The notes under the pieces: generated by a model
Database searches by the model: none
What the model saw: the letters and a program-made list of their open reading frames with translations, nothing else
Told to the model about the DNA's origin: nothing
Position numbers and translations under genes: made by a program
Assembly (NCBI RefSeq): GCF_012044895.1
Contig: NZ_CP050695.1
Coordinates: 774,501-838,500, forward strand
Reading direction: 5' to 3'
Length of the DNA stretch: 64,000 nucleotides
From: Aquisalimonas sp. 2447
Lineage (GTDB): Bacteria; Pseudomonadota; Gammaproteobacteria; Nitrococcales; Aquisalimonadaceae
Shown: positions 1 through 64,000 of the stretch, piece by piece
Layout: every line of letters starts with the position of its first letter
Numbering within the stretch: position 1 is the stretch's first letter

Positions 1-2
1 CC

Positions 3-656
3 GTGGACGACATGGTGGGCACCATCTTTCAGGACGGGCCGCTCACCGGCCTGGTGAACAACGCCGCCGGCAACTTCATCAGCCGCACCGAGGACCTGTC
101 ACCGCGGGGCTTCGATGCCATCGCCAACATTGTAATGCACGGCACGTTCTACGTGACCCAGGCGGTGGGCAAGCGCTGGATTGCCGGTGGTCACCCGGGC
201 AGTGTGGTCTCCATCGTTGTCACCTGGGTGGAGAACGGCGGGCCGTTCGTCGTGCCCTCGGCCATGAGCAAGTCCGCCGTGCACACGATGACCAAGTCGC
301 TGGCCACGGAGTGGGGCGGCCACCGTATCCGCCTCAATGCTATCGGTCCCGGGGAAATCCCCACCGAGGGCATGAGCGCGCGCCTCAGCCCGGGCCAGAA
401 ACCCGGAGAGCGGGCGGCGAAGAACAATCCTATGGGCCGCACGGGGACCATGGAGGAGCTGCAGAACCTGGCCACGTTCCTGCTGTCGGACGGTTGTCCC
501 TGGCTCACCGGGCAGACGATCTTCATGGACGGCGGCGGCTACCTGGCCACCGGCGGCAATTTCTACGAGCTGCGCGAATGGACCGACGAGCAGTGGCAGC
601 AGGCCCGCGACGCCATTCAGTCGCAGAACCGCAAGGACCGCGATCAGCGGTCGTGA
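3..656 (+). CDS. SDR oxidoreductase, 2,4-dienoyl-CoA reductase-like (5' truncated)
   Basis: C-terminal 217 residues of a short-chain dehydrogenase; the nucleotide-binding N-terminus lies outside the window. The NNAAG motif of the Rossmann fold is present near the start. The catalytic lysine sits in PSAMSK, so the usual tyrosine of YxxxK is a serine; replacement of that tyrosine is characteristic of the dienoyl-CoA reductase branch, which removes double bonds from unsaturated acyl-CoAs during beta-oxidation using NADPH. The stretch ending in FMDGGGYL matches the usual SDR C-terminus. Assignment to the branch is by motif only. No beta-oxidation partners are visible in the window. Confidence 0.8.
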   Translation: MDDMVGTIFQDGPLTGLVNNAAGNFISRTEDLSPRGFDAIANIVMHGTFYVTQAVGKRWIAGGHPGSVVSIVVTWVENGGPFVVPSAMSKSAVHTMTKSLATEWGGHRIRLNAIGPGEIPTEGMSARLSPGQKPGERAAKNNPMGRTGTMEELQNLATFLLSDGCPWLTGQTIFMDGGGYLATGGNFYELREWTDEQWQQARDAIQSQNRKDRDQRS

Positions 657-668
657 GAACCTTGTCCG

Positions 669-745
669 GGTGTTTCGCGACTGACGTCGCTCCTACAGCG
701 GCGTTGATGCGCACTTTGTAGGAGCGACGTCAGTCGCGAAACACC
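669..745. repeat. REP-like perfect inverted repeat (29-bp arms)
   Basis: The arms at 669-697 and 717-745 are perfect reverse complements of 29 bp around a 19-nt loop, and contain TGTAGGAGCGACGTCAG. This resembles the REP hairpins common between genes of pseudomonads and relatives, which often carry GTAGGAGCG. It lies between the SDR gene and selD, so it could also act as a transcription terminator or mRNA stabiliser, although no T-run follows. Confidence 0.8.
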
Positions 746-806
746 GACCTCCAGGCAGGGACAAGCCGCATTATTCTCATCCATTCCAGCCAACAGAGGG
801 CTGTCC

Positions 807-3083
807 ATGCAGACACCGGAACAGCCGGTCCTTCGCGATATCGTCCTCATCGGCGGTGGGCACAGCCACGTGGGTGTGCTGCGCATGTTCGGCATGAAGC
901 CCGTCCCCGGGGTGCGGCTGAACCTGATCTGCCGCGATACCCACACCCCGTATTCGGGCATGCTACCGGGCTATATCGCCGGCCATTACGGCTACGACGA
1001 CGTCCACATCGATCTGGGCAAGCTGGCCGAGTTTGCCGGCGCGCGCTTCTTCCGCGACGAGGCGGTGGGTGTGGACCGCAACCAGCATCGGGTACTGTGT
1101 CGCGGGCGTCCGCCGGTGCCCTACGACCAGCTCTCCATCAATATCGGCTCCACGCCCCAGGTGCAGCAGGTGGCCGGGGCGGGTGAGCACGCCGTGCCGG
1201 TGAAGCCCATTCACCGCTTCAACGACCGCTGGCTGGCGCTGCTGGAGCGGGTGCGCAACCATCCCGGGCGGACGCGCATTGCGCTGGTGGGCGCCGGAGC
1301 CGGCGGTGTGGAGCTGACGCTGGCCATGCAGTACCGGTTGCGTAACGAGCTGCGCGCTCTGGGGCGCAATCCGGACGAGCTGGAGTTTCATCTGTTCAAC
1401 AGCGGTCCGCGTATTCTGCCGACGCACAATGCCCGGGTTCGCCGCCGCTTCGAACGGGTGCTGGCCGCGCGCGGCGTCCGGCTGCACTGCGGGCAGGAAG
1501 TCAATCAGGTGGATGCCGGGCGCCTGGCCACGGCGTCCGGGGAGAGCCTGGAGGCGGACGAGATCGTCTGGGTGACCAGCGCCGGCGGTGCGCCGTGGCT
1601 CCGGGACACCGGGCTGGAACTGGACGAGCAGGGCTTTATCCGCGTGCAGGACACCCTGCAGACGGTGACCGACCCGCGGATCTTCGCCGCCGGTGATATC
1701 GCCACCATGGTCGATCATCCGCGGGAGAAGGCCGGTGTGTTCGCCGTGCGCCAGGGGCCGCCGCTGGCGGCGAACCTGCGCCGCGCCGTGGAGGGGCGAG
1801 CGCTGAAGTCCTACCGGCCGCAGTCACGGTGGCTGGCGCTGATCAGCACCGGTGACCGGCATGCAGTGGCGTCCCGCGGAGGGGTCGGCTTCGAGGGCGA
1901 CTGGGTGTGGCGCTGGAAGGACTGGATCGACCGACGCTTCATGGCGAAGTTCAACGAGCTCCCGGCCATGGAGGACGAGGCGCCGAAACAGGCCTCCTCG
2001 GTGCAGCTGGAAGGCGAAGAGGCGCAGCAGGCCATCTCCGCCGTGGCCATGCGCTGTGGGGGCTGTGGCGCGAAGGTGGGCGCCTCCACCCTGTCCCGGG
2101 CCCTGGGCATGCTGCAGCCGGCGCAGCGCGACGACGTGCTCGTCGGCCTGCACGCGCCGGATGATGCCGCGGTGGTGCGGGTGCCGCCGGGCAAGGCCAT
2201 GGTGCACACGGTGGATTTCTTTCGCGCCTTCATTGACGACCCGTATGTCTTCGGCCGTGTGGCGGCCAATCATGCCCTGGGAGATATCTTCGCCATGGGC
2301 GCCGAGGCACAGACCGCCACCGCCGTTGCCACCATTCCATCGGGGCTGGAATCCAAGGTGGAGGACACCGTCTACCAGATGATGTCCGGGGCGCTGGAGA
2401 TCCTCAACGACGCCAACTGCGCCCTGGTGGGCGGGCATACCGGTGAGGGCAAGGAGCTGGCCCTGGGGTTCGCCGTCAACGGCCTGGTGGACGACAATCT
2501 CGACGCCATCATGCGCAAGGGGGGCATGCAGCCCGGTGACGTGTTGATCATCACCAAACCCGTGGGTACCGGCACCCTGTTTGCCGCCCACGCCAAGCTC
2601 CAGGCCAGGGGGCGGTGGATCGATGCTGCGCTGACTTCCATGTGCCAGTCCAACCGCCAGGCGGCAGATTGCCTGCACGCCCACGGCGCCACGGCATGTA
2701 CCGACATCACCGGCTTCGGCGTGCTGGGGCATCTGGTGGAGATGACCCGGCCGTCGGAGGTGGACGCGGAAGTGGATCTGTCGGCGCTACCGGTGCTCGA
2801 CGGCGCCGAGGAAACGGTGGCGGCCGGTGTGCTGAGTTCCCTGCAGCCGGCGAACGTGCGCCTGCGCCGGGCCATCCGCAATCAATCCGAGGTGGTGGAT
2901 CACCCGCGCTATCCGCTGATCTTCGACCCGCAGACGGCGGGCGGCCTCATGGCCAGTGTCCCCGCCGAAGGGGCAGAGGCGTGCATTCAGGCGCTGCGGG
3001 AACTGGGTTACCCGCACACCGCCGTGGTGGGGCGCATTCTGCCCCAGGGCGAAGCGCTGGAGCCGATTACGCTGAAGGGGTGA
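807..3083 (+). CDS. selD: FAD oxidoreductase-selenide,water dikinase fusion (SelD/SenC)
   Basis: 758-residue two-domain protein. Residues about 10-380 form a pyridine-nucleotide-disulfide oxidoreductase (IGGGHSH near residue 14, a second dinucleotide motif VGAGAGGVE, and AAGDIA before the FAD site), like NADH dehydrogenase or sulfide:quinone reductases. Residues about 410-758 are selenophosphate synthetase, which makes selenophosphate from selenide and ATP. The catalytic pair is C420 and K423 in CGGCGAK; it is Cys, not Sec. Next to senB and senA it should supply selenophosphate (the SenC role) for selenoneine; the oxidoreductase half may generate or channel the reduced selenium (inference). 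Its 3' end overlaps the convergent senB by 17 bp. Confidence 0.93.
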   Translation: MQTPEQPVLRDIVLIGGGHSHVGVLRMFGMKPVPGVRLNLICRDTHTPYSGMLPGYIAGHYGYDDVHIDLGKLAEFAGARFFRDEAVGVDRNQHRVLCRGRPPVPYDQLSINIGSTPQVQQVAGAGEHAVPVKPIHRFNDRWLALLERVRNHPGRTRIALVGAGAGGVELTLAMQYRLRNELRALGRNPDELEFHLFNSGPRILPTHNARVRRRFERVLAARGVRLHCGQEVNQVDAGRLATASGESLEADEIVWVTSAGGAPWLRDTGLELDEQGFIRVQDTLQTVTDPRIFAAGDIATMVDHPREKAGVFAVRQGPPLAANLRRAVEGRALKSYRPQSRWLALISTGDRHAVASRGGVGFEGDWVWRWKDWIDRRFMAKFNELPAMEDEAPKQASSVQLEGEEAQQAISAVAMRCGGCGAKVGASTLSRALGMLQPAQRDDVLVGLHAPDDAAVVRVPPGKAMVHTVDFFRAFIDDPYVFGRVAANHALGDIFAMGAEAQTATAVATIPSGLESKVEDTVYQMMSGALEILNDANCALVGGHTGEGKELALGFAVNGLVDDNLDAIMRKGGMQPGDVLIITKPVGTGTLFAAHAKLQARGRWIDAALTSMCQSNRQAADCLHAHGATACTDITGFGVLGHLVEMTRPSEVDAEVDLSALPVLDGAEETVAAGVLSSLQPANVRLRRAIRNQSEVVDHPRYPLIFDPQTAGGLMASVPAEGAEACIQALRELGYPHTAVVGRILPQGEALEPITLKG

Positions 3084-4029
3084 GGTGCCGGATCACCCGC
3101 GCCAGGCCGTCGCGCTCCGCTTCCGGACGGAACAGGTGCGCCCGGGCCTCGCAGCGCGCGCGCAGGTCCTCGAGGAAGGCCGGCTCGCGCTCGGCGCGCA
3201 GCAGCAGTGCGCGCAGGGCCGCTGTCTCCCCGGCGGGGTAGTAGCCGGGGTAGTCGTCGCCCAGTAGCCCGCGGTTGCCCGGGATGTCCGAGCCGATTAC
3301 CGGCAGCCCGGCAACACAGGCCTCGGAGACCACGTTGGCGCCGCCTTCCATCACCGAACTCATCACCATCAGGCGAGCACGGGCCATAAGCCGCCGGACC
3401 TCGCCCTGGGGCACCTCGCCGCGCCAGCGGAAGCGGACGTTGTCGCGGTTCTCCGCGAGGGCGGCCTGTTCCCATTCCGTGTTGTGCGGTTTGCCCACAT
3501 GGATCACCCGCAGCCGTGACTCCGGCGGCAGATCGCGGACGGCGTAGGCGGCGCGCAGGGAGTCCTTCTCCTCGCGCAGGTGGCCTGCCACGCAGACGTC
3601 GAACCAGGATTTCACTGGCGACAGCCGGCGGGGCAGGGGGCGGGCGGACTGGAAAACCGTGTGCAGCCGGTCGCGGAATCGTGCTGGAATGTCCTCGTGG
3701 ACCCGGTCGTGCAGGCCGATCAGGGCGTGGGCCCGGCGCATGCTGTCCAGGGTCGGGTCGGGATGGCTATGCTGGAAGCGGTAGATGTCCGTCCCCGTGA
3801 GCGTGACGACCAGCGGATGCTCCGGGTGGCGGTCGCTGAAGGCCCGGATGGAATCGGCGCTGCGCCAGGCGTGCAGGGCGATCATCAAGTCTGCTGCACG
3901 ACCGTCCCAGGTCTCCGCGATGTGCACGCGGTGGCCGAGCTGGCGCAGGAAGCGGGCCCAGCGTGTGGCAGTAGCGCGATTGCCCGCCCTGGACTGACGG
4001 CCGGCCGGCGTGACCAGACTGATTTTCAT
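3067..4029 (-). CDS. senB: Selenosugar synthase, GT-B glycosyltransferase
   Basis: 320 residues from the ATG at 4029 (MKISLVTPAG), the start expected for this family; an upstream extension in frame looks non-coding. The fold is GT-B: an N-terminal acceptor domain, then HVGKP and a C-terminal EGGANVVSE, the EX7E-type motif that holds the nucleotide sugar. SenB couples selenophosphate with a UDP-sugar (UDP-GlcNAc in characterised members) to give a 1-selenosugar, the selenium donor for SenA. It is divergent from senA (76 bp between starts) and convergent with selD. Family membership is inferred from sequence style plus the two neighbours; function is established for the family, not for this copy. 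Confidence 0.85.
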   Translation of the reverse strand: MKISLVTPAGRQSRAGNRATATRWARFLRQLGHRVHIAETWDGRAADLMIALHAWRSADSIRAFSDRHPEHPLVVTLTGTDIYRFQHSHPDPTLDSMRRAHALIGLHDRVHEDIPARFRDRLHTVFQSARPLPRRLSPVKSWFDVCVAGHLREEKDSLRAAYAVRDLPPESRLRVIHVGKPHNTEWEQAALAENRDNVRFRWRGEVPQGEVRRLMARARLMVMSSVMEGGANVVSEACVAGLPVIGSDIPGNRGLLGDDYPGYYPAGETAALRALLLRAEREPAFLEDLRARCEARAHLFRPEAERDGLARVIRHLTPSA

Positions 4030-4105
4030 CGCTTGCGATTCCCGGTGTCCTGTCATTCGGATTCCGCGTTTTTCATCAACGTACGACCGCAGAGGGTGAC
4101 TTGCC

Positions 4106-5446
4106 ATGACAAAGTCCATCGACGTCCCGCCCACTCGGCGACTCCCCGCCGATGAACTGGCCCGCATGGTGGACGACGCCCGGCGCCGGACCCTGGACCT
4201 GACCCGGGACCTCACCGGCGACCGCCAGTTCGGCCCCAATCTCAAGATCGTCAATCCGCCCCTGTGGGAAGTCGGCCATGTGGGCTTCTTTCACGACTAC
4301 TTCGCCCTGCGCACGCTGCATGGGCTGTCCGACTATCAGCAGTCCGACGCCGAGCGGCTGTACGACTCCAGCAGCATCCCCCACGACGACCGCTGGAACC
4401 TGCCACTGCCCACCATGCAGGGAACACTGGACTACCTGGAGTCCGTGCGCAACGCCATGCTGGCGCGCCTGCCGGAGACCGGCGAGGCCGGGGAAGCGGA
4501 GAGCTACGTCTACCAGCTCACCGTGTTGCACGAGGATATGCACGCGGAGGCCTTTACCTACACCCGGCAGACCCTGGCGTACCCGCCCCCGGAGTTTTCG
4601 GATGGCGTGACTCCGCCGGCGGCGGACGGTCATGGCCCGCTGGAGGGGGATGTCCACGTCTCGGGTGGCACACATCAGCTGGGTTCCGACGACAGCGTGC
4701 CCTTCCGCTTCGACAACGAGAAGCAGCCCCATGCCGTGGAGGTGGGGCCCTTCGCCATCGCCCGGGCGCCGGTGACCAACGCCGAGTTCGCCGCCTTCGT
4801 CGAGGATGGCGGTTACGACCGCGCGGAATTCTGGAGCGATGACGGCTGGCAGTGGCGCCGGGCCCGGCAACAGACGGCACCGCTGTACTGGCGGCGCGGC
4901 AGCGACGGCTGGGAGCAACGCTGGTTCGATCGCTGGGTGTCCCTGGCGCCCCATCATCCGGTGTGTTTCGTCAGCCTCTACGAGGCCGAGGCCTACTGTG
5001 CCTGGGCGGGGCGGCGGCTGCCCACGGAAGCCGAATGGGAAGTGGCGGCGAGCCGGGTGCCCACTGCCGATGGGTCCGCTCTGGAGCCGGGCAAGCGGCT
5101 CTACCCCTGGGGTGACACGCCGCCGTTATCGGAGCGTGTAAACATGGATGGCTACCGTCTGGGCTGCGTGGATGTCGCGGCGCTGCCCGCCGGCGATAGC
5201 GCGTTCGGCTGCCGGCAGATGCTGGGGAATGTCTGGGAGTGGACGTCTTCGCTGTTCAAGCCGTATCCAGGGTTTGAAGCGGATCTGTATAAGGACTATT
5301 CTGAGCCGTGGTTTGAAGAAGGACGGCGGGTACTTCGTGGTGGTGCCTGGGCGACCCGCAGTCGGCTGGTGAACAACAACCACCGTAACTACTTCACGCC
5401 AGACCGCAATGACATCTTTGCCGGGTTCCGCACCTGTGCCCGGTGA
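4106..5446 (+). CDS. senA: Selenoneine synthase (EgtB-like)
   Basis: 446 residues. The N-terminal DinB-like domain carries the non-haem iron ligands: H58 (EVGHVGFF) and H142 and H146 of HEDMHAE, the HX3HXE pattern of EgtB-type sulfoxide synthases. The C-terminal formylglycine-generating-enzyme-like domain ends in LRGGAW...FAGFR. SenA uses oxygen to join hercynine to the selenosugar made by SenB, leading to selenoneine. Hercynine needs an EgtD-type histidine methyltransferase, which is not in this window. Adjacency to selD and senB separates it from ordinary ergothioneine EgtB. The PhnD-like gene starts 23 bp downstream, so senA probably heads an operon with the transporter. Confidence 0.88.
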   Translation: MTKSIDVPPTRRLPADELARMVDDARRRTLDLTRDLTGDRQFGPNLKIVNPPLWEVGHVGFFHDYFALRTLHGLSDYQQSDAERLYDSSSIPHDDRWNLPLPTMQGTLDYLESVRNAMLARLPETGEAGEAESYVYQLTVLHEDMHAEAFTYTRQTLAYPPPEFSDGVTPPAADGHGPLEGDVHVSGGTHQLGSDDSVPFRFDNEKQPHAVEVGPFAIARAPVTNAEFAAFVEDGGYDRAEFWSDDGWQWRRARQQTAPLYWRRGSDGWEQRWFDRWVSLAPHHPVCFVSLYEAEAYCAWAGRRLPTEAEWEVAASRVPTADGSALEPGKRLYPWGDTPPLSERVNMDGYRLGCVDVAALPAGDSAFGCRQMLGNVWEWTSSLFKPYPGFEADLYKDYSEPWFEEGRRVLRGGAWATRSRLVNNNHRNYFTPDRNDIFAGFRTCAR

Positions 5447-5469
5447 CCCCCACCCCGAGGAGATCGATC

Positions 5470-6354
5470 ATGTTCAAGTACCTACGCTACGGAGTGTTCA
5501 AGCACATCGTCTATGGTATGGCCCTGTCGCTGGCCCTTGCCACGGGCGGCGCCAATGCCCAGCCGTTCGTCTTTACCGCGATTCCCGATGAAGACGAGAC
5601 CCGCCTACAGGAACGTTTCGACATCGTTGCCGACTACCTGTCCGAAGAACTCGACGTGGACGTGCGCTATGTGCCGGTGAAGTCCTACGCCGCCGCGGTG
5701 AGCGCCTTCCGCAACAACCAGGTGCAGCTGGCGTGGTTCGGGGCCGTCTCCGGGGTTCAGGCGCGGGAACTGGTGCCGGGGTCCCGCGCTCTGGCCCAGG
5801 GCGAGGAAGACGCGGAGTTCCGCACCTATTTCATCGCCAACCGGGAGACTGGTCTGGAGCGCGGCGACACCCTGCCCGAGGACCTGCGCGGCAAGACCTT
5901 CACCTTCGGTTCCAAGGGTTCCACCTCCGGGCGCCTGATTCCCGAGTACCACATTCGGGACCAGTTTGGTGAATCGCCGGATAACGTGTTCAGCCGGGTC
6001 GGCTACGCCGGGAACCACAGCCGCACCATGGCGCTGGTAGAGTCCGGTGCCTACCAGGTGGGCGCGGTGAACTTTGCCGCCTGGGAGAAGGATGCGGAAT
6101 CCGGCGCCGTGGATACGGACCGCGTGCACGTGATCTGGGAGACGCCGCCATTCACCAATTACCAGTGGACCATCCGTGGCGACGTCGATCAGCGCTACGG
6201 CGACGGTTTCATGGAGCGGGTCAAGCAGGCCCTGCTGGACATGGATGATCCGGACCTGCTGGCCAGCTTCCCTCGCCGGGGGTTCATCCCGGTGGACAAC
6301 GAGGACTACGACATCATCCGCGAGATGGGTCGCGAGCTCGACCTCATCGACTGA
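5470..6354 (+). CDS. PhnD-like ABC transporter substrate-binding protein, putative selenium oxyanion
   Basis: 294 residues from the ATG at 5470, which has GAGGAG 8 nt upstream; an in-frame start at 5443 lacks one. A signal peptide ends at about GANA-QP, so the protein is periplasmic. The fold is that of phosphate/phosphonate-binding PhnD proteins (TFTFGSKGSTSGRL forms the anion-binding loop). PhnD relatives encoded beside selD have been classed as putative selenate-binding proteins. With senA 23 bp upstream, a selenium oxyanion or organoselenium ligand is more likely here than phosphonate; that is inference. The stop overlaps the next start (TGATG), so translation is probably coupled. Confidence 0.8.
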   Translation: MFKYLRYGVFKHIVYGMALSLALATGGANAQPFVFTAIPDEDETRLQERFDIVADYLSEELDVDVRYVPVKSYAAAVSAFRNNQVQLAWFGAVSGVQARELVPGSRALAQGEEDAEFRTYFIANRETGLERGDTLPEDLRGKTFTFGSKGSTSGRLIPEYHIRDQFGESPDNVFSRVGYAGNHSRTMALVESGAYQVGAVNFAAWEKDAESGAVDTDRVHVIWETPPFTNYQWTIRGDVDQRYGDGFMERVKQALLDMDDPDLLASFPRRGFIPVDNEDYDIIREMGRELDLID

Positions 6355-7031
6355 TGCAGCCACTGGTCCTGTCCGACGTCAGCGCCGATTACGGCGGCAC
6401 CCGCGTTCTTGGGCCGCTGAGCCTGACCATCGAGCCCGGTCAGCGGGTCGCGCTGGTCGGGCGCAGCGGTGCGGGCAAGTCCACGCTGCTGGGCATCATG
6501 TACGAGCGCTGGCGGGACCGCGCCGCGCTGATGCCGCAGCAGCTGGGCCTGGTGGACACCCTGTCGGTGTTCCACAACGTCTACATGGGGCGGCTGGCCG
6601 CCAATTCCACCTGGTACAACCTGCGCAATCTGGCCTGGCCGGCGCGCCCGGAGGTGGAGGCGGTGATCGCAGTGCTGCGGCAACTGGGTCTGGAAGACAA
6701 GCTCCGCTCCCGCGCCGGTGAACTCTCCGGCGGGCAGCGACAACGTGTCGCCGCCGCCCGGGCCCTGTACCAGGGCGACGGTGTGCTGCTGGCGGACGAG
6801 CCGGTCTCCGCCCTGGACGGCCCGCTGGCAGAGACGGTCATGGCGGTGCTGACCAACGCCTACCCCACGGCAGTGCTGGCCATGCATGACGTGGAACTGG
6901 CGCTTCGGTACACCGACCGGGTCGTGGGTGTGGACGATGGCCTGATCGCCGTGGATGCGCCCAGCCAGGCGTTGAGCGCTGCCGACCTGCGCCCGCTGTA
7001 CCGCGGCGAGGAAGAGATCCCGGCCTCTTGA
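6354..7031 (+). CDS. PhnC-like ABC transporter ATP-binding protein
   Basis: 225 residues. Walker A is GRSGAGKST, the ABC signature LSGGQRQR, Walker B VLLADEP and the switch histidine is in AMHD. Short PhnC-type ATPase that should energise the fused permease downstream. It overlaps the binding-protein gene by one base and is followed by the permease with a 20-bp gap (or an overlap if the TTG at 7028 is used). Substrate cannot be read from the ATPase. Confidence 0.9.
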   Translation: MQPLVLSDVSADYGGTRVLGPLSLTIEPGQRVALVGRSGAGKSTLLGIMYERWRDRAALMPQQLGLVDTLSVFHNVYMGRLAANSTWYNLRNLAWPARPEVEAVIAVLRQLGLEDKLRSRAGELSGGQRQRVAAARALYQGDGVLLADEPVSALDGPLAETVMAVLTNAYPTAVLAMHDVELALRYTDRVVGVDDGLIAVDAPSQALSAADLRPLYRGEEEIPAS

Positions 7032-7051
7032 GGGGGTACAGGAGAGGGGTC

Positions 7052-8524
7052 ATGCCCGTAACTGCTGCCGTCCGCACTACGCTGGGTTTTATCGCCGTCG
7101 CGATCATCTGCGTGTTCTTCGCGGACCTGGCCATTACCACCTCGGATCCGTGGACCGACCTGCGACGTCTGGCCATGGGGTTCCTGGCGCCGGATTTCAC
7201 CGCGGTGGACTACGTGGGCGAGGCGCTGATGCGCACCCTGGCGTTCGCGTTCACCGGTGTTGCCCTGGGTGTGGCGGGCGGTTTTCTGCTGGCGCTGGTG
7301 TTCCGCTATGCCCTGGTGCGGGCCTTCTGTGCCTTTATTCGGGCCATCCACGAGCTCTTCTGGGCGCTGATTTTCCTGCAGTTCTTTGGCATCCACCCGT
7401 TAAGCGGTGTGTTGGCGATTGCGATTCCCTTCGCCGGGGTGTTCGCCAAGGTCTACTCGGAGATCCTGGACGAGACCGATCCCACCCCACTGCATGCACT
7501 GCCCTTCGGCGTCGGCACTCTGTCGGCATTCCTGTTCACCCGCGTGCCCGAGGCATGGCCGCACCTGGTGAGCTACACCGCTTACCGGCTGGAGTGCGGC
7601 CTGCGCTCCAGCGCCATACTCGGGTTTGTCGGGTTGCCCACCCTGGGGTTCTATCTGGAGTCTTCGTTTGCCCAGGGGCAGTACGCCGAGGTGGGTGCAC
7701 TGATGATCCTGTTCTACGTGCTCATCGCCACCATGCGCTGGTGGCTGCGGCCTAGGCTGCTGCCGTTCTACCTGGCGGCGGCGCCGTTCCTGCTGGGCTC
7801 GGGGCTGCCCATTGTCTGGAGCAACGTCGGACGGTTCTTCACCGAGGACATCGTGCCCCGGCCACTGCGCACCGGCGACGGCTGGTCCGGCCTGGGGTCC
7901 TGGTTGTCGGAGCTGCTGGTCAATCAGGCGCTGCCCGGCATCGTTAACACCATCGTGCTCACGCAGATCGCGCTGGTGGCTACGGGGCTACTCGCCATCG
8001 TGGCCTTCCCCTGGATTTCCCGGCATTTCACCGGCCGCATGGGCGGCACGCTCGGCCACGTGCTTCTGGTCATTTTCCGCTCCACGCCGGAGTACATGCT
8101 GGCGTTCATTCTGCTGCAGCTGTGGGGGCCGTCCATGCTGCCGGCGGCCGTGGCGCTGGCCATTCACAACGGCGGAATCATCGGCCACCTGGTGGGCAGG
8201 CGCAGCAACACCCTGAATCTGCGAGCGGATGCGGCCCGCGGCATCAACCGGTACGCCTTCGAAGTCGTGCCCCGGGTGTATGGGCCCTTCCTGGCGCTAC
8301 TGTTCTACCGCTGGGAGATCATCATGCGCGAGACGGCGATCCTGGGGATTCTGGGTATCGCCACACTGGGCTTCTACGTCGACAACGCCATCCAGGAGAT
8401 CCGTTTCGACCGTGCCATGGTGCTGATTCTCATCACTGCGGCGCTGAATATCGGTGTCGACGCGCTGGCGCGCTATCTGCGTCGCCGCCTGCAGCTACGG
8501 ACCACGCCGCGCCTGGAGCCGTGA
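7052..8524 (+). CDS. PhnE-like ABC transporter permease, two fused halves
   Basis: 490 residues from the ATG at 7052, which has GGAG 7 nt upstream; a TTG at 7028 is a weaker in-frame alternative. The family's permeases are usually near 260 residues. Here two homologous membrane halves are joined: each carries a coupling-loop segment of the type ECGLRSSAILGFVGLPTLGF (first half) and MRETAILGILGIATLGF (second half). One polypeptide therefore supplies both permease subunits. Last gene of the senA-transporter operon; its stop lies 1 bp from the stop of the convergent GH84 gene. Confidence 0.87.
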   Translation: MPVTAAVRTTLGFIAVAIICVFFADLAITTSDPWTDLRRLAMGFLAPDFTAVDYVGEALMRTLAFAFTGVALGVAGGFLLALVFRYALVRAFCAFIRAIHELFWALIFLQFFGIHPLSGVLAIAIPFAGVFAKVYSEILDETDPTPLHALPFGVGTLSAFLFTRVPEAWPHLVSYTAYRLECGLRSSAILGFVGLPTLGFYLESSFAQGQYAEVGALMILFYVLIATMRWWLRPRLLPFYLAAAPFLLGSGLPIVWSNVGRFFTEDIVPRPLRTGDGWSGLGSWLSELLVNQALPGIVNTIVLTQIALVATGLLAIVAFPWISRHFTGRMGGTLGHVLLVIFRSTPEYMLAFILLQLWGPSMLPAAVALAIHNGGIIGHLVGRRSNTLNLRADAARGINRYAFEVVPRVYGPFLALLFYRWEIIMRETAILGILGIATLGFYVDNAIQEIRFDRAMVLILITAALNIGVDALARYLRRRLQLRTTPRLEP

Positions 8525-8525
8525 C

Positions 8526-9596
8526 TCATGCGCCTGTCGGCGCGATCTCGTCGGCGGGAGCGCCGTTCAGCCAGTCGACGATTTCCCGGGCCCCGGGGTG
8601 TTCGAAGGCCTGGTAGCGGGCCACAAGCATTGAGCGCTGTGTGGGGGTGAGACGATCCCGGCCGCGATCGACGAGCAGCGGCAGATCCTCCAGCACGTGC
8701 TCGCCCAGCTCGCTGCCCAGAACGGCCACCGCCGCCTGCCGCTGGGCGTGGCCGTACCGGTAGTCGTCACAGTCGCGGTACCTGGCTGGCAGGGTCAGTG
8801 CCGGAATGCAGCTTAGCCATCCCTGCAGTGCCGGGTTGATGGCATGTCCCGCAACGGCATCGGCCAGAGCCGCGGATCGGCCGGTGAATCCCCGCAGGTG
8901 CAGGTGCTCGCGGGCGGTGCCGCCGTCATTGACCGGGTAATTGTCCCAGAGCGTCGGCGGCCGCCCGAGTTGATCGGTGACTGACGCGAAGCTGCCGGGA
9001 GTGATCTCCGCCGGGCATATTTCTTCCCCTGCCCAGTAGACGTGCACCGCCGGGTCTAGGTGATTCCCGAGCTGGCGCAGGTAATTCGCGGGGCGCGGGC
9101 CGAAGAGCTCGTCCAGCAGGGGGGCGTCCGAGTAGTAGGTCGGGCAGACGAACAGCCGTTCGGCGTGGGTGGCGTCGGTCACCCGATGGGCGAGGTCCGC
9201 CTGACGCAGCGCCAGGTTATCGCTGTCGTCCCCGGCAATGTCGTCGAACAGCAGCAGCAGGTCATCCGCGCCGATGCGGTCGATCTGCTGTACGCGCTGG
9301 AGCAGGCGGGCAAGCCCTTCCTCATCCTGGTCGCTCTGCAGGCCCACGGGACTCAGGCCGATACCGAAACGCATCCCGCAGGCACGGCAATGGTCGGCGA
9401 AGGACGCCAGCTCAGCGAACTCCACCTCTGGCCACGGTTCGCGCCACTGTTCGCGCACATGGGGGTCGCTCTTGGCCGCGTAGTGGTAGAACGTGTAGCC
9501 GTGGTCGGCCAGGAGGCGCGAGACCCCGTAGCGGGTTGCCCAGGGCCAGGGACGCCCGTAGTATCCCTCGACGATGCCGAGTGCCGGCGCGGTCAT
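8526..9596 (-). CDS. GH84-type beta-N-acetylglucosaminidase
   Basis: 356 residues from the ATG at 9596. The opening GIVEGYYGRPW is the hallmark of GH84 O-GlcNAcase/hyaluronidase-like enzymes, and D118-D119 in LLFDDI match the Asp pair used in substrate-assisted hydrolysis of beta-GlcNAc. No signal peptide is seen, so it is probably cytoplasmic. It starts 11 bp after the CBS-protein stop on the same strand and is likely co-transcribed with it. Because SenB builds a GlcNAc selenoside, the position beside the selenium operon may not be accidental, but ordinary cell-wall or glycan GlcNAc is the default substrate. Confidence 0.82.
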   Translation of the reverse strand: MTAPALGIVEGYYGRPWPWATRYGVSRLLADHGYTFYHYAAKSDPHVREQWREPWPEVEFAELASFADHCRACGMRFGIGLSPVGLQSDQDEEGLARLLQRVQQIDRIGADDLLLLFDDIAGDDSDNLALRQADLAHRVTDATHAERLFVCPTYYSDAPLLDELFGPRPANYLRQLGNHLDPAVHVYWAGEEICPAEITPGSFASVTDQLGRPPTLWDNYPVNDGGTAREHLHLRGFTGRSAALADAVAGHAINPALQGWLSCIPALTLPARYRDCDDYRYGHAQRQAAVAVLGSELGEHVLEDLPLLVDRGRDRLTPTQRSMLVARYQAFEHPGAREIVDWLNGAPADEIAPTGA

Positions 9597-9607
9597 CGGC
9601 GCCCGCG

Positions 9608-10051
9608 TCAGGCCTGCGCGCCGTAAATGTAGCGGGTCAGGTCGTCGATGGTATGTTCCTGCTCGCTGATGGCCCACTTGGTGAGGTCACCGGCGGACAC
9701 CATGCCCAGCAGGTCGTTATTGTCGTCATAAACAGGCAGGTGACGCAGGCGCTTCTGGGTACACAGGGCCATGGCCTCGCCGACGGTGATCCTGGGCGAC
9801 ACCGTGGCGATTTCGGTGGTCATGACTTCGGCTACGGTGGTCGCCTGCGGATCACGACCCTGGTGGACGACCCGTCGCATCAGGTCACGTTCGGTGAAAA
9901 GCCCCTGCAGGCGGCCGTGGTCCATGACCATGACGCAGCCGACGTTGCTCTCTGCCATGATGTCCACCGCCTCTTTCACCGAGGCGTTCTCACTGATGGT
10001 GAACAGTGCCTGGGGTTTTTCTTTGAGAATCGCGCCGAGCAGCATTTCCAT
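9608..10051 (-). CDS. CBS-domain pair protein
   Basis: 147 residues made of two CBS motifs (GLFTERDL and RHLPVYDDNNDLLGMVSAGDL), which together form a Bateman module that binds adenine nucleotides. There is no attached enzyme domain. Such stand-alone pairs act as energy or redox sensors on partner proteins that cannot be named from sequence. GGAG precedes the ATG at 10051. It lies directly upstream of the GH84 gene on the same strand. Confidence 0.88.
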   Translation of the reverse strand: MEMLLGAILKEKPQALFTISENASVKEAVDIMAESNVGCVMVMDHGRLQGLFTERDLMRRVVHQGRDPQATTVAEVMTTEIATVSPRITVGEAMALCTQKRLRHLPVYDDNNDLLGMVSAGDLTKWAISEQEHTIDDLTRYIYGAQA

Positions 10052-10220
10052 GGGGTGGTCTCCTCACCTTGTGCTCCTGGTACCCATCAGCTTAGCAGCC
10101 TGCCAGAGCACGAATGCGCCAGGTGCTGAACGAGGGTTGGAATAGTGTCTATTGCACCACCTCATTAGACCATTGCACTGGCTGGTTGATCCGTCATTCT
10201 GCAAGGTAAGGAGTTCATGC

Positions 10221-10871
10221 ATGACTATTACTGCGGTTTTCTGGGATTTTGGCGGGGTACTCACCACCAGTCCCTTCGAAAACTTCCGGCGCTACGAAGA
10301 GCAGCATGGGCTGCCCCGGGATTTTCTGCGCACCATCAATGCCACCAATCCCGACAGCAATGCCTGGGCACGTTTCGAGCGCAGCGAACTGGGCCTGGAC
10401 GACTTCGATCAGGCCTTCGCCGAAGAGAGTGCCGCGGCGGGCCATCGGGTTCCGGGGAGTGACATTATCCGGCTGCTTTCTGGCCAGTTGCGCCCGGAAA
10501 TGGTGGACGCGCTGCGCCGGATTCGCGGGCAGTACCGGATTGCCTGTATCACCAACAATGTCCGCGCCGGTGAGGGACCGAGCATGCAGCCCGACGCCGA
10601 GCGCGCCCGGGAAATCGACGCTGTGATGGCCGAGTTCGAGCAGGTGGTGGAATCATCCCGCCTGGGCCTGCGCAAGCCGGACCCGAGCATCTACCGCCAC
10701 GCCTGTGAACTGATGGCGGTGTCGCCGGAAGAGGTGGTGTACCTGGACGATCTCGGCATCAACCTGAAGCCGGCTCGTGAACTCGGCATGATCACCATCA
10801 AGGTCACCGACCCCGACGCCGCCCTGGCCTCCCTGGAAGAGATCCTGGGCATGCGCCTGCGTTCCGGGTGA
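10221..10871 (+). CDS. HAD-family hydrolase (ACAD10/epoxide-hydrolase N-domain type)
   Basis: 216 residues from the ATG at 10221, preceded by AAGGAG. HAD motifs: the nucleophile D9 in FWDFGGVL, motif II ITNN, motif III KPDPSIY and motif IV YLDDLGIN. The second motif I aspartate of classical phosphatases (DxD) is a glycine, as in the subgroup related to the N-terminal domain of ACAD10 and soluble epoxide hydrolase. Substrate unknown. It stands alone, convergent with the thioesterase gene. Confidence 0.85.
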   Translation: MTITAVFWDFGGVLTTSPFENFRRYEEQHGLPRDFLRTINATNPDSNAWARFERSELGLDDFDQAFAEESAAAGHRVPGSDIIRLLSGQLRPEMVDALRRIRGQYRIACITNNVRAGEGPSMQPDAERAREIDAVMAEFEQVVESSRLGLRKPDPSIYRHACELMAVSPEEVVYLDDLGINLKPARELGMITIKVTDPDAALASLEEILGMRLRSG

Positions 10872-10897
10872 TGCCCCTGATCCGCCAATAGCCTCTG

Positions 10898-11452
10898 TCA
10901 GTCCGCGGTAGGCAGATCCATGATCATGCAGGTGGTGGAGGCGTGGGCGTACAGTCGGCCGGCGGCGTCGCGGAGCTGACCCTCGGCGGTGGCCACCCGC
11001 CCGCCGGCGTGGATCACGCGCCCCTCGGCGCGGACCGGCCCGGTCTGGGGCGTGAGTGCGCGCACGTAGTTCACCTTCAGTTCCAGGGTGGTGTAGCCCT
11101 TGCCGCGGGGCAGTGTGGACTGCACGGCACAGCCGACACAGGAGTCCAGCAGCGTGGCGGCCCAGCCCCCGTGAACGGAGCCGATGGGATTGTAGTGGTT
11201 CGCCGCCGGCGTGCCCTGGAACACCACCCGACCGTGCTCGGCGTGAATTGGCAGGAAGCTCATGGTCTCGCCGATGGGCGGGTGTGGCAGTTCGCCGGAA
11301 AATACCGCCTGGAGAAACTCCAGCCCGCTGTACTGGGCAATCGTGCCGAGACGGTTGGTGTCGGCCTGTTTCAGCCGGCGGCGTACGGTGTCTGCCTCCG
11401 CTTCCCACTGCTGGCGTATGGCATTGGCATCGGTGTCCCGGTCGGTGGTCAT
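10898..11452 (-). CDS. PaaI-type hotdog thioesterase
   Basis: 184 residues. The HGGWAATLLDSCVG helix with the catalytic Asp, preceded by NPIGSVHGG, identifies a hotdog-fold acyl-CoA thioesterase of the PaaI group, which hydrolyses aryl- or acyl-CoA thioesters. The N-terminal 40 residues are a helical extension. Single gene, minus strand, in the tail-to-tail position with the HAD gene. Confidence 0.85.
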   Translation of the reverse strand: MTTDRDTDANAIRQQWEAEADTVRRRLKQADTNRLGTIAQYSGLEFLQAVFSGELPHPPIGETMSFLPIHAEHGRVVFQGTPAANHYNPIGSVHGGWAATLLDSCVGCAVQSTLPRGKGYTTLELKVNYVRALTPQTGPVRAEGRVIHAGGRVATAEGQLRDAAGRLYAHASTTCMIMDLPTAD

Positions 11453-11552
11453 CGGCTCCTCGCTGGGTGATTGTTTCCGGGGAGATTACACTGAAATCTG
11501 AAACCGGTGCAGTTGGTTCATGGTTGCCAGGAACCCCGCGGGAGGAGGAAGC

Positions 11553-12569
11553 ATGCATCGGCGTGGCCTGGTGATGGCGTTGGTCCTGGCGGTGGTGGTT
11601 ACCGTGCCGCTGGCGGCGCTGCTGTGGAGTACGTGGATGCCCGGCAGCCCGGAAGCCCGGGTCGGTCCGTTGCCGGACCTCCGGGGACGGCTGCTTGCCC
11701 GGCAGCTGCACAGCGACGTGGTCGCCCTGGCCGACGGCATCGGTGAGCGCAACATGCGCACGCCCGGGAGCATGGAAGCCAGCGTCCGGTGGATTGCCGG
11801 GCGCCTGGCCGGGGCGGGCCATGCGCCGGAGCGGCAGACGTACCGGATTCGCGGCGGCCGGTTCGCCGGTGCCCGGGTGAGCAACGTCATCGCCGAAGTC
11901 CCGGGTACCAGCCGTGCCGACGAAATCGTGGTCCTCGGCGCGCATTACGACACGGTTCCGGGGTCTCCCGGAGCCAACGACAATGCCTCCGGCGTTGCCG
12001 TCATGCTCGCCCTGGCGGCAACGTTTCAGGACCGACCGCAGGCGCGGACGCTGCGCTTCGTCGCCTTCGCCAACGAGGAGCACCCGTTCTTCCGGACCCG
12101 GGACATGGGCAGTCAGGCCTACGTGCGGGCCTTGCAGGAGGCGGGCGACGATGTCCGCGCCGCCATATCCCTGGATGGCGTGGGCTACTTCAGCGACGCG
12201 CCGGGCAGCCAGCACTACCCCATGGCGCCCATCGCCTGGTTCTACCCGGACCGCGGGGACTTCATCGGTTTCATTACCCGCAGTCGCGACGCGCCGCTGG
12301 TGCGGCGGGCGATCGGGGAGTTCCGTCACAGCGGCCGGATCCCGTCCCACGGCGCGGCGTTACCGGAATGGGTGCCCGGGGTGACGCGCTCCGATCACCG
12401 CTCGTTCTGGGACGGCGGCTTCCCGGCGTTTCTGGTCACCGACACCCTGCCGTTCCGGGATCCGCAGTACCATCGCCCCGGCGATACCGCTGATCGGCTT
12501 GACTACCTGGCCATGGCACGGGTGACGCTGGGACTGGAGCGCAGCCTGGAAGCGCTTGCCAATCCCTGA
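11553..12569 (+). CDS. M28-family zinc aminopeptidase-like protein, membrane anchored
   Basis: 338 residues from the ATG at 11553 behind GGAGGAGG; an upstream in-frame ATG at 11520 lacks a ribosome site. One N-terminal transmembrane segment (about residues 6-28) is followed by a periplasmic M28 domain. Metal and catalytic residues are visible: His and Asp in GAHYDT, Asp in GANDNASG, the Glu pair in ANEEH and a C-terminal His in SDHRSF. Peptidase specificity is unknown. Confidence 0.87.
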   Translation: MHRRGLVMALVLAVVVTVPLAALLWSTWMPGSPEARVGPLPDLRGRLLARQLHSDVVALADGIGERNMRTPGSMEASVRWIAGRLAGAGHAPERQTYRIRGGRFAGARVSNVIAEVPGTSRADEIVVLGAHYDTVPGSPGANDNASGVAVMLALAATFQDRPQARTLRFVAFANEEHPFFRTRDMGSQAYVRALQEAGDDVRAAISLDGVGYFSDAPGSQHYPMAPIAWFYPDRGDFIGFITRSRDAPLVRRAIGEFRHSGRIPSHGAALPEWVPGVTRSDHRSFWDGGFPAFLVTDTLPFRDPQYHRPGDTADRLDYLAMARVTLGLERSLEALANP

Positions 12570-12585
12570 CAGGGCCAAACGCCCC

Positions 12586-12613
12586 TTCACATTGGCACCA
12601 AATTCAGTACAAT
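12586..12613 (+). promoter_or_regulatory. Sigma-70-like promoter of the rpsP operon
   Basis: TTCACA at 12586-12591 and TACAAT at 12608-12613, 16 bp apart, lie about 60 bp ahead of rpsP and behind the peptidase gene. The position fits the start of a ribosomal-protein operon. Identified by eye from the consensus. Confidence 0.55.
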
Positions 12614-12674
12614 GCGCGATTCACTGAAGCAGCGGTTTACCGCAATCCGCGCAGTTCTGAGGGATACTCGATTC

Positions 12675-12941
12675 ATGGTTACCATTCGTCTGGCACGCGG
12701 CGGCGCCAAGAAGAACCCGTTCTACTACGTCGTCGTCACCGATAGCCGTCAAGCGCGCGACGGCCGTTTCATCGAGCGCCTGGGCTTTTTCAACCCGGTT
12801 GCACGGGGCCAGGAAGCGAACAATCCGCTGCGCCTGAATCTCGAGCGCGTCGATCACTGGCTGGAGCGCGGTGCGCGCCCGTCCGAGCGCGTCGATCACC
12901 TGATCAAGCAGGCCCGCAAGGAGCAGCAGGCAAGCGCCTGA
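12675..12941 (+). CDS. rpsP: 30S ribosomal protein S16
   Basis: 88 residues starting [17 protein letters not shown], the canonical S16 N-terminus. The in-frame ATG at 12612 would add 21 residues not found in S16. First gene of the rpsP-rimM-trmD-rplS operon, with all four genes in the usual bacterial order. S16 is a structural protein of the small subunit. Confidence 0.98.
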
Positions 12942-12969
12942 CGAATTGCCGACGCCGGTGGGGGCAGCC

Positions 12970-13482
12970 GTGGTGGAGAGCGCCGAGGAGCTGATTGTTC
13001 TCGGGGAGATCTCGGGCATCTACGGCGTTGCCGGCTGGGTGCGGGTGTATTCGTACACCGACCCACGCGAAAACATTCTGGGCTATCCGGTGTGGCGCGT
13101 GCAGGCACGTGACCGCTGGACGGCGCTGGAACTGCAGAACGGGCGGCGTCAGGGCAAAGCCGTCGTGGCACAGCTCCAAGGTTGTGAAGACCGCGACCAG
13201 GCCCGCGGCCTGATCGGCTGCAAGATCGCTGTACCGCGCGCCGAGCTGCCGCAGCCCGGCGAAGGCGAGTACTACTGGGCCGATCTTCAGGGTCTGCGCG
13301 TGTACAATCGCGACGGCACGGAGTTCGGTACCGTGACGCGGCTGATGGAGACCGGCGCCAACGACGTGCTGGTGGTCTCCGGGGAGCGCGAAAGGTTGAT
13401 CCCCATGGTGCCGGATGTCTACGTCCTGGAGGTGGACCTGGACGCCGGGGTCATGGAAGTGGACTGGGATCCGGATTTCTGA
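12970..13482 (+). CDS. rimM: 16S rRNA processing protein RimM
   Basis: About 170 residues. The start is uncertain: tandem GTG codons at 12970 and 12973 follow a G-rich stretch, and earlier TTG/GTG codons are in frame. The N-terminal RimM domain ([21 protein letters not shown]) and the C-terminal PRC barrel ([14 protein letters not shown]) are complete. RimM binds S19 and assists maturation of the 30S head. Second gene of the operon. Confidence 0.95.
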
Positions 13483-13502
13483 CCACCGGCTCGGGAGCGA
13501 AC

Positions 13503-14264
13503 ATGCGCGTCGACGTGATCACGCTGTTCCCCGAGCTGGTGGAGTCGGTGGCAGCGCATGGTGTCACCGGACGGGCCGCCCGCGCGGGCCTGCTGGAGCT
13601 GGTGAGCTGGAATCCCCGCGCCGACGCCGGCGACCGGCACGGCACGGTGGACGATCGCTCCTACGGGGGCGGTCCCGGGATGGTCATGAAGGTCGAGCCG
13701 CTGCGCACCACCATTCGGCGCGCGCGGCAGGCGGTGCCGGTGCCGGCGTCGGTGGTGTACCTCAGCCCCCAGGGGCGACGGCTGCAGCAGAACGATGTCC
13801 GTGACCTGGCCGCGCAGCCGCGGGTCATTCTTCTCTGCGGCCGGTATGAGGGGATCGACGAGCGTTTGCTGAATACGGAAGTGGACGACGAGATCTCCCT
13901 GGGGGATTTCGTCCTTAGCGGCGGCGAAATTCCGGCCATGGCCGTGATCGACGCGGTCGCCCGGTGGTTGCCGGGGGCGCTGGGGCACGAGGATTCCGCC
14001 GCGGCGGATTCGTTCTCGGACGGGTTGCTGGATTACCCGCACTACACCCGGCCCGAGAGCGTTGATGGATTGCATGTGCCGGGCGTATTGCTCGGTGGCG
14101 ACCACCAGGCCATCGGCCGGTGGCGGTGCAAGCAGGCTCTGGGACGGACCTGGCTGCGACGGCCGGAGCTGCTGGCAGGACAGGAACTGGACGCGGACAG
14201 CCGCAGGCTGTTGCGGGAATTTATTGACGAGTACCGGGCCGACGACCGCGACGAGCCGGTCTGA
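13503..14264 (+). CDS. trmD: tRNA (guanine-37-N1)-methyltransferase
   Basis: 253 residues. The start [12 protein letters not shown] and the SPOUT knot segment [12 protein letters not shown]...[11 protein letters not shown] are diagnostic for TrmD, which methylates G37 next to the anticodon using S-adenosylmethionine and prevents frameshifting. Full length. Third gene of the operon, 20 bp after rimM. Confidence 0.98.
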
Positions 14265-14283
14265 ACGGGTAGAGGAAAACGGC

Positions 14284-14637
14284 ATGACCAACATCATTGA
14301 CGAGCTGAACAAGGAACAGATCGAGGCCCTGGGCCAGAAGGTGCCGGATTTCGCCCCGGGCGACACGGTGCTGGTGCAGGTGCGTGTCCGTGAAGGCAAC
14401 CGCGAGCGCCTGCAGCCCTTCGAGGGCGTGGTGATCGCCAAGCGCAACCGCGGCCTGGATTCCGCCTTCACTCTGCGCAAGACGTCCCACGGCACCGGTG
14501 TGGAGCGCGTTTTTCAGACCTACAGCCCGCTGATCGAGAGCATCAAGGTCAAGCGCAAGGGTGACGTACGGCGTGCCAAGCTGTACTTCCTGCGGGAGCG
14601 CAGCGGCAAGGCCGCCCGGATCCGCGAAAAGGTCTGA
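14284..14637 (+). CDS. rplS: 50S ribosomal protein L19
   Basis: 117 residues from the ATG at 14284. [27 protein letters not shown] and the C-terminal basic stretch are typical of L19, which sits at the 30S-50S interface. Last gene of the rpsP operon, followed by a terminator-like hairpin. Confidence 0.98.
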
Positions 14638-14697
14638 GCCGGCGTCAGAGTGTGCCGCCCACGGCGGTTGCCTGCCGAAAGTCGACGACACCTGATT

Positions 14698-14729
14698 ACC
14701 CGCCCGGAACGACTGTCCCGGCGGGTTTT
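14698..14729 (+). terminator. Terminator after rplS
   Basis: ACCCGCC (14698-14704) and GGCGGGT (14720-14726) form a GC-rich stem followed by TTTT. It sits 60 bp after the rplS stop and just before the stop of the convergent EamA gene, so it can end transcription of the ribosomal operon. Confidence 0.7.
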
Positions 14730-14736
14730 CGCGCTT

Positions 14737-15657
14737 TTACGGACTGCGCAGGCGGGCGACCAGGGCCTCGCGTGCCCGCTGACCGGGTTCGCTGATCAGG
14801 GCCACGCCCACGGTGGCAACGGCGATCCCACCCCAGGCTGCCACCGGCATGACTTCGCCGAGAATGAGCCAGGCGATCAGAGCCGACAGCGGCGGCACCA
14901 GGAAGAACAGTGCGGATACCCGCGAGGCCAGACCGCGGCGAACCAGTGCCAGCAGCAGAGTCACGGCGATCAGCGAGTTACAGATCACCAGATAGCCCAT
15001 GGCGATCAGGAACTCACCGGTCCAGTCGATGTGCACAGGCTCCAGGAGCACCGCCAGCGGGGCGAGCACCAGAAAACCCAGCCCGCACTGGACGATGTTG
15101 GCGGTGACCGGATGCTGGGCCACGCCGAAGCGTTTCTCGTAGAGGGTCGCGGAGGTCATGGCCAGCAGGGAGAGCACCGCGAACAGGACGCCGACGAGTG
15201 ACGCCGCTTCCACCGTCATGCGCGTGACAATGACAATGGCCGCGCCCAGCAGGCCCAGTGCCAACCCCAGCCATCCCTGAATCCCCACCCGTTCGCCGAC
15301 CAGCGGCGCTGCCAGGGCGCCCACGATGATCGGGTGCAACGAGGCGATCAGGGCCACGGCGCCGGCGGACAGGCCGTATTCCAGCGACATGTAGACCCCG
15401 CCGAAGAAGAACACTTGGATGCACAGGCCCACCACGCACACGTGTAACCATTGCGTTGGCGACTCGGGCAGCCCGGGCCTGAGTGCGACGAACAGTGGCA
15501 GCAGCACCAGCACCACCAGGAAGTAGCGTAGCGCCAGGAGCGTCATCGGGTCGGTATGGGCGAGCCCCATGGCGGCGAAGACGAAGCCGCTGGCCCATAG
15601 CAGCAGAAACAGCAGTGGGGCGCCCTGAAAGGCCCGTTCAAGAAATGCCCGATTCAT
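14737..15657 (-). CDS. EamA/DMT-family transporter
   Basis: 306 residues with about ten hydrophobic helices arranged as two EamA repeats (the second begins near VGVLFAVLSLLAM). Proteins of this drug/metabolite transporter family export amino acids, nucleobases or other small metabolites; the substrate cannot be read from sequence. Single gene on the minus strand, convergent with rplS. Confidence 0.9.
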   Translation of the reverse strand: MNRAFLERAFQGAPLLFLLLWASGFVFAAMGLAHTDPMTLLALRYFLVVLVLLPLFVALRPGLPESPTQWLHVCVVGLCIQVFFFGGVYMSLEYGLSAGAVALIASLHPIIVGALAAPLVGERVGIQGWLGLALGLLGAAIVIVTRMTVEAASLVGVLFAVLSLLAMTSATLYEKRFGVAQHPVTANIVQCGLGFLVLAPLAVLLEPVHIDWTGEFLIAMGYLVICNSLIAVTLLLALVRRGLASRVSALFFLVPPLSALIAWLILGEVMPVAAWGGIAVATVGVALISEPGQRAREALVARLRSP

Positions 15658-15754
15658 TGCTGAGTTGTCCCCGCTTTATCCGGTACGATGGGCGCGATAA
15701 CAATGTTTCTGGTCCATCCGGGATGTATTCCCGGCCCGATCTGGAGGAGTCGAC

Positions 15755-16267
15755 GTGTTGAAACGCCTTGCTGGATTGTTCCTGTGTGCCGGTTTCCTGT
15801 TTGCCGGTCCTGCCATTGCCGACGACGAAGACAAGGTCCGGGATTACCTTGAAGGCACCTGCGGCCTGGCCGGTGACGGCAAGGGCTCCGCCGGCCACGA
15901 GGATTGCATGGCCGAAGAGCGAGTCTCCTTCGAAGAGAACCTCGCGGCCATGCGGGCGGACTTTGAAGAGGCCTGCGAGGGCCATGACGAAGGCAGTGAC
16001 GAGCGGCAGGCCTGCCTGCGGGAGCAGGGCGACGAACTGTCCGCGCACTTCCGTGAGCGTGTCGAGGCCATTGAGGAGGATTCCATGGCGCGTGAGCTGC
16101 CGGATTTCCATGAGCGCCTCGCCAACCTCTGCTCCAGTGTCCTGCGTCAGGCGCCGGATACCCCCTCCCATGATTACTGCATTGCCCAGCATGCGATCCA
16201 GTATTCATATTTTGCCCAGGCCGTTCTCCAGGAACTGGACGACGATCCGGTCCTTGGCGGGTACTGA
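15755..16267 (+). CDS. Secreted Cys-containing helical protein, unknown function
   Basis: 170 residues from a GTG at 15755 with GGAGGAG upstream. The signal peptide (MLKRLAGLFLCAGFLFAGPAIA) is followed by an acidic, strongly helical mature part with six cysteines (TCG, DCM, ACE, ACL, LCS, YCI) that could form three disulfides in the periplasm. No domain is recognised. A 13-bp hairpin follows the gene. Confidence 0.75.
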   Translation: MLKRLAGLFLCAGFLFAGPAIADDEDKVRDYLEGTCGLAGDGKGSAGHEDCMAEERVSFEENLAAMRADFEEACEGHDEGSDERQACLREQGDELSAHFRERVEAIEEDSMARELPDFHERLANLCSSVLRQAPDTPSHDYCIAQHAIQYSYFAQAVLQELDDDPVLGGY

Positions 16268-16277
16268 GAGCCTGGCG

Positions 16278-16314
16278 CGGTGTCGCGACCTCGCGGTCCG
16301 TGGTCGCGACACCG
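16278..16314. terminator. Perfect 13-bp hairpin between convergent genes
   Basis: CGGTGTCGCGACC (16278-16290) pairs with its reverse complement at 16302-16314 over an 11-nt loop. It lies between the stop of the secreted-protein gene and the stop of the large membrane protein gene and could serve both directions. There is no T-run. Confidence 0.5.
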
Positions 16315-18729
16315 TCAACCACGTCGCAGGCTGAATGCCTGGGGCCGGCCATCGGTCTCCAGGGTCATCAACAACACGATCAGATAGCACGCCGCACCGG
16401 CGAACAGAACCTCGCTGAGACCCACCGTCATGGCGATGACCACCGCGGTGACGGCCCCAAGCACCGAAAATACCCCGTTGATACCCCACATCCAGGGCAC
16501 CGCATGGCCGTGGCGATGCGCCTCCAGGGAGCGGATGGCCAGTGGAAACGGCACGCCCAGGGCGAAGGACAGTGGCGCCAGCAGTACCACGCTTGCAAAG
16601 ATGCGACCTGCCAGGCCCATGGGCATGAGCCAGTCCAGTACTTGCGGCAGAACCACCCCGTAGAGTGCGGTCAGTGCCATGACAGCGACGGCCGCGAGCG
16701 CAATGCCCTTGCCGAACGCAGTTCGCCGGCAGCGACTGGAGGCGAGACTCCCCAGGCCCATGAACACCAGCAGCGCGAACAGGAGCACCGCCAGGGAGAG
16801 AACCGGATCGCCAAGGAACAGTGTCAGGCGCTGCACCAGGGACACCTCGATGAGCATGAAACCCAGGCCAATGGCGCCGAACAGCAGGACCGAGCGCGGC
16901 AGTCGTCGCCGGCCGTGGCCGTGGTGACTGAAGCCGCGCACCAGCGGATAGACCAGCATGAACCCCGCCGCGCCCAGCGCGGCCCAGAACAGACCCGTGA
17001 CCAGAGCGGGCAGTTCCTGATCAAAGTGATAGAAGAACGGGCGGTTGTCGGTGACGGCGGAGAGGTTGTGTCCACGCTCTTCCACCTGTGATACCAGCTC
17101 CTCCAGCGACATCCGTCCCATGCCCAGGGCCTGGAGCAGCGGGTTCATCGCGCCCTGGTCGGTGACATGGGGGACGTAGCTGGCGTTCTGGGAGAAACCC
17201 ACCCGGCCGGCCTGCTGCAGGATATTCCGCGCCTGTGGTGGTGCGAACGGGTCGGCGGAGACCACGAATACCGGGTAGGGGAAGGAGCCGAGGATGTAGA
17301 TGTGCTCCATGGCTTCGGCGGTCTCCATGCCGCGGGCCGTGAGAGCGTCCACCGTGATCCGCAGCAGCCGCAGGATGGCCAGCTCGTCATGGGTCACCAC
17401 CACCAGCTGGCCGCTGTCCGTAAGGTGGTCCATGTATTCGCCGATGGCCTGTTCGGTGAGCAGGAAGTTCTCCGTGAGCGCGAAGCCCTCGCGGCTGCGG
17501 CTGGTGTTGGTCACCGGCAGGCTCATGTAGATCAGATCGAAGGTCTCGTCGCTGCGCTTGACGTAGTGGCGCCCCTCGCCGTGGCGGACGTCGATGTGGT
17601 CGAAGTCCGTGTACAGGCCACCGCTGTAGTCACGCTGCTCACGCACCAGGTCCAGCAGTTCCCGGTTCACCTCCACGGCGGTGATCGACTCGAACCCGGC
17701 CCTGGCGGTGAGCAGCACGTCGCGACCGCCGCCGGGGCCGATGATCAGGGCGCGATCGCGGGCGTCATCGTCCATGAAGAAGAACGGGAAACGCCCCGGG
17801 AACTCGCTCTCCAGGGTTTCCACTGCGCTTCCCGGCGCCTGGAAATCGCCGCTGAAGCGGTACATGGGCGTCCCGGCGGTGCCGTCGATGTAGAGGTCCC
17901 GGTGGTCATCGGTGGCGGCATAGGTGATCAGGTCGGTGCGGCCGAAAGCGCTCCAGCGGGTATCAGCGACCTCGCCGTCACGGGGGCCGTGGATGGCGTC
18001 GTGGATCTCCTTCTCCGGGTTGTTGCCGGCCGGCAGGCTGGTGCCCACCATGCCGGAGGCCTGCAGCACCGCCAGCAGCGCGCTGACACCCAGTGCCACG
18101 GCTGCGACGGTGGCGGCCAGACGGCGTTGACCCTGCGCACCCACCAGTAGCAAAGCGCTGCCCGACGCCGCCATCAGCGCCAGTACGTAACTGCCTCCCA
18201 GCCCGCCCCAGGCGTTGAGCACCAGAATGGCGGCCACCGCGCCGAAGGCGGCGCCGGCCAGATCGGCGCCGTAGAGGGGGCCGCTGAATGCCGAGTGCTG
18301 TCGATAGAGTTCGGCGAAGAACAGGCCCGCCACCAGGAACGGCAGGAAAATCACCCCGAAGAACAGCAGCCCGTAGGCATGAATGCCCGGCAGGGACGCC
18401 ATCCAGGTCACCAGGACGATGGCCAGCACGATGCCGAGGGCGGCCAGGGAACCGAACCCACTGAGCAGGGCGGACGGATCGAGCCGCTGCCAGCGACGGT
18501 GCAGGGCGTGCACCACGATCCCGCCAATGCCCAGCCCCAGCAGTGCCAGGGAGACGACGGCGAACACGTAGTGGTGGGACAGGGCTACCGAGAGCACCCG
18601 GGTCAGAGTGATCTGCAGCCCGAGGAAGGCCAGCGAAACCAGGAAAACCCCGGCGAGCAGGGTGATGACCCTGCCCGCCCGCCGTGTTGCCGCCGCTTCG
18701 CCGGTGGCGGTCGTCCCCGTTGCACTCAT
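16315..18729 (-). CDS. Membrane protein with embedded spermidine-synthase-like domain
   Basis: 804 residues in three parts: about seven transmembrane helices (residues about 20-225), a soluble domain (about 260-570) with the S-adenosyl-binding type motif LIIGPGGGRDVLLTA and downstream VEVNRELLDLV, then about seven more helices. The soluble part resembles spermidine synthase/aminopropyltransferases and class I methyltransferases. Membrane-sandwiched versions are widespread but their reactions are mostly unknown. The gene ends 7 bp before the TRAP permease gene and reads in the same direction, so it may belong to that transcription unit. Confidence 0.75.
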   Translation of the reverse strand: MSATGTTATGEAAATRRAGRVITLLAGVFLVSLAFLGLQITLTRVLSVALSHHYVFAVVSLALLGLGIGGIVVHALHRRWQRLDPSALLSGFGSLAALGIVLAIVLVTWMASLPGIHAYGLLFFGVIFLPFLVAGLFFAELYRQHSAFSGPLYGADLAGAAFGAVAAILVLNAWGGLGGSYVLALMAASGSALLLVGAQGQRRLAATVAAVALGVSALLAVLQASGMVGTSLPAGNNPEKEIHDAIHGPRDGEVADTRWSAFGRTDLITYAATDDHRDLYIDGTAGTPMYRFSGDFQAPGSAVETLESEFPGRFPFFFMDDDARDRALIIGPGGGRDVLLTARAGFESITAVEVNRELLDLVREQRDYSGGLYTDFDHIDVRHGEGRHYVKRSDETFDLIYMSLPVTNTSRSREGFALTENFLLTEQAIGEYMDHLTDSGQLVVVTHDELAILRLLRITVDALTARGMETAEAMEHIYILGSFPYPVFVVSADPFAPPQARNILQQAGRVGFSQNASYVPHVTDQGAMNPLLQALGMGRMSLEELVSQVEERGHNLSAVTDNRPFFYHFDQELPALVTGLFWAALGAAGFMLVYPLVRGFSHHGHGRRRLPRSVLLFGAIGLGFMLIEVSLVQRLTLFLGDPVLSLAVLLFALLVFMGLGSLASSRCRRTAFGKGIALAAVAVMALTALYGVVLPQVLDWLMPMGLAGRIFASVVLLAPLSFALGVPFPLAIRSLEAHRHGHAVPWMWGINGVFSVLGAVTAVVIAMTVGLSEVLFAGAACYLIVLLMTLETDGRPQAFSLRRG

Positions 18730-18736
18730 GGGCCGC

Positions 18737-20065
18737 TTACCGCGCCACGAACTGCGGCAGCCAGGTGATGATCTCCGGGAACACCGCCAGGATCACGATG
18801 GCCACCACCTGCAGGAGGAGGAAGGGCCACACCCCCTTGTAGATGTGCATCATGGTGACCCCCCTGGGGACGGTGCCCTTGAGGTAGAACAGCGCATACC
18901 CCACCGGCGGCGTCAGGAACGACGCCTGCAGGTTTACCGCAATCATCATGATCAGCCACAGCTCGTTGAAGCCCATCAGCGTCCCCAGCGGCAGGAAGAT
19001 CGGGAACGTGATCAGGATGATGCCGATCCAGTCGATGAGGAAGCCCAGCAGGAACACCACCAGCATCATCATGGCGAAGGTGCCCCACATGCCGAACTGG
19101 TCATCCAGAATCAGCACCAGGTCGGTGACGACATCACGTCCACCCACGGCCATGAACACCTGGGTGAACAGCGTCGCACCCACGATCACCGCCAGCACCA
19201 TGCAACTGGTGCGGGTGGTGGTCCAGGTGGCCTCCTTGACTGCCTGCCAGCTGAAGCGCCCGTAAATCGTCATCATTACCAGGGCGAGGAAGGCGCCGAT
19301 GGCCGAAGCCTCGGTGGGGGTGGCGTAACCGAACCAGATGGAGCCGAGTACGCCGAAGATCAGCAGGACCGGCGGCACCATGTTGAGCAGGATCATGCCC
19401 GTGACCTGCAGGGCGGAGTAGCGGTCCCGCTCCTCCTTGGGCAGCGCCGGCCCCAGGTGAGGCTGAAACCAGCAGCGAATCAGGATGTAGAGAAAGTACA
19501 GGCCGGCAAGCAGCAGGCCGGGCATCAGGCCGGCGGCGAAGAGTCGTCCCACGGACTCGCCGGACTGGTCGGCCATGATCACCAGCATGATGCTCGGCGG
19601 GATGATGATGCCGATGGTCCCGCCGGCAGCCACGGTGCCCGTAGCCAGGGCCTTGTCGTACTGGTACTTCATCATCGCCGGGATGGCCATCAGCGACATG
19701 CTCACCACCGTGGCACCCATCACCCCGGTGACCGCGGCGAAAACGGCGGAGAGGATCACGACGGTGAGGGCGATGGAGCCGTTGAGCTTGCCGAAGGCGT
19801 AGAGCAGCGACTGGAACAGTTTGTCGGCGATGCCGGAGCGTTCCAGGATCGATGCCATGAACACGAACATGGGTATTGCGATCAGCAACGAGTTGCTGGC
19901 CGTGCTCCACATGCGGTTGGCGAACATGGGGAAGACCCGTTCGCCGAGTTCCCAGTAACCGAAGATGATGGCCAGGCCCGCGAGCACGAACGCAATGGGC
20001 GCACCCAGCAGGATGCCGATCAGCACCCCGAGAAACATGATCAGGACGGTGATTTCTGCTTCCAT
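18737..20065 (-). CDS. TRAP transporter large permease (DctM family)
   Basis: 442 residues, about twelve hydrophobic helices, with the DctM-type segments IPMFVFMASILERSG and GGTIGIIIPPSIMLV. It forms the transport channel of a tripartite ATP-independent periplasmic transporter that uses the sodium or proton gradient to import carboxylates or similar solutes. Start and DctQ stop overlap (TAATG at 20063-20067), so the two are translationally coupled. Confidence 0.95.
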   Translation of the reverse strand: MEAEITVLIMFLGVLIGILLGAPIAFVLAGLAIIFGYWELGERVFPMFANRMWSTASNSLLIAIPMFVFMASILERSGIADKLFQSLLYAFGKLNGSIALTVVILSAVFAAVTGVMGATVVSMSLMAIPAMMKYQYDKALATGTVAAGGTIGIIIPPSIMLVIMADQSGESVGRLFAAGLMPGLLLAGLYFLYILIRCWFQPHLGPALPKEERDRYSALQVTGMILLNMVPPVLLIFGVLGSIWFGYATPTEASAIGAFLALVMMTIYGRFSWQAVKEATWTTTRTSCMVLAVIVGATLFTQVFMAVGGRDVVTDLVLILDDQFGMWGTFAMMMLVVFLLGFLIDWIGIILITFPIFLPLGTLMGFNELWLIMMIAVNLQASFLTPPVGYALFYLKGTVPRGVTMMHIYKGVWPFLLLQVVAIVILAVFPEIITWLPQFVAR

Positions 20066-20589
20066 TATGCGTCCTCAAGCGATTTGCCGCGGACCAGGAA
20101 AAGGACGTTTTTGCCGACAATTCCCGCGAGTTGTATGCCCAACAGGACCATGCTGATGGGAATCAGCGTCTTCGCCGGATACACGGGGGAATTGAACGCT
20201 GTTGGTGCGCGCTCCCCGGATGCCCAGGAGCGTGCAGCGAAGTCGTAGGCTGTCGGGATCATTACGTAGACGAACGCGCCGATGAATACCAGGTAGACGA
20301 TGGTCTCGAGCACTACCTGGGCGCGCTGGGGAAGCATCGTGGTGAACACGTCCACCACCACGTGTTCCTTGTAGTAGAGGGTATAACCCAGTGCCAGGAC
20401 GAAATGCGCACAGAACAGGTAAACCAGGATTTCCTGGGTCCAGGCGTGCGGCGAACCGATGATACGCCGCGTCACCACCTCGAACAGGGCGATGCTCATG
20501 ATCACGAACAGGATCCACGCGACGAAGTACTTGCCGACGTAGTAGTTGATCCGGTCGATGAATCGGACGAATGCGATCAGGGCGTTCAC
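20065..20589 (-). CDS. TRAP transporter small permease (DctQ family)
   Basis: 174 residues with four transmembrane helices and a GTG start at 20589 behind GGAGG. The TRRIIGSPHAWTQEILVYLF segment is typical of DctQ, which pairs with DctM. It lies between the permease and binding-protein genes in the usual P-Q-M order. Confidence 0.93.
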   Translation of the reverse strand: MNALIAFVRFIDRINYYVGKYFVAWILFVIMSIALFEVVTRRIIGSPHAWTQEILVYLFCAHFVLALGYTLYYKEHVVVDVFTTMLPQRAQVVLETIVYLVFIGAFVYVMIPTAYDFAARSWASGERAPTAFNSPVYPAKTLIPISMVLLGIQLAGIVGKNVLFLVRGKSLEDA

Positions 20590-20686
20590 GGTAGCCTCCG
20601 ACAGACCCGTTATAAGCGTCTGCGGCCGGCAGCTAGTGCCGCCGACCGCAGACGCCCTGACGTGAGCTTAAGGGTTCAACCCGGGA

Positions 20687-21982
20687 TCAGTCCCGAACGG
20701 GATGATTCTCGTAGGTATCCCCCGGCTGCCAGAAGGCCTGGTCCTCGTTGCGGGCCCGGGCGTCCTCGATCACCTCCATGGTCTCCTCGTAGACGCCATG
20801 GTCCTGCGCAATCTCCACCAGGCGCTCATGGGTGTCCTGGAGGGAGTCCCAGACGTGGCCGTGCATGAATGGCTGCTGATACTCACGCCAGTCCGCCATG
20901 ACCACCAGGTAGTCGTACATGGACAGGGCGAGCTTGGCATGGTCGGCGTTGTCCTCGGCATCGCTGATGATGCGGGCCTCGGTCAACTCAAGAACCTGAT
21001 CCAGCACCTCGTCTTCAAGGCGGGTGATCTCAACGCCGGCTTCCTGGAACTTGCCGGTATATTCACCCGAGGTGTAGTCGAAGTACGTCCAGGACCACAT
21101 CATGGTCGTCTGGGCCGCCTGCTTCATCACGAACTTGGTGAAGTCGTCCAGCTCGTCATACGCCTGCTTGTTGACCATGATGCCGGAGACGGGACCCGGC
21201 TGGTGCCAGCCCGGCTTGACGACGTAGTCGGTGACTTCCTGCAGACCCATGCTCCAGTCCACCTCGGGGACGGAGAACTCGGCGCCGTCCAGCACGCCGC
21301 GGTCCAGGGCCGCGTAAACCTCGCCACCCGGCGTAAACACCGCGGAGGCGCCCATGTCCTCGAGAATGCGGGACTGGTTGCGACCGCACTGACGCAGGCG
21401 CAGGCCCTCGTAGTCCTCCGGGCTCTCCACCGCCACGTTGGTGCGCTGGCCGGCTTCCGGCGAGGTGACGCTGTGCGGGAACCACTTGATCCCGTACTGA
21501 CCATAGACCTCGTTGGACAGCTCGTAGCCCCCGCCCTGCCAGAACCAGGTCATGTAGTCATTGGGCGAAAAGATCATGGGCACTGAGGTGACCAGGGAGA
21601 ACGCGGTGTTGCGACCTTCCCAGTAGCTCGGCCAGTCACTGCCCATGTCCACGGAGCCGGCCTGGACATCATCGAACATGTCGGTGGACGACGAGAAAGT
21701 GCCGCCGTCGTACCAGTCGATGTCCACGTGGCCGTGAGCCAGGGTGTTGACCAGGTCAACGTAGTAACGGTCCGGTCGCCAGAGCGTGATGGCGCTGGGC
21801 CAGGCGGTTTCGAAGATCAGCTCGCTAGGGGCATCCGGGCGTTCGATCTCGGCGTGGGCCGTGTTGTCCACCGACGAACCGAAGTAGGTGCCGGCGGCCA
21901 GCGCACCCGCAGCGACCACCGACAGCGCCGTGGCGCCGGATTTGACCGTGCTTGGGGTATGGAACGAATGTCGCTTCGTCAT
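20687..21982 (-). CDS. TRAP transporter substrate-binding protein (DctP family)
   Basis: 431 residues, with an N-terminal export signal (hydrophobic stretch near residues 15-35, cleavage near AHA-EI) and a DctP fold. The loop LRLRQCGRNQSRILEDMGAS contains the arginine that usually binds a ligand carboxylate, and PGGEVYAALDRGVLDGAEF is the family signature. It is longer than the common 330-residue forms and closer to the subgroup that binds oxo-acids or larger ligands. Ligand unknown; the neighbouring dehydrogenases suggest a short carboxylate or its precursor. Confidence 0.92.
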   Translation of the reverse strand: MTKRHSFHTPSTVKSGATALSVVAAGALAAGTYFGSSVDNTAHAEIERPDAPSELIFETAWPSAITLWRPDRYYVDLVNTLAHGHVDIDWYDGGTFSSSTDMFDDVQAGSVDMGSDWPSYWEGRNTAFSLVTSVPMIFSPNDYMTWFWQGGGYELSNEVYGQYGIKWFPHSVTSPEAGQRTNVAVESPEDYEGLRLRQCGRNQSRILEDMGASAVFTPGGEVYAALDRGVLDGAEFSVPEVDWSMGLQEVTDYVVKPGWHQPGPVSGIMVNKQAYDELDDFTKFVMKQAAQTTMMWSWTYFDYTSGEYTGKFQEAGVEITRLEDEVLDQVLELTEARIISDAEDNADHAKLALSMYDYLVVMADWREYQQPFMHGHVWDSLQDTHERLVEIAQDHGVYEETMEVIEDARARNEDQAFWQPGDTYENHPVRD

Positions 21983-22168
21983 GGTTTCTCCTCCATTTTT
22001 ACTTGCGACTTGGCATGGTGGGCCATGCCTGGATCGTTGCTTTGCTTATTGCTCCGTTCTTCACTACGTTGCTACGTCTCCTCCGCTCTGCTCAAGCCGT
22101 CGTGTAACACCATTACCACTCTACGGAGTGGAGAGGGATTCACAAAGTCGACCGACATGGACGATATT

Positions 22169-22207
22169 GGCCGGGCGTCGCCCCTGCGATGGAGGCGACG
22201 CCCGGCC
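22169..22207 (-). terminator. 14-bp hairpin after mmsA
   Basis: GGCCGGGCGTCGCC (22169-22182) pairs exactly with 22194-22207 directly downstream of the mmsA stop. It is terminator-like but lacks a T-run, so it may act as an mRNA 3'-end stabiliser instead. Confidence 0.5.
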
Positions 22208-22214
22208 GTTGGCC

Positions 22215-23741
<1,527 letters not shown>

Positions 23742-23916
23742 GATCTCCTCCTCCTGCGAAGCAATGGAACTTGTTAGCGGGTCTGCTCTGATTGTTCCAT
23801 CGCCTTATCTGATGACTAATACTTTTAGTTGTAGCAGCTTGTCCGTGTTGCGTCGATTGACGATATCGCCCCTGTGATGGACGATGTTGACTCATTCCCT
23901 GGTTGGAGGGTGAAGC

Positions 23917-24801
23917 ATGACGGGTCCGTCCGACTGGCCACTTCCGCCGGAAGGCGTGCGCTTCATGGTGCCCCGGTTCCTGTTGCAGCGCCTGGCCGAG
24001 CACCCGTTGGCCGACGGGCTGTACCCGCGGGCCATGGGCTATTACCCCGAGGCGCTGGGGCACCGCGTGGAGCGTCAGGAGCACGCGGACCATCTGCTGC
24101 TTTATTGCGCCGGAGGGCGCGGCATGCTGCGGGTGAACCGGCGGCAGTACCCGGTGGCGCGCGGGGACCTGATGATGCTTCCGGCGGGGTTGCTGCACGC
24201 TTACGCCTCCAGCAGCCGGGACCCCTGGACCATGTACTGGGTTCACTTCGACGGCAGCGATGTGGATGCCTTCTGGGAGCAGATGCACTTTCTGCCGGAC
24301 CGGCCCGTGCGGCATATCGGTGCGGCGCCGAAGGTGGTGTCCGACTTCGAGACCCTGCTGGAGGTGCGTAGCAACGGCTTTCGCGAGGGCTATTTCGTGC
24401 ATGCCGCGAACCACCTGCGGCAGATGCTTTCCATGTTCGCGTTGATGATCTCCACCCACCTGCGCACGAGCTCGGGTGACGGTTTCGATCTGCAGGGCAT
24501 CCATACCCTGATGCAGGAGAAACTCCACGGGCAACTGGACCTGGCCACCCTTGCCGAAGCGGCCGGCATGTCGCGGCACGGGTTTTGCCGACGTTACAAG
24601 GCCCAGACCGGAAACTCGCCCTATCAGCATTTTCTGCACCTGAAAATGGAGCGCGCCTGCTACCTGCTGGATATCAGCGACCAGCCCGTGGCGGAGATCG
24701 GCGCGGCGCTGGGCTACGATGACGCCTATTATTTCTCCCGGCTGTTCCGGAAGGTCATGGGCATGTCACCGACCCAGTACCGCGTTGCCCGTCACGGTTA
24801 A
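23917..24801 (+). CDS. AraC-family transcriptional regulator
   Basis: 294 residues. The N-terminal cupin-like sensor domain (residues about 40-130) is followed by two HTH motifs: LATLAEAAGMSRHGFCRRYK and VAEIGAALGYDDAYYFSRLFRK. It is divergent from mmsA with a 175-bp AT-richer intergenic region, so it probably controls mmsA and perhaps the TRAP and alcohol dehydrogenase genes in response to the transported compound. Its stop codon overlaps the edge of a palindromic repeat element. Confidence 0.92.
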   Translation: MTGPSDWPLPPEGVRFMVPRFLLQRLAEHPLADGLYPRAMGYYPEALGHRVERQEHADHLLLYCAGGRGMLRVNRRQYPVARGDLMMLPAGLLHAYASSSRDPWTMYWVHFDGSDVDAFWEQMHFLPDRPVRHIGAAPKVVSDFETLLEVRSNGFREGYFVHAANHLRQMLSMFALMISTHLRTSSGDGFDLQGIHTLMQEKLHGQLDLATLAEAAGMSRHGFCRRYKAQTGNSPYQHFLHLKMERACYLLDISDQPVAEIGAALGYDDAYYFSRLFRKVMGMSPTQYRVARHG

Positions 24802-25058
24802 GGAAACGCTGAACAATTCCCGCGTGCCTCTGCGCGTCATGGCGGCGCTCTGGCAAGGCGGCGTTCGCAGTGAATGGCCGCAGCCCTTTACAAGAACGCC
24901 AACGCAGTCCAGAGCGCCGCCATGACGCGGCCGATCAGCGCGCCCACAGCCGGCGTTGCGCTGCTTGACTGTACCGGCAGTACAGCGCTGCGCAGCGCGC
25001 CTGGTCTGCGGGCGCGCTGATCGGCCAGAGGCGCGCGCGAATTATTCAGCGTTTCCTT
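24800..25058. repeat. Nested palindromic element, long form
   Basis: Outer arms 24800-24832 and 25026-25058 are 33 bp with three mismatches and begin AAGGAAACGCTGAACAATTC. Inside are two further perfect stems: 24833-24853 with 24909-24929 (21 bp) and 24929-24945 with 25010-25026 (17 bp), plus a small CTGTAC/GTACAG hairpin. The parts abut to form a three-way-junction-like fold. Its left edge is nearly identical to the hairpin at 33369-33430, so both belong to one repeat family. No coding capacity is seen; a MITE or other non-autonomous mobile repeat is the likely identity. Confidence 0.8.
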
Positions 25059-25062
25059 GAAC

Positions 25063-26232
25063 TCAGCCGCGTCCGTCCCAGGCTTGCTTGTACACCTCGA
25101 CGATCTCGTCGGCCGTGGGCACCCGCGGGTTGTTGCCGGGGGAGCCCGAGGCCAGTGCCTGTTCCGCCATGGTGGGCAGGACCTCGAAGAAGCGCTGCTC
25201 GTCGATGCCATAGTCCTTCGGCGTGGGCACGTCCAGATCCTTGTTCAGTTGTCGCAGCTCCTGCAGCAGCTTTTGGCAGGCATCCTGGTCGCTGTCCTTC
25301 GGTCCGGCAACACCCATGAAGCGGGCGCAGTTGGCGTAGCGGTCCGGCGCGGCGTCAATGGAGAACGCCGTCACCGCCGGCAGTAGCATGGCGTTGGACA
25401 GGCCGTGGGGCACATGGAAAAACGCGCCGACGGGCCGGCTCATGCCGTGCACCATGCACACCGACGCATTCGAGAACGCCATGCCGCCGTGCATGGCGGC
25501 CAGCATCATGCCTTCCCGGGCCTCGCGGTTGTCGGGCTCGTTGCAGGCCGTGCGCAGGTGCCGGGACACCGCCGTCATGGTCATCTGCGCCATGCCGTCG
25601 GAGAACGGATTGCGCTTGGCGCTGACATAGGCCTCAATGGCGTGGGTGAGGGTGTCCACGCCGGTGTCGGCGGTCAGGCGCCGCGGCATGGTCAGGGTCA
25701 GCTCGTAGTCCACCAGCGCCGCCACCGGGCAGAAGGCCGCCCCGGGGCAGAGCATCTTCTCGTCGGTCTCCTCGTCGGTGATTACGGTAAACCGCGTGGC
25801 CTCGGAGCCGGTGCCGGCGGTGGTGGGAATCGCCACCAGCGGCATGCCCTGTTCGTCGCTCATGGTCGGGGCCTTGTAGTCCCGCATCTGGCCGCCGAAC
25901 ACCGCCAGGTGGGCAATGGCCTTGGCGCTGTCGATGGGGCTGCCGCCGCCCAGGGCGACCACGCCGTCGTGGTCTTTCTGCTTCAGCTTGGCGACGCCCT
26001 CGTTGATGGATGCAACCGTGGGGTCGGGCACCGTGCCGTCAAAGACGGCGTAGGGGATGCCGGCGTCGTCGAGGCCCTTGGTCAACCCCTCCAGGTAGCC
26101 GAACTTCACCATGTCCTGGTCGGTGATGATGAAGGGATGCTTGACGCCGAGCTGCTGCAGCAATGGCGCCAGTTCCTGGCTTGCACCGGCACCCACGCGC
26201 ATGTAACGGGGCAGGACGATGTTGGCTGCCAT
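25063..26232 (-). CDS. Iron-containing alcohol dehydrogenase
   Basis: 389 residues from the ATG at 26232 behind GGAGGAG (an upstream extension is non-coding). The NAD-binding GGGSPIDSAKA and TTAGTGSEAT are present. The metal ligands are in DTGVDTLTHAIEAY and the VHGMSRPVGAFFHVPHG histidines, so this is a group III Fe-ADH. It interconverts an alcohol or hydroxy-acid with its aldehyde. Given MmsA and the TRAP system nearby, a 3-hydroxy-acid to semialdehyde step is plausible. Confidence 0.92.
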   Translation of the reverse strand: MAANIVLPRYMRVGAGASQELAPLLQQLGVKHPFIITDQDMVKFGYLEGLTKGLDDAGIPYAVFDGTVPDPTVASINEGVAKLKQKDHDGVVALGGGSPIDSAKAIAHLAVFGGQMRDYKAPTMSDEQGMPLVAIPTTAGTGSEATRFTVITDEETDEKMLCPGAAFCPVAALVDYELTLTMPRRLTADTGVDTLTHAIEAYVSAKRNPFSDGMAQMTMTAVSRHLRTACNEPDNREAREGMMLAAMHGGMAFSNASVCMVHGMSRPVGAFFHVPHGLSNAMLLPAVTAFSIDAAPDRYANCARFMGVAGPKDSDQDACQKLLQELRQLNKDLDVPTPKDYGIDEQRFFEVLPTMAEQALASGSPGNNPRVPTADEIVEVYKQAWDGRG

Positions 26233-26334
26233 GGTGTTCTCCTCCCGATCATTGTTGATGTACCCGGGAGGTGTAGCACGCCGATGGCAGAAGGAACAGA
26301 AAGGAAATTGCGCCCGGATAGACGAAGTTGACAT

Positions 26335-26355
26335 CCCTCGGCGGTCTGCCGAGGG
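26335..26355 (-). terminator. Hairpin downstream of serB
   Basis: CCCTCGGC (26335-26342) and GCCGAGGG (26348-26355) form an 8-bp stem with a 5-nt loop, 20 bp beyond the serB stop on the minus strand and upstream of the Fe-ADH start. It could end serB transcription. Confidence 0.5.
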
Positions 26356-26375
26356 GCAACTCCGTCACACCTTCA

Positions 26376-27611
26376 CTACGTCTGCTCGTGGCCGTTGGCT
26401 TCGGCGTCGGTATCCTTGATGCCGATCAGGTAGAGGATGCCGTCCAGGCCCAGGGAGGAGAGTGACTGCCTGGCGCTGCGCTGGACCAGCGGCTTGGCGC
26501 GGAAGGCCACGCCGAGACCGGCCAGGCGCAGCATGGGCAGGTCATTGGCGCCATCGCCCACGGCGATCACCTGATCCAGGTTCAGCCCTTCGCGTTCGGC
26601 AATGTCCCGCAGCAGCTGCGCCTTGCGTTCGCCGTCGACGATCGGGCCGTCCACGTCACCGGTGACCTTGCCGTCGCGGATGGCCAGCTCGTTGGCGTAG
26701 ACGTAATCGACGCCGAGCTTCTCCTGCAGGCGCTTGCCGAAGTAGCTGAAGCCGCCGGAGACGATGGCCGTGGTGTAGCCAAAGGCCTTCAGCGTGCGAA
26801 TCAGCCGCTCCGCGCCCTCGGTCAGGGTGAGTTCCTGCGCGACCTCCTCCAGCACGGATTCATCCAGCCCTTCCAGCAGCGCCACCCGCTGGCGCAGGCT
26901 CTCGCGGAAATCGAGTTCGCCCTGCATGGCGGCCTCGGTGACCTTGGCCACCTGGTCGCCGACGCCGGCCTTCTTGGCCAGTTCGTCGATGACCTCCTGC
27001 TGGATCAGCGTGGAATCCATGTCGAACACCACCAGGCGGCGATTACGACGGTAGACGGTGTCCGCCTGGAAGCTGATGTCCACGTTCAGGTCCTGGGAGA
27101 TGGTCAGAAAGTGCTGTTTCATCACGTCCAGGTCGAGTGGGGTGCCGCGCACGGTCAGTTCGATACAGGCCCGGCCGAGGCCGTCGTCGGCCTTGTACAG
27201 CGGCTCGCGGCGGGAGAGGCGGACGATGTCCTCGATGTTCAGGCCGTTGTCGCTGATGACCTTGCTCACCCGCGCGATCTGTTCGGCGGTGATGCGACGG
27301 CCCAGCAGCGTGAACACGTAGCGCGGTTCGTCTTCGCCCTGTACCCAGCGTTCGTAGTCTTCGCGGGAGATGGGGGTGAAGCGCACATGCATGCCCTGGT
27401 GGTGCAGGTGGAACAGCACATCCTTGAGCACCGGCGAGCGGGCCTCTTCCTCGGGGACTTCCACAAGGATGCCCAGCGACAGGGTGTTATGGATCATGGC
27501 CTGGCCGATGTCCAGGACGCCGACGTCGTATTCGGCGAGAAACTCCATCAGCGAGTGGGTGAGCCCGGGCTTGTCCTGACCCGAGACATTGATCAGCATG
27601 ATTTCACTCAT
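26376..27611 (-). CDS. serB: Phosphoserine phosphatase with N-terminal ACT domains
   Basis: 411 residues from the ATG at 27611 (MSEIMLINVSGQDKPGLTHS). Two ACT-like regulatory domains fill residues 1 to about 170. The HAD catalytic domain follows: nucleophile in VVFDMDSTLIQQE, motif II SGGFSYF, the conserved lysine in GERKAQLL and motif IV AVGDGANDLPML. It performs the last step of serine synthesis. The ACT extension is longer than in E. coli SerB but typical of pseudomonad-like forms. Confidence 0.96.
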   Translation of the reverse strand: MSEIMLINVSGQDKPGLTHSLMEFLAEYDVGVLDIGQAMIHNTLSLGILVEVPEEEARSPVLKDVLFHLHHQGMHVRFTPISREDYERWVQGEDEPRYVFTLLGRRITAEQIARVSKVISDNGLNIEDIVRLSRREPLYKADDGLGRACIELTVRGTPLDLDVMKQHFLTISQDLNVDISFQADTVYRRNRRLVVFDMDSTLIQQEVIDELAKKAGVGDQVAKVTEAAMQGELDFRESLRQRVALLEGLDESVLEEVAQELTLTEGAERLIRTLKAFGYTTAIVSGGFSYFGKRLQEKLGVDYVYANELAIRDGKVTGDVDGPIVDGERKAQLLRDIAEREGLNLDQVIAVGDGANDLPMLRLAGLGVAFRAKPLVQRSARQSLSSLGLDGILYLIGIKDTDAEANGHEQT

Positions 27612-27762
27612 TCGCACGTCCCGTGGTTGCGAAAATGACTGCAGCCGCGCCTGGTCGCACGCCGCTGGCGGCGCGATCAGCGCGCTACATGAACTCCGAA
27701 TGGTGAGGCATTGTAAGTGAAACGGGGCGCGAACGCGTAACGCGGACCAGGGAGTACCGGGT

Positions 27763-28509
27763 GTGGAGATCGACGCAACGGTCACCGAGCGGCTGGTTTC
27801 GGCCCGCTCCGTAGCGGCTTTTACCGGCGCTGGCATGTCCGCGGAAAGCGGCGTCCCAACCTTTCGTGATGCCCAGACCGGCCTGTGGCAGCACTACGAT
27901 CCGGCCGACCTGGCGACGCCGGAGGCCTTTCAGCGTGATCCCGCGCTGGTATGGCAGTGGTACAGCTGGCGGCGGCAGCTGGTGGGGGCGGCGGAGCCCA
28001 ACGCGGGGCACCTGGCTCTCGCCGACTGGGCGTCTCTCAGCGAGTCCTTTTCCGTGGTCACCCAGAACGTGGACAGTCTCCACCAGCGGGCCGGCAACGA
28101 CATCGTGCTGGAGCTCCACGGCAACCTGCACCGGGATGTATGCTCCCACGAGCTTACCCCGGTGCGGGATCCCGTGCCGCCGGATGTGGAGGGGGCGCCG
28201 CCCCGCTGTCCTCAGTGTGCGGCGCCTCTCCGGCCCGACGTGGTGTGGTTTGGCGAAATGCTTCCGCAGAAGACCTGGCAGGCGGCCCTGCAGGCCGCCG
28301 CGGACGCCGATGTGCTGCTCAGTATCGGCACCTCGGGCCTGGTACAGCCCGCGGCGAGCATTCCGGAAGTGGCCATGCAGCAGGGTGCGCTGGTGATCGA
28401 GATCAATCCGGAGCCGACGCCGCTGTCGGATGCCGTTGCCCTGCGGCTGGCGGGCAGCGCCGCCGAGGTCCTGCCGGCACTGGTGCGCCGTCTGACCGAG
28501 CGGCGGTGA
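27763..28509 (+). CDS. cobB: NAD-dependent protein deacylase, CobB-type sirtuin
   Basis: 248 residues from a GTG at 27763 with GGGAG upstream. FTGAGMSAESGVPTFRD binds NAD, QNVDSLH carries the structural residues and LELHGNL the catalytic His. The Tyr-x-x-Arg pair (WYSWRRQL) that accommodates succinyl- or malonyl-lysine in class III sirtuins is present, so desuccinylase activity is likely as well as deacetylation. The first zinc cysteine pair is incomplete (VCSHE, against RCPQC later), as it is in E. coli CobB. Single gene. Confidence 0.93.
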   Translation: MEIDATVTERLVSARSVAAFTGAGMSAESGVPTFRDAQTGLWQHYDPADLATPEAFQRDPALVWQWYSWRRQLVGAAEPNAGHLALADWASLSESFSVVTQNVDSLHQRAGNDIVLELHGNLHRDVCSHELTPVRDPVPPDVEGAPPRCPQCAAPLRPDVVWFGEMLPQKTWQAALQAAADADVLLSIGTSGLVQPAASIPEVAMQQGALVIEINPEPTPLSDAVALRLAGSAAEVLPALVRRLTERR

Positions 28510-28518
28510 CGCCGCCGC

Positions 28519-30162
28519 TCAGTCGAGGCTGGCCTCGGCAATATCGAGGGTTTCTTCGCCGTCCTCGATGCCTTCCAGAAGGCTTTCCATGTACCACTCG
28601 ATGGCGGCGAGGGCATCGGCCACCGCATTCAGCCGCTCGCCGTTGCCGGCGTCGGTGTCGTCCAGTTGCGCCACGGCGTCGCGGGAGCGGGCCAGCAGTG
28701 TCATCGCCCGCTCCAGGCCCAGCATGTTCAGGCTGCCTCGCACTTCGTCCAGAGCCGGCAGGGTGCTGGCGAGGTCGTCGCCCTGGTCGCGGTCGCCGTT
28801 GAAGTACTCCATGCTGCGGCGCACCTGCGCCAGGTTGCTCAGGGCCTCCTGGATCGCTTGGCGGCTGGCCTCCTGGAGCCGTGCGGGACGCTCCGGGGTG
28901 CCCGCCTCCTCCGGCCGCGCCAGGTGCGTAACGGCGTCCTCGCTCTCGCTCAGGGTTTCCACGCAGTGCGAGAGCAGTTCCCGTAGCCGGTCGCCGCTGA
29001 CATCGTCACCCAGCGATTGCAGTCGCGTGTGCTCGCGCTTGATGGCTGCCGCCTGGCCGGACAGGCCCAGCAGCGTCAGGGTGTGGCCGAGCCGGTTGAG
29101 GTGTTCAGCCAGTTCATCGCGCTCCGTACGGGTCACGCTGTTCAGCCGGCTCAGCGTCTCGATGAAGGTCTGCACCTGAGCCATCTCTTCGCCGAGGGCA
29201 CGGGAGACCGCATCCAGCACCTGGGAGTCCGGTGCCGAGACGGCATCGCGTTCGGCCTGGATTCGATCCCGCGGCGTAACGCATTCATCGAGGCCCAACT
29301 CCTGCGCCAGGCGCGTCAGGAGCGGTGCTGCCTCGCTGCCGCGGGCGGCATAATAGAGCAGAGCCTGGCGAACCATCGCGGGTGGCGGAACCTCCGTTGC
29401 CATGGTCTCGCCCAGCAGGAGTTCCCGGACGAGAAAATCCAGCCGCGAGATCAGCAGCCGCATGGAGGCGCTGGCGGGAATGCGGTCGCGTTCTGCCGCC
29501 CCGGCAAGTGTTGCCGCCAGGAGCAGCCAGCGACCGGTGACCGTATCACCGCAGGCTCCGGCCAGGCGCGACAGGGCGCGGTGTACCTGCTTGAAATGCA
29601 CCGGCGCCTCGGGGTTGCGGAACAGGCCCAGCAGGCCCATCTGCAGCATGTGTCGCAGGCGCCGCAGGGTCTCGGGGTCCGGGCTCTCCGCCGGGCCGAC
29701 TTCGCCGGCCAGGGCCGCGAGCTCGGTGTCCATGTCGGCGAGGTCCGCGAAGTCGTATTCGGGAATCAGCACCGCCCGGCGCAGTCCACGCAGGGCATTG
29801 ATGGTCGGCAGCAGGGTTTCCGGCGTCTCCAGCCAGTGGTCCCGGTAGCGGTCGATATACCGCGGCAGCAACAGTAATGCGTAGAGCAGGGCGTCCATGG
29901 CGTGGCGCTGGGATAGCGCGTCGTCGTCCTCGAGCGCCTCCATGAGTTCCATGCACTCGTCCACCAGCAGCCGCGCGCCGTCCATCTGCAGCATCACCAG
30001 AGCGCCGCGGGCCTCTTCCAGCGGACCGCGGCAGCGCCCCCAAGGGGCGACGTCATCTTCGCCACGCTCGTAGGCGTCCACCAACCGGGTGACGCTGTCC
30101 AGCGCCTCCAGCGTGGCGTCCAGAGCCGAGTGGGCGGGGCGGGCAATGGAGGTTGCAGGCAT
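28519..30162 (-). CDS. FimL/ChpA N-terminus-like Hpt-fold protein
   Basis: 547 residues, almost entirely helical. It resembles the N-terminal part of ChpA/PilL chemotaxis histidine kinases and the stand-alone scaffold FimL of Pseudomonas, which links the Pil-Chp system to FimV and type IV pilus/cAMP regulation. It contains ALVMLQMDGARLLVDECMELMEAL near the N-terminus and a degenerate Hpt-like four-helix segment near the C-terminus, without an obvious phosphorylatable His. No kinase or receiver domain and no pil or chp genes are nearby. Assignment rests on overall resemblance. Confidence 0.6.
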   Translation of the reverse strand: MPATSIARPAHSALDATLEALDSVTRLVDAYERGEDDVAPWGRCRGPLEEARGALVMLQMDGARLLVDECMELMEALEDDDALSQRHAMDALLYALLLLPRYIDRYRDHWLETPETLLPTINALRGLRRAVLIPEYDFADLADMDTELAALAGEVGPAESPDPETLRRLRHMLQMGLLGLFRNPEAPVHFKQVHRALSRLAGACGDTVTGRWLLLAATLAGAAERDRIPASASMRLLISRLDFLVRELLLGETMATEVPPPAMVRQALLYYAARGSEAAPLLTRLAQELGLDECVTPRDRIQAERDAVSAPDSQVLDAVSRALGEEMAQVQTFIETLSRLNSVTRTERDELAEHLNRLGHTLTLLGLSGQAAAIKREHTRLQSLGDDVSGDRLRELLSHCVETLSESEDAVTHLARPEEAGTPERPARLQEASRQAIQEALSNLAQVRRSMEYFNGDRDQGDDLASTLPALDEVRGSLNMLGLERAMTLLARSRDAVAQLDDTDAGNGERLNAVADALAAIEWYMESLLEGIEDGEETLDIAEASLD

Positions 30163-30290
30163 GGTAGCGGCACAGTCCCTTGGTCGTTATGGCGATCATG
30201 CATCGCGTGTCCGCGGTCACAGGTGGTGCCAGCGGTGGTGCGCTTCCGAACCGGGTCACCGAATGGCAGTGTAACCGGAGTTGATGTCAG

Positions 30291-30296
30291 TATAAT
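30291..30296 (+). promoter_or_regulatory. Candidate -10 box of msrB
   Basis: A perfect TATAAT lies 42 bp ahead of the msrB start in the divergent gap between msrB and the FimL-like gene. The matching -35 region is weak, so only the -10 element is supported. Confidence 0.35.
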
Positions 30297-30337
30297 CGGA
30301 GTGGTTCACACTCACGAATCCCTGCGGAGGCGTTGCC

Positions 30338-30742
30338 ATGTCGACTGTCGACAAGACCGAAGCGCAGTGGCGCGAGGAACTGACCCCGGAGCAGTACCGG
30401 GTTACGCGGGAAAAGGGCACCGAACCGCCGTTCTCCGGCGACTACAACAAGGTCTCCACCGCCGGCGTGTTCCACTGCATCTGCTGCGGCACGCCGCTGT
30501 TCGACACCTCCACCAAGTACGAGTCGGGAAGTGGCTGGCCCAGTTTCTGGGCACCGGTGGCAGAGAAGAACGTGGCCACCGAGATTGATCTCAGTCTGGG
30601 CATGCGCCGCGAGGAAGTTCACTGCCGGCAATGCGGAGCGCATATGGGGCATGTGTTCCCCGATGGCCCCGAACCGACCGGGCTGCGCTACTGCATCAAT
30701 TCCGTGGCTCTGGATTTCCGCCCCGAGGGTGGTGGGGACTGA
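30338..30742 (+). CDS. msrB: Peptide methionine (R)-S-oxide reductase
   Basis: 134 residues. The structural zinc cysteines are in CICCGTPLF and [12 protein letters not shown], and the catalytic Cys is in [10 protein letters not shown]. It reduces methionine-R-sulfoxide in oxidised proteins. Despite the selenium genes in the window this copy uses cysteine, not selenocysteine. Single gene behind GGAGG. Confidence 0.97.
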
Positions 30743-30848
30743 ACCGGAGCCTTCGCCCGCGCGCGGGCTTGTGTCCCGGAACATCAGGCATTTATAGTGA
30801 GCGGTTCCCGATCGCCCGCTCGACGCGACGTACCCGCAGGATGGAAGC

Positions 30849-32708
30849 ATGATCACGAGACAGAAAGCGAACCAGCAGCACCCCCTGGCCGGCCAGACCA
30901 TGAGCGGCGCCGAGATGATCGTCCAGGTCCTGGCGGACGAGGGCGTCGACACCATTTTCGGCTACAGCGGTGGTGCCATCCTGCCCACTTACGACGCTGT
31001 TTTTCGTTACAACGAGCAGCACCGGGCCGAGCAGGACGACGACCCGATGAAGCTGATCGTGCCCGCCAACGAACAGGGAGCGGGCTTCATGGCCGCGGGC
31101 TATGCCCGCGCCAGCGGCAAGGTCGGGGTGTTCCTGGTGACTTCGGGACCGGGGGCCACCAACACCGTCACGCCCATCCGCGACTGTATGGCCGACTCGA
31201 CGCCGGTGGTGCTGATCACCGGCCAGGTGCCCACCGGCGCCATGGGGACGGACGCCTTCCAGGAAGCGCCCATCGTCAACATCATGGGCAGCTGCGCCAA
31301 GCATGTGTTCCTGGTGACGCGCCCGGACGAGCTCGAGGCCACCGTGCGCACCGCCTTCGAGATCGCCCGTTCGGGGCGGCCGGGGCCGGTGGTCATCGAC
31401 GTGCCCAAGAACATGCAGAACTGGGTCGGGGAGTATGCCGGCAGCGGCCTGCTGGAGATGCGCGGCTACCGCCAGCGCATGGATTCCCTGCGCTCGGCGA
31501 AGCTCTCCGAGCGCAAGTGCCGGCAGTTCTTCGACATGCTGGCGAAGTCCAACCGCCCGCTGCTGTACGTGGGTGGTGGCGTGATCAATGGCAACGCCGC
31601 TGACGAACTGCGTGAATTCGCCCGCACCTACAACATTCCGGTGGTGAGCACCCTCATGGGCCTCGGGGCCATGGATACCACCGATGATCTCTCCCTGCAC
31701 ATGCTCGGCATGCACGGCACGGCCTACGCCAACTATGCGGTGGAGGACTGTGACTTCCTGATCGCGGTGGGCGCACGGTTCGACGATCGCGTGGCCGGCA
31801 AGGTGGACGAGTTCGCACCCCTGGCCGAGCACATTGCCCACATCGACATCGATGCCGCCGAGATCGGCAAGGTCAAGGTGGTGGACTGGGCTCACGTGGG
31901 CGAGGCCGGGCGCAGCCTGCGCCAGCTCCTGACCCATGGCCGCGAACAGGGCTTCGAGCGCGACTTCAGCCCCTGGCTGCGGCACGTGCAGAAACTCAAG
32001 CGTAATCACCCCATGAGCTACGATCGCGACAGCGATCTGATCCAGCCGCATTACGTGGTGGAAGCGGTGAACAAGGTCACCGGTGGTGAGGCCATCATCA
32101 GCACCGGCGTGGGCCAGCATCAGATGTGGGCGGCGCAGTACTGCGATTTCCGCGAGCCCCGCCTGTGGCTGACCTCTGGCAGCATGGGCACCATGGGGTA
32201 CGGCCTGCCGGCGGCCATCGGTGCCCAGTTCGCCTGCCCGGACAAGACCGTCATCGACATCGACGGCGACGGCAGCATCCGCATGAACCTGGGCGATATG
32301 GAGACCGTCACCAACTACAACCTGCCTGTGAAGGTGCTGCTCCTGAACAACATGGGCGACGGCATGGTGCGCCAGTGGCAGCGGCTGTACTTCAACGAGA
32401 ATTTCTCCGGCAGCGACAAGACTCTGCACCGCAAGGACTTCATCAAGGCCGCCGAGGCGGACGGCTTCCCGTTTGCCCGTCGCGTCACCGACAAGGCGGA
32501 GCTGGAAGAGGCGGTGAAGGCCTTCGTGGAGTTCGACGGTCCGGCGTTCCTGGAAGTCATGATCGACAACAACGCCAGCGTCTATCCCATGGTCGGCCCC
32601 GGGATGGGGTACAGCCAGATGGTCACCGGCGAGTGGATTCCGGCGCGGGAGATCGATGACAACACCCGTGCCGGCATTGACCCGGAGACATCACCGGAGC
32701 TGTTCTGA
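30849..32708 (+). CDS. Acetolactate synthase-type ThDP enzyme, large subunit
   Basis: 619 residues. The thiamine-activating Glu is in NEQGAGFMAAGYAR, followed by TSGPGATN, the central FAD-type domain with GARFDDRVAGKVDEF, and the C-terminal ThDP/Mg motif DIDGDGSIRMN...NNMGDGMV. These match biosynthetic acetohydroxyacid synthases (IlvB/IlvI), which start branched-chain amino acid synthesis from pyruvate. It is about 45 residues longer than usual. No regulatory subunit gene (ilvH/ilvN) follows, so it may use a subunit encoded elsewhere or be a paralogue with another role. The 3' end overlaps the next, convergent gene by 18 bp. Confidence 0.88.
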   Translation: MITRQKANQQHPLAGQTMSGAEMIVQVLADEGVDTIFGYSGGAILPTYDAVFRYNEQHRAEQDDDPMKLIVPANEQGAGFMAAGYARASGKVGVFLVTSGPGATNTVTPIRDCMADSTPVVLITGQVPTGAMGTDAFQEAPIVNIMGSCAKHVFLVTRPDELEATVRTAFEIARSGRPGPVVIDVPKNMQNWVGEYAGSGLLEMRGYRQRMDSLRSAKLSERKCRQFFDMLAKSNRPLLYVGGGVINGNAADELREFARTYNIPVVSTLMGLGAMDTTDDLSLHMLGMHGTAYANYAVEDCDFLIAVGARFDDRVAGKVDEFAPLAEHIAHIDIDAAEIGKVKVVDWAHVGEAGRSLRQLLTHGREQGFERDFSPWLRHVQKLKRNHPMSYDRDSDLIQPHYVVEAVNKVTGGEAIISTGVGQHQMWAAQYCDFREPRLWLTSGSMGTMGYGLPAAIGAQFACPDKTVIDIDGDGSIRMNLGDMETVTNYNLPVKVLLLNNMGDGMVRQWQRLYFNENFSGSDKTLHRKDFIKAAEADGFPFARRVTDKAELEEAVKAFVEFDGPAFLEVMIDNNASVYPMVGPGMGYSQMVTGEWIPAREIDDNTRAGIDPETSPELF

Positions 32709-33299
32709 ACCCTCTGCTTGGCCGGCGTCGCCTGCGGCGGCGAGGCCGGTGTTGTCTTCTTCCCCGGTTCCGGTCTGGCGCTGGATGGCGGCCAGGCGCC
32801 GTTCGATGACCGCCAGCTGCCGGACCACCACTTGGGACGGCGGCTCCCGTTCCATCTCACCGAGAAGGCGCTGCAGGCGTGAATGCGTGGCGGCCAGGGA
32901 TTCGTCGTCGTCATCGAGCGCCCTGGCCTGTGGCACATTCCAGCCGTCGATGCACTCGCACAGGTGCGCCCAGAACGGATCCGGGGTGTCGGTGTAGGCC
33001 AGCGCATCCAGCTCTGCCTGCAGATAACGCGCGCGGGCCGAAAGCACATGCTCCGGGAGGTTGCGGTCGTTGGCCTCCTGCTGGGCCCGGGTCCGCGCCA
33101 GCTCGCCCTCGAGAAAGCGGGAGACGACGGCCAGGGTGTCCGGATCATCGGTGGGCGGCGGTGCCTGGGGTGTCGCCTGCTGGATAGCTGCCGCCGTCCG
33201 TGGGCGACGCCACAGCGTCCACCCGAGCACGGCCACCGCGACCAGCAGGAGGATCACGAGCTGGGCCAGGCCCAGGGCCTGCCATGTGGATAGCGTCAT
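32691..33299 (-). CDS. Single-pass membrane protein with coiled-coil, unknown
   Basis: 202 residues. One N-terminal transmembrane helix (LAQLVILLLVAVAVLGWTL) is followed by a proline-rich linker and a helical, charged cytoplasmic or periplasmic part with coiled-coil character (EREPPSQVVVRQLAVIERRLA). No family recognised. Convergent with the acetolactate synthase gene. Confidence 0.65.
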   Translation of the reverse strand: MTLSTWQALGLAQLVILLLVAVAVLGWTLWRRPRTAAAIQQATPQAPPPTDDPDTLAVVSRFLEGELARTRAQQEANDRNLPEHVLSARARYLQAELDALAYTDTPDPFWAHLCECIDGWNVPQARALDDDDESLAATHSRLQRLLGEMEREPPSQVVVRQLAVIERRLAAIQRQTGTGEEDNTGLAAAGDAGQAEGSEQLR

Positions 33300-33368
33300 G
33301 ATGATGTGATTTCCGTTCGGTGCCCTCCTGACATGGTCCCTTCCGGCGACGGCAATGTCCAGAAACGG

Positions 33369-33430
33369 CCGAAGGAGACGCTGAACAGTTCGCGCAGAGG
33401 CAAGCGGGAATTGTTCAGCGTCTCCTTCGG
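33369..33430. repeat. Palindromic element, short form
   Basis: Arms 33369-33394 and 33405-33430 are 26 bp with two mismatches around a 10-nt loop and contain GGAGACGCTGAAC. Read on the minus strand, about 31 bases (CGCTGAACAATTCCCGC then TGCCTCTGCGCG) match the left edge of the element at 24800-25058 with one difference. It lies between the unknown membrane protein gene and htpG and may also work as a terminator or a barrier between them. Confidence 0.8.
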
Positions 33431-33555
33431 GGGTTGAAAAGCGCCCCGGGCGTGCCCATCAAACCCTCGTCGGGGCGCGGGCGGCGTGGTCGCCGGCGTC
33501 CGCAGGTCAAGACCAACGTACACAAGGAACAACCGTTTCGGGGAGCGAACCAGTC

Positions 33556-35445
33556 ATGAGCGTTGCCGCGCAGAAGGAAACCCACGAATTCCAGACCGAA
33601 GTCCGCCAGCTTCTGCACCTGATGGTGCACTCCCTCTACAGCAGCCGCGAGATCTTCCTTCGCGAGTTGATCTCCAACGCCTCCGATGCCTGTGATCGCC
33701 TGCGCTTCGAAGGGCTGAAGGACGAGAGCCTGTTCGAGGGCGAGGGCGACCTGCGCATGCGCGTGAGCTACGACAAGGAAGCGCGCACCGTCACCGTCGA
33801 GGACAACGGCATCGGCATGACCCGGGACGAGGTCATCGAGAATCTGGGCACTATCGCCCGCTCCGGCACCCAGCACTTCATCAATCAGCTCACGGGGGAT
33901 CAGGCCAGGGACGCCAAGCTCATCGGCCAGTTCGGTGTCGGCTTCTACTCCGCGTTCATCGTGGCCCAGCGGGTGGAGGTGTTTACCCGCCGCGCCGGCC
34001 AGTCGACGGCGGAGGGCGTGCATTGGGAATCCGACGGCGAGGGGGCGTATTCCCTGGAGACCGTGGAGCGCTCGGAGCGTGGCACCACAGTGGTGCTGCA
34101 CCTGCGTGATGACATGGATGAGTTCCTGGACGGCTGGAGGCTGCGCCAGATTATCCGTACCTATTCGGACCACATCTCGCTGCCCATTGTCATGCCGAAG
34201 GAGTCCACCGGCGAGGACGACGATGAAGGCGGCGACGAGACGGTGAACAAGGCCTCGGCGCTGTGGATGCGGCCGAAGTCCGAGATCACCGACGAGGAAT
34301 ACGAGGCTTTCTACAAGCAGGTCGCCCACGATTTCGAGGGCCCGCTCACCTGGCTGCACAACAAGGTGGAAGGCAATCTCAGTTACACCTCACTGCTGTT
34401 CATCCCCAAGCGTGCACCCTTCGACCTCTGGGACCGGGACCGCCAGAGCGGGGTGCACCTGTACGTGCGGCGGGTGTTCATCATGGACGATGCCGAGCAC
34501 CTGATGCCGCGGTATCTGCGCTTCGTGCGCGGCATCATCGACTCGGACGATCTGCCGCTGAACGTCTCCCGCGAGCTGCTGCAGCACAACCGGCAGATCG
34601 AGAAGATCAAGTCGGCATCCGTGAAGCGCATCCTGGACCGCCTGGAGGCCATGGCGGCGGACGAGCCGGAGAACTATGCCACCTTCTGGAGCACCTTCGG
34701 CCGCGTCCTCAAGGAGGGGCCGGCGGAGGACTTCGGCAACCGCGAGCGCGTCGCCAAACTGCTGCGATTCTCCTCGACGCACACCGACAGCGAAGTGGAG
34801 ACGGTGTCCCTGGACGACTACGTCGCCCGCATGAAGGAGGGGCAGGAGTCGATCTACTACGTTACCGGCGACAGCTTCAGCGCCGCCAAGAACAGCCCGC
34901 ACCTGGAGGTCTTTCGCAAGAAGGGTGTGGAAGTGCTGCTCCTGGGCGACCCGGTGGACGAGTGGTGCGTGACGCACCTGGGCGAGTACGACGGCAGGAA
35001 GCTGGTGCACGTGGCCAAGGGGGATCTCGACCTGGGCGATCTCGAGGACGAGAGCGACAAGGCCGAGCGCGAGAAGGCGGAGTCGGAGTACAAGCCCCTG
35101 GCCGAGCGCCTGGAGAAGGCCCTGGAGGACAAGGTCGACAACGTCCGCATCAGCCACCGCCTGACGGATTCACCGAGCTGCCTGGTGGTGGGCGAGCACG
35201 AGTTCGCCGTCAGCATGCAGCGCATGCTCAAGGCCGCCGGACACGCCATTCCGGCGGGCAAGCCGGCCATGGAGATCAATCCGGAGCATCGCATCATCCA
35301 GCGGCTGCAGAATGTCGAGGATGACGACACCTTCGCCGAGTGGGCGCACGTGCTGTTCGATCAGGCCATGCTCACCGAGGGCGGGCAGCTGGAGGATCCT
35401 GCGGCCTTCGTACGGCGCATGAACCGGCTGCTGGCGGAGTCGTAA
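33556..35445 (+). CDS. htpG: Molecular chaperone HtpG (Hsp90)
   Basis: 629 residues, full length. Hsp90 motifs are [20 protein letters not shown], the ATP-site VEDNGIGM and [12 protein letters not shown], and the middle-domain [11 protein letters not shown]-dependent cytoplasmic chaperone. Start ATG at 33556 behind GGGAGCG. Single gene; the min promoter follows immediately. Confidence 0.98.
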
Positions 35446-35456
35446 AACGGCGACGG

Positions 35457-35485
35457 TTGATCGTACCCCGCCGGCACGCTATAAA
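35457..35485 (+). promoter_or_regulatory. Sigma-70-like promoter of minCDE
   Basis: TTGATC (35457-35462) and TATAAA (35480-35485) are 17 bp apart, 75 bp ahead of minC and just past the htpG stop. The good match and spacing make this the likely min operon promoter. Confidence 0.6.
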
Positions 35486-35496
35486 GGCGCGCAATA

Positions 35497-35532
35497 GCGG
35501 CCCCCTCCCGGGAACACCGGCGAGGGGGCCGC
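35497..35532. terminator. 11-bp hairpin between htpG and minC
   Basis: GCGGCCCCCTC (35497-35507) pairs exactly with 35522-35532. It lies past the htpG stop but also downstream of the min promoter, so it may end htpG transcripts or form a 5' leader stem of the minC mRNA. No T-run. Confidence 0.45.
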
Positions 35533-35559
35533 GCGTAATACGGTCTGAATGGAGCAGGG

Positions 35560-36309
35560 ATGACCCGCGCGAAAAAGAGCACTGATCAGGCCCTGGAGCT
35601 CAAGGGCCGGATGATGACCCTCACCGTCATGCGCCTGCTGACACCCTCCGTGGACGACCTGGGTCGTGCGCTGGAAGACCGCATGCAGGAGGCGCCGGAA
35701 TTCTTCCGCCACCTGCCCCTGATCCTCGACGTCGAGGCCGTTGCCGACAGCGACCTGCACCTGGACCTGCCCGGTCTGGTGGCGCTGCTGCGTGCGCGTG
35801 AATTTCTCCCGATGGGCATCCGTGGCGGCGACGAGCGCTGGCACGCGGCGGCGGAGCAGGCGGGGGTCGGCGTATTCTCCGGCGGCAGCGAGGCGCCTCT
35901 GGCCCGGCGTGTGGAGCCGGCCGAAGCGCCGGAGCCGGCGGCGATCGAGGGTTCACCCAGCATGCTGGTCACCCAGCAGGTGCGCTCGGGGCAGCAGGTC
36001 TATGCACGCGGCGGTGATCTCATCATACTGTCGTCGGTCAGCCCGGGGGCCGAGGTTCTGGCCGACGGCAATATTCATATCTACGGCGGTCTTCACGGCC
36101 GGGCCCTGGCCGGCGTGCGGGGTGACCGGAATGCGCGGATTTTCTGCCAGAGTTTCCACGCGGAGTTGGTCACCGTGGCGGGAACCTACCGCGTGAACGA
36201 GCAGTTCGAAAAGGCTTCCCTGGGGCGGGCTGTGCAGGTCCTGCTGGACGAGGATGATCTGCGCATCGAGCCGCTGCCGGGAACCAACGGCGGCCGACAG
36301 GGCGGTTGA
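35560..36309 (+). CDS. minC: Septum site-determining protein MinC
   Basis: 249 residues. The N-terminal FtsZ-inhibiting domain (residues 1 to about 110) is followed by a low-complexity Ala/Glu/Pro linker and the right-handed beta-helix C-terminal domain (VRSGQQVYARGGDLIILSSV, IHIYGGLHGRALAGVRG), which binds MinD. It blocks FtsZ rings at the poles. First gene of minCDE. Confidence 0.97.
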   Translation: MTRAKKSTDQALELKGRMMTLTVMRLLTPSVDDLGRALEDRMQEAPEFFRHLPLILDVEAVADSDLHLDLPGLVALLRAREFLPMGIRGGDERWHAAAEQAGVGVFSGGSEAPLARRVEPAEAPEPAAIEGSPSMLVTQQVRSGQQVYARGGDLIILSSVSPGAEVLADGNIHIYGGLHGRALAGVRGDRNARIFCQSFHAELVTVAGTYRVNEQFEKASLGRAVQVLLDEDDLRIEPLPGTNGGRQGG

Positions 36310-36352
36310 AGCGCCGCTGCAGGGCGGCTGGCGACGCATCAGGAGGTGGATA

Positions 36353-37162
36353 GTGGCACAGATTGTCGTGGTGACCTCGGGCAAGGGCGGGGTCGGCAAG
36401 ACGACCACCAGCGCGGCCCTGGCAACAGGGCTGGCAAAAAAGGGCCACCGCACTGCGGTGGTGGATTTCGACGTGGGCCTGCGCAACCTGGACCTGATCA
36501 TGGGCTGCGAGCGCCGCGTGGTGTACGACTTCGTCAACGTGATCAACGGCGACGCCACGCTGAACCAGGCGCTGATCCGCGACAAGCGCGTGGACAACCT
36601 CTACGTGCTGGCCGCGTCCCAGACCCGGGACAAGGACGCACTGACCCAGGACGGCGTCGAGCGGGTGATGAACGAGCTGTCCGAGGGCTTCGATTACGTC
36701 ATCTGCGACTCGCCGGCGGGCATTGAGCGCGGTGCGCTGATGGCCATGTACTTCGCGGACACCGCCATCGTGGTGACCAATCCCGAGGTGTCCTCGGTGC
36801 GGGACTCGGACCGGGTGCTGGGCATTCTCGCCAGCAAGAGCCGCCGGGCGGAGCAGGGCGAGCCGCCGGTGGCGGAGCACCTGCTGCTCACGCGCTACTC
36901 GCCGGACCGGGTCAACCGTGGCGAGATGCTGAGCCTGGAGGACGTGGGCGAGATCCTGGCCATCAACCTGCTCGGGGTCATTCCCGAGTCCCAGGCGGTG
37001 CTCAATGCCTCCAACGCCGGTGTTCCCGTGATTCTGGAAGAGGACAGTGACGCCGGCCAGGCCTATGCCGATGCAGTGGACCGCTTCTTGGGCGAGGAAC
37101 GGCCGCTGCGTTTCACGGACGTGCCCAGGAAGGGCTTTCTCGGTCGCCTGTTCGGGAGCTAA
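36353..37162 (+). CDS. minD: Septum site-determining ATPase MinD
   Basis: 269 residues from a GTG at 36353 preceded by AGGAGG; upstream in-frame ATGs are too far out for this family. The deviant Walker A is [11 protein letters not shown]. The C-terminal amphipathic helix (GFLGRLFGS) is the membrane-targeting sequence. It recruits MinC to the membrane and oscillates with MinE. Followed by minE after 2 bp. Confidence 0.98.
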
Positions 37163-37164
37163 TC

Positions 37165-37434
37165 ATGAATCTGCTCGGCTATTTCCGCTCCCAGCGCAAG
37201 AAGAGCGCCAGCGTCGCCAAGGAGCGCCTGCAGATCCTGGTCGCCCAGGAACGCGCCAATCGGGGCGGGCACGACTATCTGCCGGCACTCCAGGAAGAAC
37301 TGCTCCAGGTGATCCGCAAGTACGTGGAAGTGGATCAGGACGCAGTGCAGATGCAGCTGGACCGCGAGGGCGACTGCGAGATCCTGGAGCTCAATATCAC
37401 TCTGCCGGAACACCCCCGCGAACAGCATCGCTGA
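37165..37434 (+). CDS. minE: Cell division topological specificity factor MinE
   Basis: 89 residues. The N-terminal membrane and MinD-binding region (NLLGYFRS, then [16 protein letters not shown]) and the C-terminal dimer domain are intact. It stimulates MinD ATPase and drives pole-to-pole oscillation. Last gene of the operon. Confidence 0.97.
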
Positions 37435-37488
37435 GTGCGGAGGGGGCAGGGGATGTGGCGTGCCGACGCCGGTCCGGCCGCATCCTCA

Positions 37489-39159
37489 TCAGATGCTGCC
37501 GGACTGGTTGCGCACGTCCACTTCCAGTGAGAGCCGGTCGCCGGGCTGCAGGTAGCTGCCCGGATCGATGTCGTTCCAGCGCTTGATGTCCTGCACCGAG
37601 ACATTGAACCGCCGGGCGATGGTGTACAGGCTGTCACCGCTGCGGACACGGTAGCTCACGGACTGTACCGCCGAGCCGGTGTTCGGTGGCCCTCCCGCGG
37701 CGCTGCGGACGTTGCCGCCGTCGCCTTCCAGCCACAGCACCAGCTCTTGCCCCGGCCGCAGTGGGTCGCCCGGCGCCATGCCGTTCCACTGTGCAATCTG
37801 GCGCACATCCGCGCCGTACTGCCGGGACAGATCCCAGAACGTGTCTCCGGACTGGACGGTGTGTGTCACTCGCTGGCCGGAGCGCTCGCGGCTCTGCTGG
37901 CGACTGAGGCGATTGCTGGCACTGTGGGAGTAGGTTGCGGCCTCGGCGCTGGCGGTGGGCACCAGTAGGTGCCGGCCCGCGCGGATGATGTGGTTGTTGA
38001 GGTCGTTGGCCTCCTGGATCACGTCCACGGTGGTGTTGTAGCGGCGCGCGATCACTTCGAGACTCTCGCCGGGCTGGATCTCGTGGCGATGCCAGCGCAT
38101 GCGCTCCTCATCCGGCAACTGCGCCAGCTCCTGTCGCAGCCCCTCGGCCTTGTCCTTGGGCACCGCGACCCGGTGCGGCCCTTCCGGGTCCGTGGCCCAG
38201 CGGTCGAAGCCCGGGTTGAGATGATAGAGGTCCTCGATGCTGATGCCCGTGAGATCCGCCACCAGGGCCAGATCGATCTGGCCGTCGAGGTCCACTACGT
38301 CCAGGTAGGGCTCATCGGGAATGCTGGCGAGTTCCAGATCGTAGGCTTCCGGGTCCTTCACCAGCTGACTGATGGCCAGCAGGCGAGGGACGTACTGCCG
38401 GGTCTCCTGGGGCAGGGACAGGTTCCAGTAATCCGTGGGCTCGCCGTTCGCCTCGGCGCGGCGAATGGCAGCCATGACACGCCCTTCCCCAGCGTTGTAG
38501 GCCGCCAGAGCCAGCAACCAGTCGCCATCGAACATGTCGCCGAGGCGTTCCAGGTACTCCAGTGCCGCTTCGGTGGAGGCGAGCACGTCGCGTCTGCCGT
38601 CATACCACCAGGACTGCCGCAGCCCGTAGTGGCGACCCGTGGCGGGCACGAACTGCCAGATGCCGGCGGCGCGGCCGTGGGAATAGGCGAACGGCCGATA
38701 CGCGCTTTCCACTACCGGCAGCAGCGCCAGTTCCATGGGCATGTCGCGCTCGTCGATGGCTTCCACGATGTAGTGCAGGTAGGGTTCAGCCCGTTGTGCA
38801 ACACGGTCCATGTAGTCCGGGCGGCGGCTGAAGTTGTTCAGCTCGGAGATGATCCGCGGGTTGTCCAGATCCGCCTCGATCCCGTATCCATCACGCATGC
38901 GCGCCCAGAGGTCGTCCGGGTAACGGGTCTCGGATTCCCCAACCTCGGTCACTTCGGGCGGTTTGGCGAGGATGATGCCGGGGAACAGCAGGTCGCCATC
39001 CAGATGGGCGCCGTAGGGTTGCGGCTGGCCGGCCGGTATTGCCTTCGCCGCCAGTTCAGCCTCGCCCGTGTTGTCCGGGTTCCTCTCGGTGTTGCTCCCC
39101 GGAAACTGGGCACAGGCCGACAGGGCCAGGCCGCAGGCAAGCAGTAGTGGAGTTCTCAT
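37489..39159 (-). CDS. mltD: Membrane-bound lytic transglycosylase D with LysM repeats
   Basis: 556 residues from the ATG at 39159, chosen because it opens a lipoprotein signal (LLLACGLALSAC). The family-1 transglycosylase domain has its catalytic Glu in PVVESAYRPFAYS, followed by AAGIWQFVPATGRHYGL. Three LysM modules lie at the C-terminus (HEIQPGESLEVIARRY, THTVQSGDTFWDLSRQY, YRVRSGDSLYTIARRF) and bind peptidoglycan glycan. It cleaves glycan strands to 1,6-anhydro products at the outer membrane. It sits next to gloB, as in E. coli. Confidence 0.96.
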   Translation of the reverse strand: MRTPLLLACGLALSACAQFPGSNTERNPDNTGEAELAAKAIPAGQPQPYGAHLDGDLLFPGIILAKPPEVTEVGESETRYPDDLWARMRDGYGIEADLDNPRIISELNNFSRRPDYMDRVAQRAEPYLHYIVEAIDERDMPMELALLPVVESAYRPFAYSHGRAAGIWQFVPATGRHYGLRQSWWYDGRRDVLASTEAALEYLERLGDMFDGDWLLALAAYNAGEGRVMAAIRRAEANGEPTDYWNLSLPQETRQYVPRLLAISQLVKDPEAYDLELASIPDEPYLDVVDLDGQIDLALVADLTGISIEDLYHLNPGFDRWATDPEGPHRVAVPKDKAEGLRQELAQLPDEERMRWHRHEIQPGESLEVIARRYNTTVDVIQEANDLNNHIIRAGRHLLVPTASAEAATYSHSASNRLSRQQSRERSGQRVTHTVQSGDTFWDLSRQYGADVRQIAQWNGMAPGDPLRPGQELVLWLEGDGGNVRSAAGGPPNTGSAVQSVSYRVRSGDSLYTIARRFNVSVQDIKRWNDIDPGSYLQPGDRLSLEVDVRNQSGSI

Positions 39160-39264
39160 CGAAATCACCGGTCGCCTCTCTTCATTGATTATTCTGGTGT
39201 CCGGAATCACACCGTCACGACTTTGCCCTCATCAGCCCCGACGGCATCCTCAGCGATCACTGGA

Positions 39265-40032
39265 TCAGCTCGCGTCCTTCCACGCGCGGATGGCGGCAAA
39301 TACTTCCACCGGTGAGGTTAACCGTTTACCGGCGTGCTGTTCTGCGCTCCGTTTCACGTCTTCGACGCCGGAGCGCAGGAACGGGTTGGTGCGGAGTTCT
39401 TCGTCCAGCGTCCCCGGCAGGGTGTAGCCGCCATGGGCACGGAGCGCCCGGACGCGTTCCAGACGCTGCTGCAGCGCTTCGTTATTCGGCTCCACCTGGG
39501 CAGCGAAGCGCAGGTTGGCTTCGGTGTACTCGTGTCCGGCGAAGAACTGGGTGTCCACCGGCAGATTCGCCAGCTTGCCGAGGGAATGAACCATCTGCTC
39601 GGGAGTGCCTTCGAACAGGCGCCCGCAGCCCCCCGCGAAAAGGGTATCGCCGCAGAACAGCAGGCCGTCGCCGTAGTAGCTGATATGGCCGGCGGTGTGC
39701 CCCGGGGTTTCGAGGACGCCAAGTTCCAGGCCGAGGTTGTCGAGCCGCACCACGTCGCCTTCGTGCAGGGCATGGGTGCGGTGGTTGATGCTCTCGTCGG
39801 CGGGCCCGTACACCGGCACGTCCCGCTGCGCCAGTATGGCGTCGACGCCACCCTGGTGGTCCGGGTGGTGGTGGGTGATCAGGATGGCGTCCAGGGTGAG
39901 TCCGCGCTGGCGGATTTCTTCAAGGACCGGCGGTGCCTCGCCCGGGTCCACCACCGCACAGTGGCCGTTGTCGCCGGCCAGTAGCCAGACGTAGTTGTCG
40001 CGCAATGCGGGAATCGGGGTGACCTGCGTCAT
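39265..40032 (-). CDS. gloB: Hydroxyacylglutathione hydrolase (glyoxalase II)
   Basis: 255 residues from the ATG at 40032; upstream in-frame sequence is non-coding. The metal site THHHPDHQGG, the GHTAGHISY histidine and the C-terminal family tail LRTNPFLR are present. It hydrolyses S-lactoylglutathione to lactate and glutathione in methylglyoxal detoxification. Divergent from the yafS-like methyltransferase gene; the order gloB, methyltransferase, rnhA, dnaQ is conserved in gammaproteobacteria. Confidence 0.96.
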   Translation of the reverse strand: MTQVTPIPALRDNYVWLLAGDNGHCAVVDPGEAPPVLEEIRQRGLTLDAILITHHHPDHQGGVDAILAQRDVPVYGPADESINHRTHALHEGDVVRLDNLGLELGVLETPGHTAGHISYYGDGLLFCGDTLFAGGCGRLFEGTPEQMVHSLGKLANLPVDTQFFAGHEYTEANLRFAAQVEPNNEALQQRLERVRALRAHGGYTLPGTLDEELRTNPFLRSGVEDVKRSAEQHAGKRLTSPVEVFAAIRAWKDAS

Positions 40033-40254
40033 GATGTACGTCCTGTGAGCGTCGCAACCGAGTGGCGAAAAATCCCGCAGCGCCCGCTGCAGGCATCGAG
40101 GCCTGATAAACTGACCAACAGACCTGCGACGCCGCCAGGGATGCTGCAAACCGCCATAGTGGCGGTGCGGCGTCATCGCCGCAAGCAGGGTAGCATGGGA
40201 TGGAGTCGTGATCCGACTCCCCCGGGGTCGCTGCGGTCGGGCGAGAGGTGAACG

Positions 40255-41346
40255 ATGGATGCTGCCGCGTTACAGGCCTGGTTCCGGACCCCGCTCGGGC
40301 GCGTTGTTGCCGAGGCGGAGCGGGAGGTGGTGGGGCGCCTGCTGGCCGACTGCCGGCCGGGTTTCCTGGTGCAGCTTGGCGGCCTCGGCGACAATGGGGA
40401 ATTATCGGTGCCCGGTGCCATCCGTCAGTGGCTGGTGGAGCGGGACGCTTCCATCGGGCCCAGCGTCAGGGCCTGGCACGACGACCTGCCGTTTCGCAGC
40501 GACAGCATAGATACCGTGGTCATCGTGCACCAACTCGAATTCGAGCATGATCCCCACGGTATTCTGCGCGAAGCCGAACGGGTGCTGGCCCCGGAGGGGC
40601 ACTTGATTATTCTGGCCTTCAACCCCATCAGCCTCTGGGGGCTCGGGCGGATGATTGCTCCGCTGAATGGCAACAGGCCGCCATGGTGCGGGCATTACTA
40701 TACCGCCCTGCGGTTGCGGGACTGGTGCCGCCTGCTGGGGCTGGAGCACCGTCAGCACGAGCGACTGGTCTTCCGGCCGCCGCTGCCCCAACGGGCGCTG
40801 CAGGAACGGCTGCAGGTGCTGGAGCGGGTGGGACACCGGTGCTGGCCGTTCTTCGGCGGCGTCAATGCCGAAGTCAGTCGCAAGCGTGTCACTCGGGCCA
40901 TTCCCATGGGTGCACTGCTGCGTCGGCGGGAAGTGCTGGCCCGGGGTCAACCGGCCCCGGTGCAGGCCTGCAGGCAGGGCAAACAATTCAATTTCAGGAC
41001 AAGGCATGAAGACGGTGGAGATCTACAGCGATGGCGCCTGCCGCGGCAATCCCGGGCCGGGTGGCTGGGGCACGTTGCTACGCTGGAATGGCAAGGAAAA
41101 GGCGCTCTACGGCGGCGAGCCGGAGACGACCAACAACCGTATGGAGTTGATGGCGGCCATCCGGGGGCTGGAGACGCTCAAGCAGCCCTGCCACGTGATC
41201 CTGACCACGGATTCGGAATACCTGCGCAAGGGAATCACCGAGTGGCTGCCGAACTGGAAACAGAGAGGCTGGAAGACGTCCAACCGCAAGCCGGTGAAAA
41301 ACGCCGACCTCTGGCAGGCGCTGGACGCCGCGGCCCAGCGGCATGA
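40255..41346 (+). CDS. YafS-like SAM-dependent methyltransferase, 3' end runs into rnhA
   Basis: 363 residues. Residues 1 to about 245 match class I methyltransferases of the YafS type ([43 protein letters not shown]). The last 113 residues are read in a different frame through the first three quarters of rnhA, are Arg/Gly/Gln-rich and look like read-through of an alternative frame rather than a real domain. Family members are normally about 240-260 residues. The expected stop before rnhA is missing, suggesting loss of the stop or a small indel near 40950-41000. Target molecule unknown. Confidence 0.75.
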
Positions 41347-41449
41347 CGTGGACTGGCGCTGGGTGCGCGGCCACAGCGGCCATGCCGACAACGAAGCCGC
41401 CGACCAGCTTGCCAATCAGGGCATCGATGAAATGCTGGCCCGCCGCTGA
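41006..41449 (+). CDS. rnhA: Ribonuclease HI
   Basis: 147 residues from the ATG at 41006. The active-site carboxylates are all present: Asp in [14 protein letters not shown], Glu in NNRMELMAA, Asp in TTDSEYL and Asp in GHADNEAAD. It degrades RNA in RNA-DNA hybrids. Its first 341 bp overlap the 3' end of the methyltransferase frame. Confidence 0.97.
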
Positions 41450-41481
41450 GCGCGACGGCTCCAATCATCACGGGATAGAAC

Positions 41482-42210
41482 ATGCGACAGATCGTTCTCG
41501 ACACTGAAACCACCGGCCTGGAAACGGCCCAGGGGCACCGCATCATCGAGATTGGTGCCCTGGAGTTGGACGGCCGGCGCAAGACCGGCCGCACCTACCA
41601 CATCTACCTGAACCCGGAGCGGGAGGTGGATGCCGGCGCAGTGGAAATTCACGGCATCACCAACGAGTTCCTCGCGGACAAGCCGTGTTTCGCCGACATC
41701 GCCGACGAGTTTTTCGAGTTCATCAACGGTGCCGACCTGGTCATCCATAACGCGCCGTTTGACGTGGGCTTCATGGATCACGAGTTCGCCCTGCTGGAGC
41801 GTGGCCTGCCAAAGGTGCGCGAGTGCTGCAGCATCACCGACACCCTGGTGATGGCGCGCCAGATGCACCCCGGCCAGCGCAATACACTGGATGCGCTGTG
41901 CAAGCGCTACGAGGTGGACAACTCCCAGCGTGATCTCCATGGCGCCCTGCTGGACGCGGAGATCCTGGCCGATCTCTACCTCACCATGACCGGCGGTCAG
42001 GTGACGCTGCTACTGGACAGCGACGAAGAAGAGTCCGGCAGCACCGGGGGGCGCTATGCCCCGCGCCCGGTGAGTGCCGATCGCCCGGCACTGCGGGTGG
42101 TGCGTGCCAGCGAACAGGAGGCGGAGGCCCACGAGGCCTGGCTGGACCGCCTGGACAAGGCCGCCGGCGGCCAGTGCGTCTGGCGTCGTGCGGAGGACAC
42201 CGGCGCATGA
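41482..42210 (+). CDS. dnaQ: DNA polymerase III epsilon subunit (3'-5' exonuclease)
   Basis: 242 residues. The DEDDh exonuclease motifs are VLDTETTGLE, HNAPFDVGFMDHE and HGALLDAEILADLY. It proofreads for DNA polymerase III. Follows rnhA in the same direction; its stop overlaps the next start (ATGA). Confidence 0.97.
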   Translation: MRQIVLDTETTGLETAQGHRIIEIGALELDGRRKTGRTYHIYLNPEREVDAGAVEIHGITNEFLADKPCFADIADEFFEFINGADLVIHNAPFDVGFMDHEFALLERGLPKVRECCSITDTLVMARQMHPGQRNTLDALCKRYEVDNSQRDLHGALLDAEILADLYLTMTGGQVTLLLDSDEEESGSTGGRYAPRPVSADRPALRVVRASEQEAEAHEAWLDRLDKAAGGQCVWRRAEDTGA

Positions 42211-42887
42211 CCGCCATCAGCCTGGATCTGGACGAAACCCTCTGGCGCCTGGATGGCGTGCTCGAGCACGCGGAGGAGGCGACGGTCGCTTTTCTCCGGG
42301 AGCATTATCCAGCCATTGCCGAGGCGTATCCGCCGGAGCGCATGCGGGTCCTGCGTGACCAGGTGGCGCGGGAGAATCCCGAACTCGCGTACAACGTCAC
42401 GGCCCTGAGAATCCGTACCTTCGAGCAGGCAGCGAAAGCCGTCGGGGCACCGCTGCGTGCGGCCGAGGAGGCCTTCGAGGTCTTTATCGACGCCCGTCAC
42501 CGCGTGGAGCTCTACCCCGATGCAATGCCAGTACTGGAGGGCCTGTACCGGGAGTTCCCTCTGGTTGCCCTGACCAACGGCAACGCCGACGTTCACCGTC
42601 TGGCGCTGGGGCACTACTTCGTTGCCGCCTACTCCGCCGTGCACGTCGGCGCCGCCAAACCCAGCCGCCCCATGTTCGAGGCCGCCGCCCGCGGCAGCGG
42701 CGTGCCCATCGAGCGCCTGATCCACGTGGGCGACGACCCCGAAACCGACGTCTCCGGCGCCGCCCGCCACGGCCTCCGCGCCATCTGGCTTAACCGTAGC
42801 GGCGCCCTCTGGCCTGAATATCTGCCGAAGGTGAACTACGAGGAAATCCGCACCCTGGACGAACTCCCCGGCCTGATCGAGCGCTGA
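42207..42887 (+). CDS. HAD-family hydrolase (YigB-like)
   Basis: 226 residues from the ATG at 42207, which overlaps the dnaQ stop by 4 bp. Motif I SLDLDETLW, motif II ALTNGNADV, motif III lysine in GAAKPSRPMF and motif IV HVGDDPETDV are all intact, so it should be an active phosphatase. YigB-type members act on FMN or sugar phosphates; the substrate here is unknown. Confidence 0.88.
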   Translation: MTAISLDLDETLWRLDGVLEHAEEATVAFLREHYPAIAEAYPPERMRVLRDQVARENPELAYNVTALRIRTFEQAAKAVGAPLRAAEEAFEVFIDARHRVELYPDAMPVLEGLYREFPLVALTNGNADVHRLALGHYFVAAYSAVHVGAAKPSRPMFEAAARGSGVPIERLIHVGDDPETDVSGAARHGLRAIWLNRSGALWPEYLPKVNYEEIRTLDELPGLIER

Positions 42888-42962
42888 AGCTCACTCTCGC
42901 CGGGTGACCGGCAATCCAAGGACGACTGCTCCTGTTCTGGTCAACCCTCAGCGGACACTCGG

Positions 42963-43813
42963 TTAAGCAGCATGGGCCAGTGCATGCTCGCTGGGTGAAC
43001 GGTAATCCAGCGTCGAGTGGAGTCGTTGACTGTTGTACTCCATCTCGATGAATGCCATGACATCGAGCCTGGCGTCATGCCGCGTTCGGTAGCGCTGCCC
43101 TGCCGTCCATTCACTCTTCAGAGTCCCGAAGAAGCGCTCCATGACGGCGTTATCCCAGCAGTTGCCCTTGTGGCTCATCGAGCAGATCATCCCATGCGCC
43201 CGGAGCCGTTGCCTGTAGACATGGGACGTGTACTGCTTAGATTCAAGGAGTGGTGCAGCAGGCCAGGGGGCGGCCGATATCGCCTCACTGCCATCTCCAA
43301 CGCTTCCTCGGCCAGCTCCGTGCGCATGTGCCCGGCCATCGCCCAACCTTTGATGCGGCGGTCATGGAGATCCAGCACCGCCGCGAGATACGTCCAACCC
43401 TCGTGGGTCCACAAGGCCGTGATATCGGCCACCCACCGCGTGCTGGCCGTTTGCGCCGCAAACGCCCGCTGCAGGAGGTTCTCGGCAACCGGATCGCTGG
43501 GATCGCGGTCAGTCTTCGCCTTCCAGGGGCGGCGCTTGCGCACTTCAACACCGGCTTCATGCATCAGACTGCGCGCCTGGTAGCGACCCACGGCAAACCC
43601 CTTGCGCTGCAGGGCCACTGCCATGCGGCGGCTGCCGTAGGTCTCATGCGTCGCCTTGTGGATCGCCTTGACCTCGGTGTACAGCGCCTCCCGCTGGCGA
43701 TCCGGTGCACGCATGCGCCAGTCGTAGAACCCGCTGCGGCTGACCTGGAGGACACGGCACAGGGTGGACACCGGATAATGCGCCTTCTCCGCGTCGATGA
43801 AGCGAAACCTCAA
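42963..43813 (-). pseudogene. IS3 transposase OrfB, frameshifted
   Basis: The rve integrase-type transposase is split in two frames. The 5' part (43813 to about 43245) holds the HTH_21 region and the first catalytic Asp (WVADITALWTHEGW). The 3' part (about 43240 to 42963) holds QYTSHVYRQRL and the catalytic Glu in NAVMERFFGTLKSEW. At the junction near 43235-43250 the usual HSDRGSQY segment with the second Asp is replaced by 11 instead of 12 bases, so the frame breaks and the DDE triad is lost. It cannot make active transposase. Confidence 0.85.
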
Positions 43814-44087
43814 CTCGACTCTTTGACGAAGAAGGCCGCTGCCTTTTTAAGATATCCCGTTTTGTCAGTAACTTACGGACTTCTTCGCGGAGTTCAACCA
43901 GTTTGCGCTCACGCTCGCCGAGAGAGCCGTGCTCACCCGAGCGGCGTTCACGCCTCCAGCGCTCCACATTGCTGCGGTTGATCCCCAACCGCTGCGCCGC
44001 CTCGGTGACCCCGTAGCCTTGTTTCTCCACAAGATCAACGGCATCCGCCTTGAACTGCTCACTGTAGTCTTGCCGTGTCCGTCGGTT
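43800..44087 (-). pseudogene. IS3 transposase OrfA, frame altered at its end
   Basis: Starts MNRRTRQDYSEQF with an HTH (GVTEAAQRLGINRSNVERWR) and a leucine-zipper-like helix. At the run of five A near 43855 the frame continues into unrelated sequence, while the -1 frame encodes the ending KKAAAFFVKESS-stop expected for OrfA. Either one A has been lost from the run, or this is the programmed frameshift region seen with a shortened slippery tract. Coordinates give the expected extent. Confidence 0.65.
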
Positions 44088-44152
44088 CATCAATACCTCC
44101 AATGCCACCAGTGTGGCTCAATTGGAGTGTCCGCCGCCATTGGACCAGTTCA

Positions 44153-44591
44153 TTTGTGTGGAACGGGTCCGCTGCAAAAGTAGACGTTTGGCATGGGCTC
44201 ACTCCTTGAGTCGTTGCCTTGCTTCCCTGGTTTTTCGAAACGCTTTGTCCCTTACGGGGACGGACATGACGGCGAGACGAACGGCAATTTTCGCAGGATG
44301 GTGCGGAGGAGCGAGGAAAGCCCGGGAAACCGGAAGGGTGGGCGCAGTCCCCTTGCACCTGGCGCATCAAGTCCGTTTGCCACTCAGTACCAATTGGAAG
44401 TGTAGCCGCGGGTGAAATGAGCCCGCAGGCCTGATGCCGGTCATCGGCCTGCGCCGGCGGCCATCAGCATTCACGCACGGTATGATTGCGGCAGAACTTC
44501 ACACGTCGACCCAGCGTTTGATTGTGCGATGCCTCCGTTGGGTGCATTTTGATGCCCCAGCAACCAACATCGATCATCCCCGGAGACCGAT
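44153..44591. other. Gene-free gap between IS3 and the CinA-like gene
   Basis: About 440 bp without a convincing gene. A minus-strand open frame across part of it has no recognisable motif. GCGGGTGAAATGAGCCCGC near 44409 forms a small stem. The part next to the IS looks like debris of another mobile element, but I could not identify it. Confidence 0.5.
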
Positions 44592-45371
44592 ATGCCCACA
44601 ACGCCTGCTTTTGGCATCATCGTCATCGGCGACGAAATCCTATCCGGCAAGCGCCGCGACGGGCACATGCCCAAGGTCATAGAACTCCTTGCCGCCCGCG
44701 GCCTGGAACTGACCTGGGCGGAGTTCCTCGGTGACACCCCGGAGCGCCTTACCAATAGCCTGCGCAATTCCATGGCCGGCACGGACATCGTCTTCAGCTT
44801 CGGCGGCATCGGTGCTACGCCGGACGACCGCACCCGCCAGTGCGCCGCCGCCGCGGCCGGCGTGGACCTGGAGCCACACCCTGACGGCGTGGAAGAACTC
44901 CGGGCTAACTTCGGCGATGACATCACGCCGCAGCGCCAGCGCATGGTGGAGTTCCCCCGGGGCAGCGTGATTATCCCGAACCCGGTGAACCGTATCCCGG
45001 GGTTCAGCGTCGGCCATCACCACTTCGTGCCGGGTTTCCCCAACATGGCCTGGCCGATGATCGAGTGGGTGCTGGACCACTACTACGCCGGACTCCACGC
45101 TACCGGACAGTACAAGGAACGCGCACTGACAGTGCAGGGGCTGCGGGAAAGCCATGCAATCCCCATCCTGGAAGAGTTCACCGACCGTTACCCCGACGTG
45201 CGCCTGTCATGCCTGCCTCGCTGGTGCCCCCCCGAGTACGAGCTTGAGCTGGGCGTTCGCGGTCCCGCCGCGGAGGTGGATACAGTCATCGCCGCTCTCA
45301 GCAGCCGGCTGGATGCGCAGGGCATTTCCTGGGGAGAGAAGGACCTGAGCCGTACCGAACCCGGCGAGTGA
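44592..45371 (+). CDS. Molybdopterin-binding domain protein, CinA N-terminal type
   Basis: 259 residues. The MoCF/MogA-like fold is shown by GIIVIGDEILSGKRRDGH at the N-terminus and FSFGGIGATPDDRT, the phosphate loop. It lacks the C-terminal nicotinamide-nucleotide amidase domain of full CinA. Members may hydrolyse damaged nucleotide cofactors; the exact substrate is unknown. Last chromosomal gene before the tRNA-linked element. Confidence 0.85.
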   Translation: MPTTPAFGIIVIGDEILSGKRRDGHMPKVIELLAARGLELTWAEFLGDTPERLTNSLRNSMAGTDIVFSFGGIGATPDDRTRQCAAAAAGVDLEPHPDGVEELRANFGDDITPQRQRMVEFPRGSVIIPNPVNRIPGFSVGHHHFVPGFPNMAWPMIEWVLDHYYAGLHATGQYKERALTVQGLRESHAIPILEEFTDRYPDVRLSCLPRWCPPEYELELGVRGPAAEVDTVIAALSSRLDAQGISWGEKDLSRTEPGE

Positions 45372-45435
45372 CGGTCACCGGCTTTCGTTGTGACCGCCGC
45401 CCAACTTCGGCTATACTCCCGCCGCCAACCAGATA

Positions 45436-45511
<76 letters not shown>

Positions 45512-45831
45512 GACAGCAGCGCGGGAATCTCACGATCCGCGCGCTACCGTGCCAGGGGCGAGCCCGTTTGCCCTTCCGCGGGCTCAGAGGGGCCGGTGCT
45601 GCTACACCGGCCCTTCTTCCTTTCCATGGATCCCCTGACTCTCGTACTCACGAGAGAGCTGAATATCGTGCTCCCAGAGCCCTTCCGCACCATTTCCTCG
45701 CCCGAGGAAAGTGGCCGGATTCCAATAGCGTAGATGAGACGCTGGCGTTCGCCAACACCTTGTGGCGGGGATCAGTCCTGAGGGGGGGCGGGAAGGGCCC
45801 GCAGCCGCTTCCCGCCGTGTGGGCGTCACCC
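45512..45831. other. Element end between tRNA-Thr and integrase, with terminators
   Basis: No gene is seen. Two hairpins occur: GAGCCCG/CGGGCTC at 45560-45585, and GGGCCGGTG (45590-45598) with CACCGGCCC (45605-45613) followed by TTCTTCCTTT, a likely terminator for the tRNA. The rest should hold the attachment-proximal arm sites of the integrase. No second copy of the tRNA 3' end was found in the window. Confidence 0.5.
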
Positions 45832-46794
45832 TTACTCCGGACGCGGGAGTCGCGAGACCATGTCCGACATCTGGTCCAGGTCGGGCTGGACGTACTCCAT
45901 GGTCATCGACAGCGACGTGTGGCCCAGCAGCTGCTGCAGCGCACGCACGTTGGGGTTCGGCCGCCGCGCAATCTCCGTCGCGCAGGTATGCCGCAGCCGG
46001 TGCGGCGAGATCGGCTCATCCATGTAGTCCGACAACCGTCGGAAGAAGCCGTTGACCTGTTCCCTGGTCAGTTCGCCGGGCTTGTAGTGCGTGTTGCCGC
46101 GATGGAGGCCCAGGTCGAAGACCTGCCGTCGCCCGAAGCGTCGGTGCCCGACGCGTTCAGCCGTCGCTTGCCACAGGACCCGGAGTTCGGCGGCCAGCTC
46201 TGGGGCGAGCGGAACCTCCCATTCCCGTCGCGTCTTGCTCCCTTCCATGGTGAGCAGAATGGCCCCGCGCTCCCAGTCGATATCCTGCCAGCGCAGACTG
46301 ACCAGCTGGCGTCGCCGCATGCCGGTGTAGTACAGCGTCAGGATCACCAGGCGCCAGAACCAGCGAGGCTGTAACTTCGGCTGCTCATCGTCACTGAGGA
46401 CCGCGAGCACGCGCTTGAGCAGATCCTGGTTCACGGTCTTCTTGCGGCGATCACCCGGGGGTGCAGCCCCGACCCGGTCCAGCGGGTCATGGGTGACCCA
46501 GCCGAGCTGCAGGGCGTAGCGCCACAGCGCGCGGAACGTGCGCCGGTAAGTGTTCCACGTGGTCGGCGAGGCGCGATCCAGCACCTCGGAGCGCCAATGG
46601 AACAGGTGTTTGCGCTCGATGGCGCGCAATGGCAGATCCCCGAACTCCTTCTGGAAGCGGCGGATGATCTGCTCGTAGCTCTGAACGGTGGACGGATTCA
46701 GGAGGCGCTCGGTGCGATACACCTCCCAGATGTCCGACAAGGTGTGCCCGGTTCTCGGCGTGAGGCGAGAACCATTCATTCCGTCGACAGGCAT
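45832..46794 (-). CDS. Tyrosine recombinase/integrase
   Basis: 320 residues from the ATG at 46794. An N-terminal SAM-like core-binding domain (about residues 15-100) precedes the catalytic domain with Arg in TGMRRRQL, the HRLRHT box, His in LLGHTSL and the nucleophile Tyr in MTMEYVQ. Its size and layout are XerC/D-like rather than the 600-residue type of clc-like islands. It points toward tRNA-Thr and presumably integrates the element there. Confidence 0.93.
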   Translation of the reverse strand: MPVDGMNGSRLTPRTGHTLSDIWEVYRTERLLNPSTVQSYEQIIRRFQKEFGDLPLRAIERKHLFHWRSEVLDRASPTTWNTYRRTFRALWRYALQLGWVTHDPLDRVGAAPPGDRRKKTVNQDLLKRVLAVLSDDEQPKLQPRWFWRLVILTLYYTGMRRRQLVSLRWQDIDWERGAILLTMEGSKTRREWEVPLAPELAAELRVLWQATAERVGHRRFGRRQVFDLGLHRGNTHYKPGELTREQVNGFFRRLSDYMDEPISPHRLRHTCATEIARRPNPNVRALQQLLGHTSLSMTMEYVQPDLDQMSDMVSRLPRPE

Positions 46795-46882
46795 GATTCC
46801 CTCCTTGTTCTAAACTGGAGTACGAACCATGCCCCTGGCGGCTCAAGGATAGATCGAGACGGATTAGGAGGTCCAGTCGCCG

Positions 46883-48712
46883 CTACTCCAGGGAGGGACG
46901 CAGGTATCGGTTCGGCTCGGGCCGCCAGGCGCCCAGAATGGGCTCCGGGTCGGGTACCAGGATCCCCTTCAGGTAACCGGTGTGCCGGTCCCGCTCAGCG
47001 ATGTAGTGGTGGATGTTGGTGTCGTTGCGCGGATTTTTCTGGTGAAGACGCATCTTCAGGAACCGCTTCTGGGCGTTGTTCCAGTCCCTGCCCGTGGCTT
47101 GGTAGAAGTCCCGGAATATTCCTGGGGACAGTAGGAGCAGGCCAGCGTCGACGACGTGAACGCGAGCATACGGTTCGTTGATGGCCAGGTGACCTTCGGC
47201 GAGTTCGTTGCGGAGCCAGGCCAGGAACGCTTCGCCATTGTCGTCCGGAAGTGAGTGTCCAGAGTCTGAATCGGCCGTGGGGGCCGAGAGCGTTTGTTCG
47301 CCTTTCGCAGTAGCAGCGTTATCGGAATGTGACGGGCAAGCGGGTTCGCGGTCGTTCTGGGGCGTATGCGATGCATGGCTGATGCTCTGCGTTTTGTGTT
47401 CGGTTCCTGACCGAGGTGTGACCCCCTCACACCCTCCGATATCGTTCACGACCTGTGACCCCGTCACACCTTCGGCCGCAGCGCTGGTTTCCGTGGCATG
47501 GCTCGTTGCCTCGGTCTTCGCGTCATCTGCCGTCGATCCAGTGTGCGAATGCACGCTGACTGTGCCCCTGAACTCATCAGGACGACATTCCGGGTCCGCC
47601 CAGACTCGTGATACCGGAAAGCGAATCAGGGTTAGGTCATGGCTCCAGTCATCGCCGGCCACGGTCGCCTTCCAGATGGCGCGCTCGCCATTCGGCACCA
47701 GGATCCCGTGCTCCTGCAGGACATCGAAGATGCGATCATTCGAGGAGGGCACGCCGGTGTGGCCCTCCTGCCGCAGCTGCTCGCGCAGTGCATCAGCCGT
47801 GCGTTTGGATACCAGCCAGAGGTCATCGCCGGTCAGCCAACCGGCAGCCCCGTTGCGATTCAGCGGGAGGTGCTCCTGGTCCAGAAGATGACGAAGCGCG
47901 GTGGCCAGCTTTTCGTGTAAGCCTTTCGCCGCTGTCGGCAGGCGGTCGGGAGACGTACCCCCGAGATTCCGCGCGACCGACTCCCGGTCGGCCTGCAGAA
48001 GCATCTGGCCCAGAGGACCGGCTTGTTCCATGTCACCGTGGATCGCGGCCGTCCACATCGCGAACAGGTCACCGTGTCGCGCGATCCACGTCAGACTGCA
48101 TGCCGGAAGCACCCAGTGTGCGACCAGTGGAGCGACGGGCTCGTGGAGCTTGTGTCTGCGGTCGCGACGGTACCGCACGGCGTACCAGGCCGCGTCCGGG
48201 CGATCCGGGATGGGCCCGTGCCAGGGCTCCCAGGGTCCCAGTCGTCGGCCGTCCTCTGCGTACAGGGTGATCACCTGATCGACCACCGGTTTGGCCATGT
48301 CGTGGACGAGTGCCGCGGCGAGTACGGCGTAGGTCCACACATCCGCCTCGTGAACGATGCGCTCCGGCGCCGCCCCGGGCGGCAAGACATGTCCGCGCCG
48401 AATCTGTAGTGCCTTCGCTGCCACTTCCAGACCATGGTCGAGCATGCCTCCCAGTCCCGCGTGATGATGGGCTTCCGAGGCCGGCATGAGCTGCACCCAG
48501 GCCGCATAGCGGGCGATGACTGCGTCCACGTAGCGCTTCTGGTGCTGGGCGGGCAACGCGAGAAGGTGGGTGATCTGCCGCAGCAGTGTGCGGCGATGCT
48601 CGGCGGCAAGCAGTGCGTCCGGGGACATGACGCGCACAAGGCCGGGCTTTGGTGGCCCGTGGTCCTGGTGGCCTTGGGTCCCGTCGGAACGCTGTCGCAG
48701 CCAGTTCAGCAT
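46883..48712 (-). CDS. MobH/TraI-type relaxase of a PFGI-1-class ICE
   Basis: 609 residues. Residues about 25-330 match the TraI_2 relaxase domain, with the histidine motif SEAHHHAGLGGMLDHG and the metal-binding LVHDMAKPVVD. After a low-complexity Ser/Thr-rich middle, the C-terminus (about 500-600) is the conserved TraI C-terminal domain ending in a DNA-binding-like segment. It should nick oriT and lead the transferred strand. Two TGTGA-N5-TCACA palindromes lie in frame in the variable middle (47417-47468), adding EGVT-type residues. No mating-pore genes are present here. Confidence 0.85.
   Translation of the reverse strand: MLNWLRQRSDGTQGHQDHGPPKPGLVRVMSPDALLAAEHRRTLLRQITHLLALPAQHQKRYVDAVIARYAAWVQLMPASEAHHHAGLGGMLDHGLEVAAKALQIRRGHVLPPGAAPERIVHEADVWTYAVLAAALVHDMAKPVVDQVITLYAEDGRRLGPWEPWHGPIPDRPDAAWYAVRYRRDRRHKLHEPVAPLVAHWVLPACSLTWIARHGDLFAMWTAAIHGDMEQAGPLGQMLLQADRESVARNLGGTSPDRLPTAAKGLHEKLATALRHLLDQEHLPLNRNGAAGWLTGDDLWLVSKRTADALREQLRQEGHTGVPSSNDRIFDVLQEHGILVPNGERAIWKATVAGDDWSHDLTLIRFPVSRVWADPECRPDEFRGTVSVHSHTGSTADDAKTEATSHATETSAAAEGVTGSQVVNDIGGCEGVTPRSGTEHKTQSISHASHTPQNDREPACPSHSDNAATAKGEQTLSAPTADSDSGHSLPDDNGEAFLAWLRNELAEGHLAINEPYARVHVVDAGLLLLSPGIFRDFYQATGRDWNNAQKRFLKMRLHQKNPRNDTNIHHYIAERDRHTGYLKGILVPDPEPILGAWRPEPNRYLRPSLE
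47417..47468. repeat. Two TGTGA-N5-TCACA palindromes inside the relaxase gene
   Basis: TGTGACCCCCTCACA at 47417-47431 and TGTGACCCCGTCACA at 47454-47468. On the opposite strand the spacers read GGGGG and CGGGG, identical to spacers in the intergenic tandem repeats 1.4 kb away, so they look like members of the same family. Confidence 0.85.
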
Positions 48713-48810
48713 CGGGGAAGCGTGCCGGGCGGGAATGCCCGTGACGGCGTGAAACTCTGTCCTGACGTGGAGAGTTTTCTCCTTGAGAGGCCGCGTTCGC
48801 TTTGATGATG

Positions 48811-49098
48811 GGAGGCCGAGGCCGGAAGTGCGGCAGGGGATGTGACGGGGTCACAGGTCACGGAGGGCTGCGAGGGTGTGAGGGGGTCACACCCAGGCTC
48901 GGTGTCGCAGCAAGGTGTGATGGGGTCACACCCCCTCGGAGGCCGAGGCGGGAAGTGCGGCAGGGGGTGTGACGGGGTCACAGGTCACGGAGGGCTGCGA
49001 GGGTGTGAGGGGGTCACACCCAGGCTCGGTGTCGCAGCAAGGTGTGATGGGGTCACACCCCCTCGGAGGCCGAGGCGGGAAGTGCGGCAGGGGGTGTG
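48811..49098. repeat. 127-bp tandem repeats carrying TGTGA-N5-TCACA palindromes
   Basis: Two copies (48811-48937, 48938-49064) and the first 34 bp of a third (49065-49098), nearly identical. Each full copy holds three palindromes, at 48841-48855, 48877-48891 and 48916-48930 and again 127 bp further on, with spacers CGGGG, GGGGG and TGGGG. The array fills the divergent gap between the relaxase gene (minus) and the next plus-strand gene, the usual place for an oriT, iterons or regulator sites. No coding function is apparent. Confidence 0.9.
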
Positions 49099-49182
49099 TA
49101 GATGACGCTAGGAGCCAATCTGGTGCCGAGTTTCGGCAATGTAGATGAGCGGGAAAGGGCCCTTTAAGGGTAAGGGGGATCC

Positions 49183-49617
49183 ATGGCACATCCGTGGTCA
49201 TTGGCGGCCGTGAAGGAACGGGTTCGAACCCTGGATTGGGAAATGCAGGAACTGAACGAGGAGATGCATGCCCTGGTGCGGGAGTTCAAGGAAACCTGGA
49301 GTCCGCCATGGCCGGCACACCCTGCTCTGTGCCCGGGGCGCTCGGAGGCGCCAACCTTGATCAAGTGGCGACCGAAGGGCTCCATGGGCCAGGGTCAGAG
49401 CACGGTTCACTTCACCAATGACCGGTTGCAGGAGAAGCTGGCAGAGGCGGAGGTGCCAACGAGTGCACGTCTGGCCTGGATCGAACTCGACCGCCGCATC
49501 CAGGTGGTCAATGCGAAAGCCAGGCTCGCGCATTACGAACGCCGACGGCTGCGCGATTACATGGCCCATGTCCAGCAGCTCAACGCCCTTGAAAAATCTC
49601 TGAAATCCGCTAGATAG
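49183..49617 (+). CDS. Helical ICE-associated protein, unknown
   Basis: 144 residues from an ATG with a G-rich ribosome site upstream. N- and C-terminal parts are charged helices with coiled-coil character (VKERVRTLDWEMQELNEEMH; YERRRLRDYMAHVQQLNALE); a central KWRPKGSMGQGQSTVHFTND is the only distinctive stretch. First plus-strand gene after the repeat array. No family recognised. Confidence 0.6.
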   Translation: MAHPWSLAAVKERVRTLDWEMQELNEEMHALVREFKETWSPPWPAHPALCPGRSEAPTLIKWRPKGSMGQGQSTVHFTNDRLQEKLAEAEVPTSARLAWIELDRRIQVVNAKARLAHYERRRLRDYMAHVQQLNALEKSLKSAR

Positions 49618-49686
49618 TTTCCCCACATCCCGATCAACGTGGCATCCAGCATGGAGGCTGGGAACGTGCAACAGGAGTGCATTGCC

Positions 49687-50103
49687 ATGGCGAACCATTT
49701 CCACGGGCGCGGGAATCTGGGGACCGCGCCAATTCTGCGTCATACCGAGAACGGGAGCGGCGAGGCTGTTCCCGTTGCGAGTCTGCGCGTCTATTTCGAT
49801 CGGCGAAAGCCCGCTGGGGACGACTTCGAGGATCGTGGTGGTTTCTGGGCCAACGTCAGCCTGTGGGGCTATCGGGCGGAGGCGGCCGCACGATTGCTGC
49901 CCAAGGGCGCGCGTGTCGCCATCGAGGGCGAGCTGTTCCAGTCCGCCTGGGAGGATCGCGACACGGGCGAGCCCCGCAGTCAGCTCGAGGTCCGGGCAAC
50001 TCATGTGGATCTGGATCTGGGGCGTGTGGCATCGGTCCAGCTGCACCCTGCGGCGGAGCGTGGAGACACTCCCGAGACCGGGAAAGAGGAGTCGCAGGAA
50101 TGA
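49687..50103 (+). CDS. Single-stranded DNA-binding protein of ICE type
   Basis: 138 residues from the ATG at 49687. An OB-fold SSB-like core is seen (GRGNLGTAPILRH, VASLRVYFDRR, GGFWANVSLWGYRAEAAARLLPKGARVAIEGEL). The tail lacks the DFDDDIPF-type end of chromosomal SSB. Such proteins protect transferred single strands of integrative elements. Its stop overlaps the next start (ATGA). Confidence 0.8.
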   Translation: MANHFHGRGNLGTAPILRHTENGSGEAVPVASLRVYFDRRKPAGDDFEDRGGFWANVSLWGYRAEAAARLLPKGARVAIEGELFQSAWEDRDTGEPRSQLEVRATHVDLDLGRVASVQLHPAAERGDTPETGKEESQE

Positions 50104-50303
50104 TTCCCGTCGAGATCGTTGGCTCGCGGTCGCGTCGGGTGCGGCACGTATCGTCGCCGCGGGCTGCGTTCCGGCTCGCCCAGCGCCAGCTCCAGCAGTC
50201 AGGCTGCGTCGAATGTCGTTTTCGCAATGGCGGGTTCGTCACCTATGTGACGGCTCAGGGCTACTGCACCCGGCGCGACCCGCTGATCGGTGTTGGGCAG
50301 TGA
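50100..50303 (+). CDS. Small basic protein coupled to ssb, unknown
   Basis: 67 residues, start overlapping the ssb stop by 4 bp. Arg-rich N-terminus and two cysteines in SGCVECRF. Translational coupling suggests a role with the SSB protein, but no family is recognised. Confidence 0.55.
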   Translation: MIPVEIVGSRSRRVRHVSSPRAAFRLAQRQLQQSGCVECRFRNGGFVTYVTAQGYCTRRDPLIGVGQ

Positions 50304-50325
50304 GTACGTCAGCAAGGAGGCACTC

Positions 50326-50877
50326 ATGCACTATCGTCATTTCTTCTCCGTATCCGTCCTGGCCGTCGGTCTTATCCTTGGTGGATGCGCCGTGACCGAA
50401 GACAACGGCTACGAAGTTGGCGTCGACTGGGAGGCCGTGGGTCTGGATAACGGGGAGAACGAAACCCGGGGCGAGGGGTCCAGTGATCGTCGCCTGGAGG
50501 CAGCGTCGGCCGGTGTGGCCGAGGAGGATGTGACTTTCACGGTGGAAACGGATCATGACGTGGATACCGTCTACGCGCGCATCCGCCGCGCCTTCAATTT
50601 CCAGACGCTGGATGAGCGGGAGCCTTCCGACGATTTACGCCGCGAGCTCATCAAGATGGATGACGGCTACCATCACCGGATGACTCCTGGCGTCCAGTAC
50701 AGCCTGCGCGAGATGCAGGAGATCGACGGGCATCGTGCCGTCATGCAGATTGATATCGACCGCGAGGGGGAGGGGAGTCGCCTGTACGTGGGTTACTACA
50801 CCGGCGACGACGCGTTCCCCGAGGGAGAATCGTTTCGGGAACGGGTGAAAAGCCGGATCCGGCAAGCTTTGGATTAA
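50326..50877 (+). CDS. Putative lipoprotein, unknown
   Basis: 183 residues from the ATG at 50326 behind AAGGAGG. The lipobox LILGGC ends a signal peptide (cleavage before the Cys at about residue 21). The mature part is acidic, with a C-terminal region (VTFTVETDHDVDTVYARIRR and MQIDIDREGEGSRLYVGYYT) resembling small outer-membrane lipoproteins encoded on integrative elements. Function unknown. Confidence 0.7.
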   Translation: MHYRHFFSVSVLAVGLILGGCAVTEDNGYEVGVDWEAVGLDNGENETRGEGSSDRRLEAASAGVAEEDVTFTVETDHDVDTVYARIRRAFNFQTLDEREPSDDLRRELIKMDDGYHHRMTPGVQYSLREMQEIDGHRAVMQIDIDREGEGSRLYVGYYTGDDAFPEGESFRERVKSRIRQALD

Positions 50878-50921
50878 GCGCCTTGATGAATGGCGCGTGA
50901 GTCGTGGCGGCGTGGCCAGGG

Positions 50922-50973
50922 TGTGATGGGGTCACAGGCCATGGTCGAAGCGCCGGGGTATGACACTGTCACA
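50922..50973. repeat. Two more TGTGA-N5-TCACA-type palindromes
   Basis: An exact copy with spacer TGGGG at 50922-50936 and a one-mismatch copy (TATGA-CACTG-TCACA) at 50959-50973, in the gap between the lipoprotein gene and the DUF3577-type gene. They match the sites of the tandem array 2 kb to the left. Confidence 0.8.
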
Positions 50974-51039
50974 CCCCGTCAGTCAGAGCCCGGCTTGACA
51001 TTGCCGGGAGAGCAGCGCTAATCGTATAGGGACTGGTTT

Positions 51040-51211
51040 CATCGCCTGCCTGTGAGCGCATCACAGGTCCCGCGAAGCCCCTTCGGATCGGGAAGAGGGG
51101 CGCCGGTACAGCCGGTCGGTCCATTGATCCAACCTCTACACCCTGCCGGGGAAAGCATTTCCCTGGCAGGGAGAGCGCTTTCTCCGGCTTTTTCGTGAAG
51201 GAGAAAGTGCC
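51040..51211 (+). promoter_or_regulatory. Structured 5' leader A, upstream of the DUF3577-like gene
   Basis: Core 51040-51123 is shared with leaders B and C. It contains the hairpin CCTGTGA-GCGCA-TCACAGG (51049-51067), the stem GCCCC/GGGGC (51077-51081 with 51097-51101) around GGATCGGGAAGA, and a CCGG/CCGG stem. Two further hairpins follow: 51141-51171 (CCCTGCC...GGCAGGG, long and perfect bar one wobble) and 51175-51185 with 51200-51210, an 11-bp stem that buries the Shine-Dalgarno GGAG next to the ATG at 51212. This looks like a cis-acting RNA that controls translation. Confidence 0.75.
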
Positions 51212-51619
51212 ATGTCCGAGAAGTCCTACTTCGATCTCCACATCACCGGTCTCGGGTACGTGAATCGGATCCGGGAGGTTCGGCCCAAACGCGGTGAGCT
51301 GTTTCTCGCGTGCGATGTCGTCGCGATTCACGGCGATGCCGAGGAGCCCGAGCGCACACGGTTCGACTGCCGTGTTGCCGGTCAGGAAGCTCAACGCCTG
51401 GTCGAAGCCATGCCGCGGCACCTGGAGGCCGATCGCAAAGTGCTCATCGGCTTCAAGCTCGGTGACCTCTACGCGGAGAGTTTCACCTACCAGGAAGGCG
51501 AGAAGGCCGGTGATATCGGCATTTCGCTGAAGGCAAGGCTCCTGAAGATCAGCTGGGTGCGGATCGACGGTGAGAAGGTGTATCCGCCGATCGAAGCCCG
51601 CAACGAGGAGACCGCCTGA
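51212..51619 (+). CDS. DUF3577-like ICE protein
   Basis: 135 residues. The start YFDLHITGLGYVNRIREV and the middle SB-like segment (GELFLACDVVAIHG, FDCRVAGQEAQRLV) match the DUF3577/STY4534 type found on integrative conjugative elements next to ssb and topoisomerase genes. A single-strand or nucleic-acid-binding fold is possible, but no activity is established. Its ribosome-binding site lies in the last hairpin of leader A. Confidence 0.75.
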   Translation: MSEKSYFDLHITGLGYVNRIREVRPKRGELFLACDVVAIHGDAEEPERTRFDCRVAGQEAQRLVEAMPRHLEADRKVLIGFKLGDLYAESFTYQEGEKAGDIGISLKARLLKISWVRIDGEKVYPPIEARNEETA

Positions 51620-51649
51620 GTGTTCTTTAACAATGCGGTTCATCACGAC

Positions 51650-51879
51650 GGAAGATTCCGGGGCCTCGTGCCCCGGCGTCTTCCCGAGCCCGTGCGTGCG
51701 CGGGCTGGAGGAAGACGATTCCATCGCCCGCCTGGCGCGTAGTCAGGCCCGAGTAAACCCTTTCGGATCGGGAAGAGGGGTGCCGGCGCCGCCGGTCGAT
51801 CCACACGTTCGACGTTAGCCCACCGGGGACAGCTTCCCCGGTGGGGAGGTCTGTCCCCGCCATTCAGAGGAGACAGGCC
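51650..51879 (+). promoter_or_regulatory. Structured 5' leader B, upstream of ardC
   Basis: Order of elements: an outer stem CGTCTTCC (51677-51684) with GGAAGACG (51710-51717) enclosing GCCCG/CGGGC; the shared core 51722-51803 with hairpin GCCTGGC-GCGTA-GTCAGGC (51730-51748) and stem ACCCT/GGGGT (51757-51761 with 51777-51781). Two terminal hairpins follow: 51819-51829 with 51835-51845 (11 bp), and GGTCTGTC (51848-51855) with GACAGGCC (51872-51879), which adjoins the Shine-Dalgarno AGAGGAG. Compared with leader A, paired bases change together. Confidence 0.78.
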
Positions 51880-52836
51880 ATGACCAAGGACATGGACAAG
51901 CGCGATCTCTACCAGGAGGTCACCGACAAGATCATCGCCGCCCTGGAAGAGGGCACCGTGCCCTGGGTGAAACCCTGGGACAGTCGACACGCTTCCGTGA
52001 TGGCGGGGTATCCGTGCAATGCCCTGACGGGGCGTCCGTACCACGGGGTCAACGTCCCACTGTTGTGGCTGGAGCAGGCGGTGCGCGGATTCACGACCCA
52101 TCGCTGGATGACCTTCCGGCAGGCCAGGGAGGTCGGCGGCCACGTGCGTCGGGGCGAGAAGGGCACGCTGGTGACCTTCTTCAAGCAGCTCCGGAAGCAG
52201 GCCACCGACGAGGCCGGAAACCCCCGGTACGACGAGGACGGGGTGCCTGTCGAGCGGACGATTCCGCTGCTCAAGGGGTTCACCGTTTTCAACGTCGACC
52301 AGATCGAGGACCTCCCGGATGAATGCCGGGAGCCCGAGGTCACGGAGGAGGAGTTCCCGGAGCCGGTGGAGGCCGCCGAGTCTGTCGCTGCCGCCTCCGG
52401 TGCCGACATCCGGCATGGTGGTCCTCAGGCGTACTACGCCCCCGCCTCTGACCACGTGCAGATGCCGCCGGCGGCGGCGTTCCACTCCCGCGAGGGGTAC
52501 TACGGCACGCTGCTGCACGAGCTCACGCACTGGACCGGGCACCGCTCCCGGCTGGCCCGGGACGGCATTGTCCGCTTCGAGGGCTTCGGCAGCGCCTCGT
52601 ACGCGTTCGAGGAGCTGGTCGCGGAACTCGGTGGTGCATTCCTGTGCGCCGAGACCGGGATTCACGGCGATCTCCGTCACGAGGGGTATATCGCCTCCTG
52701 GCTGGAGGTGCTTCGAGGCGACAAGCGGGCGATCTTCCGTGCCTCGACGCAGGCGCGACGGAGCACGGAGTACCTGATGGCCCGGGTGTGTCCGGCAGCC
52801 TCACCGGCGACGGCCGGCCAGGAGGCTGTTGCGTAG
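51880..52836 (+). CDS. ArdC-like antirestriction protein with zincin domain
   Basis: 318 residues from the ATG at 51880. The N-terminal ssDNA-binding DUF1738-type domain (YQEVTDKIIAALEEGTVPWVKPW, LTGRPYHGVNVPLLWL) is followed by a metallopeptidase-like domain with HELTHWTGH (HExxH) and the downstream Glu in FEELVAELGGAFLC. ArdC proteins protect incoming single-stranded element DNA from host restriction. A 40-residue acidic insert (PEVTEEEFPEPVEA) lies between the domains. Expression is probably governed by leader B. Confidence 0.9.
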   Translation: MTKDMDKRDLYQEVTDKIIAALEEGTVPWVKPWDSRHASVMAGYPCNALTGRPYHGVNVPLLWLEQAVRGFTTHRWMTFRQAREVGGHVRRGEKGTLVTFFKQLRKQATDEAGNPRYDEDGVPVERTIPLLKGFTVFNVDQIEDLPDECREPEVTEEEFPEPVEAAESVAAASGADIRHGGPQAYYAPASDHVQMPPAAAFHSREGYYGTLLHELTHWTGHRSRLARDGIVRFEGFGSASYAFEELVAELGGAFLCAETGIHGDLRHEGYIASWLEVLRGDKRAIFRASTQARRSTEYLMARVCPAASPATAGQEAVA

Positions 52837-52989
52837 GTCGCCCCGGTCCCCGTCGAGGCGGGACTTCTCCGGTCGACGCGAGGAGTCCCGCTTTTCTCCG
52901 AACCGCGTCAACGGGCCTGCTGGCCCCGGTTGTCTTCGTACCGCCACGGACGGCCCGCCGGCCGTCTCGTCAAAGGGAGGTTGAATGCC

Positions 52990-53454
52990 ATGGACGAAAC
53001 CATCCGACAGCGTCGCGATGGCTGCTGGGAAGCAACCCTGCCCAGCGGCAGGGTGTGGAGCTGTTCCAGCCGCGAGGACCTGGAAACCCTTCTGCAAGCG
53101 CAGCAGCGGAGCCAGGAGGCGAATCGACGGTTCCTGGAGGCCTGGAAGCGGGCAGTCGTACTCATCGGCCCCGAGTACTTCCAAGTGGACTGTGAGTCGG
53201 TGGATGACGCCACCGACAAGTGGGATCTGCAACCGGACGTCATGGCGCTGACCGAGCGCGTCCGCAGTCCCATCAGTCCCGGTGAGAAGACCTTCATCGG
53301 CGCCTGCTGCAGTTTCTACAACCCGGAGACGGGGCAGATCCTGCTCGGCTTTGCCGGTGACGACCGGATGAACCTCGGCGATATCGCCCGAACCCTCGAC
53401 GAGGAGCGCAAAGCCATCGTCGCCGAGCTGTTTCTCAACGACCGCGGATGGTGA
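52990..53454 (+). CDS. ICE-associated protein, unknown
   Basis: 154 residues. The ATG at 52990 follows AGGGAGG by 10 nt; another ATG at 52985 is out of frame. It begins MDETIRQRRDGCWEATLPSG and contains SPGEKTFIGACCSFYNPETG near the C-terminus. The predicted fold is mixed alpha/beta. No family recognised. The 150-bp gap before it contains GC-rich stems (for example GACGGCC/GGCCGTC) but not the leader core seen at the neighbouring genes. Confidence 0.6.
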   Translation: MDETIRQRRDGCWEATLPSGRVWSCSSREDLETLLQAQQRSQEANRRFLEAWKRAVVLIGPEYFQVDCESVDDATDKWDLQPDVMALTERVRSPISPGEKTFIGACCSFYNPETGQILLGFAGDDRMNLGDIARTLDEERKAIVAELFLNDRGW

Positions 53455-53483
53455 CCGCAACGGTTCGGCGCCATCACGCCACG

Positions 53484-53695
53484 ACCCCGGGGCCGCTGGT
53501 CCCGGGCGTCTTCCCCGAGGCGCTGGCCGGGGCCGTCGGCTGGGGGAAGACGTCTCCATCGCGTGCCTGGAGCGTATCCAGGCCCCGGTGAAGCCCCTTT
53601 GGATCGGGAAGAGGGGCGCCGCCTGCGGGTGGTCGGTCCAGAAGTCATTCACCCCGGCGGGTCGGACGCCCCGCTGGGGCCGGTCTGTCCCGTGT
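53484..53695 (+). promoter_or_regulatory. Structured 5' leader C, cut at its 3' end
   Basis: The outer stem CGTCTTCCCC (53507-53516) pairs with GGGGAAGACG (53543-53552). The shared core 53557-53640 holds hairpin GCCTGGA-GCGTA-TCCAGGC (53565-53583) and stem GCCCC/GGGGC (53593-53597 with 53613-53617). A terminal hairpin at 53652-53679 follows. The left arm of the last hairpin, GGTCTGTCC (53682-53690), matches leader B exactly, but its partner and ribosome site are missing because IS110-type sequence begins at about 53695. The gene once controlled by it is displaced or lost. Confidence 0.75.
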
Positions 53696-53953
53696 ACTTC
53701 TGCAGGAGATTGCGCATCAACGCTGTTGGTGCGCTGTCGCGCAGCAAACATGGTGCAAGATAGGCGGGCGCACGGAGAGCAGAGGCCAGACGCCGCACTG
53801 GTGTGCATGCACCCGCGTAGGAGAGTGGCCCGCACGGCATCGGCGTGGAGTCGTTGAAGGCACGGCACTGGCCGTGACCTCGTATGAGAGAGTGAGCCCT
53901 ACCGCCGCCGTGTCTCCCCGTACGCCCTTGTGATCATCATGTGAGGAACGGAC
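53696..53953 (+). ncRNA. Candidate IS110 left end with bridge-RNA region
   Basis: About 258 bp of non-coding DNA between the break in leader C and the transposase start. IS110-subgroup elements have a long left-end non-coding segment that encodes the bridge RNA guiding target choice. The position and length fit, and short stems such as GCGCATCAACGCTGTTGGTGCGC occur. The exact boundaries and loops cannot be fixed by eye. Confidence 0.4.
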
Positions 53954-55287
53954 ATGGCAGGCAAGAGGCAGAAGCGGCGGTTGGAGGTGGTGCATCCGGA
54001 TTGTGCCGGTATCGATGTCGGGGGTCACGAGCATTGGGTGGCGGTGGATCCCGGGCGTTGCGAGGTCTCGGTGCGGTGTTTCAGCGGTTTCACCGACGAT
54101 CTGCAGGCGCTGGCCGACTGGCTGGAGTCGCTGGGGATCACCCAGGTGGCGATGGAGGCGACGGGGTGTACTGGATTGCGCCCTTTGAGGTGCTTGATGC
54201 ACGGGGCTTTGAGGTTCTGCTGGTCAACTCCCGGGCCACGCGGCAGGTCTCGGGGCGCAAGTCCGATGTGCTCGACTGTCAGTGGATCTGGCAGTTGATG
54301 AGCCACGGTTTGTTGAGCGGTGCCTTTCGCCCGGGTGATGCGGTGTGCACGCTGCGTGCGTTCGTGCGCCAGCGCAGTCGCCGGATCCAGGCCCAGTCGT
54401 GGTGTCTGAACCACATGCACAAGGCGCTGGCGCAGATGAACGTGCATCTGGGCCATGTCGTCAGCGACCTCAAGGGCAAGACGGCGATGCGCATCCTGCG
54501 GGCGATTGTCGCCGGTGAGCGGGATCCGTGGCAGCTCGCCACGCTACGCGATCGGCGGCTGCGCGCCGACGAGGCGACGGTCGCGCGCAGCCTGCATGGC
54601 AACTGGCGCGTCGAGCATCTCTTTGCCCTCGAGCAGGCACTGGCGCACTTTGATTTTCTCGAGCAGCAGATCGGCGCCTGTGATCGGGCGATCCTCTCGG
54701 CACTCGAGGCACTGCCCGTGCGTGCCTGTGCCCCGACTGAACTCGCCACCCCCTCGCGCAGCGCCCACCGCAGCGCGGCCGAGCAGCGCCGGCTCCAACA
54801 GGCACTCCTCCAGGTCATGGGGGTCGATCTCAGCGCCATCCCATCGCTGGGTGTCGACACCGTGCTGGTGATCGCCGGAGAAATCGGCCCCGACCTCTCG
54901 CGCTTTCCCTCCCAGGCGCACTTCTGCTCCTGGCTCGGGCTCGCGCCACCGACCCGGATCTCGGGTGGCAAAGCCCTCAGCGGGCCGGGGACGAAGGTCA
55001 ACAACATCGCCGCCCAGGCACTCCGCCAAGCCGCCTCGAACGCGCGATCGAGTCGCAGCTTCATCGGCGCCGCCCATCGCGCAAGACTGACACGCATGGA
55101 CACCGCCAAAGCGATCAAGGCCACCGCTCACCAGCTCGCCCGGCTGATCTACGCCATGCTCACCCGTGGCCAGCCCTACGTCGAGAAAGGCATCGAGGCC
55201 TTCGAGGCCACACGCCATGATCGCCAACTGCGGGCACTCCAGCGCAAGGCCCGCAAACTCGGCCTCGATCTGGTGCCAGCAGCATGA
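53954..55287 (+). pseudogene. IS110 transposase (DEDD), broken by one-base deletion
   Basis: The reading starts MAGKRQKRRLEVVHPDCAGIDVGG (first catalytic Asp) and continues to MEATG (Glu), then must change frame at 54161-54170 to continue with VYWIAPFEVLDARGF. One G is missing from a run of four, where five would restore the frame. The remainder is intact: RKSDVLDCQW carries further acidic residues, and the C-terminal Transposase_20 domain (IPSLGVDTVLVIAGEIG, FCSWLGLAP) has the serine region. The rest of the gene is undamaged, so this is either a recent mutation or a sequencing error. Confidence 0.85.
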
Positions 55288-55556
55288 CTCAATATGAAAC
55301 CGCCCCTGTCAAAACAACGACCTGGCAGATGTTTGATGAGAGGCAGTGGATGAAAGTTCACGTGATAGCGAATGCACTCAACAACATCGGTGTCGGGCTT
55401 GTCCTGGCGCCGCTGATCGCCCTGTTCGTCGAGGACCAGGATCACTGGGGGCTGGCCATTCCGGTTGCAATGGGGATCGTGTCGATCCTCCTGGCAGCCT
55501 GGCTGACGCCCCACCGTGGTGACCCGACCAAGGGGGAATTACAATGCTCGGTATGA
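55284..55556 (+). CDS. Small two-helix membrane protein, unknown
   Basis: 90 residues. Two hydrophobic helices (ALNNIGVGLVLAPLIALFV and GLAIPVAMGIVSILLAAWL) follow a polar N-terminus. The ATG at 55284 overlaps the transposase stop, so the first residues may be created by the insertion; MKVHVIANALNN at 55350 is a possible original start. It could be the gene once behind leader C. Confidence 0.55.
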   Translation: MTQYETAPVKTTTWQMFDERQWMKVHVIANALNNIGVGLVLAPLIALFVEDQDHWGLAIPVAMGIVSILLAAWLTPHRGDPTKGELQCSV

Positions 55557-55654
55557 TCACCTTGACTGCGATCGGACTCGGAATCCTGGTGTTGGCCGGT
55601 GTCGGCTTCTGGTTTCGGCACCAGGAGTCCCGGCGCGAGCAACAGCGCCAGTAG
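55544..55654 (+). CDS. 36-residue single-helix membrane peptide
   Basis: Starts MLGMITLTAIGLGILVLAGV, a single transmembrane helix followed by a basic, Gln-rich tail. The ATG at 55544 is preceded by AAGGGGGAA and overlaps the end of the preceding small gene. Coupled pairs of tiny membrane proteins are common on conjugative elements; function unknown. Confidence 0.5.
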   Translation: MLGMITLTAIGLGILVLAGVGFWFRHQESRREQQRQ

Positions 55655-55670
55655 TCGCGCGTTTCCACAT

Positions 55671-55732
55671 CCCACCGGGGAGGCCTGCTCCCCGGTGGGG
55701 CGGTGCCTCCCGTCTTTCATTCGGAGGCACCC
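55671..55732 (+). promoter_or_regulatory. Translation-control hairpins ahead of radC
   Basis: Two hairpins end directly at the start codon. The first, CCCACCGGGGAG (55671-55682) with 55688-55699, shares its 10-bp left arm with the matching hairpin of leader B. The second, GGTGCCTCC (55702-55710) with GGAGGCACC (55723-55731), is a perfect 9-bp stem that contains the whole Shine-Dalgarno GGAGG. The upstream core of leaders A-C is absent here. Confidence 0.75.
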
Positions 55733-56233
55733 ATGGATAAGCAAATCGTCGATGACCAGGTCACCGAACCGGTGGCCGAACTGGCCGACTACCGTGAGGA
55801 CCAGGAGGAGCGCCTGATCCGGCAGGCGCTGGCCCTGGTGCGTCGGCGCTTCGAGCGGGCCGAGGCGATCCAGTCCCCGCGGGACGCGGCCAGCTACGTG
55901 CAGCTGTGGCTGGGCCCGCGGGAACAGGAGGTGTTTGCCTGCCTGTTCCTGGACGGCCGGCACCGGATCATCGCATCCGAGGTGCTGTTCCACGGCACCG
56001 TGGACTCGGCCGCCATCTACCCCCGGCAGGTGGTGCGTCGGGCACTGGATCACAATGCCGCGGCATTGATCTGTGCTCACAATCACCCGTCGGGCTCCGC
56101 CGAGCCCTCCCGGGCCGACGAGATGATCACGCGTCGGCTCCAGGAGGCGCTGGGCCTGGTGGACGTTCGCCTGCTCGATCACCTGGTGGTCGGCGAGACG
56201 GTCACCAGCCTGGCCGAGAAGGGTTGCTTTTGA
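55733..56233 (+). CDS. radC: RadC/JAB-domain protein of ICE type
   Basis: 166 residues from the ATG at 55733. The JAMM metal motif [14 protein letters not shown] and the upstream glutamate in [18 protein letters not shown] are intact. RadC-like proteins are regular cargo of integrative elements next to antirestriction genes; a DNA-repair or deubiquitinase-like hydrolase role has been proposed but is not settled. It lacks the N-terminal HhH domain of chromosomal RadC. Last recognisable gene of the element block, followed by a strong terminator. Confidence 0.9.
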
Positions 56234-56238
56234 CGACG

Positions 56239-56269
56239 GGGGAGGTCTTTCGGGGCCTCCCCTTTTTTT
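56239..56269 (+). terminator. Terminator after radC
   Basis: GGGGAGG (56239-56245) and CCTCCCC (56256-56262) form a stem followed directly by seven T. Classical Rho-independent terminator at the end of the element gene run. Confidence 0.85.
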
Positions 56270-56297
56270 ATGGTGTTTCCTTCACCAGTATCAGGAC

Positions 56298-58100
56298 TCA
56301 AGCCCGCTCTGCATTCAGGAACGACCGCCAGTCCCCGAAGTCCGTGATATCACGGGCCCGCTCCAGGTCCGCCGTCTCGCAGATGAAACCGGTGACGAAT
56401 TGACCATCCGCCAAGCGGACCTTTCCGAGCCCGAGTGGCGACGGAATGTTCGCGAGGAACGAGCCGACGTGCTGTGTCGGAACGTCCCAGACTTCAACAC
56501 CGATGTGCTCGCCCCGGGCTTTCACGCGTGCTAGACCGGGACGCTCGGGTGGTCCGCCTGGCAGTGCGTAGAGCCTGTATTCGGGGGCCGTATAGGTGCG
56601 GTTCACCAGGCGAGCCCCCCGCTCCTGAAGCTGGTGGTTCAGTGGGAGGCCTTCCATGTGCGCACCACAAACGGCAATTGGGACCGAGTGAGCGTTCGTA
56701 GTTGCGACAGAGGGTTGCTCAGGGAGGGGTTGTCCCGTTGTCGTCAGGGGTAATCCTCCCTGACGGTGGAAGCGGTCGGCTATCGCCAAAAGATCTTCAT
56801 CATGGAAGGCTGGGGCGAATAGCGTGCAACCGAACGGTAAACCGTGACCGTTGAACCCTGCGGGCACGGCGACCGCGCTCAAATCCAGGAGATTCATGAA
56901 GTTCGTGTAGTGGCCGAGCTGGTTGTTCAGCGCGATGGGGTCGTTATTCACCGCGTCGATGGTGTGAATGGTGCCGGCGGTCGGGGTTGCCACGAGGTCG
57001 ATGTTGCCCCATGTCATTTCGGTTTCACGGCGCAGTTCCTGCAGCCGGTATTCGGCGGCGAATGCGTCGGTGGCCAGAGGCCGGCGACCACGCTCGATGA
57101 TCTCCCGGGTGACGGGGAACAATGCGTCAGGCTGTTCCTCGATGAATTCCCGGATCGCGGTGAAGCGCTCGGCGATCCACGGGCCCTGGTACAAAAGGCC
57201 CGCTGCCTCAAGGAACGGTGAGAAATCAATGCGGACGCGCGTGCCACCCATGGCCTCCAGCCGCGCGACGGCATCCCGGAAGAGTTCGGCCGCGTTGTCG
57301 TCGCCGAAGAATTCGAGCTGTTCATCCGCGGGTACGCCGAAGCGGAATTCCTCCGTGGGGATGCGGCCGGGGCCGAGGCGTGGTGGCTGATCGGGGCGGG
57401 CGTAAGGGTCGGCGTCGTCGAATGTGCTGACCACATTGAGCACCGTGTGCGCGTCCGTCGCGGTTGCCGCGAAGATGCAGACACAGTCCAGCGTCTTGCA
57501 CGCCGGCACAACACCCCGGTTGCTCAGCAATCCGCGCGTCGGTTTGACGCCGACAATATTGTTGAAGGCCGCCGGAATGCGCCCTGAGCCCGCGGTGTCG
57601 GTACCGAGGCTGAAGCTCACCAGGTTGAGCGCCGTGGCAACGGCTGACCCTGAGCTGGATCCCCCTGCGATGAATCGGTCGTCGAAAGCGTTGGCACAGG
57701 CGCCGAACGGTGAGCGTGTCCCCACCAGCCCTGTTGCGAACTGATCGAGGTTGGTTTTCCCCACCGGCACGGCGCCGGCCTGGATCAACTGCTGGACGAC
57801 GAAGGCCGATTCGCCAGGTGTGTACGCGTACTCGGGGCACCCGGCGGTGGTCGGGATCCCGGCGAGATCAATGTTGTCCTTCAGCGCGAATGGAATTCCG
57901 TATAGGGGGAGCCCCGTCGGCGAGGCATCGTCCAGCGGGGCCAGGAATTCCTCGAGCTCCTCGTCGTCCAGGATGTGAATCCAGATATTCCGAGAGGCTT
58001 CGCCGCGAATGCGGCGCATCAGGTCGCGGTAGAATTCTCGTGGACTCTGGCGCCCCTCTGCGAAGTCGGAATGCAGTTCAGCGATCGTCATGTTGTCCAT
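56298..58100 (-). CDS. atzF: Allophanate hydrolase (AtzF-type)
   Basis: 600 residues. The N-terminal amidase-signature domain has the Lys in ALKDNIDLAG, the cis-Ser in GGSSSGSAVA and the nucleophile Ser in DTAGSGRIPAAF. The C-terminal domain (residues about 470-600; VCGAHMEGLPLNHQL, RTYTAPEYRLYALPG) is the one specific to allophanate hydrolases. It converts allophanate to ammonium and CO2. No urea carboxylase gene is present, so allophanate presumably comes from another compound. Last gene of the minus-strand operon; 84 bp separate it from the nitrilase gene. Confidence 0.92.
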   Translation of the reverse strand: MDNMTIAELHSDFAEGRQSPREFYRDLMRRIRGEASRNIWIHILDDEELEEFLAPLDDASPTGLPLYGIPFALKDNIDLAGIPTTAGCPEYAYTPGESAFVVQQLIQAGAVPVGKTNLDQFATGLVGTRSPFGACANAFDDRFIAGGSSSGSAVATALNLVSFSLGTDTAGSGRIPAAFNNIVGVKPTRGLLSNRGVVPACKTLDCVCIFAATATDAHTVLNVVSTFDDADPYARPDQPPRLGPGRIPTEEFRFGVPADEQLEFFGDDNAAELFRDAVARLEAMGGTRVRIDFSPFLEAAGLLYQGPWIAERFTAIREFIEEQPDALFPVTREIIERGRRPLATDAFAAEYRLQELRRETEMTWGNIDLVATPTAGTIHTIDAVNNDPIALNNQLGHYTNFMNLLDLSAVAVPAGFNGHGLPFGCTLFAPAFHDEDLLAIADRFHRQGGLPLTTTGQPLPEQPSVATTNAHSVPIAVCGAHMEGLPLNHQLQERGARLVNRTYTAPEYRLYALPGGPPERPGLARVKARGEHIGVEVWDVPTQHVGSFLANIPSPLGLGKVRLADGQFVTGFICETADLERARDITDFGDWRSFLNAERA

Positions 58101-58184
58101 GGGGTGTCATTACAGCCGTTGAGACGTTCTGGGAATCGGGAACGGGGGGCCTCCCGGCGGAGGGCCCCGCTCCCGATCGAGGGA

Positions 58185-59870
58185 TCAGGCGCTTTTCACG
58201 AGTTCCGAGTACGTGTTTACGAACCGGTTCGCGAGCATGTCGACGCCCGGGATCATCATCTTCTGTCGTGCCAGGGCGAGGTTCATGAAGCCGGGCATGA
58301 CAGCGCCGTGGCGTGTTTGCCGTGGTGCGACGCGTTCGACGTTCCAGTCCGGCAGTCCAGTCGGCTGAATCACAAAGGATCCACCGGGATAGGGCGTATC
58401 AGTGCGGTTGGCCGCTACCAGGAAAACCCGGTTGTCCTCCGCCTTCGGTGCGGTGAGCAGTGCTCTGTCCCTGGCGTCCCGCCAGCCGGCCGCCCAGACG
58501 ATGGCGTCGGCGCCTTTCAGCGCGAGAGCGCGCGCTGACTCGGGAAACCGCCCGTCGTATCCGAGCAGTACACCGAAGCGGCCCCAGTCCGTTTCGAAGA
58601 CCGGTAGCGTATCCCCGGGGTCACACCAGCCGCGGCATTCCGGCTCGACATGTGCCTGCCGGTATTGTCCCTGGACGGTGCCGTCAGGGCCGATCACGAA
58701 CGCCGTGGAGAAGAGTTTCTCGCCGTCGCGTTCGATCAACGGTGCGACGACCGTGCAGTTCCACCGCGAGCACACGCCGGCGAGATGGTGGATGACGGCA
58801 TCCGTGCGTTCAGCGGCCTCTCTGGCGGCGCGTTCGTCAGGCAGCCAGTGCTCGGCGTTGGCAAACTGTGGCAGGGCAATCAGCTTCACGCCCAGGCGTG
58901 CGGTGTGCTCGACCATGTCCAGGGCGGCGTCGAGGCTGCCCTCCGCAGTAGTCATGTGTGCCTGAACCGCTGCCGTCTTGGAGGTGGCTTCGGAGGGGAT
59001 GATCGGCTGGGTCAGAATCTGGCCGGCGGGCGTCTCCTCGAGGGGCTTGGCGAGGATCCCGTAGAGGTCCGGCCGCCGGTCCTGGAAGCGGTCACCACCT
59101 CCTTCCCAACGCTTGTTGCGGGCGGCCATCGGGTCCACGTCCGCGCAGGCCACGCCGTGGTCGTCCCAGTCCACGTAGGCGTGCACGTGGCCCTCCGGGT
59201 CGACAATCATGCTCCCGCCCGGGTAGTAGATGCTTCTCTCGACGCCGGCCTTGGTACCGGCGACGATCCAGACGCCATTCTCCCATGCGCGTGTCCGGGT
59301 CCAGAGATCGGCCTGATCCATGGTGAAGAAGTTCGCCATGTCCACGACCACGTCCACGTCCTGAAGGGCCAGTGTCCGGGCAATCTCGGGGATCCGGCCA
59401 TCGAAGCAGATCAACAGGCCCAGGCGCCCAAGCTCGGTGTCGACCACCGGACAGCCGTTCTCGCCCCAGGCGAACCAGTTCTGGTCGTGAGTAGCGAGGA
59501 ACTGCTTCTGGTAGTGCAGGATCAGGGAACCGGACGGATCAAAGAGCAGACCGCTGTTGAAGACTTCGCCGTTGGCGCCGAGTTCGGTAAAGCCGCTGGC
59601 GATATGAAGCCCGTGTTGGCGGGCGAGCTTCTTCATGGTGGTTGCGAACGGTCCGTCCAGCGGTTCGGCCAGCTCACGGGCGTGCTCGGGTGAGTCGAAC
59701 AGGTACCCGGTGTTCATGCACTCGGGGAACACCACCAGTTTCGCCCCGCGCCTGGCGGCCTCACGGGTGTAGTGCTCAAGCAGACGAATGTTTTCGTTGA
59801 CGTCGCCGAGGCTTGCAAGGGTCTGCACCACGGCGGCACGGAACGGTGCGGGATGAGTCTGTGTCGTCAT
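58185..59870 (-). CDS. Double nitrilase-superfamily protein, second domain degenerate
   Basis: 561 residues, two carbon-nitrogen hydrolase domains in tandem. Domain 1 (about 8-275) has a full triad: Glu in VVFPECMN, Lys in LHYQKQF and Cys in LLICFDGRIPE. Domain 2 (about 290-540) keeps the fold but its counterparts are IALPQFAN, YRQAHVEP and LLGYDGRFPE, so Glu, Lys and Cys are all replaced. Domain 2 is probably structural or regulatory. With the allophanate hydrolase and transporter it may hydrolyse an amide or carbamoyl bond of the imported compound. Confidence 0.88.
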   Translation of the reverse strand: MTTQTHPAPFRAAVVQTLASLGDVNENIRLLEHYTREAARRGAKLVVFPECMNTGYLFDSPEHARELAEPLDGPFATTMKKLARQHGLHIASGFTELGANGEVFNSGLLFDPSGSLILHYQKQFLATHDQNWFAWGENGCPVVDTELGRLGLLICFDGRIPEIARTLALQDVDVVVDMANFFTMDQADLWTRTRAWENGVWIVAGTKAGVERSIYYPGGSMIVDPEGHVHAYVDWDDHGVACADVDPMAARNKRWEGGGDRFQDRRPDLYGILAKPLEETPAGQILTQPIIPSEATSKTAAVQAHMTTAEGSLDAALDMVEHTARLGVKLIALPQFANAEHWLPDERAAREAAERTDAVIHHLAGVCSRWNCTVVAPLIERDGEKLFSTAFVIGPDGTVQGQYRQAHVEPECRGWCDPGDTLPVFETDWGRFGVLLGYDGRFPESARALALKGADAIVWAAGWRDARDRALLTAPKAEDNRVFLVAANRTDTPYPGGSFVIQPTGLPDWNVERVAPRQTRHGAVMPGFMNLALARQKMMIPGVDMLANRFVNTYSELVKSA

Positions 59871-59942
59871 GATCGTATTCTCGTCTCGTCAATGGCCCCG
59901 GTGCCCGGTCAGGTCGTGTTTCGGGCACCGGAGCAGGTCGGT

Positions 59943-60926
59943 TTACTCGAAGTCGTCCTCGGTAAGGATCAGATCCTCGACGTTCATCGCATCTTCCAGT
60001 ACGCCGTGCTGGTGGAAGACGTCGACGAATGCCTGATATGACGCGATGTCGGTTTCATTGAGTTCGGTCCAGCCGCGCAGGTAAGGCTGGGCGACGAACT
60101 CGGCCTGTGCATCCGTCACAGCGGTGTACTCGGCGATGACGGAGCGGTACTCGTCAAAGTTCTCATTGGCAAGGCGTGTCGCCTCGTCCAGAACCTCGAC
60201 CACTTTTCGTGCGACTTCCGGGCGTTCCTCGATGAAGGTCCGTGTGAGAACGGCCGCTCCGGAATAGAAGGGGTCAGCGATGTGCTTGGCCACCGGCATG
60301 TTCTCGGCCTTGCGCACGTCGTCGATGTTGTCGGCGATGGAGCCGATCGGTTCCAGAGAGAGCGTGGCGTCGACTGACCCGCTGGCAACGGCGGTGATCT
60401 GCTGCCCGACGGCGATCTCGCGCAACTGGACGTCCTCGCCGGGCTCGAGTCCGTTCTCGCGCAAGATGTGGGTCAGGATGGTGCGCCACTGAACGCCGGG
60501 CACGGTGCCGACGGAGCGCCCTTCCAGATCCGCGAAGGATTCAATGTCGGAGTCGGCCGCGACAATGAGCGCATCGTTGTCGAGCCCCAGTTCGATGCTG
60601 CCGCCCTGCAGACCGAAGACCTTGAACGTTCCGGGAAAGCGGGACTCCGCGAGGACGGTGATGCCGGCCGCTGCCCCGGGCGGGCCGAAGTCCGCCTGGT
60701 CACTGACCAGGGAGTCGATGATCTGGTTGGGGTTCTCGAAACGGCGCGGCTCGATGTCGATACCGGCCTCTTCAAAAAGGCCCTCTTCCAGGGCCACGTA
60801 GAAGGCCGTCGTCTGCATGATGGGAAGATAGGATGCAACAACGCGTTCGTTCTCGGCGGCGGCCGGAGCAATAAACGCGGCGGAAAGCAGCGTGATCGAA
60901 GCTGTACGGGTGAGAGAGCGCATCAT
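59943..60926 (-). CDS. NitT/TauT-type ABC transporter substrate-binding protein
   Basis: 327 residues from the ATG at 60926, 7 nt after GGAGG (an adjacent ATG at 60923 is equally possible). A signal peptide ends near APAAA-EN. The NMT1/THI5-like fold is shown by ASYLPIMQTTAFYVALEEGLF and DFGPPGAAAGITVLAESR. Such proteins bind nitrate, sulfonates, pyrimidines, amides or ureido compounds in the periplasm. The neighbours point to a nitrogen-rich amide-like ligand. Confidence 0.9.
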   Translation of the reverse strand: MMRSLTRTASITLLSAAFIAPAAAENERVVASYLPIMQTTAFYVALEEGLFEEAGIDIEPRRFENPNQIIDSLVSDQADFGPPGAAAGITVLAESRFPGTFKVFGLQGGSIELGLDNDALIVAADSDIESFADLEGRSVGTVPGVQWRTILTHILRENGLEPGEDVQLREIAVGQQITAVASGSVDATLSLEPIGSIADNIDDVRKAENMPVAKHIADPFYSGAAVLTRTFIEERPEVARKVVEVLDEATRLANENFDEYRSVIAEYTAVTDAQAEFVAQPYLRGWTELNETDIASYQAFVDVFHQHGVLEDAMNVEDLILTEDDFE

Positions 60927-60992
60927 TTGGTTACCTCCACAAGGGGTTTTGAGCAAGGGAATTGCGACGGAACAGCTGGCGGCCGGTAACAC

Positions 60993-61787
60993 TTAGTGGC
61001 CCTTCCAGCGGACGATGAACCGTTCCATGGCGAGGGACAGGCCGTTGAAGCCGTACCCCATGATTCCGGTGGCGAGGATCGTGGCGTAGACCTCTCGCAG
61101 GTCGTACACCTGCTGGGCGTCGATGATCCGGCGGCCAAGGCCGTCGTCCGCGCCTATGAACATCTCGGCGACGATGATCACCACGAGCGCCAGCGAGACC
61201 GAAGTACGTACCCCGACAAACGTCTGCGGCAGCGACTCGTAGAGCATCACGTCCTTGAATACGCGCCACCGGGAGGCGCCCATGACTTTTGCGGCCTGCA
61301 CGCGGGTCTTGCGGGCGTTCATGACCCCGTACGCGCAGTTGAAGATGATCACCAGGCATGCCGCGAATGCGGCAACGGCAACGTGCGTGGTGTCGTTCAG
61401 GCCGAAGATGAGGATGAACAGCGGGAACATCGCCGTCGCCGGAGTGGAGCGGAAGAAGTCGACCACGAACTCCACGCTGCTGTAGACGGTGTGGCTTGCG
61501 CCGAGGGCCACACCAAGCGGAACCCCGATGGCGACGGCCAGGAGAATCGCTGTCAGCGTCCGCTCCAGTGTTGCCAGGAAGTCGGTTGGTAACGAACCCT
61601 GGAACGTGCTGGTAAACAACTGCGCTAGTGTTTCCCCCGGGCCGGGAAGCAGTCTGGGGCTGACGAGCTCTGCGCCGGCGGCAAAAGACCAGAGTGCGAG
61701 AACCAGTGCTGGCCCGATCAGGAAATAGCGCCATTCAAATAGTGCCTGGAGCGCACGATGGCCGACATTGGCGGTTGCGGTACTCAT
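60993..61787 (-). CDS. NitT/TauT-type ABC transporter permease
   Basis: 264 residues, about six helices, with the EAA-type loop KVMGASRWRVFKDVMLYESLP that contacts the ATPase. The start overlaps the ATPase stop by 4 bp (ATGA at 61784-61787), so it is translated together with the ATPase. Confidence 0.93.
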   Translation of the reverse strand: MSTATANVGHRALQALFEWRYFLIGPALVLALWSFAAGAELVSPRLLPGPGETLAQLFTSTFQGSLPTDFLATLERTLTAILLAVAIGVPLGVALGASHTVYSSVEFVVDFFRSTPATAMFPLFILIFGLNDTTHVAVAAFAACLVIIFNCAYGVMNARKTRVQAAKVMGASRWRVFKDVMLYESLPQTFVGVRTSVSLALVVIIVAEMFIGADDGLGRRIIDAQQVYDLREVYATILATGIMGYGFNGLSLAMERFIVRWKGH

Positions 61788-62623
61788 TTCCGCACCTCCT
61801 GCTGGAAGATCTTCAAGCAGTCCGACTTGGTTTTGATGAACGCCGGATCAGAGAGGGTGTTGTCGTCCCGGGGGCGCGTCGCTTCCACGGGGACGACGGC
61901 GGCGACACGTGTCGGTGGCTTCGTCAGCAGCAGTACTTCGTCGGCGAGGTAGACGGCTTCTTCCAGGTCATGTGAGACGACAATCATCGTGATGCCCGTC
62001 TGCGAGCAGATTCGCTGGAGGCGATCCCGGATGAAGAGGGTCATCTCGTAGTCCAGGGCCGAGAACGGCTCATCGAGGAACAGCACCTCCGGTTTCGGGG
62101 CCAGCGCCCGCATGATGGAGACCAGCTGCTGTTGCCCGCCGGAGAGGTTGTAAGGGTGCAGGTGGAGGTCGAAGGAAATCTCCAGCGCCTCGACGAGTTC
62201 CTTCACCCGTCGTGCCCGATCTGCCTTGCTCTGGCGCAGGATCCGCAACGGATATTCGATGTTCTGGCGCGCCGTCATCCAGGGAAACAGAGCGTCCCTG
62301 TAGTTCTGAAACACGTAGCCGATCGTGGTCTCGGCCAGCACTTTGCCGTCGAAGCGAACAGCGCCAGCATCCATCGGCAGCAAGCCGGCCACCATGTTGA
62401 TCAACGTGGACTTGCCGCAGCCGTTGGGGCCGAAGATCGTGGTGATGTGGCCGCGCCGGAAGTCGATGTCGAAGTTCGAGTACAGGGTTGCGCTTCCGAA
62501 GCGCTTCGAGAGACCCCGAATCAATACGTGGGTGTCTTCGTTCCGGGGGGTGAAGTCCGGCTTCCCGTTTTCGGGGGGAGCGGGCGAATCTCGGTCCGGG
62601 ATGATGGGTTCTACAGCGCTCAT
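61784..62623 (-). CDS. NitT/TauT-type ABC transporter ATP-binding protein
   Basis: 279 residues from the ATG at 62623, which has GGAG upstream; an extension to 62677 would run through the operator palindrome. Walker A GPNGCGKST, Q-loop VFQNYRDALFPW, signature LSGGQQQ, Walker B VLFLDEPFSALD and switch VVSHD are present. First gene of the five-gene operon ATPase-permease-binding protein-nitrilase-allophanate hydrolase. Confidence 0.94.
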   Translation of the reverse strand: MSAVEPIIPDRDSPAPPENGKPDFTPRNEDTHVLIRGLSKRFGSATLYSNFDIDFRRGHITTIFGPNGCGKSTLINMVAGLLPMDAGAVRFDGKVLAETTIGYVFQNYRDALFPWMTARQNIEYPLRILRQSKADRARRVKELVEALEISFDLHLHPYNLSGGQQQLVSIMRALAPKPEVLFLDEPFSALDYEMTLFIRDRLQRICSQTGITMIVVSHDLEEAVYLADEVLLLTKPPTRVAAVVPVEATRPRDDNTLSDPAFIKTKSDCLKIFQQEVRK

Positions 62624-62646
62624 GGGTTGCTCCGTTGGTGCTGACG

Positions 62647-62660
62647 TCTTGTATACAAGA
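62647..62660. promoter_or_regulatory. Operator palindrome of GntR/FadR type
   Basis: TCTTGTATACAAGA is a perfect 14-bp palindrome 23 bp upstream of the ATPase start. Its TTGTATACAA core is a common operator of FadR-subfamily GntR repressors, one of which is encoded 170 bp further on. A regulator bound here would block the operon's ribosome-site-proximal promoter region. Confidence 0.75.
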
Positions 62661-62832
62661 TAGTACGCACAACCCATGCCAGCTCTGTGGTTCTTATGAG
62701 AATACTTTTATTTCAGGTAGTTAAGAGTCTATCTGGCGGAGAGTAAGGTGGGCGGTTCCAGTAGGGATGCACAATGCGTGGGCACTGTCATAGGGAATTG
62801 CACCCTTGAGGTGCACAACTCGGTACCGGTGA

Positions 62833-63540
62833 TCAGTCGTCGGGAGTGGATGGATCGATGATGGAGGTGACGGCTCGAGCACTACTGCGGATGTGTTCTT
62901 CCAGGGTCTTCAGCGCTTTTTCCGTGTCTCCGTTGAGCAGCGCCTCCAGGATCTCGCCGTGCTCGCGGTAGGTCTCATTGATGCGCTGGGGCTGCGTGAA
63001 ATCCAGTCGCTGTGCGACCTCGATACGCTCCAGGGTTCCTTGCTCCAGCCGCGCAAGTTCACGATTGCCTGCCAGGTCGACCAGGGTCTGGTGAAAGGTG
63101 CGGTTGAGCGCGTTCAGCTCATGGCTGGATAGTGCGCGGTCCGGTTCGCTCCACACGGAAGCGAGGCGCGTCAGCGCTTCCTGGGCATGGCGGCTCTGGT
63201 TGTTCGCGAGCACTCGCACCGCATGACCTTCCAGGACGACCCGCGCGTCCATGAGTTCCTTGTAGGTGCGAGAACTGATCTCTTTGACCGTATAACCATT
63301 CCGCAGGTGAGCCTGCAGATAGCCCTGCTGAACCAGGCGCTGCAGAGCCTCTCGTACGGGAATGCGGCTGACGCCGAACCGGGTAGAGACGGCTTGCTCC
63401 GTCAGACGGTCGCCTGGTTTCAGGTCGAGATAGAGTTCGCTCTTGATGGTGTCGTAAACACGGTCACTTGCTTTGATCCTAGAAGCGTTAGCCCTCGGAA
63501 CTTGGCCATCGGAGGTCTCATCTGAAGCATTGGCGCCCAT
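62833..63540 (-). CDS. GntR-family regulator, FadR/FCD subfamily
   Basis: 235 residues. The N-terminal winged helix (DRLTEQAVSTRFGVSRIPVREALQRL) precedes a helical FCD ligand domain with the usual metal-ligand layout (Asp in ELMDARVVLEG, then His in NRTFHQTL, TYREHGEILEAL and LEEHI). Members usually repress a catabolic operon until a small acid binds. Same strand as the transporter operon and separated from it by about 210 bp that contain the palindromic operator, so it is probably its local regulator. Confidence 0.93.
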   Translation of the reverse strand: MGANASDETSDGQVPRANASRIKASDRVYDTIKSELYLDLKPGDRLTEQAVSTRFGVSRIPVREALQRLVQQGYLQAHLRNGYTVKEISSRTYKELMDARVVLEGHAVRVLANNQSRHAQEALTRLASVWSEPDRALSSHELNALNRTFHQTLVDLAGNRELARLEQGTLERIEVAQRLDFTQPQRINETYREHGEILEALLNGDTEKALKTLEEHIRSSARAVTSIIDPSTPDD

Positions 63541-63754
63541 CAGTAACCTTCTTTATGCAGGACAAGCCAAACACATGGCACCTATCCAAAAGCAATCAGT
63601 GGCTCCTGAGCCCCAGCCCGTGCCGGCCCTTCCCACCTCTCACGCTTGGCAGCCTTACATAGCCAACGCTTCTGTTTGGCTTCCGGTCCAGCTGGCTCAA
63701 TACAAAGTACCTCTGCGATCCGCCGTTCGCCAATGAGGTACATGGAAAACTCGG

Positions 63755-64000
63755 CTAAGCAGCTATAAGCAACGCTAGATGAGCCATCCCGACAAGAGAT
63801 ACCCCTGCCCCACTCGTAACCCATATACTATTATTATCTTTCCGATGCATCTTAATCAACCTATCGGCCAAACCGTAAACTGTCAATGCGATCGTAATCT
63901 GTATAAGCGACAATCCGAACAAATAGGCAATTACGTGAGTACTTTCTGCACCGATAACCGCTTCTCCGTAAGCAAAGCCGTGAAATAGAGCCCCAATGGT
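63755..64000 (-). CDS. HupE/UreJ-like membrane protein (5' end outside the window)
   Basis: C-terminal 81 residues read from the window edge to a TAG at 63755-63757. LFHGFAYGEAVIGAES is the conserved motif of HupE/UreJ proteins, followed by LSLIQITIAL and a last hydrophobic helix ending GMAHLALLIAA. HupE/UreJ members are metal (nickel or cobalt) transporters or hydrogenase/urease accessory proteins. The DNA is clearly richer in A+T than its neighbours, which suggests recent acquisition. Confidence 0.7.
   Translation of the reverse strand, partial: TIGALFHGFAYGEAVIGAESTHVIAYLFGLSLIQITIALTVYGLADRLIKMHRKDNNSIWVTSGAGVSLVGMAHLALLIAA

Follow-up and report, generated by a model that had tools for sequence, protein, structure and literature searches.

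A short structured leader, repeated in front of ICE genes of Aquisalimonas sp. 2447 and of other genomes, is a putative new single-unit form of leader RNA that is distinct by score from STAXI, LOOT and radC RNA. Comparative sequence analysis supported its predicted fold and pseudoknot, a downstream arm able to pair with the Shine-Dalgarno (SD) segment or with an alternative partner, its occurrence in arrays, and a likeness to radC RNA in form and place. We lean slightly towards a translational leader, in which a shared recognition domain and a platform of two hairpins (P4 and P5) would place ICE genes under joint control.

Leader copies and their ICE context

The window (the whole 64,000-nt stretch of DNA analysed) contained one ICE end, marked by a tRNA-Thr gene (45436-45511) and carrying, on the minus strand, a tyrosine integrase (45832-46794) and a MobH relaxase of the PFGI-1 class (46883-48712). 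An SSB gene (49639-50103) was encoded on the plus strand, with leaders A, B and C 3' of it on the same strand. Direct reading of the window bore out the coordinates and letters of the three copies described in an earlier sequence-only reading, with CATCGC starting at 51040 (A), 51722 (B) and 53557 (C), GGATCGGGAAGAGGGG identical in all three, and tail letters GGTCGGTCCA in A and C and GGTCGATCCA in B; the compensatory stem changes between the copies were as that reading had given them. Across the whole 3.97-Mb genome, the 16-mer shared by the copies had three exact occurrences (A, B and C), a single-mismatch occurrence (copy D, C1:841903-841918) and six more places with two mismatches. Copy D (C1:841887-841945) lay 3.4 kb beyond the window end and 0.5 kb 5' of a RAQPRD-family ICE gene, the first of a run of secretion genes.

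In copy A, hairpin P1 (CCTGTGA/TCACAGG, 51049-51067) preceded P2 (51077-51101, arms 51077-51083 and 51095-51101), whose loop held the first pseudoknot strand, GGATCG (51085-51090), and P3 (51102-51116) was followed by the second strand, CGGTCC (51117-51122). This leader continued into P4 (51141-51171; its 5' arm, alpha, at about 51148-51157), P5 (51175-51210; arm gamma, predicted to pair with the SD segment, at about 51175-51185) and the STY4534 family/DUF3577 gene (51212-51619). Copy B displayed the same order, with P1 (51730-51748), P2-P3 and pseudoknot (51757-51802; P2 51757-51763/51775-51781, P3 51782-51796, strands GGATCG 51765-51770 and CGATCC 51797-51802), then P4 (51819-51845) and P5 (51848-51879), which covered the SD segment, and an ArdC-type antirestriction gene (51880-52836) with its start placed behind the P5 hairpin. 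Copy C comprised P1 (53565-53583) and P2-P3 with the pseudoknot (53593-53639; P2 53593-53599/53611-53617, P3 53618-53633, strands GGATCG 53601-53606 and CGGTCC 53634-53639); 3' of it, a leader-type gene start was absent and an IS110-type transposase ORF began at 53941. The outer CGTCTTCC/GGAAGACG stem attributed to B and C was present, but as a separate hairpin (P0) 5' of the motif rather than part of it, at 51677-51717 for B and 53508-53552 for C. All these features were on the plus strand.

Folding of single copies gave RNA z scores of -1.48 for A, -2.73 for B and -3.43 for C (B and C with the outer hairpin) and DNA z scores of -3.12, -1.33 and -2.55, respectively. Single-copy folding is weak evidence for structure, while covariation among homologues is strong evidence.

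Homologues, arrays and covariation

A covariance-model search, proposed by the sequence-only reading as a check, was run with a model (R1) built from 12 copies and comprising P2 and P3, the pseudoknot being left out. It returned homologues with conserved stems, namely 74 matches at E 0.02, 62 of them distinct, in 23 selected sequences. At E 0.001, R1 gave matches in eight genomes of each set searched (369 from the class, 398 from the phylum and 59 relatives), and inspection left 6, 1 and 6 of these eight as convincing, the genome of origin being included each time; those judged unconvincing were G082 and G156 in the class set and G072 and G778 among the relatives. Fifteen R1 matches, one each in L084-L092, L101, L108-L110, L122 and L135, were dropped as chance by inspection. 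From 34 further stretches, L117, L119, L120, L128 and L133 were used, while L131, L144, L114 and L116 repeated G223 and G208; a search for the motif in L115, L122 and L135 gave no convincing match.

Convincing genomes carried two to nine copies each, and convincing copies on one contig were all on the same strand. Arrays comprised seven copies over 9 kb in G125, nine on two contigs in G223, seven in L104 (from G769), six in G084, five in both G208 and G771, and four in G747. Named carriers were Thioalkalivibrio strains and MAGs. The DUF3577 family, encoded behind copy A, was present in 20 of the 369 class genomes. Searched against plasmids, the leader of copy A gave zero matches, and R1 matched none of six named plasmids. 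One viral-contig stretch that fitted the motif pattern was judged to be chance. Searches of a library of open-licence papers found nothing on such a leader.

In P2, P3 and the pseudoknot, the 62 distinct rows had 96.9% of their 966 cells paired, with both-sided changes in 12 of 16 pairs. The covariation score was reached by 0 of 500 shuffles, which related rows exceed easily, so more weight is given to the structures slid by 1-3 columns, in which 30.6-54.0% of cells were paired. The six-pair pseudoknot, between GGATCG in the P2 loop (the second hairpin) and CGRTCC behind the third hairpin, was paired in 364 of 366 cells (17.3-66.4% in slid versions) and displayed both-sided changes in three pairs, one of which occurred as A-U, C-G, G-C and U-A. 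The conserved structure claimed from three copies was thus upheld in homologues by covariation of P2, P3 and the pseudoknot; the conserved loop letters and GGTCGRTCCA tail that had been noted were also kept, but had been missed as the two strands of the pseudoknot, GGATCG and CGRTCC. P1 hairpins, misaligned by MAFFT, were placed in 59 of 62 copies by a permissive search with no chance control.

In distant DUF3577 leaders, the layout appeared to be kept while the letters differed, with loop/tail pairs such as GGGCTG/CAGCCC (L019), GGACCG/CGGTCC (L016) and ATCTCCT/AGGAGAT (L026). These divergent leaders rest on reading by eye, because a descriptor at its stricter setting did not find the linker-bearing unit in L187-L191, L149 and L151-L153. 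Over 40 kb of the window, the descriptor gave a background of four forward, two reverse and one shuffled match (crude shuffle).

Downstream platform and ribosome-binding site

The leader continued past the motif into two more hairpins, P4 and P5, the latter including the SD segment. For 48 of 62 copies, an ORF of 50 or more codons with an SD before its start began 58-115 nt further 3' (a count with no chance control). The P4-P5 region folded with z scores of -6.83 in leader A and -5.57 in leader B, and in each case 0 of 200 shuffles were as stable. P4/P5 was also found 5' of DUF3577 in L013 and L023, where no single-unit pseudoknot was seen, which speaks against the translational reading proposed below.

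With fixed windows in 40 leaders, the gamma window paired with the SD segment of its own leader at -17.30 kcal/mol, against -13.24 kcal/mol when permuted (0 of 20000 permutations), while a control pairing of the upstream arm with the SD segment showed no fit (-9.37 against -9.86 permuted). In 31 leaders, gamma also fitted its own upstream arm, alpha (-21.58 against -17.55 permuted; 0 of 20000). The leader tests did not include L104:5629, and eight leaders were removed by hand from the gamma:alpha test. Since the leaders are related, the permutation significance is overstated; the own partner was the single best one in 5 of 40 rows for gamma:SD and 7 of 31 for gamma:alpha. The two pairings are mutually exclusive, and an arm that fits both the SD segment and alpha would plausibly act as a translational switch. 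Against this, the SD core was only partly closed in the predicted ensemble, with a median unpaired probability of 0.25 and values below 0.2 in 11 of 47 leaders. Riboswitches are characterised by mutually exclusive expression-platform helices and by direct binding of a ligand; in the ICE leaders the sequences support the two pairings, and their use as a switch is a proposal.

Proposed mechanism and alternatives

Among 20 proteins encoded behind copies, 14 matched a Pfam family and six did not. The families were DUF3577, ArdC, RadC-like, DUF932, DUF3275, DUF4942, C-5 methylase and SNF2/ResIII helicase, in agreement with the placement before antirestriction and other ICE genes read earlier from the window. 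We propose that each copy lies in the leader at the 5' end of an ICE mRNA. Its upstream domain (P1 and the P2-P3 pseudoknot), a compact relative of radC RNA, would probably recognise a shared trigger, and P4/P5 would serve as a translational platform in which gamma pairs either with the SD segment (off) or with alpha, the 5' arm of P4 (on). A trigger bound at the pseudoknot would tip the balance of gamma between these partners, and joint production of the genes that share the leader (STY4534/DUF3577, ArdC, RadC-like, DUF932, DUF3275, methylase and helicase) would follow. We infer a switch based on the two pairings, control of this switch by the pseudoknot, and a trigger either encoded by the ICE or linked to conjugation. 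If true, ICEs would have a regulon at the RNA level comprising genes for anti-restriction, DNA processing and perhaps transfer, and the leader could enable a mobile element to switch several genes together.

The main rival is a leader whose pseudoknot acts on transcription, as an antiterminator or polymerase-binding element with which polymerase would get past the intergenic P0 hairpins and on into the long secretion operon, the SD hairpins being a separate layer. It takes this place because terminal copies precede secretion genes: in four arrays (D, L102, L104 and L107) the last copy stood before the RAQPRD gene of the secretion operon, and these terminal copies were without the SD platform, while RAQPRD was not matched near the terminal-type copies of L075, L078 and L081 within the stretches fetched. 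Also in its favour, hairpins of at least seven pairs lay 5' of 37 of 61 copies (counted with no chance control) and promoter-like sites 5' of 9 of 61 (1 in one crude shuffle), with both in two. The P0 tails, however, were T-poor, no P0 was called a terminator in the window scan, and the SD platform covaried from leader to leader; we consider antitermination rather unlikely. The recurring order of hairpin, leader, gene and hairpin along arrays would also suit mRNA stability or processing, with P0 and the pseudoknot delimiting single-gene transcripts cut from a long one; this reading leaves the matched alpha, gamma and SD arms unexplained and seems unlikelier still.

A role for the fold in the transferred strand, as single-stranded DNA in the manner of the Frpo promoters of plasmid leading regions, is disfavoured and seems quite improbable. 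It would accord with a gene set including SSB, ArdC and others, with the DNA folding of copy A (z -3.12), and with Frpo/ssi, described in PMC11541004 as structured repeats 5' of anti-defence genes in the leading region of conjugative elements. Frpo, however, acts on single-stranded DNA and has -35/-10 hexamers in the folded strand, whereas a double-strand consensus scan of the window found neither promoter hexamers inside the copies nor a promoter-like site before A, B or C. Cells with G-T outnumbered those with A-C by 10:1 in the pseudoknot, 21:5 in P2, 59:1 in P3 and 8:4 in P1; 54 of the 59 in P3 fell in one constant pair, without which all helices gave 44:11. These cells are not independent, and R1 might be biased towards G-U pairs in P2, though not in the pseudoknot. 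The excess thus favours the mRNA strand over a fold conserved in the template strand, and the SD segment belongs to the fold; of the two options of the sequence-only reading, RNA or single-stranded DNA, the former is therefore preferred. A protein-binding site in double-stranded DNA, in which letters rather than fold are kept, would explain the strong conservation of CGGATCGGG in near relatives. It appears very improbable in view of the both-sided changes in P2, P3 and the pseudoknot and of the loop and tail that change together, by eye, in distant DUF3577 leaders (e.g., GGGCTG/CAGCCC in L019).

Relation to known structured RNAs

Exclusion of described Rfam families, which had been advised, was carried out: nothing at the copies reached curated cut-offs, and only five unrelated low matches appeared up to E 10. 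LOOT (RF03000) reached 34 bits (cut-off 46.4) in one homologue, antisense to the P0-P1 region, but this match did not recur at E 0.5 in L078, a stretch that includes the same place. A second match, of 20 bits, lay near DUF3577 in G314, and none of 350 class genomes exceeded the cut-off.

STAXI (RF01728), the lead given by the sequence-only reading, was a fair one. Parts of the 2010 survey PMC2864571 list it with a conjectured role and place it near SSB, topoisomerase and antirestriction genes. By eye in the Rfam alignment of the E. coli example, its unit order, X1-Y1-X2-hairpin-Y2, is that of the ICE leader, so that the likeness in topology stands. Membership fails by score and by consensus: STAXI has two or three tandem units with CCAAUG and CUGAGAG, whereas the ICE leader has one unit with other letters. 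STAXI scores at the copies were below the cut-off (40.5 bits), as in all 20 DUF3577 genomes. The E. coli example (L146) scored 132.2 bits with RF01728 and was not matched by R1. Applied to STAXI, the descriptor recovered one of three Rfam units and one further 3', with 0 of 200 crude shuffles giving as many matches.

The closest known class is radC RNA (RF01754), of which the ICE leader looks like a compact cousin. Both comprise a P1 hairpin, a C-rich linker, P2 with a loop of 10-12 nt, P3 abutting P2, and a loop-to-tail pseudoknot. In radC RNA, the P2 loop fitted the tail behind P3 in 20 of 25 sequences (score at least 4.5; 0 of 5000 permutations), and a second 3' unit, of the GTTCGC..GCGAAC type, had its own pseudoknot in 25 of 25 (0 of 5000 permutations), one of 26 sequences being left out of these tests. 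Because both of its units display pseudoknots, radC RNA reads as a tandem pair of ICE-leader units; the ICE leaders, in contrast, run from CGRTCC into P4/P5 without the second unit. The radC model matched none of the copies up to E 10 (Rfam cut-off 40 bits), its best score in G000, 18.1 bits, was elsewhere, and neither the radC nor the R1 model finds the other. The kinship reads as one of layout, linker, gene position and a graded series of loops (CGGATCGGGAA, CGGATCGCGAA, AGGATCGTGCAA and TGGATCTTCAA), not of score.

Placement is also common to both, radC RNA being found 5' of STY4534/DUF3577 genes in sibling elements. It scored 131.7 bits directly 5' of DUF3577 in G262, and copies over the cut-off numbered four in P. 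aeruginosa pY89, four in an Enterobacter ludwigii plasmid and three in a Stutzerimonas zhaodongensis plasmid, each of which had one copy 78-113 nt 5' of a STY4534 gene. radC RNA also occurs 5' of a wider set of DNA-handling genes. Tentatively, one unit (linker CC..AA followed by X1-Y1-X2-hairpin-Y2) might be a building block common to three orphan RNA kinds of mobile elements, occurring once in ICE leaders, twice in radC RNA and thrice in STAXI, and act as the sensor of a translational regulon for anti-defence, DNA-processing and transfer genes triggered by a conjugation or excision signal; we hold this as a possibility on the doubtful side. With as many as nine copies in one genome and a readable ribosome-binding-site platform, the single-unit form lends itself well to testing: two exclusive helices and a single shared trigger are predicted, and the RNA is short enough for binding work.

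radC RNA had not been named as a relative by the sequence-only reading. In the parts of the literature consulted, it is a table row of the 2010 survey (PMC2864571) and is listed as one of the families without covarying pairs in their database structures (PMC7657543); the structure line of the Rfam model draws neither of its pseudoknots.

Terminal copies, DUF3577 leaders and probable intervening cargo

The terminal copies of the pseudoknot leader in four arrays (L009:4388-4446, L102:11125-11184, L104:6453-6510 and L107:10164-10223) lay at most about 0.6 kb upstream of RAQPRD, one of the secretion genes, and lacked the SD platform (P4 and P5 hairpins, the latter covering the Shine-Dalgarno segment). 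P4 and an SD-pairing hairpin were present in the leaders of DUF3577, the STY4534-family gene, at loci L013 and L023, with no single-unit pseudoknot seen immediately upstream of them.

Past copy C, an IS110-type transposase ORF (window 53941-55287) started after 0.3 kb. Next, on the minus strand, came genes for allophanate-hydrolase-like amidase and carbon-nitrogen hydrolase (window 56298-59870). This stretch, which separates copy C from copy D, is probably cargo; copy D lies 3.4 kb beyond the window.

Pseudoknots in radC and STAXI RNAs

Two covarying pseudoknots were found in the radC RNA (Rfam RF01754; loci L011, L154, L174-L184, L185 and L192-L201), neither of which appears in the secondary structure annotated in the Rfam model. 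The E. coli STAXI example (RF01728; L146) displayed, from position 2643 onward, where the Rfam match reaches its 3' edge, an extra pseudoknot unit that shared the topology of the present motif but differed in letters from the STAXI units.
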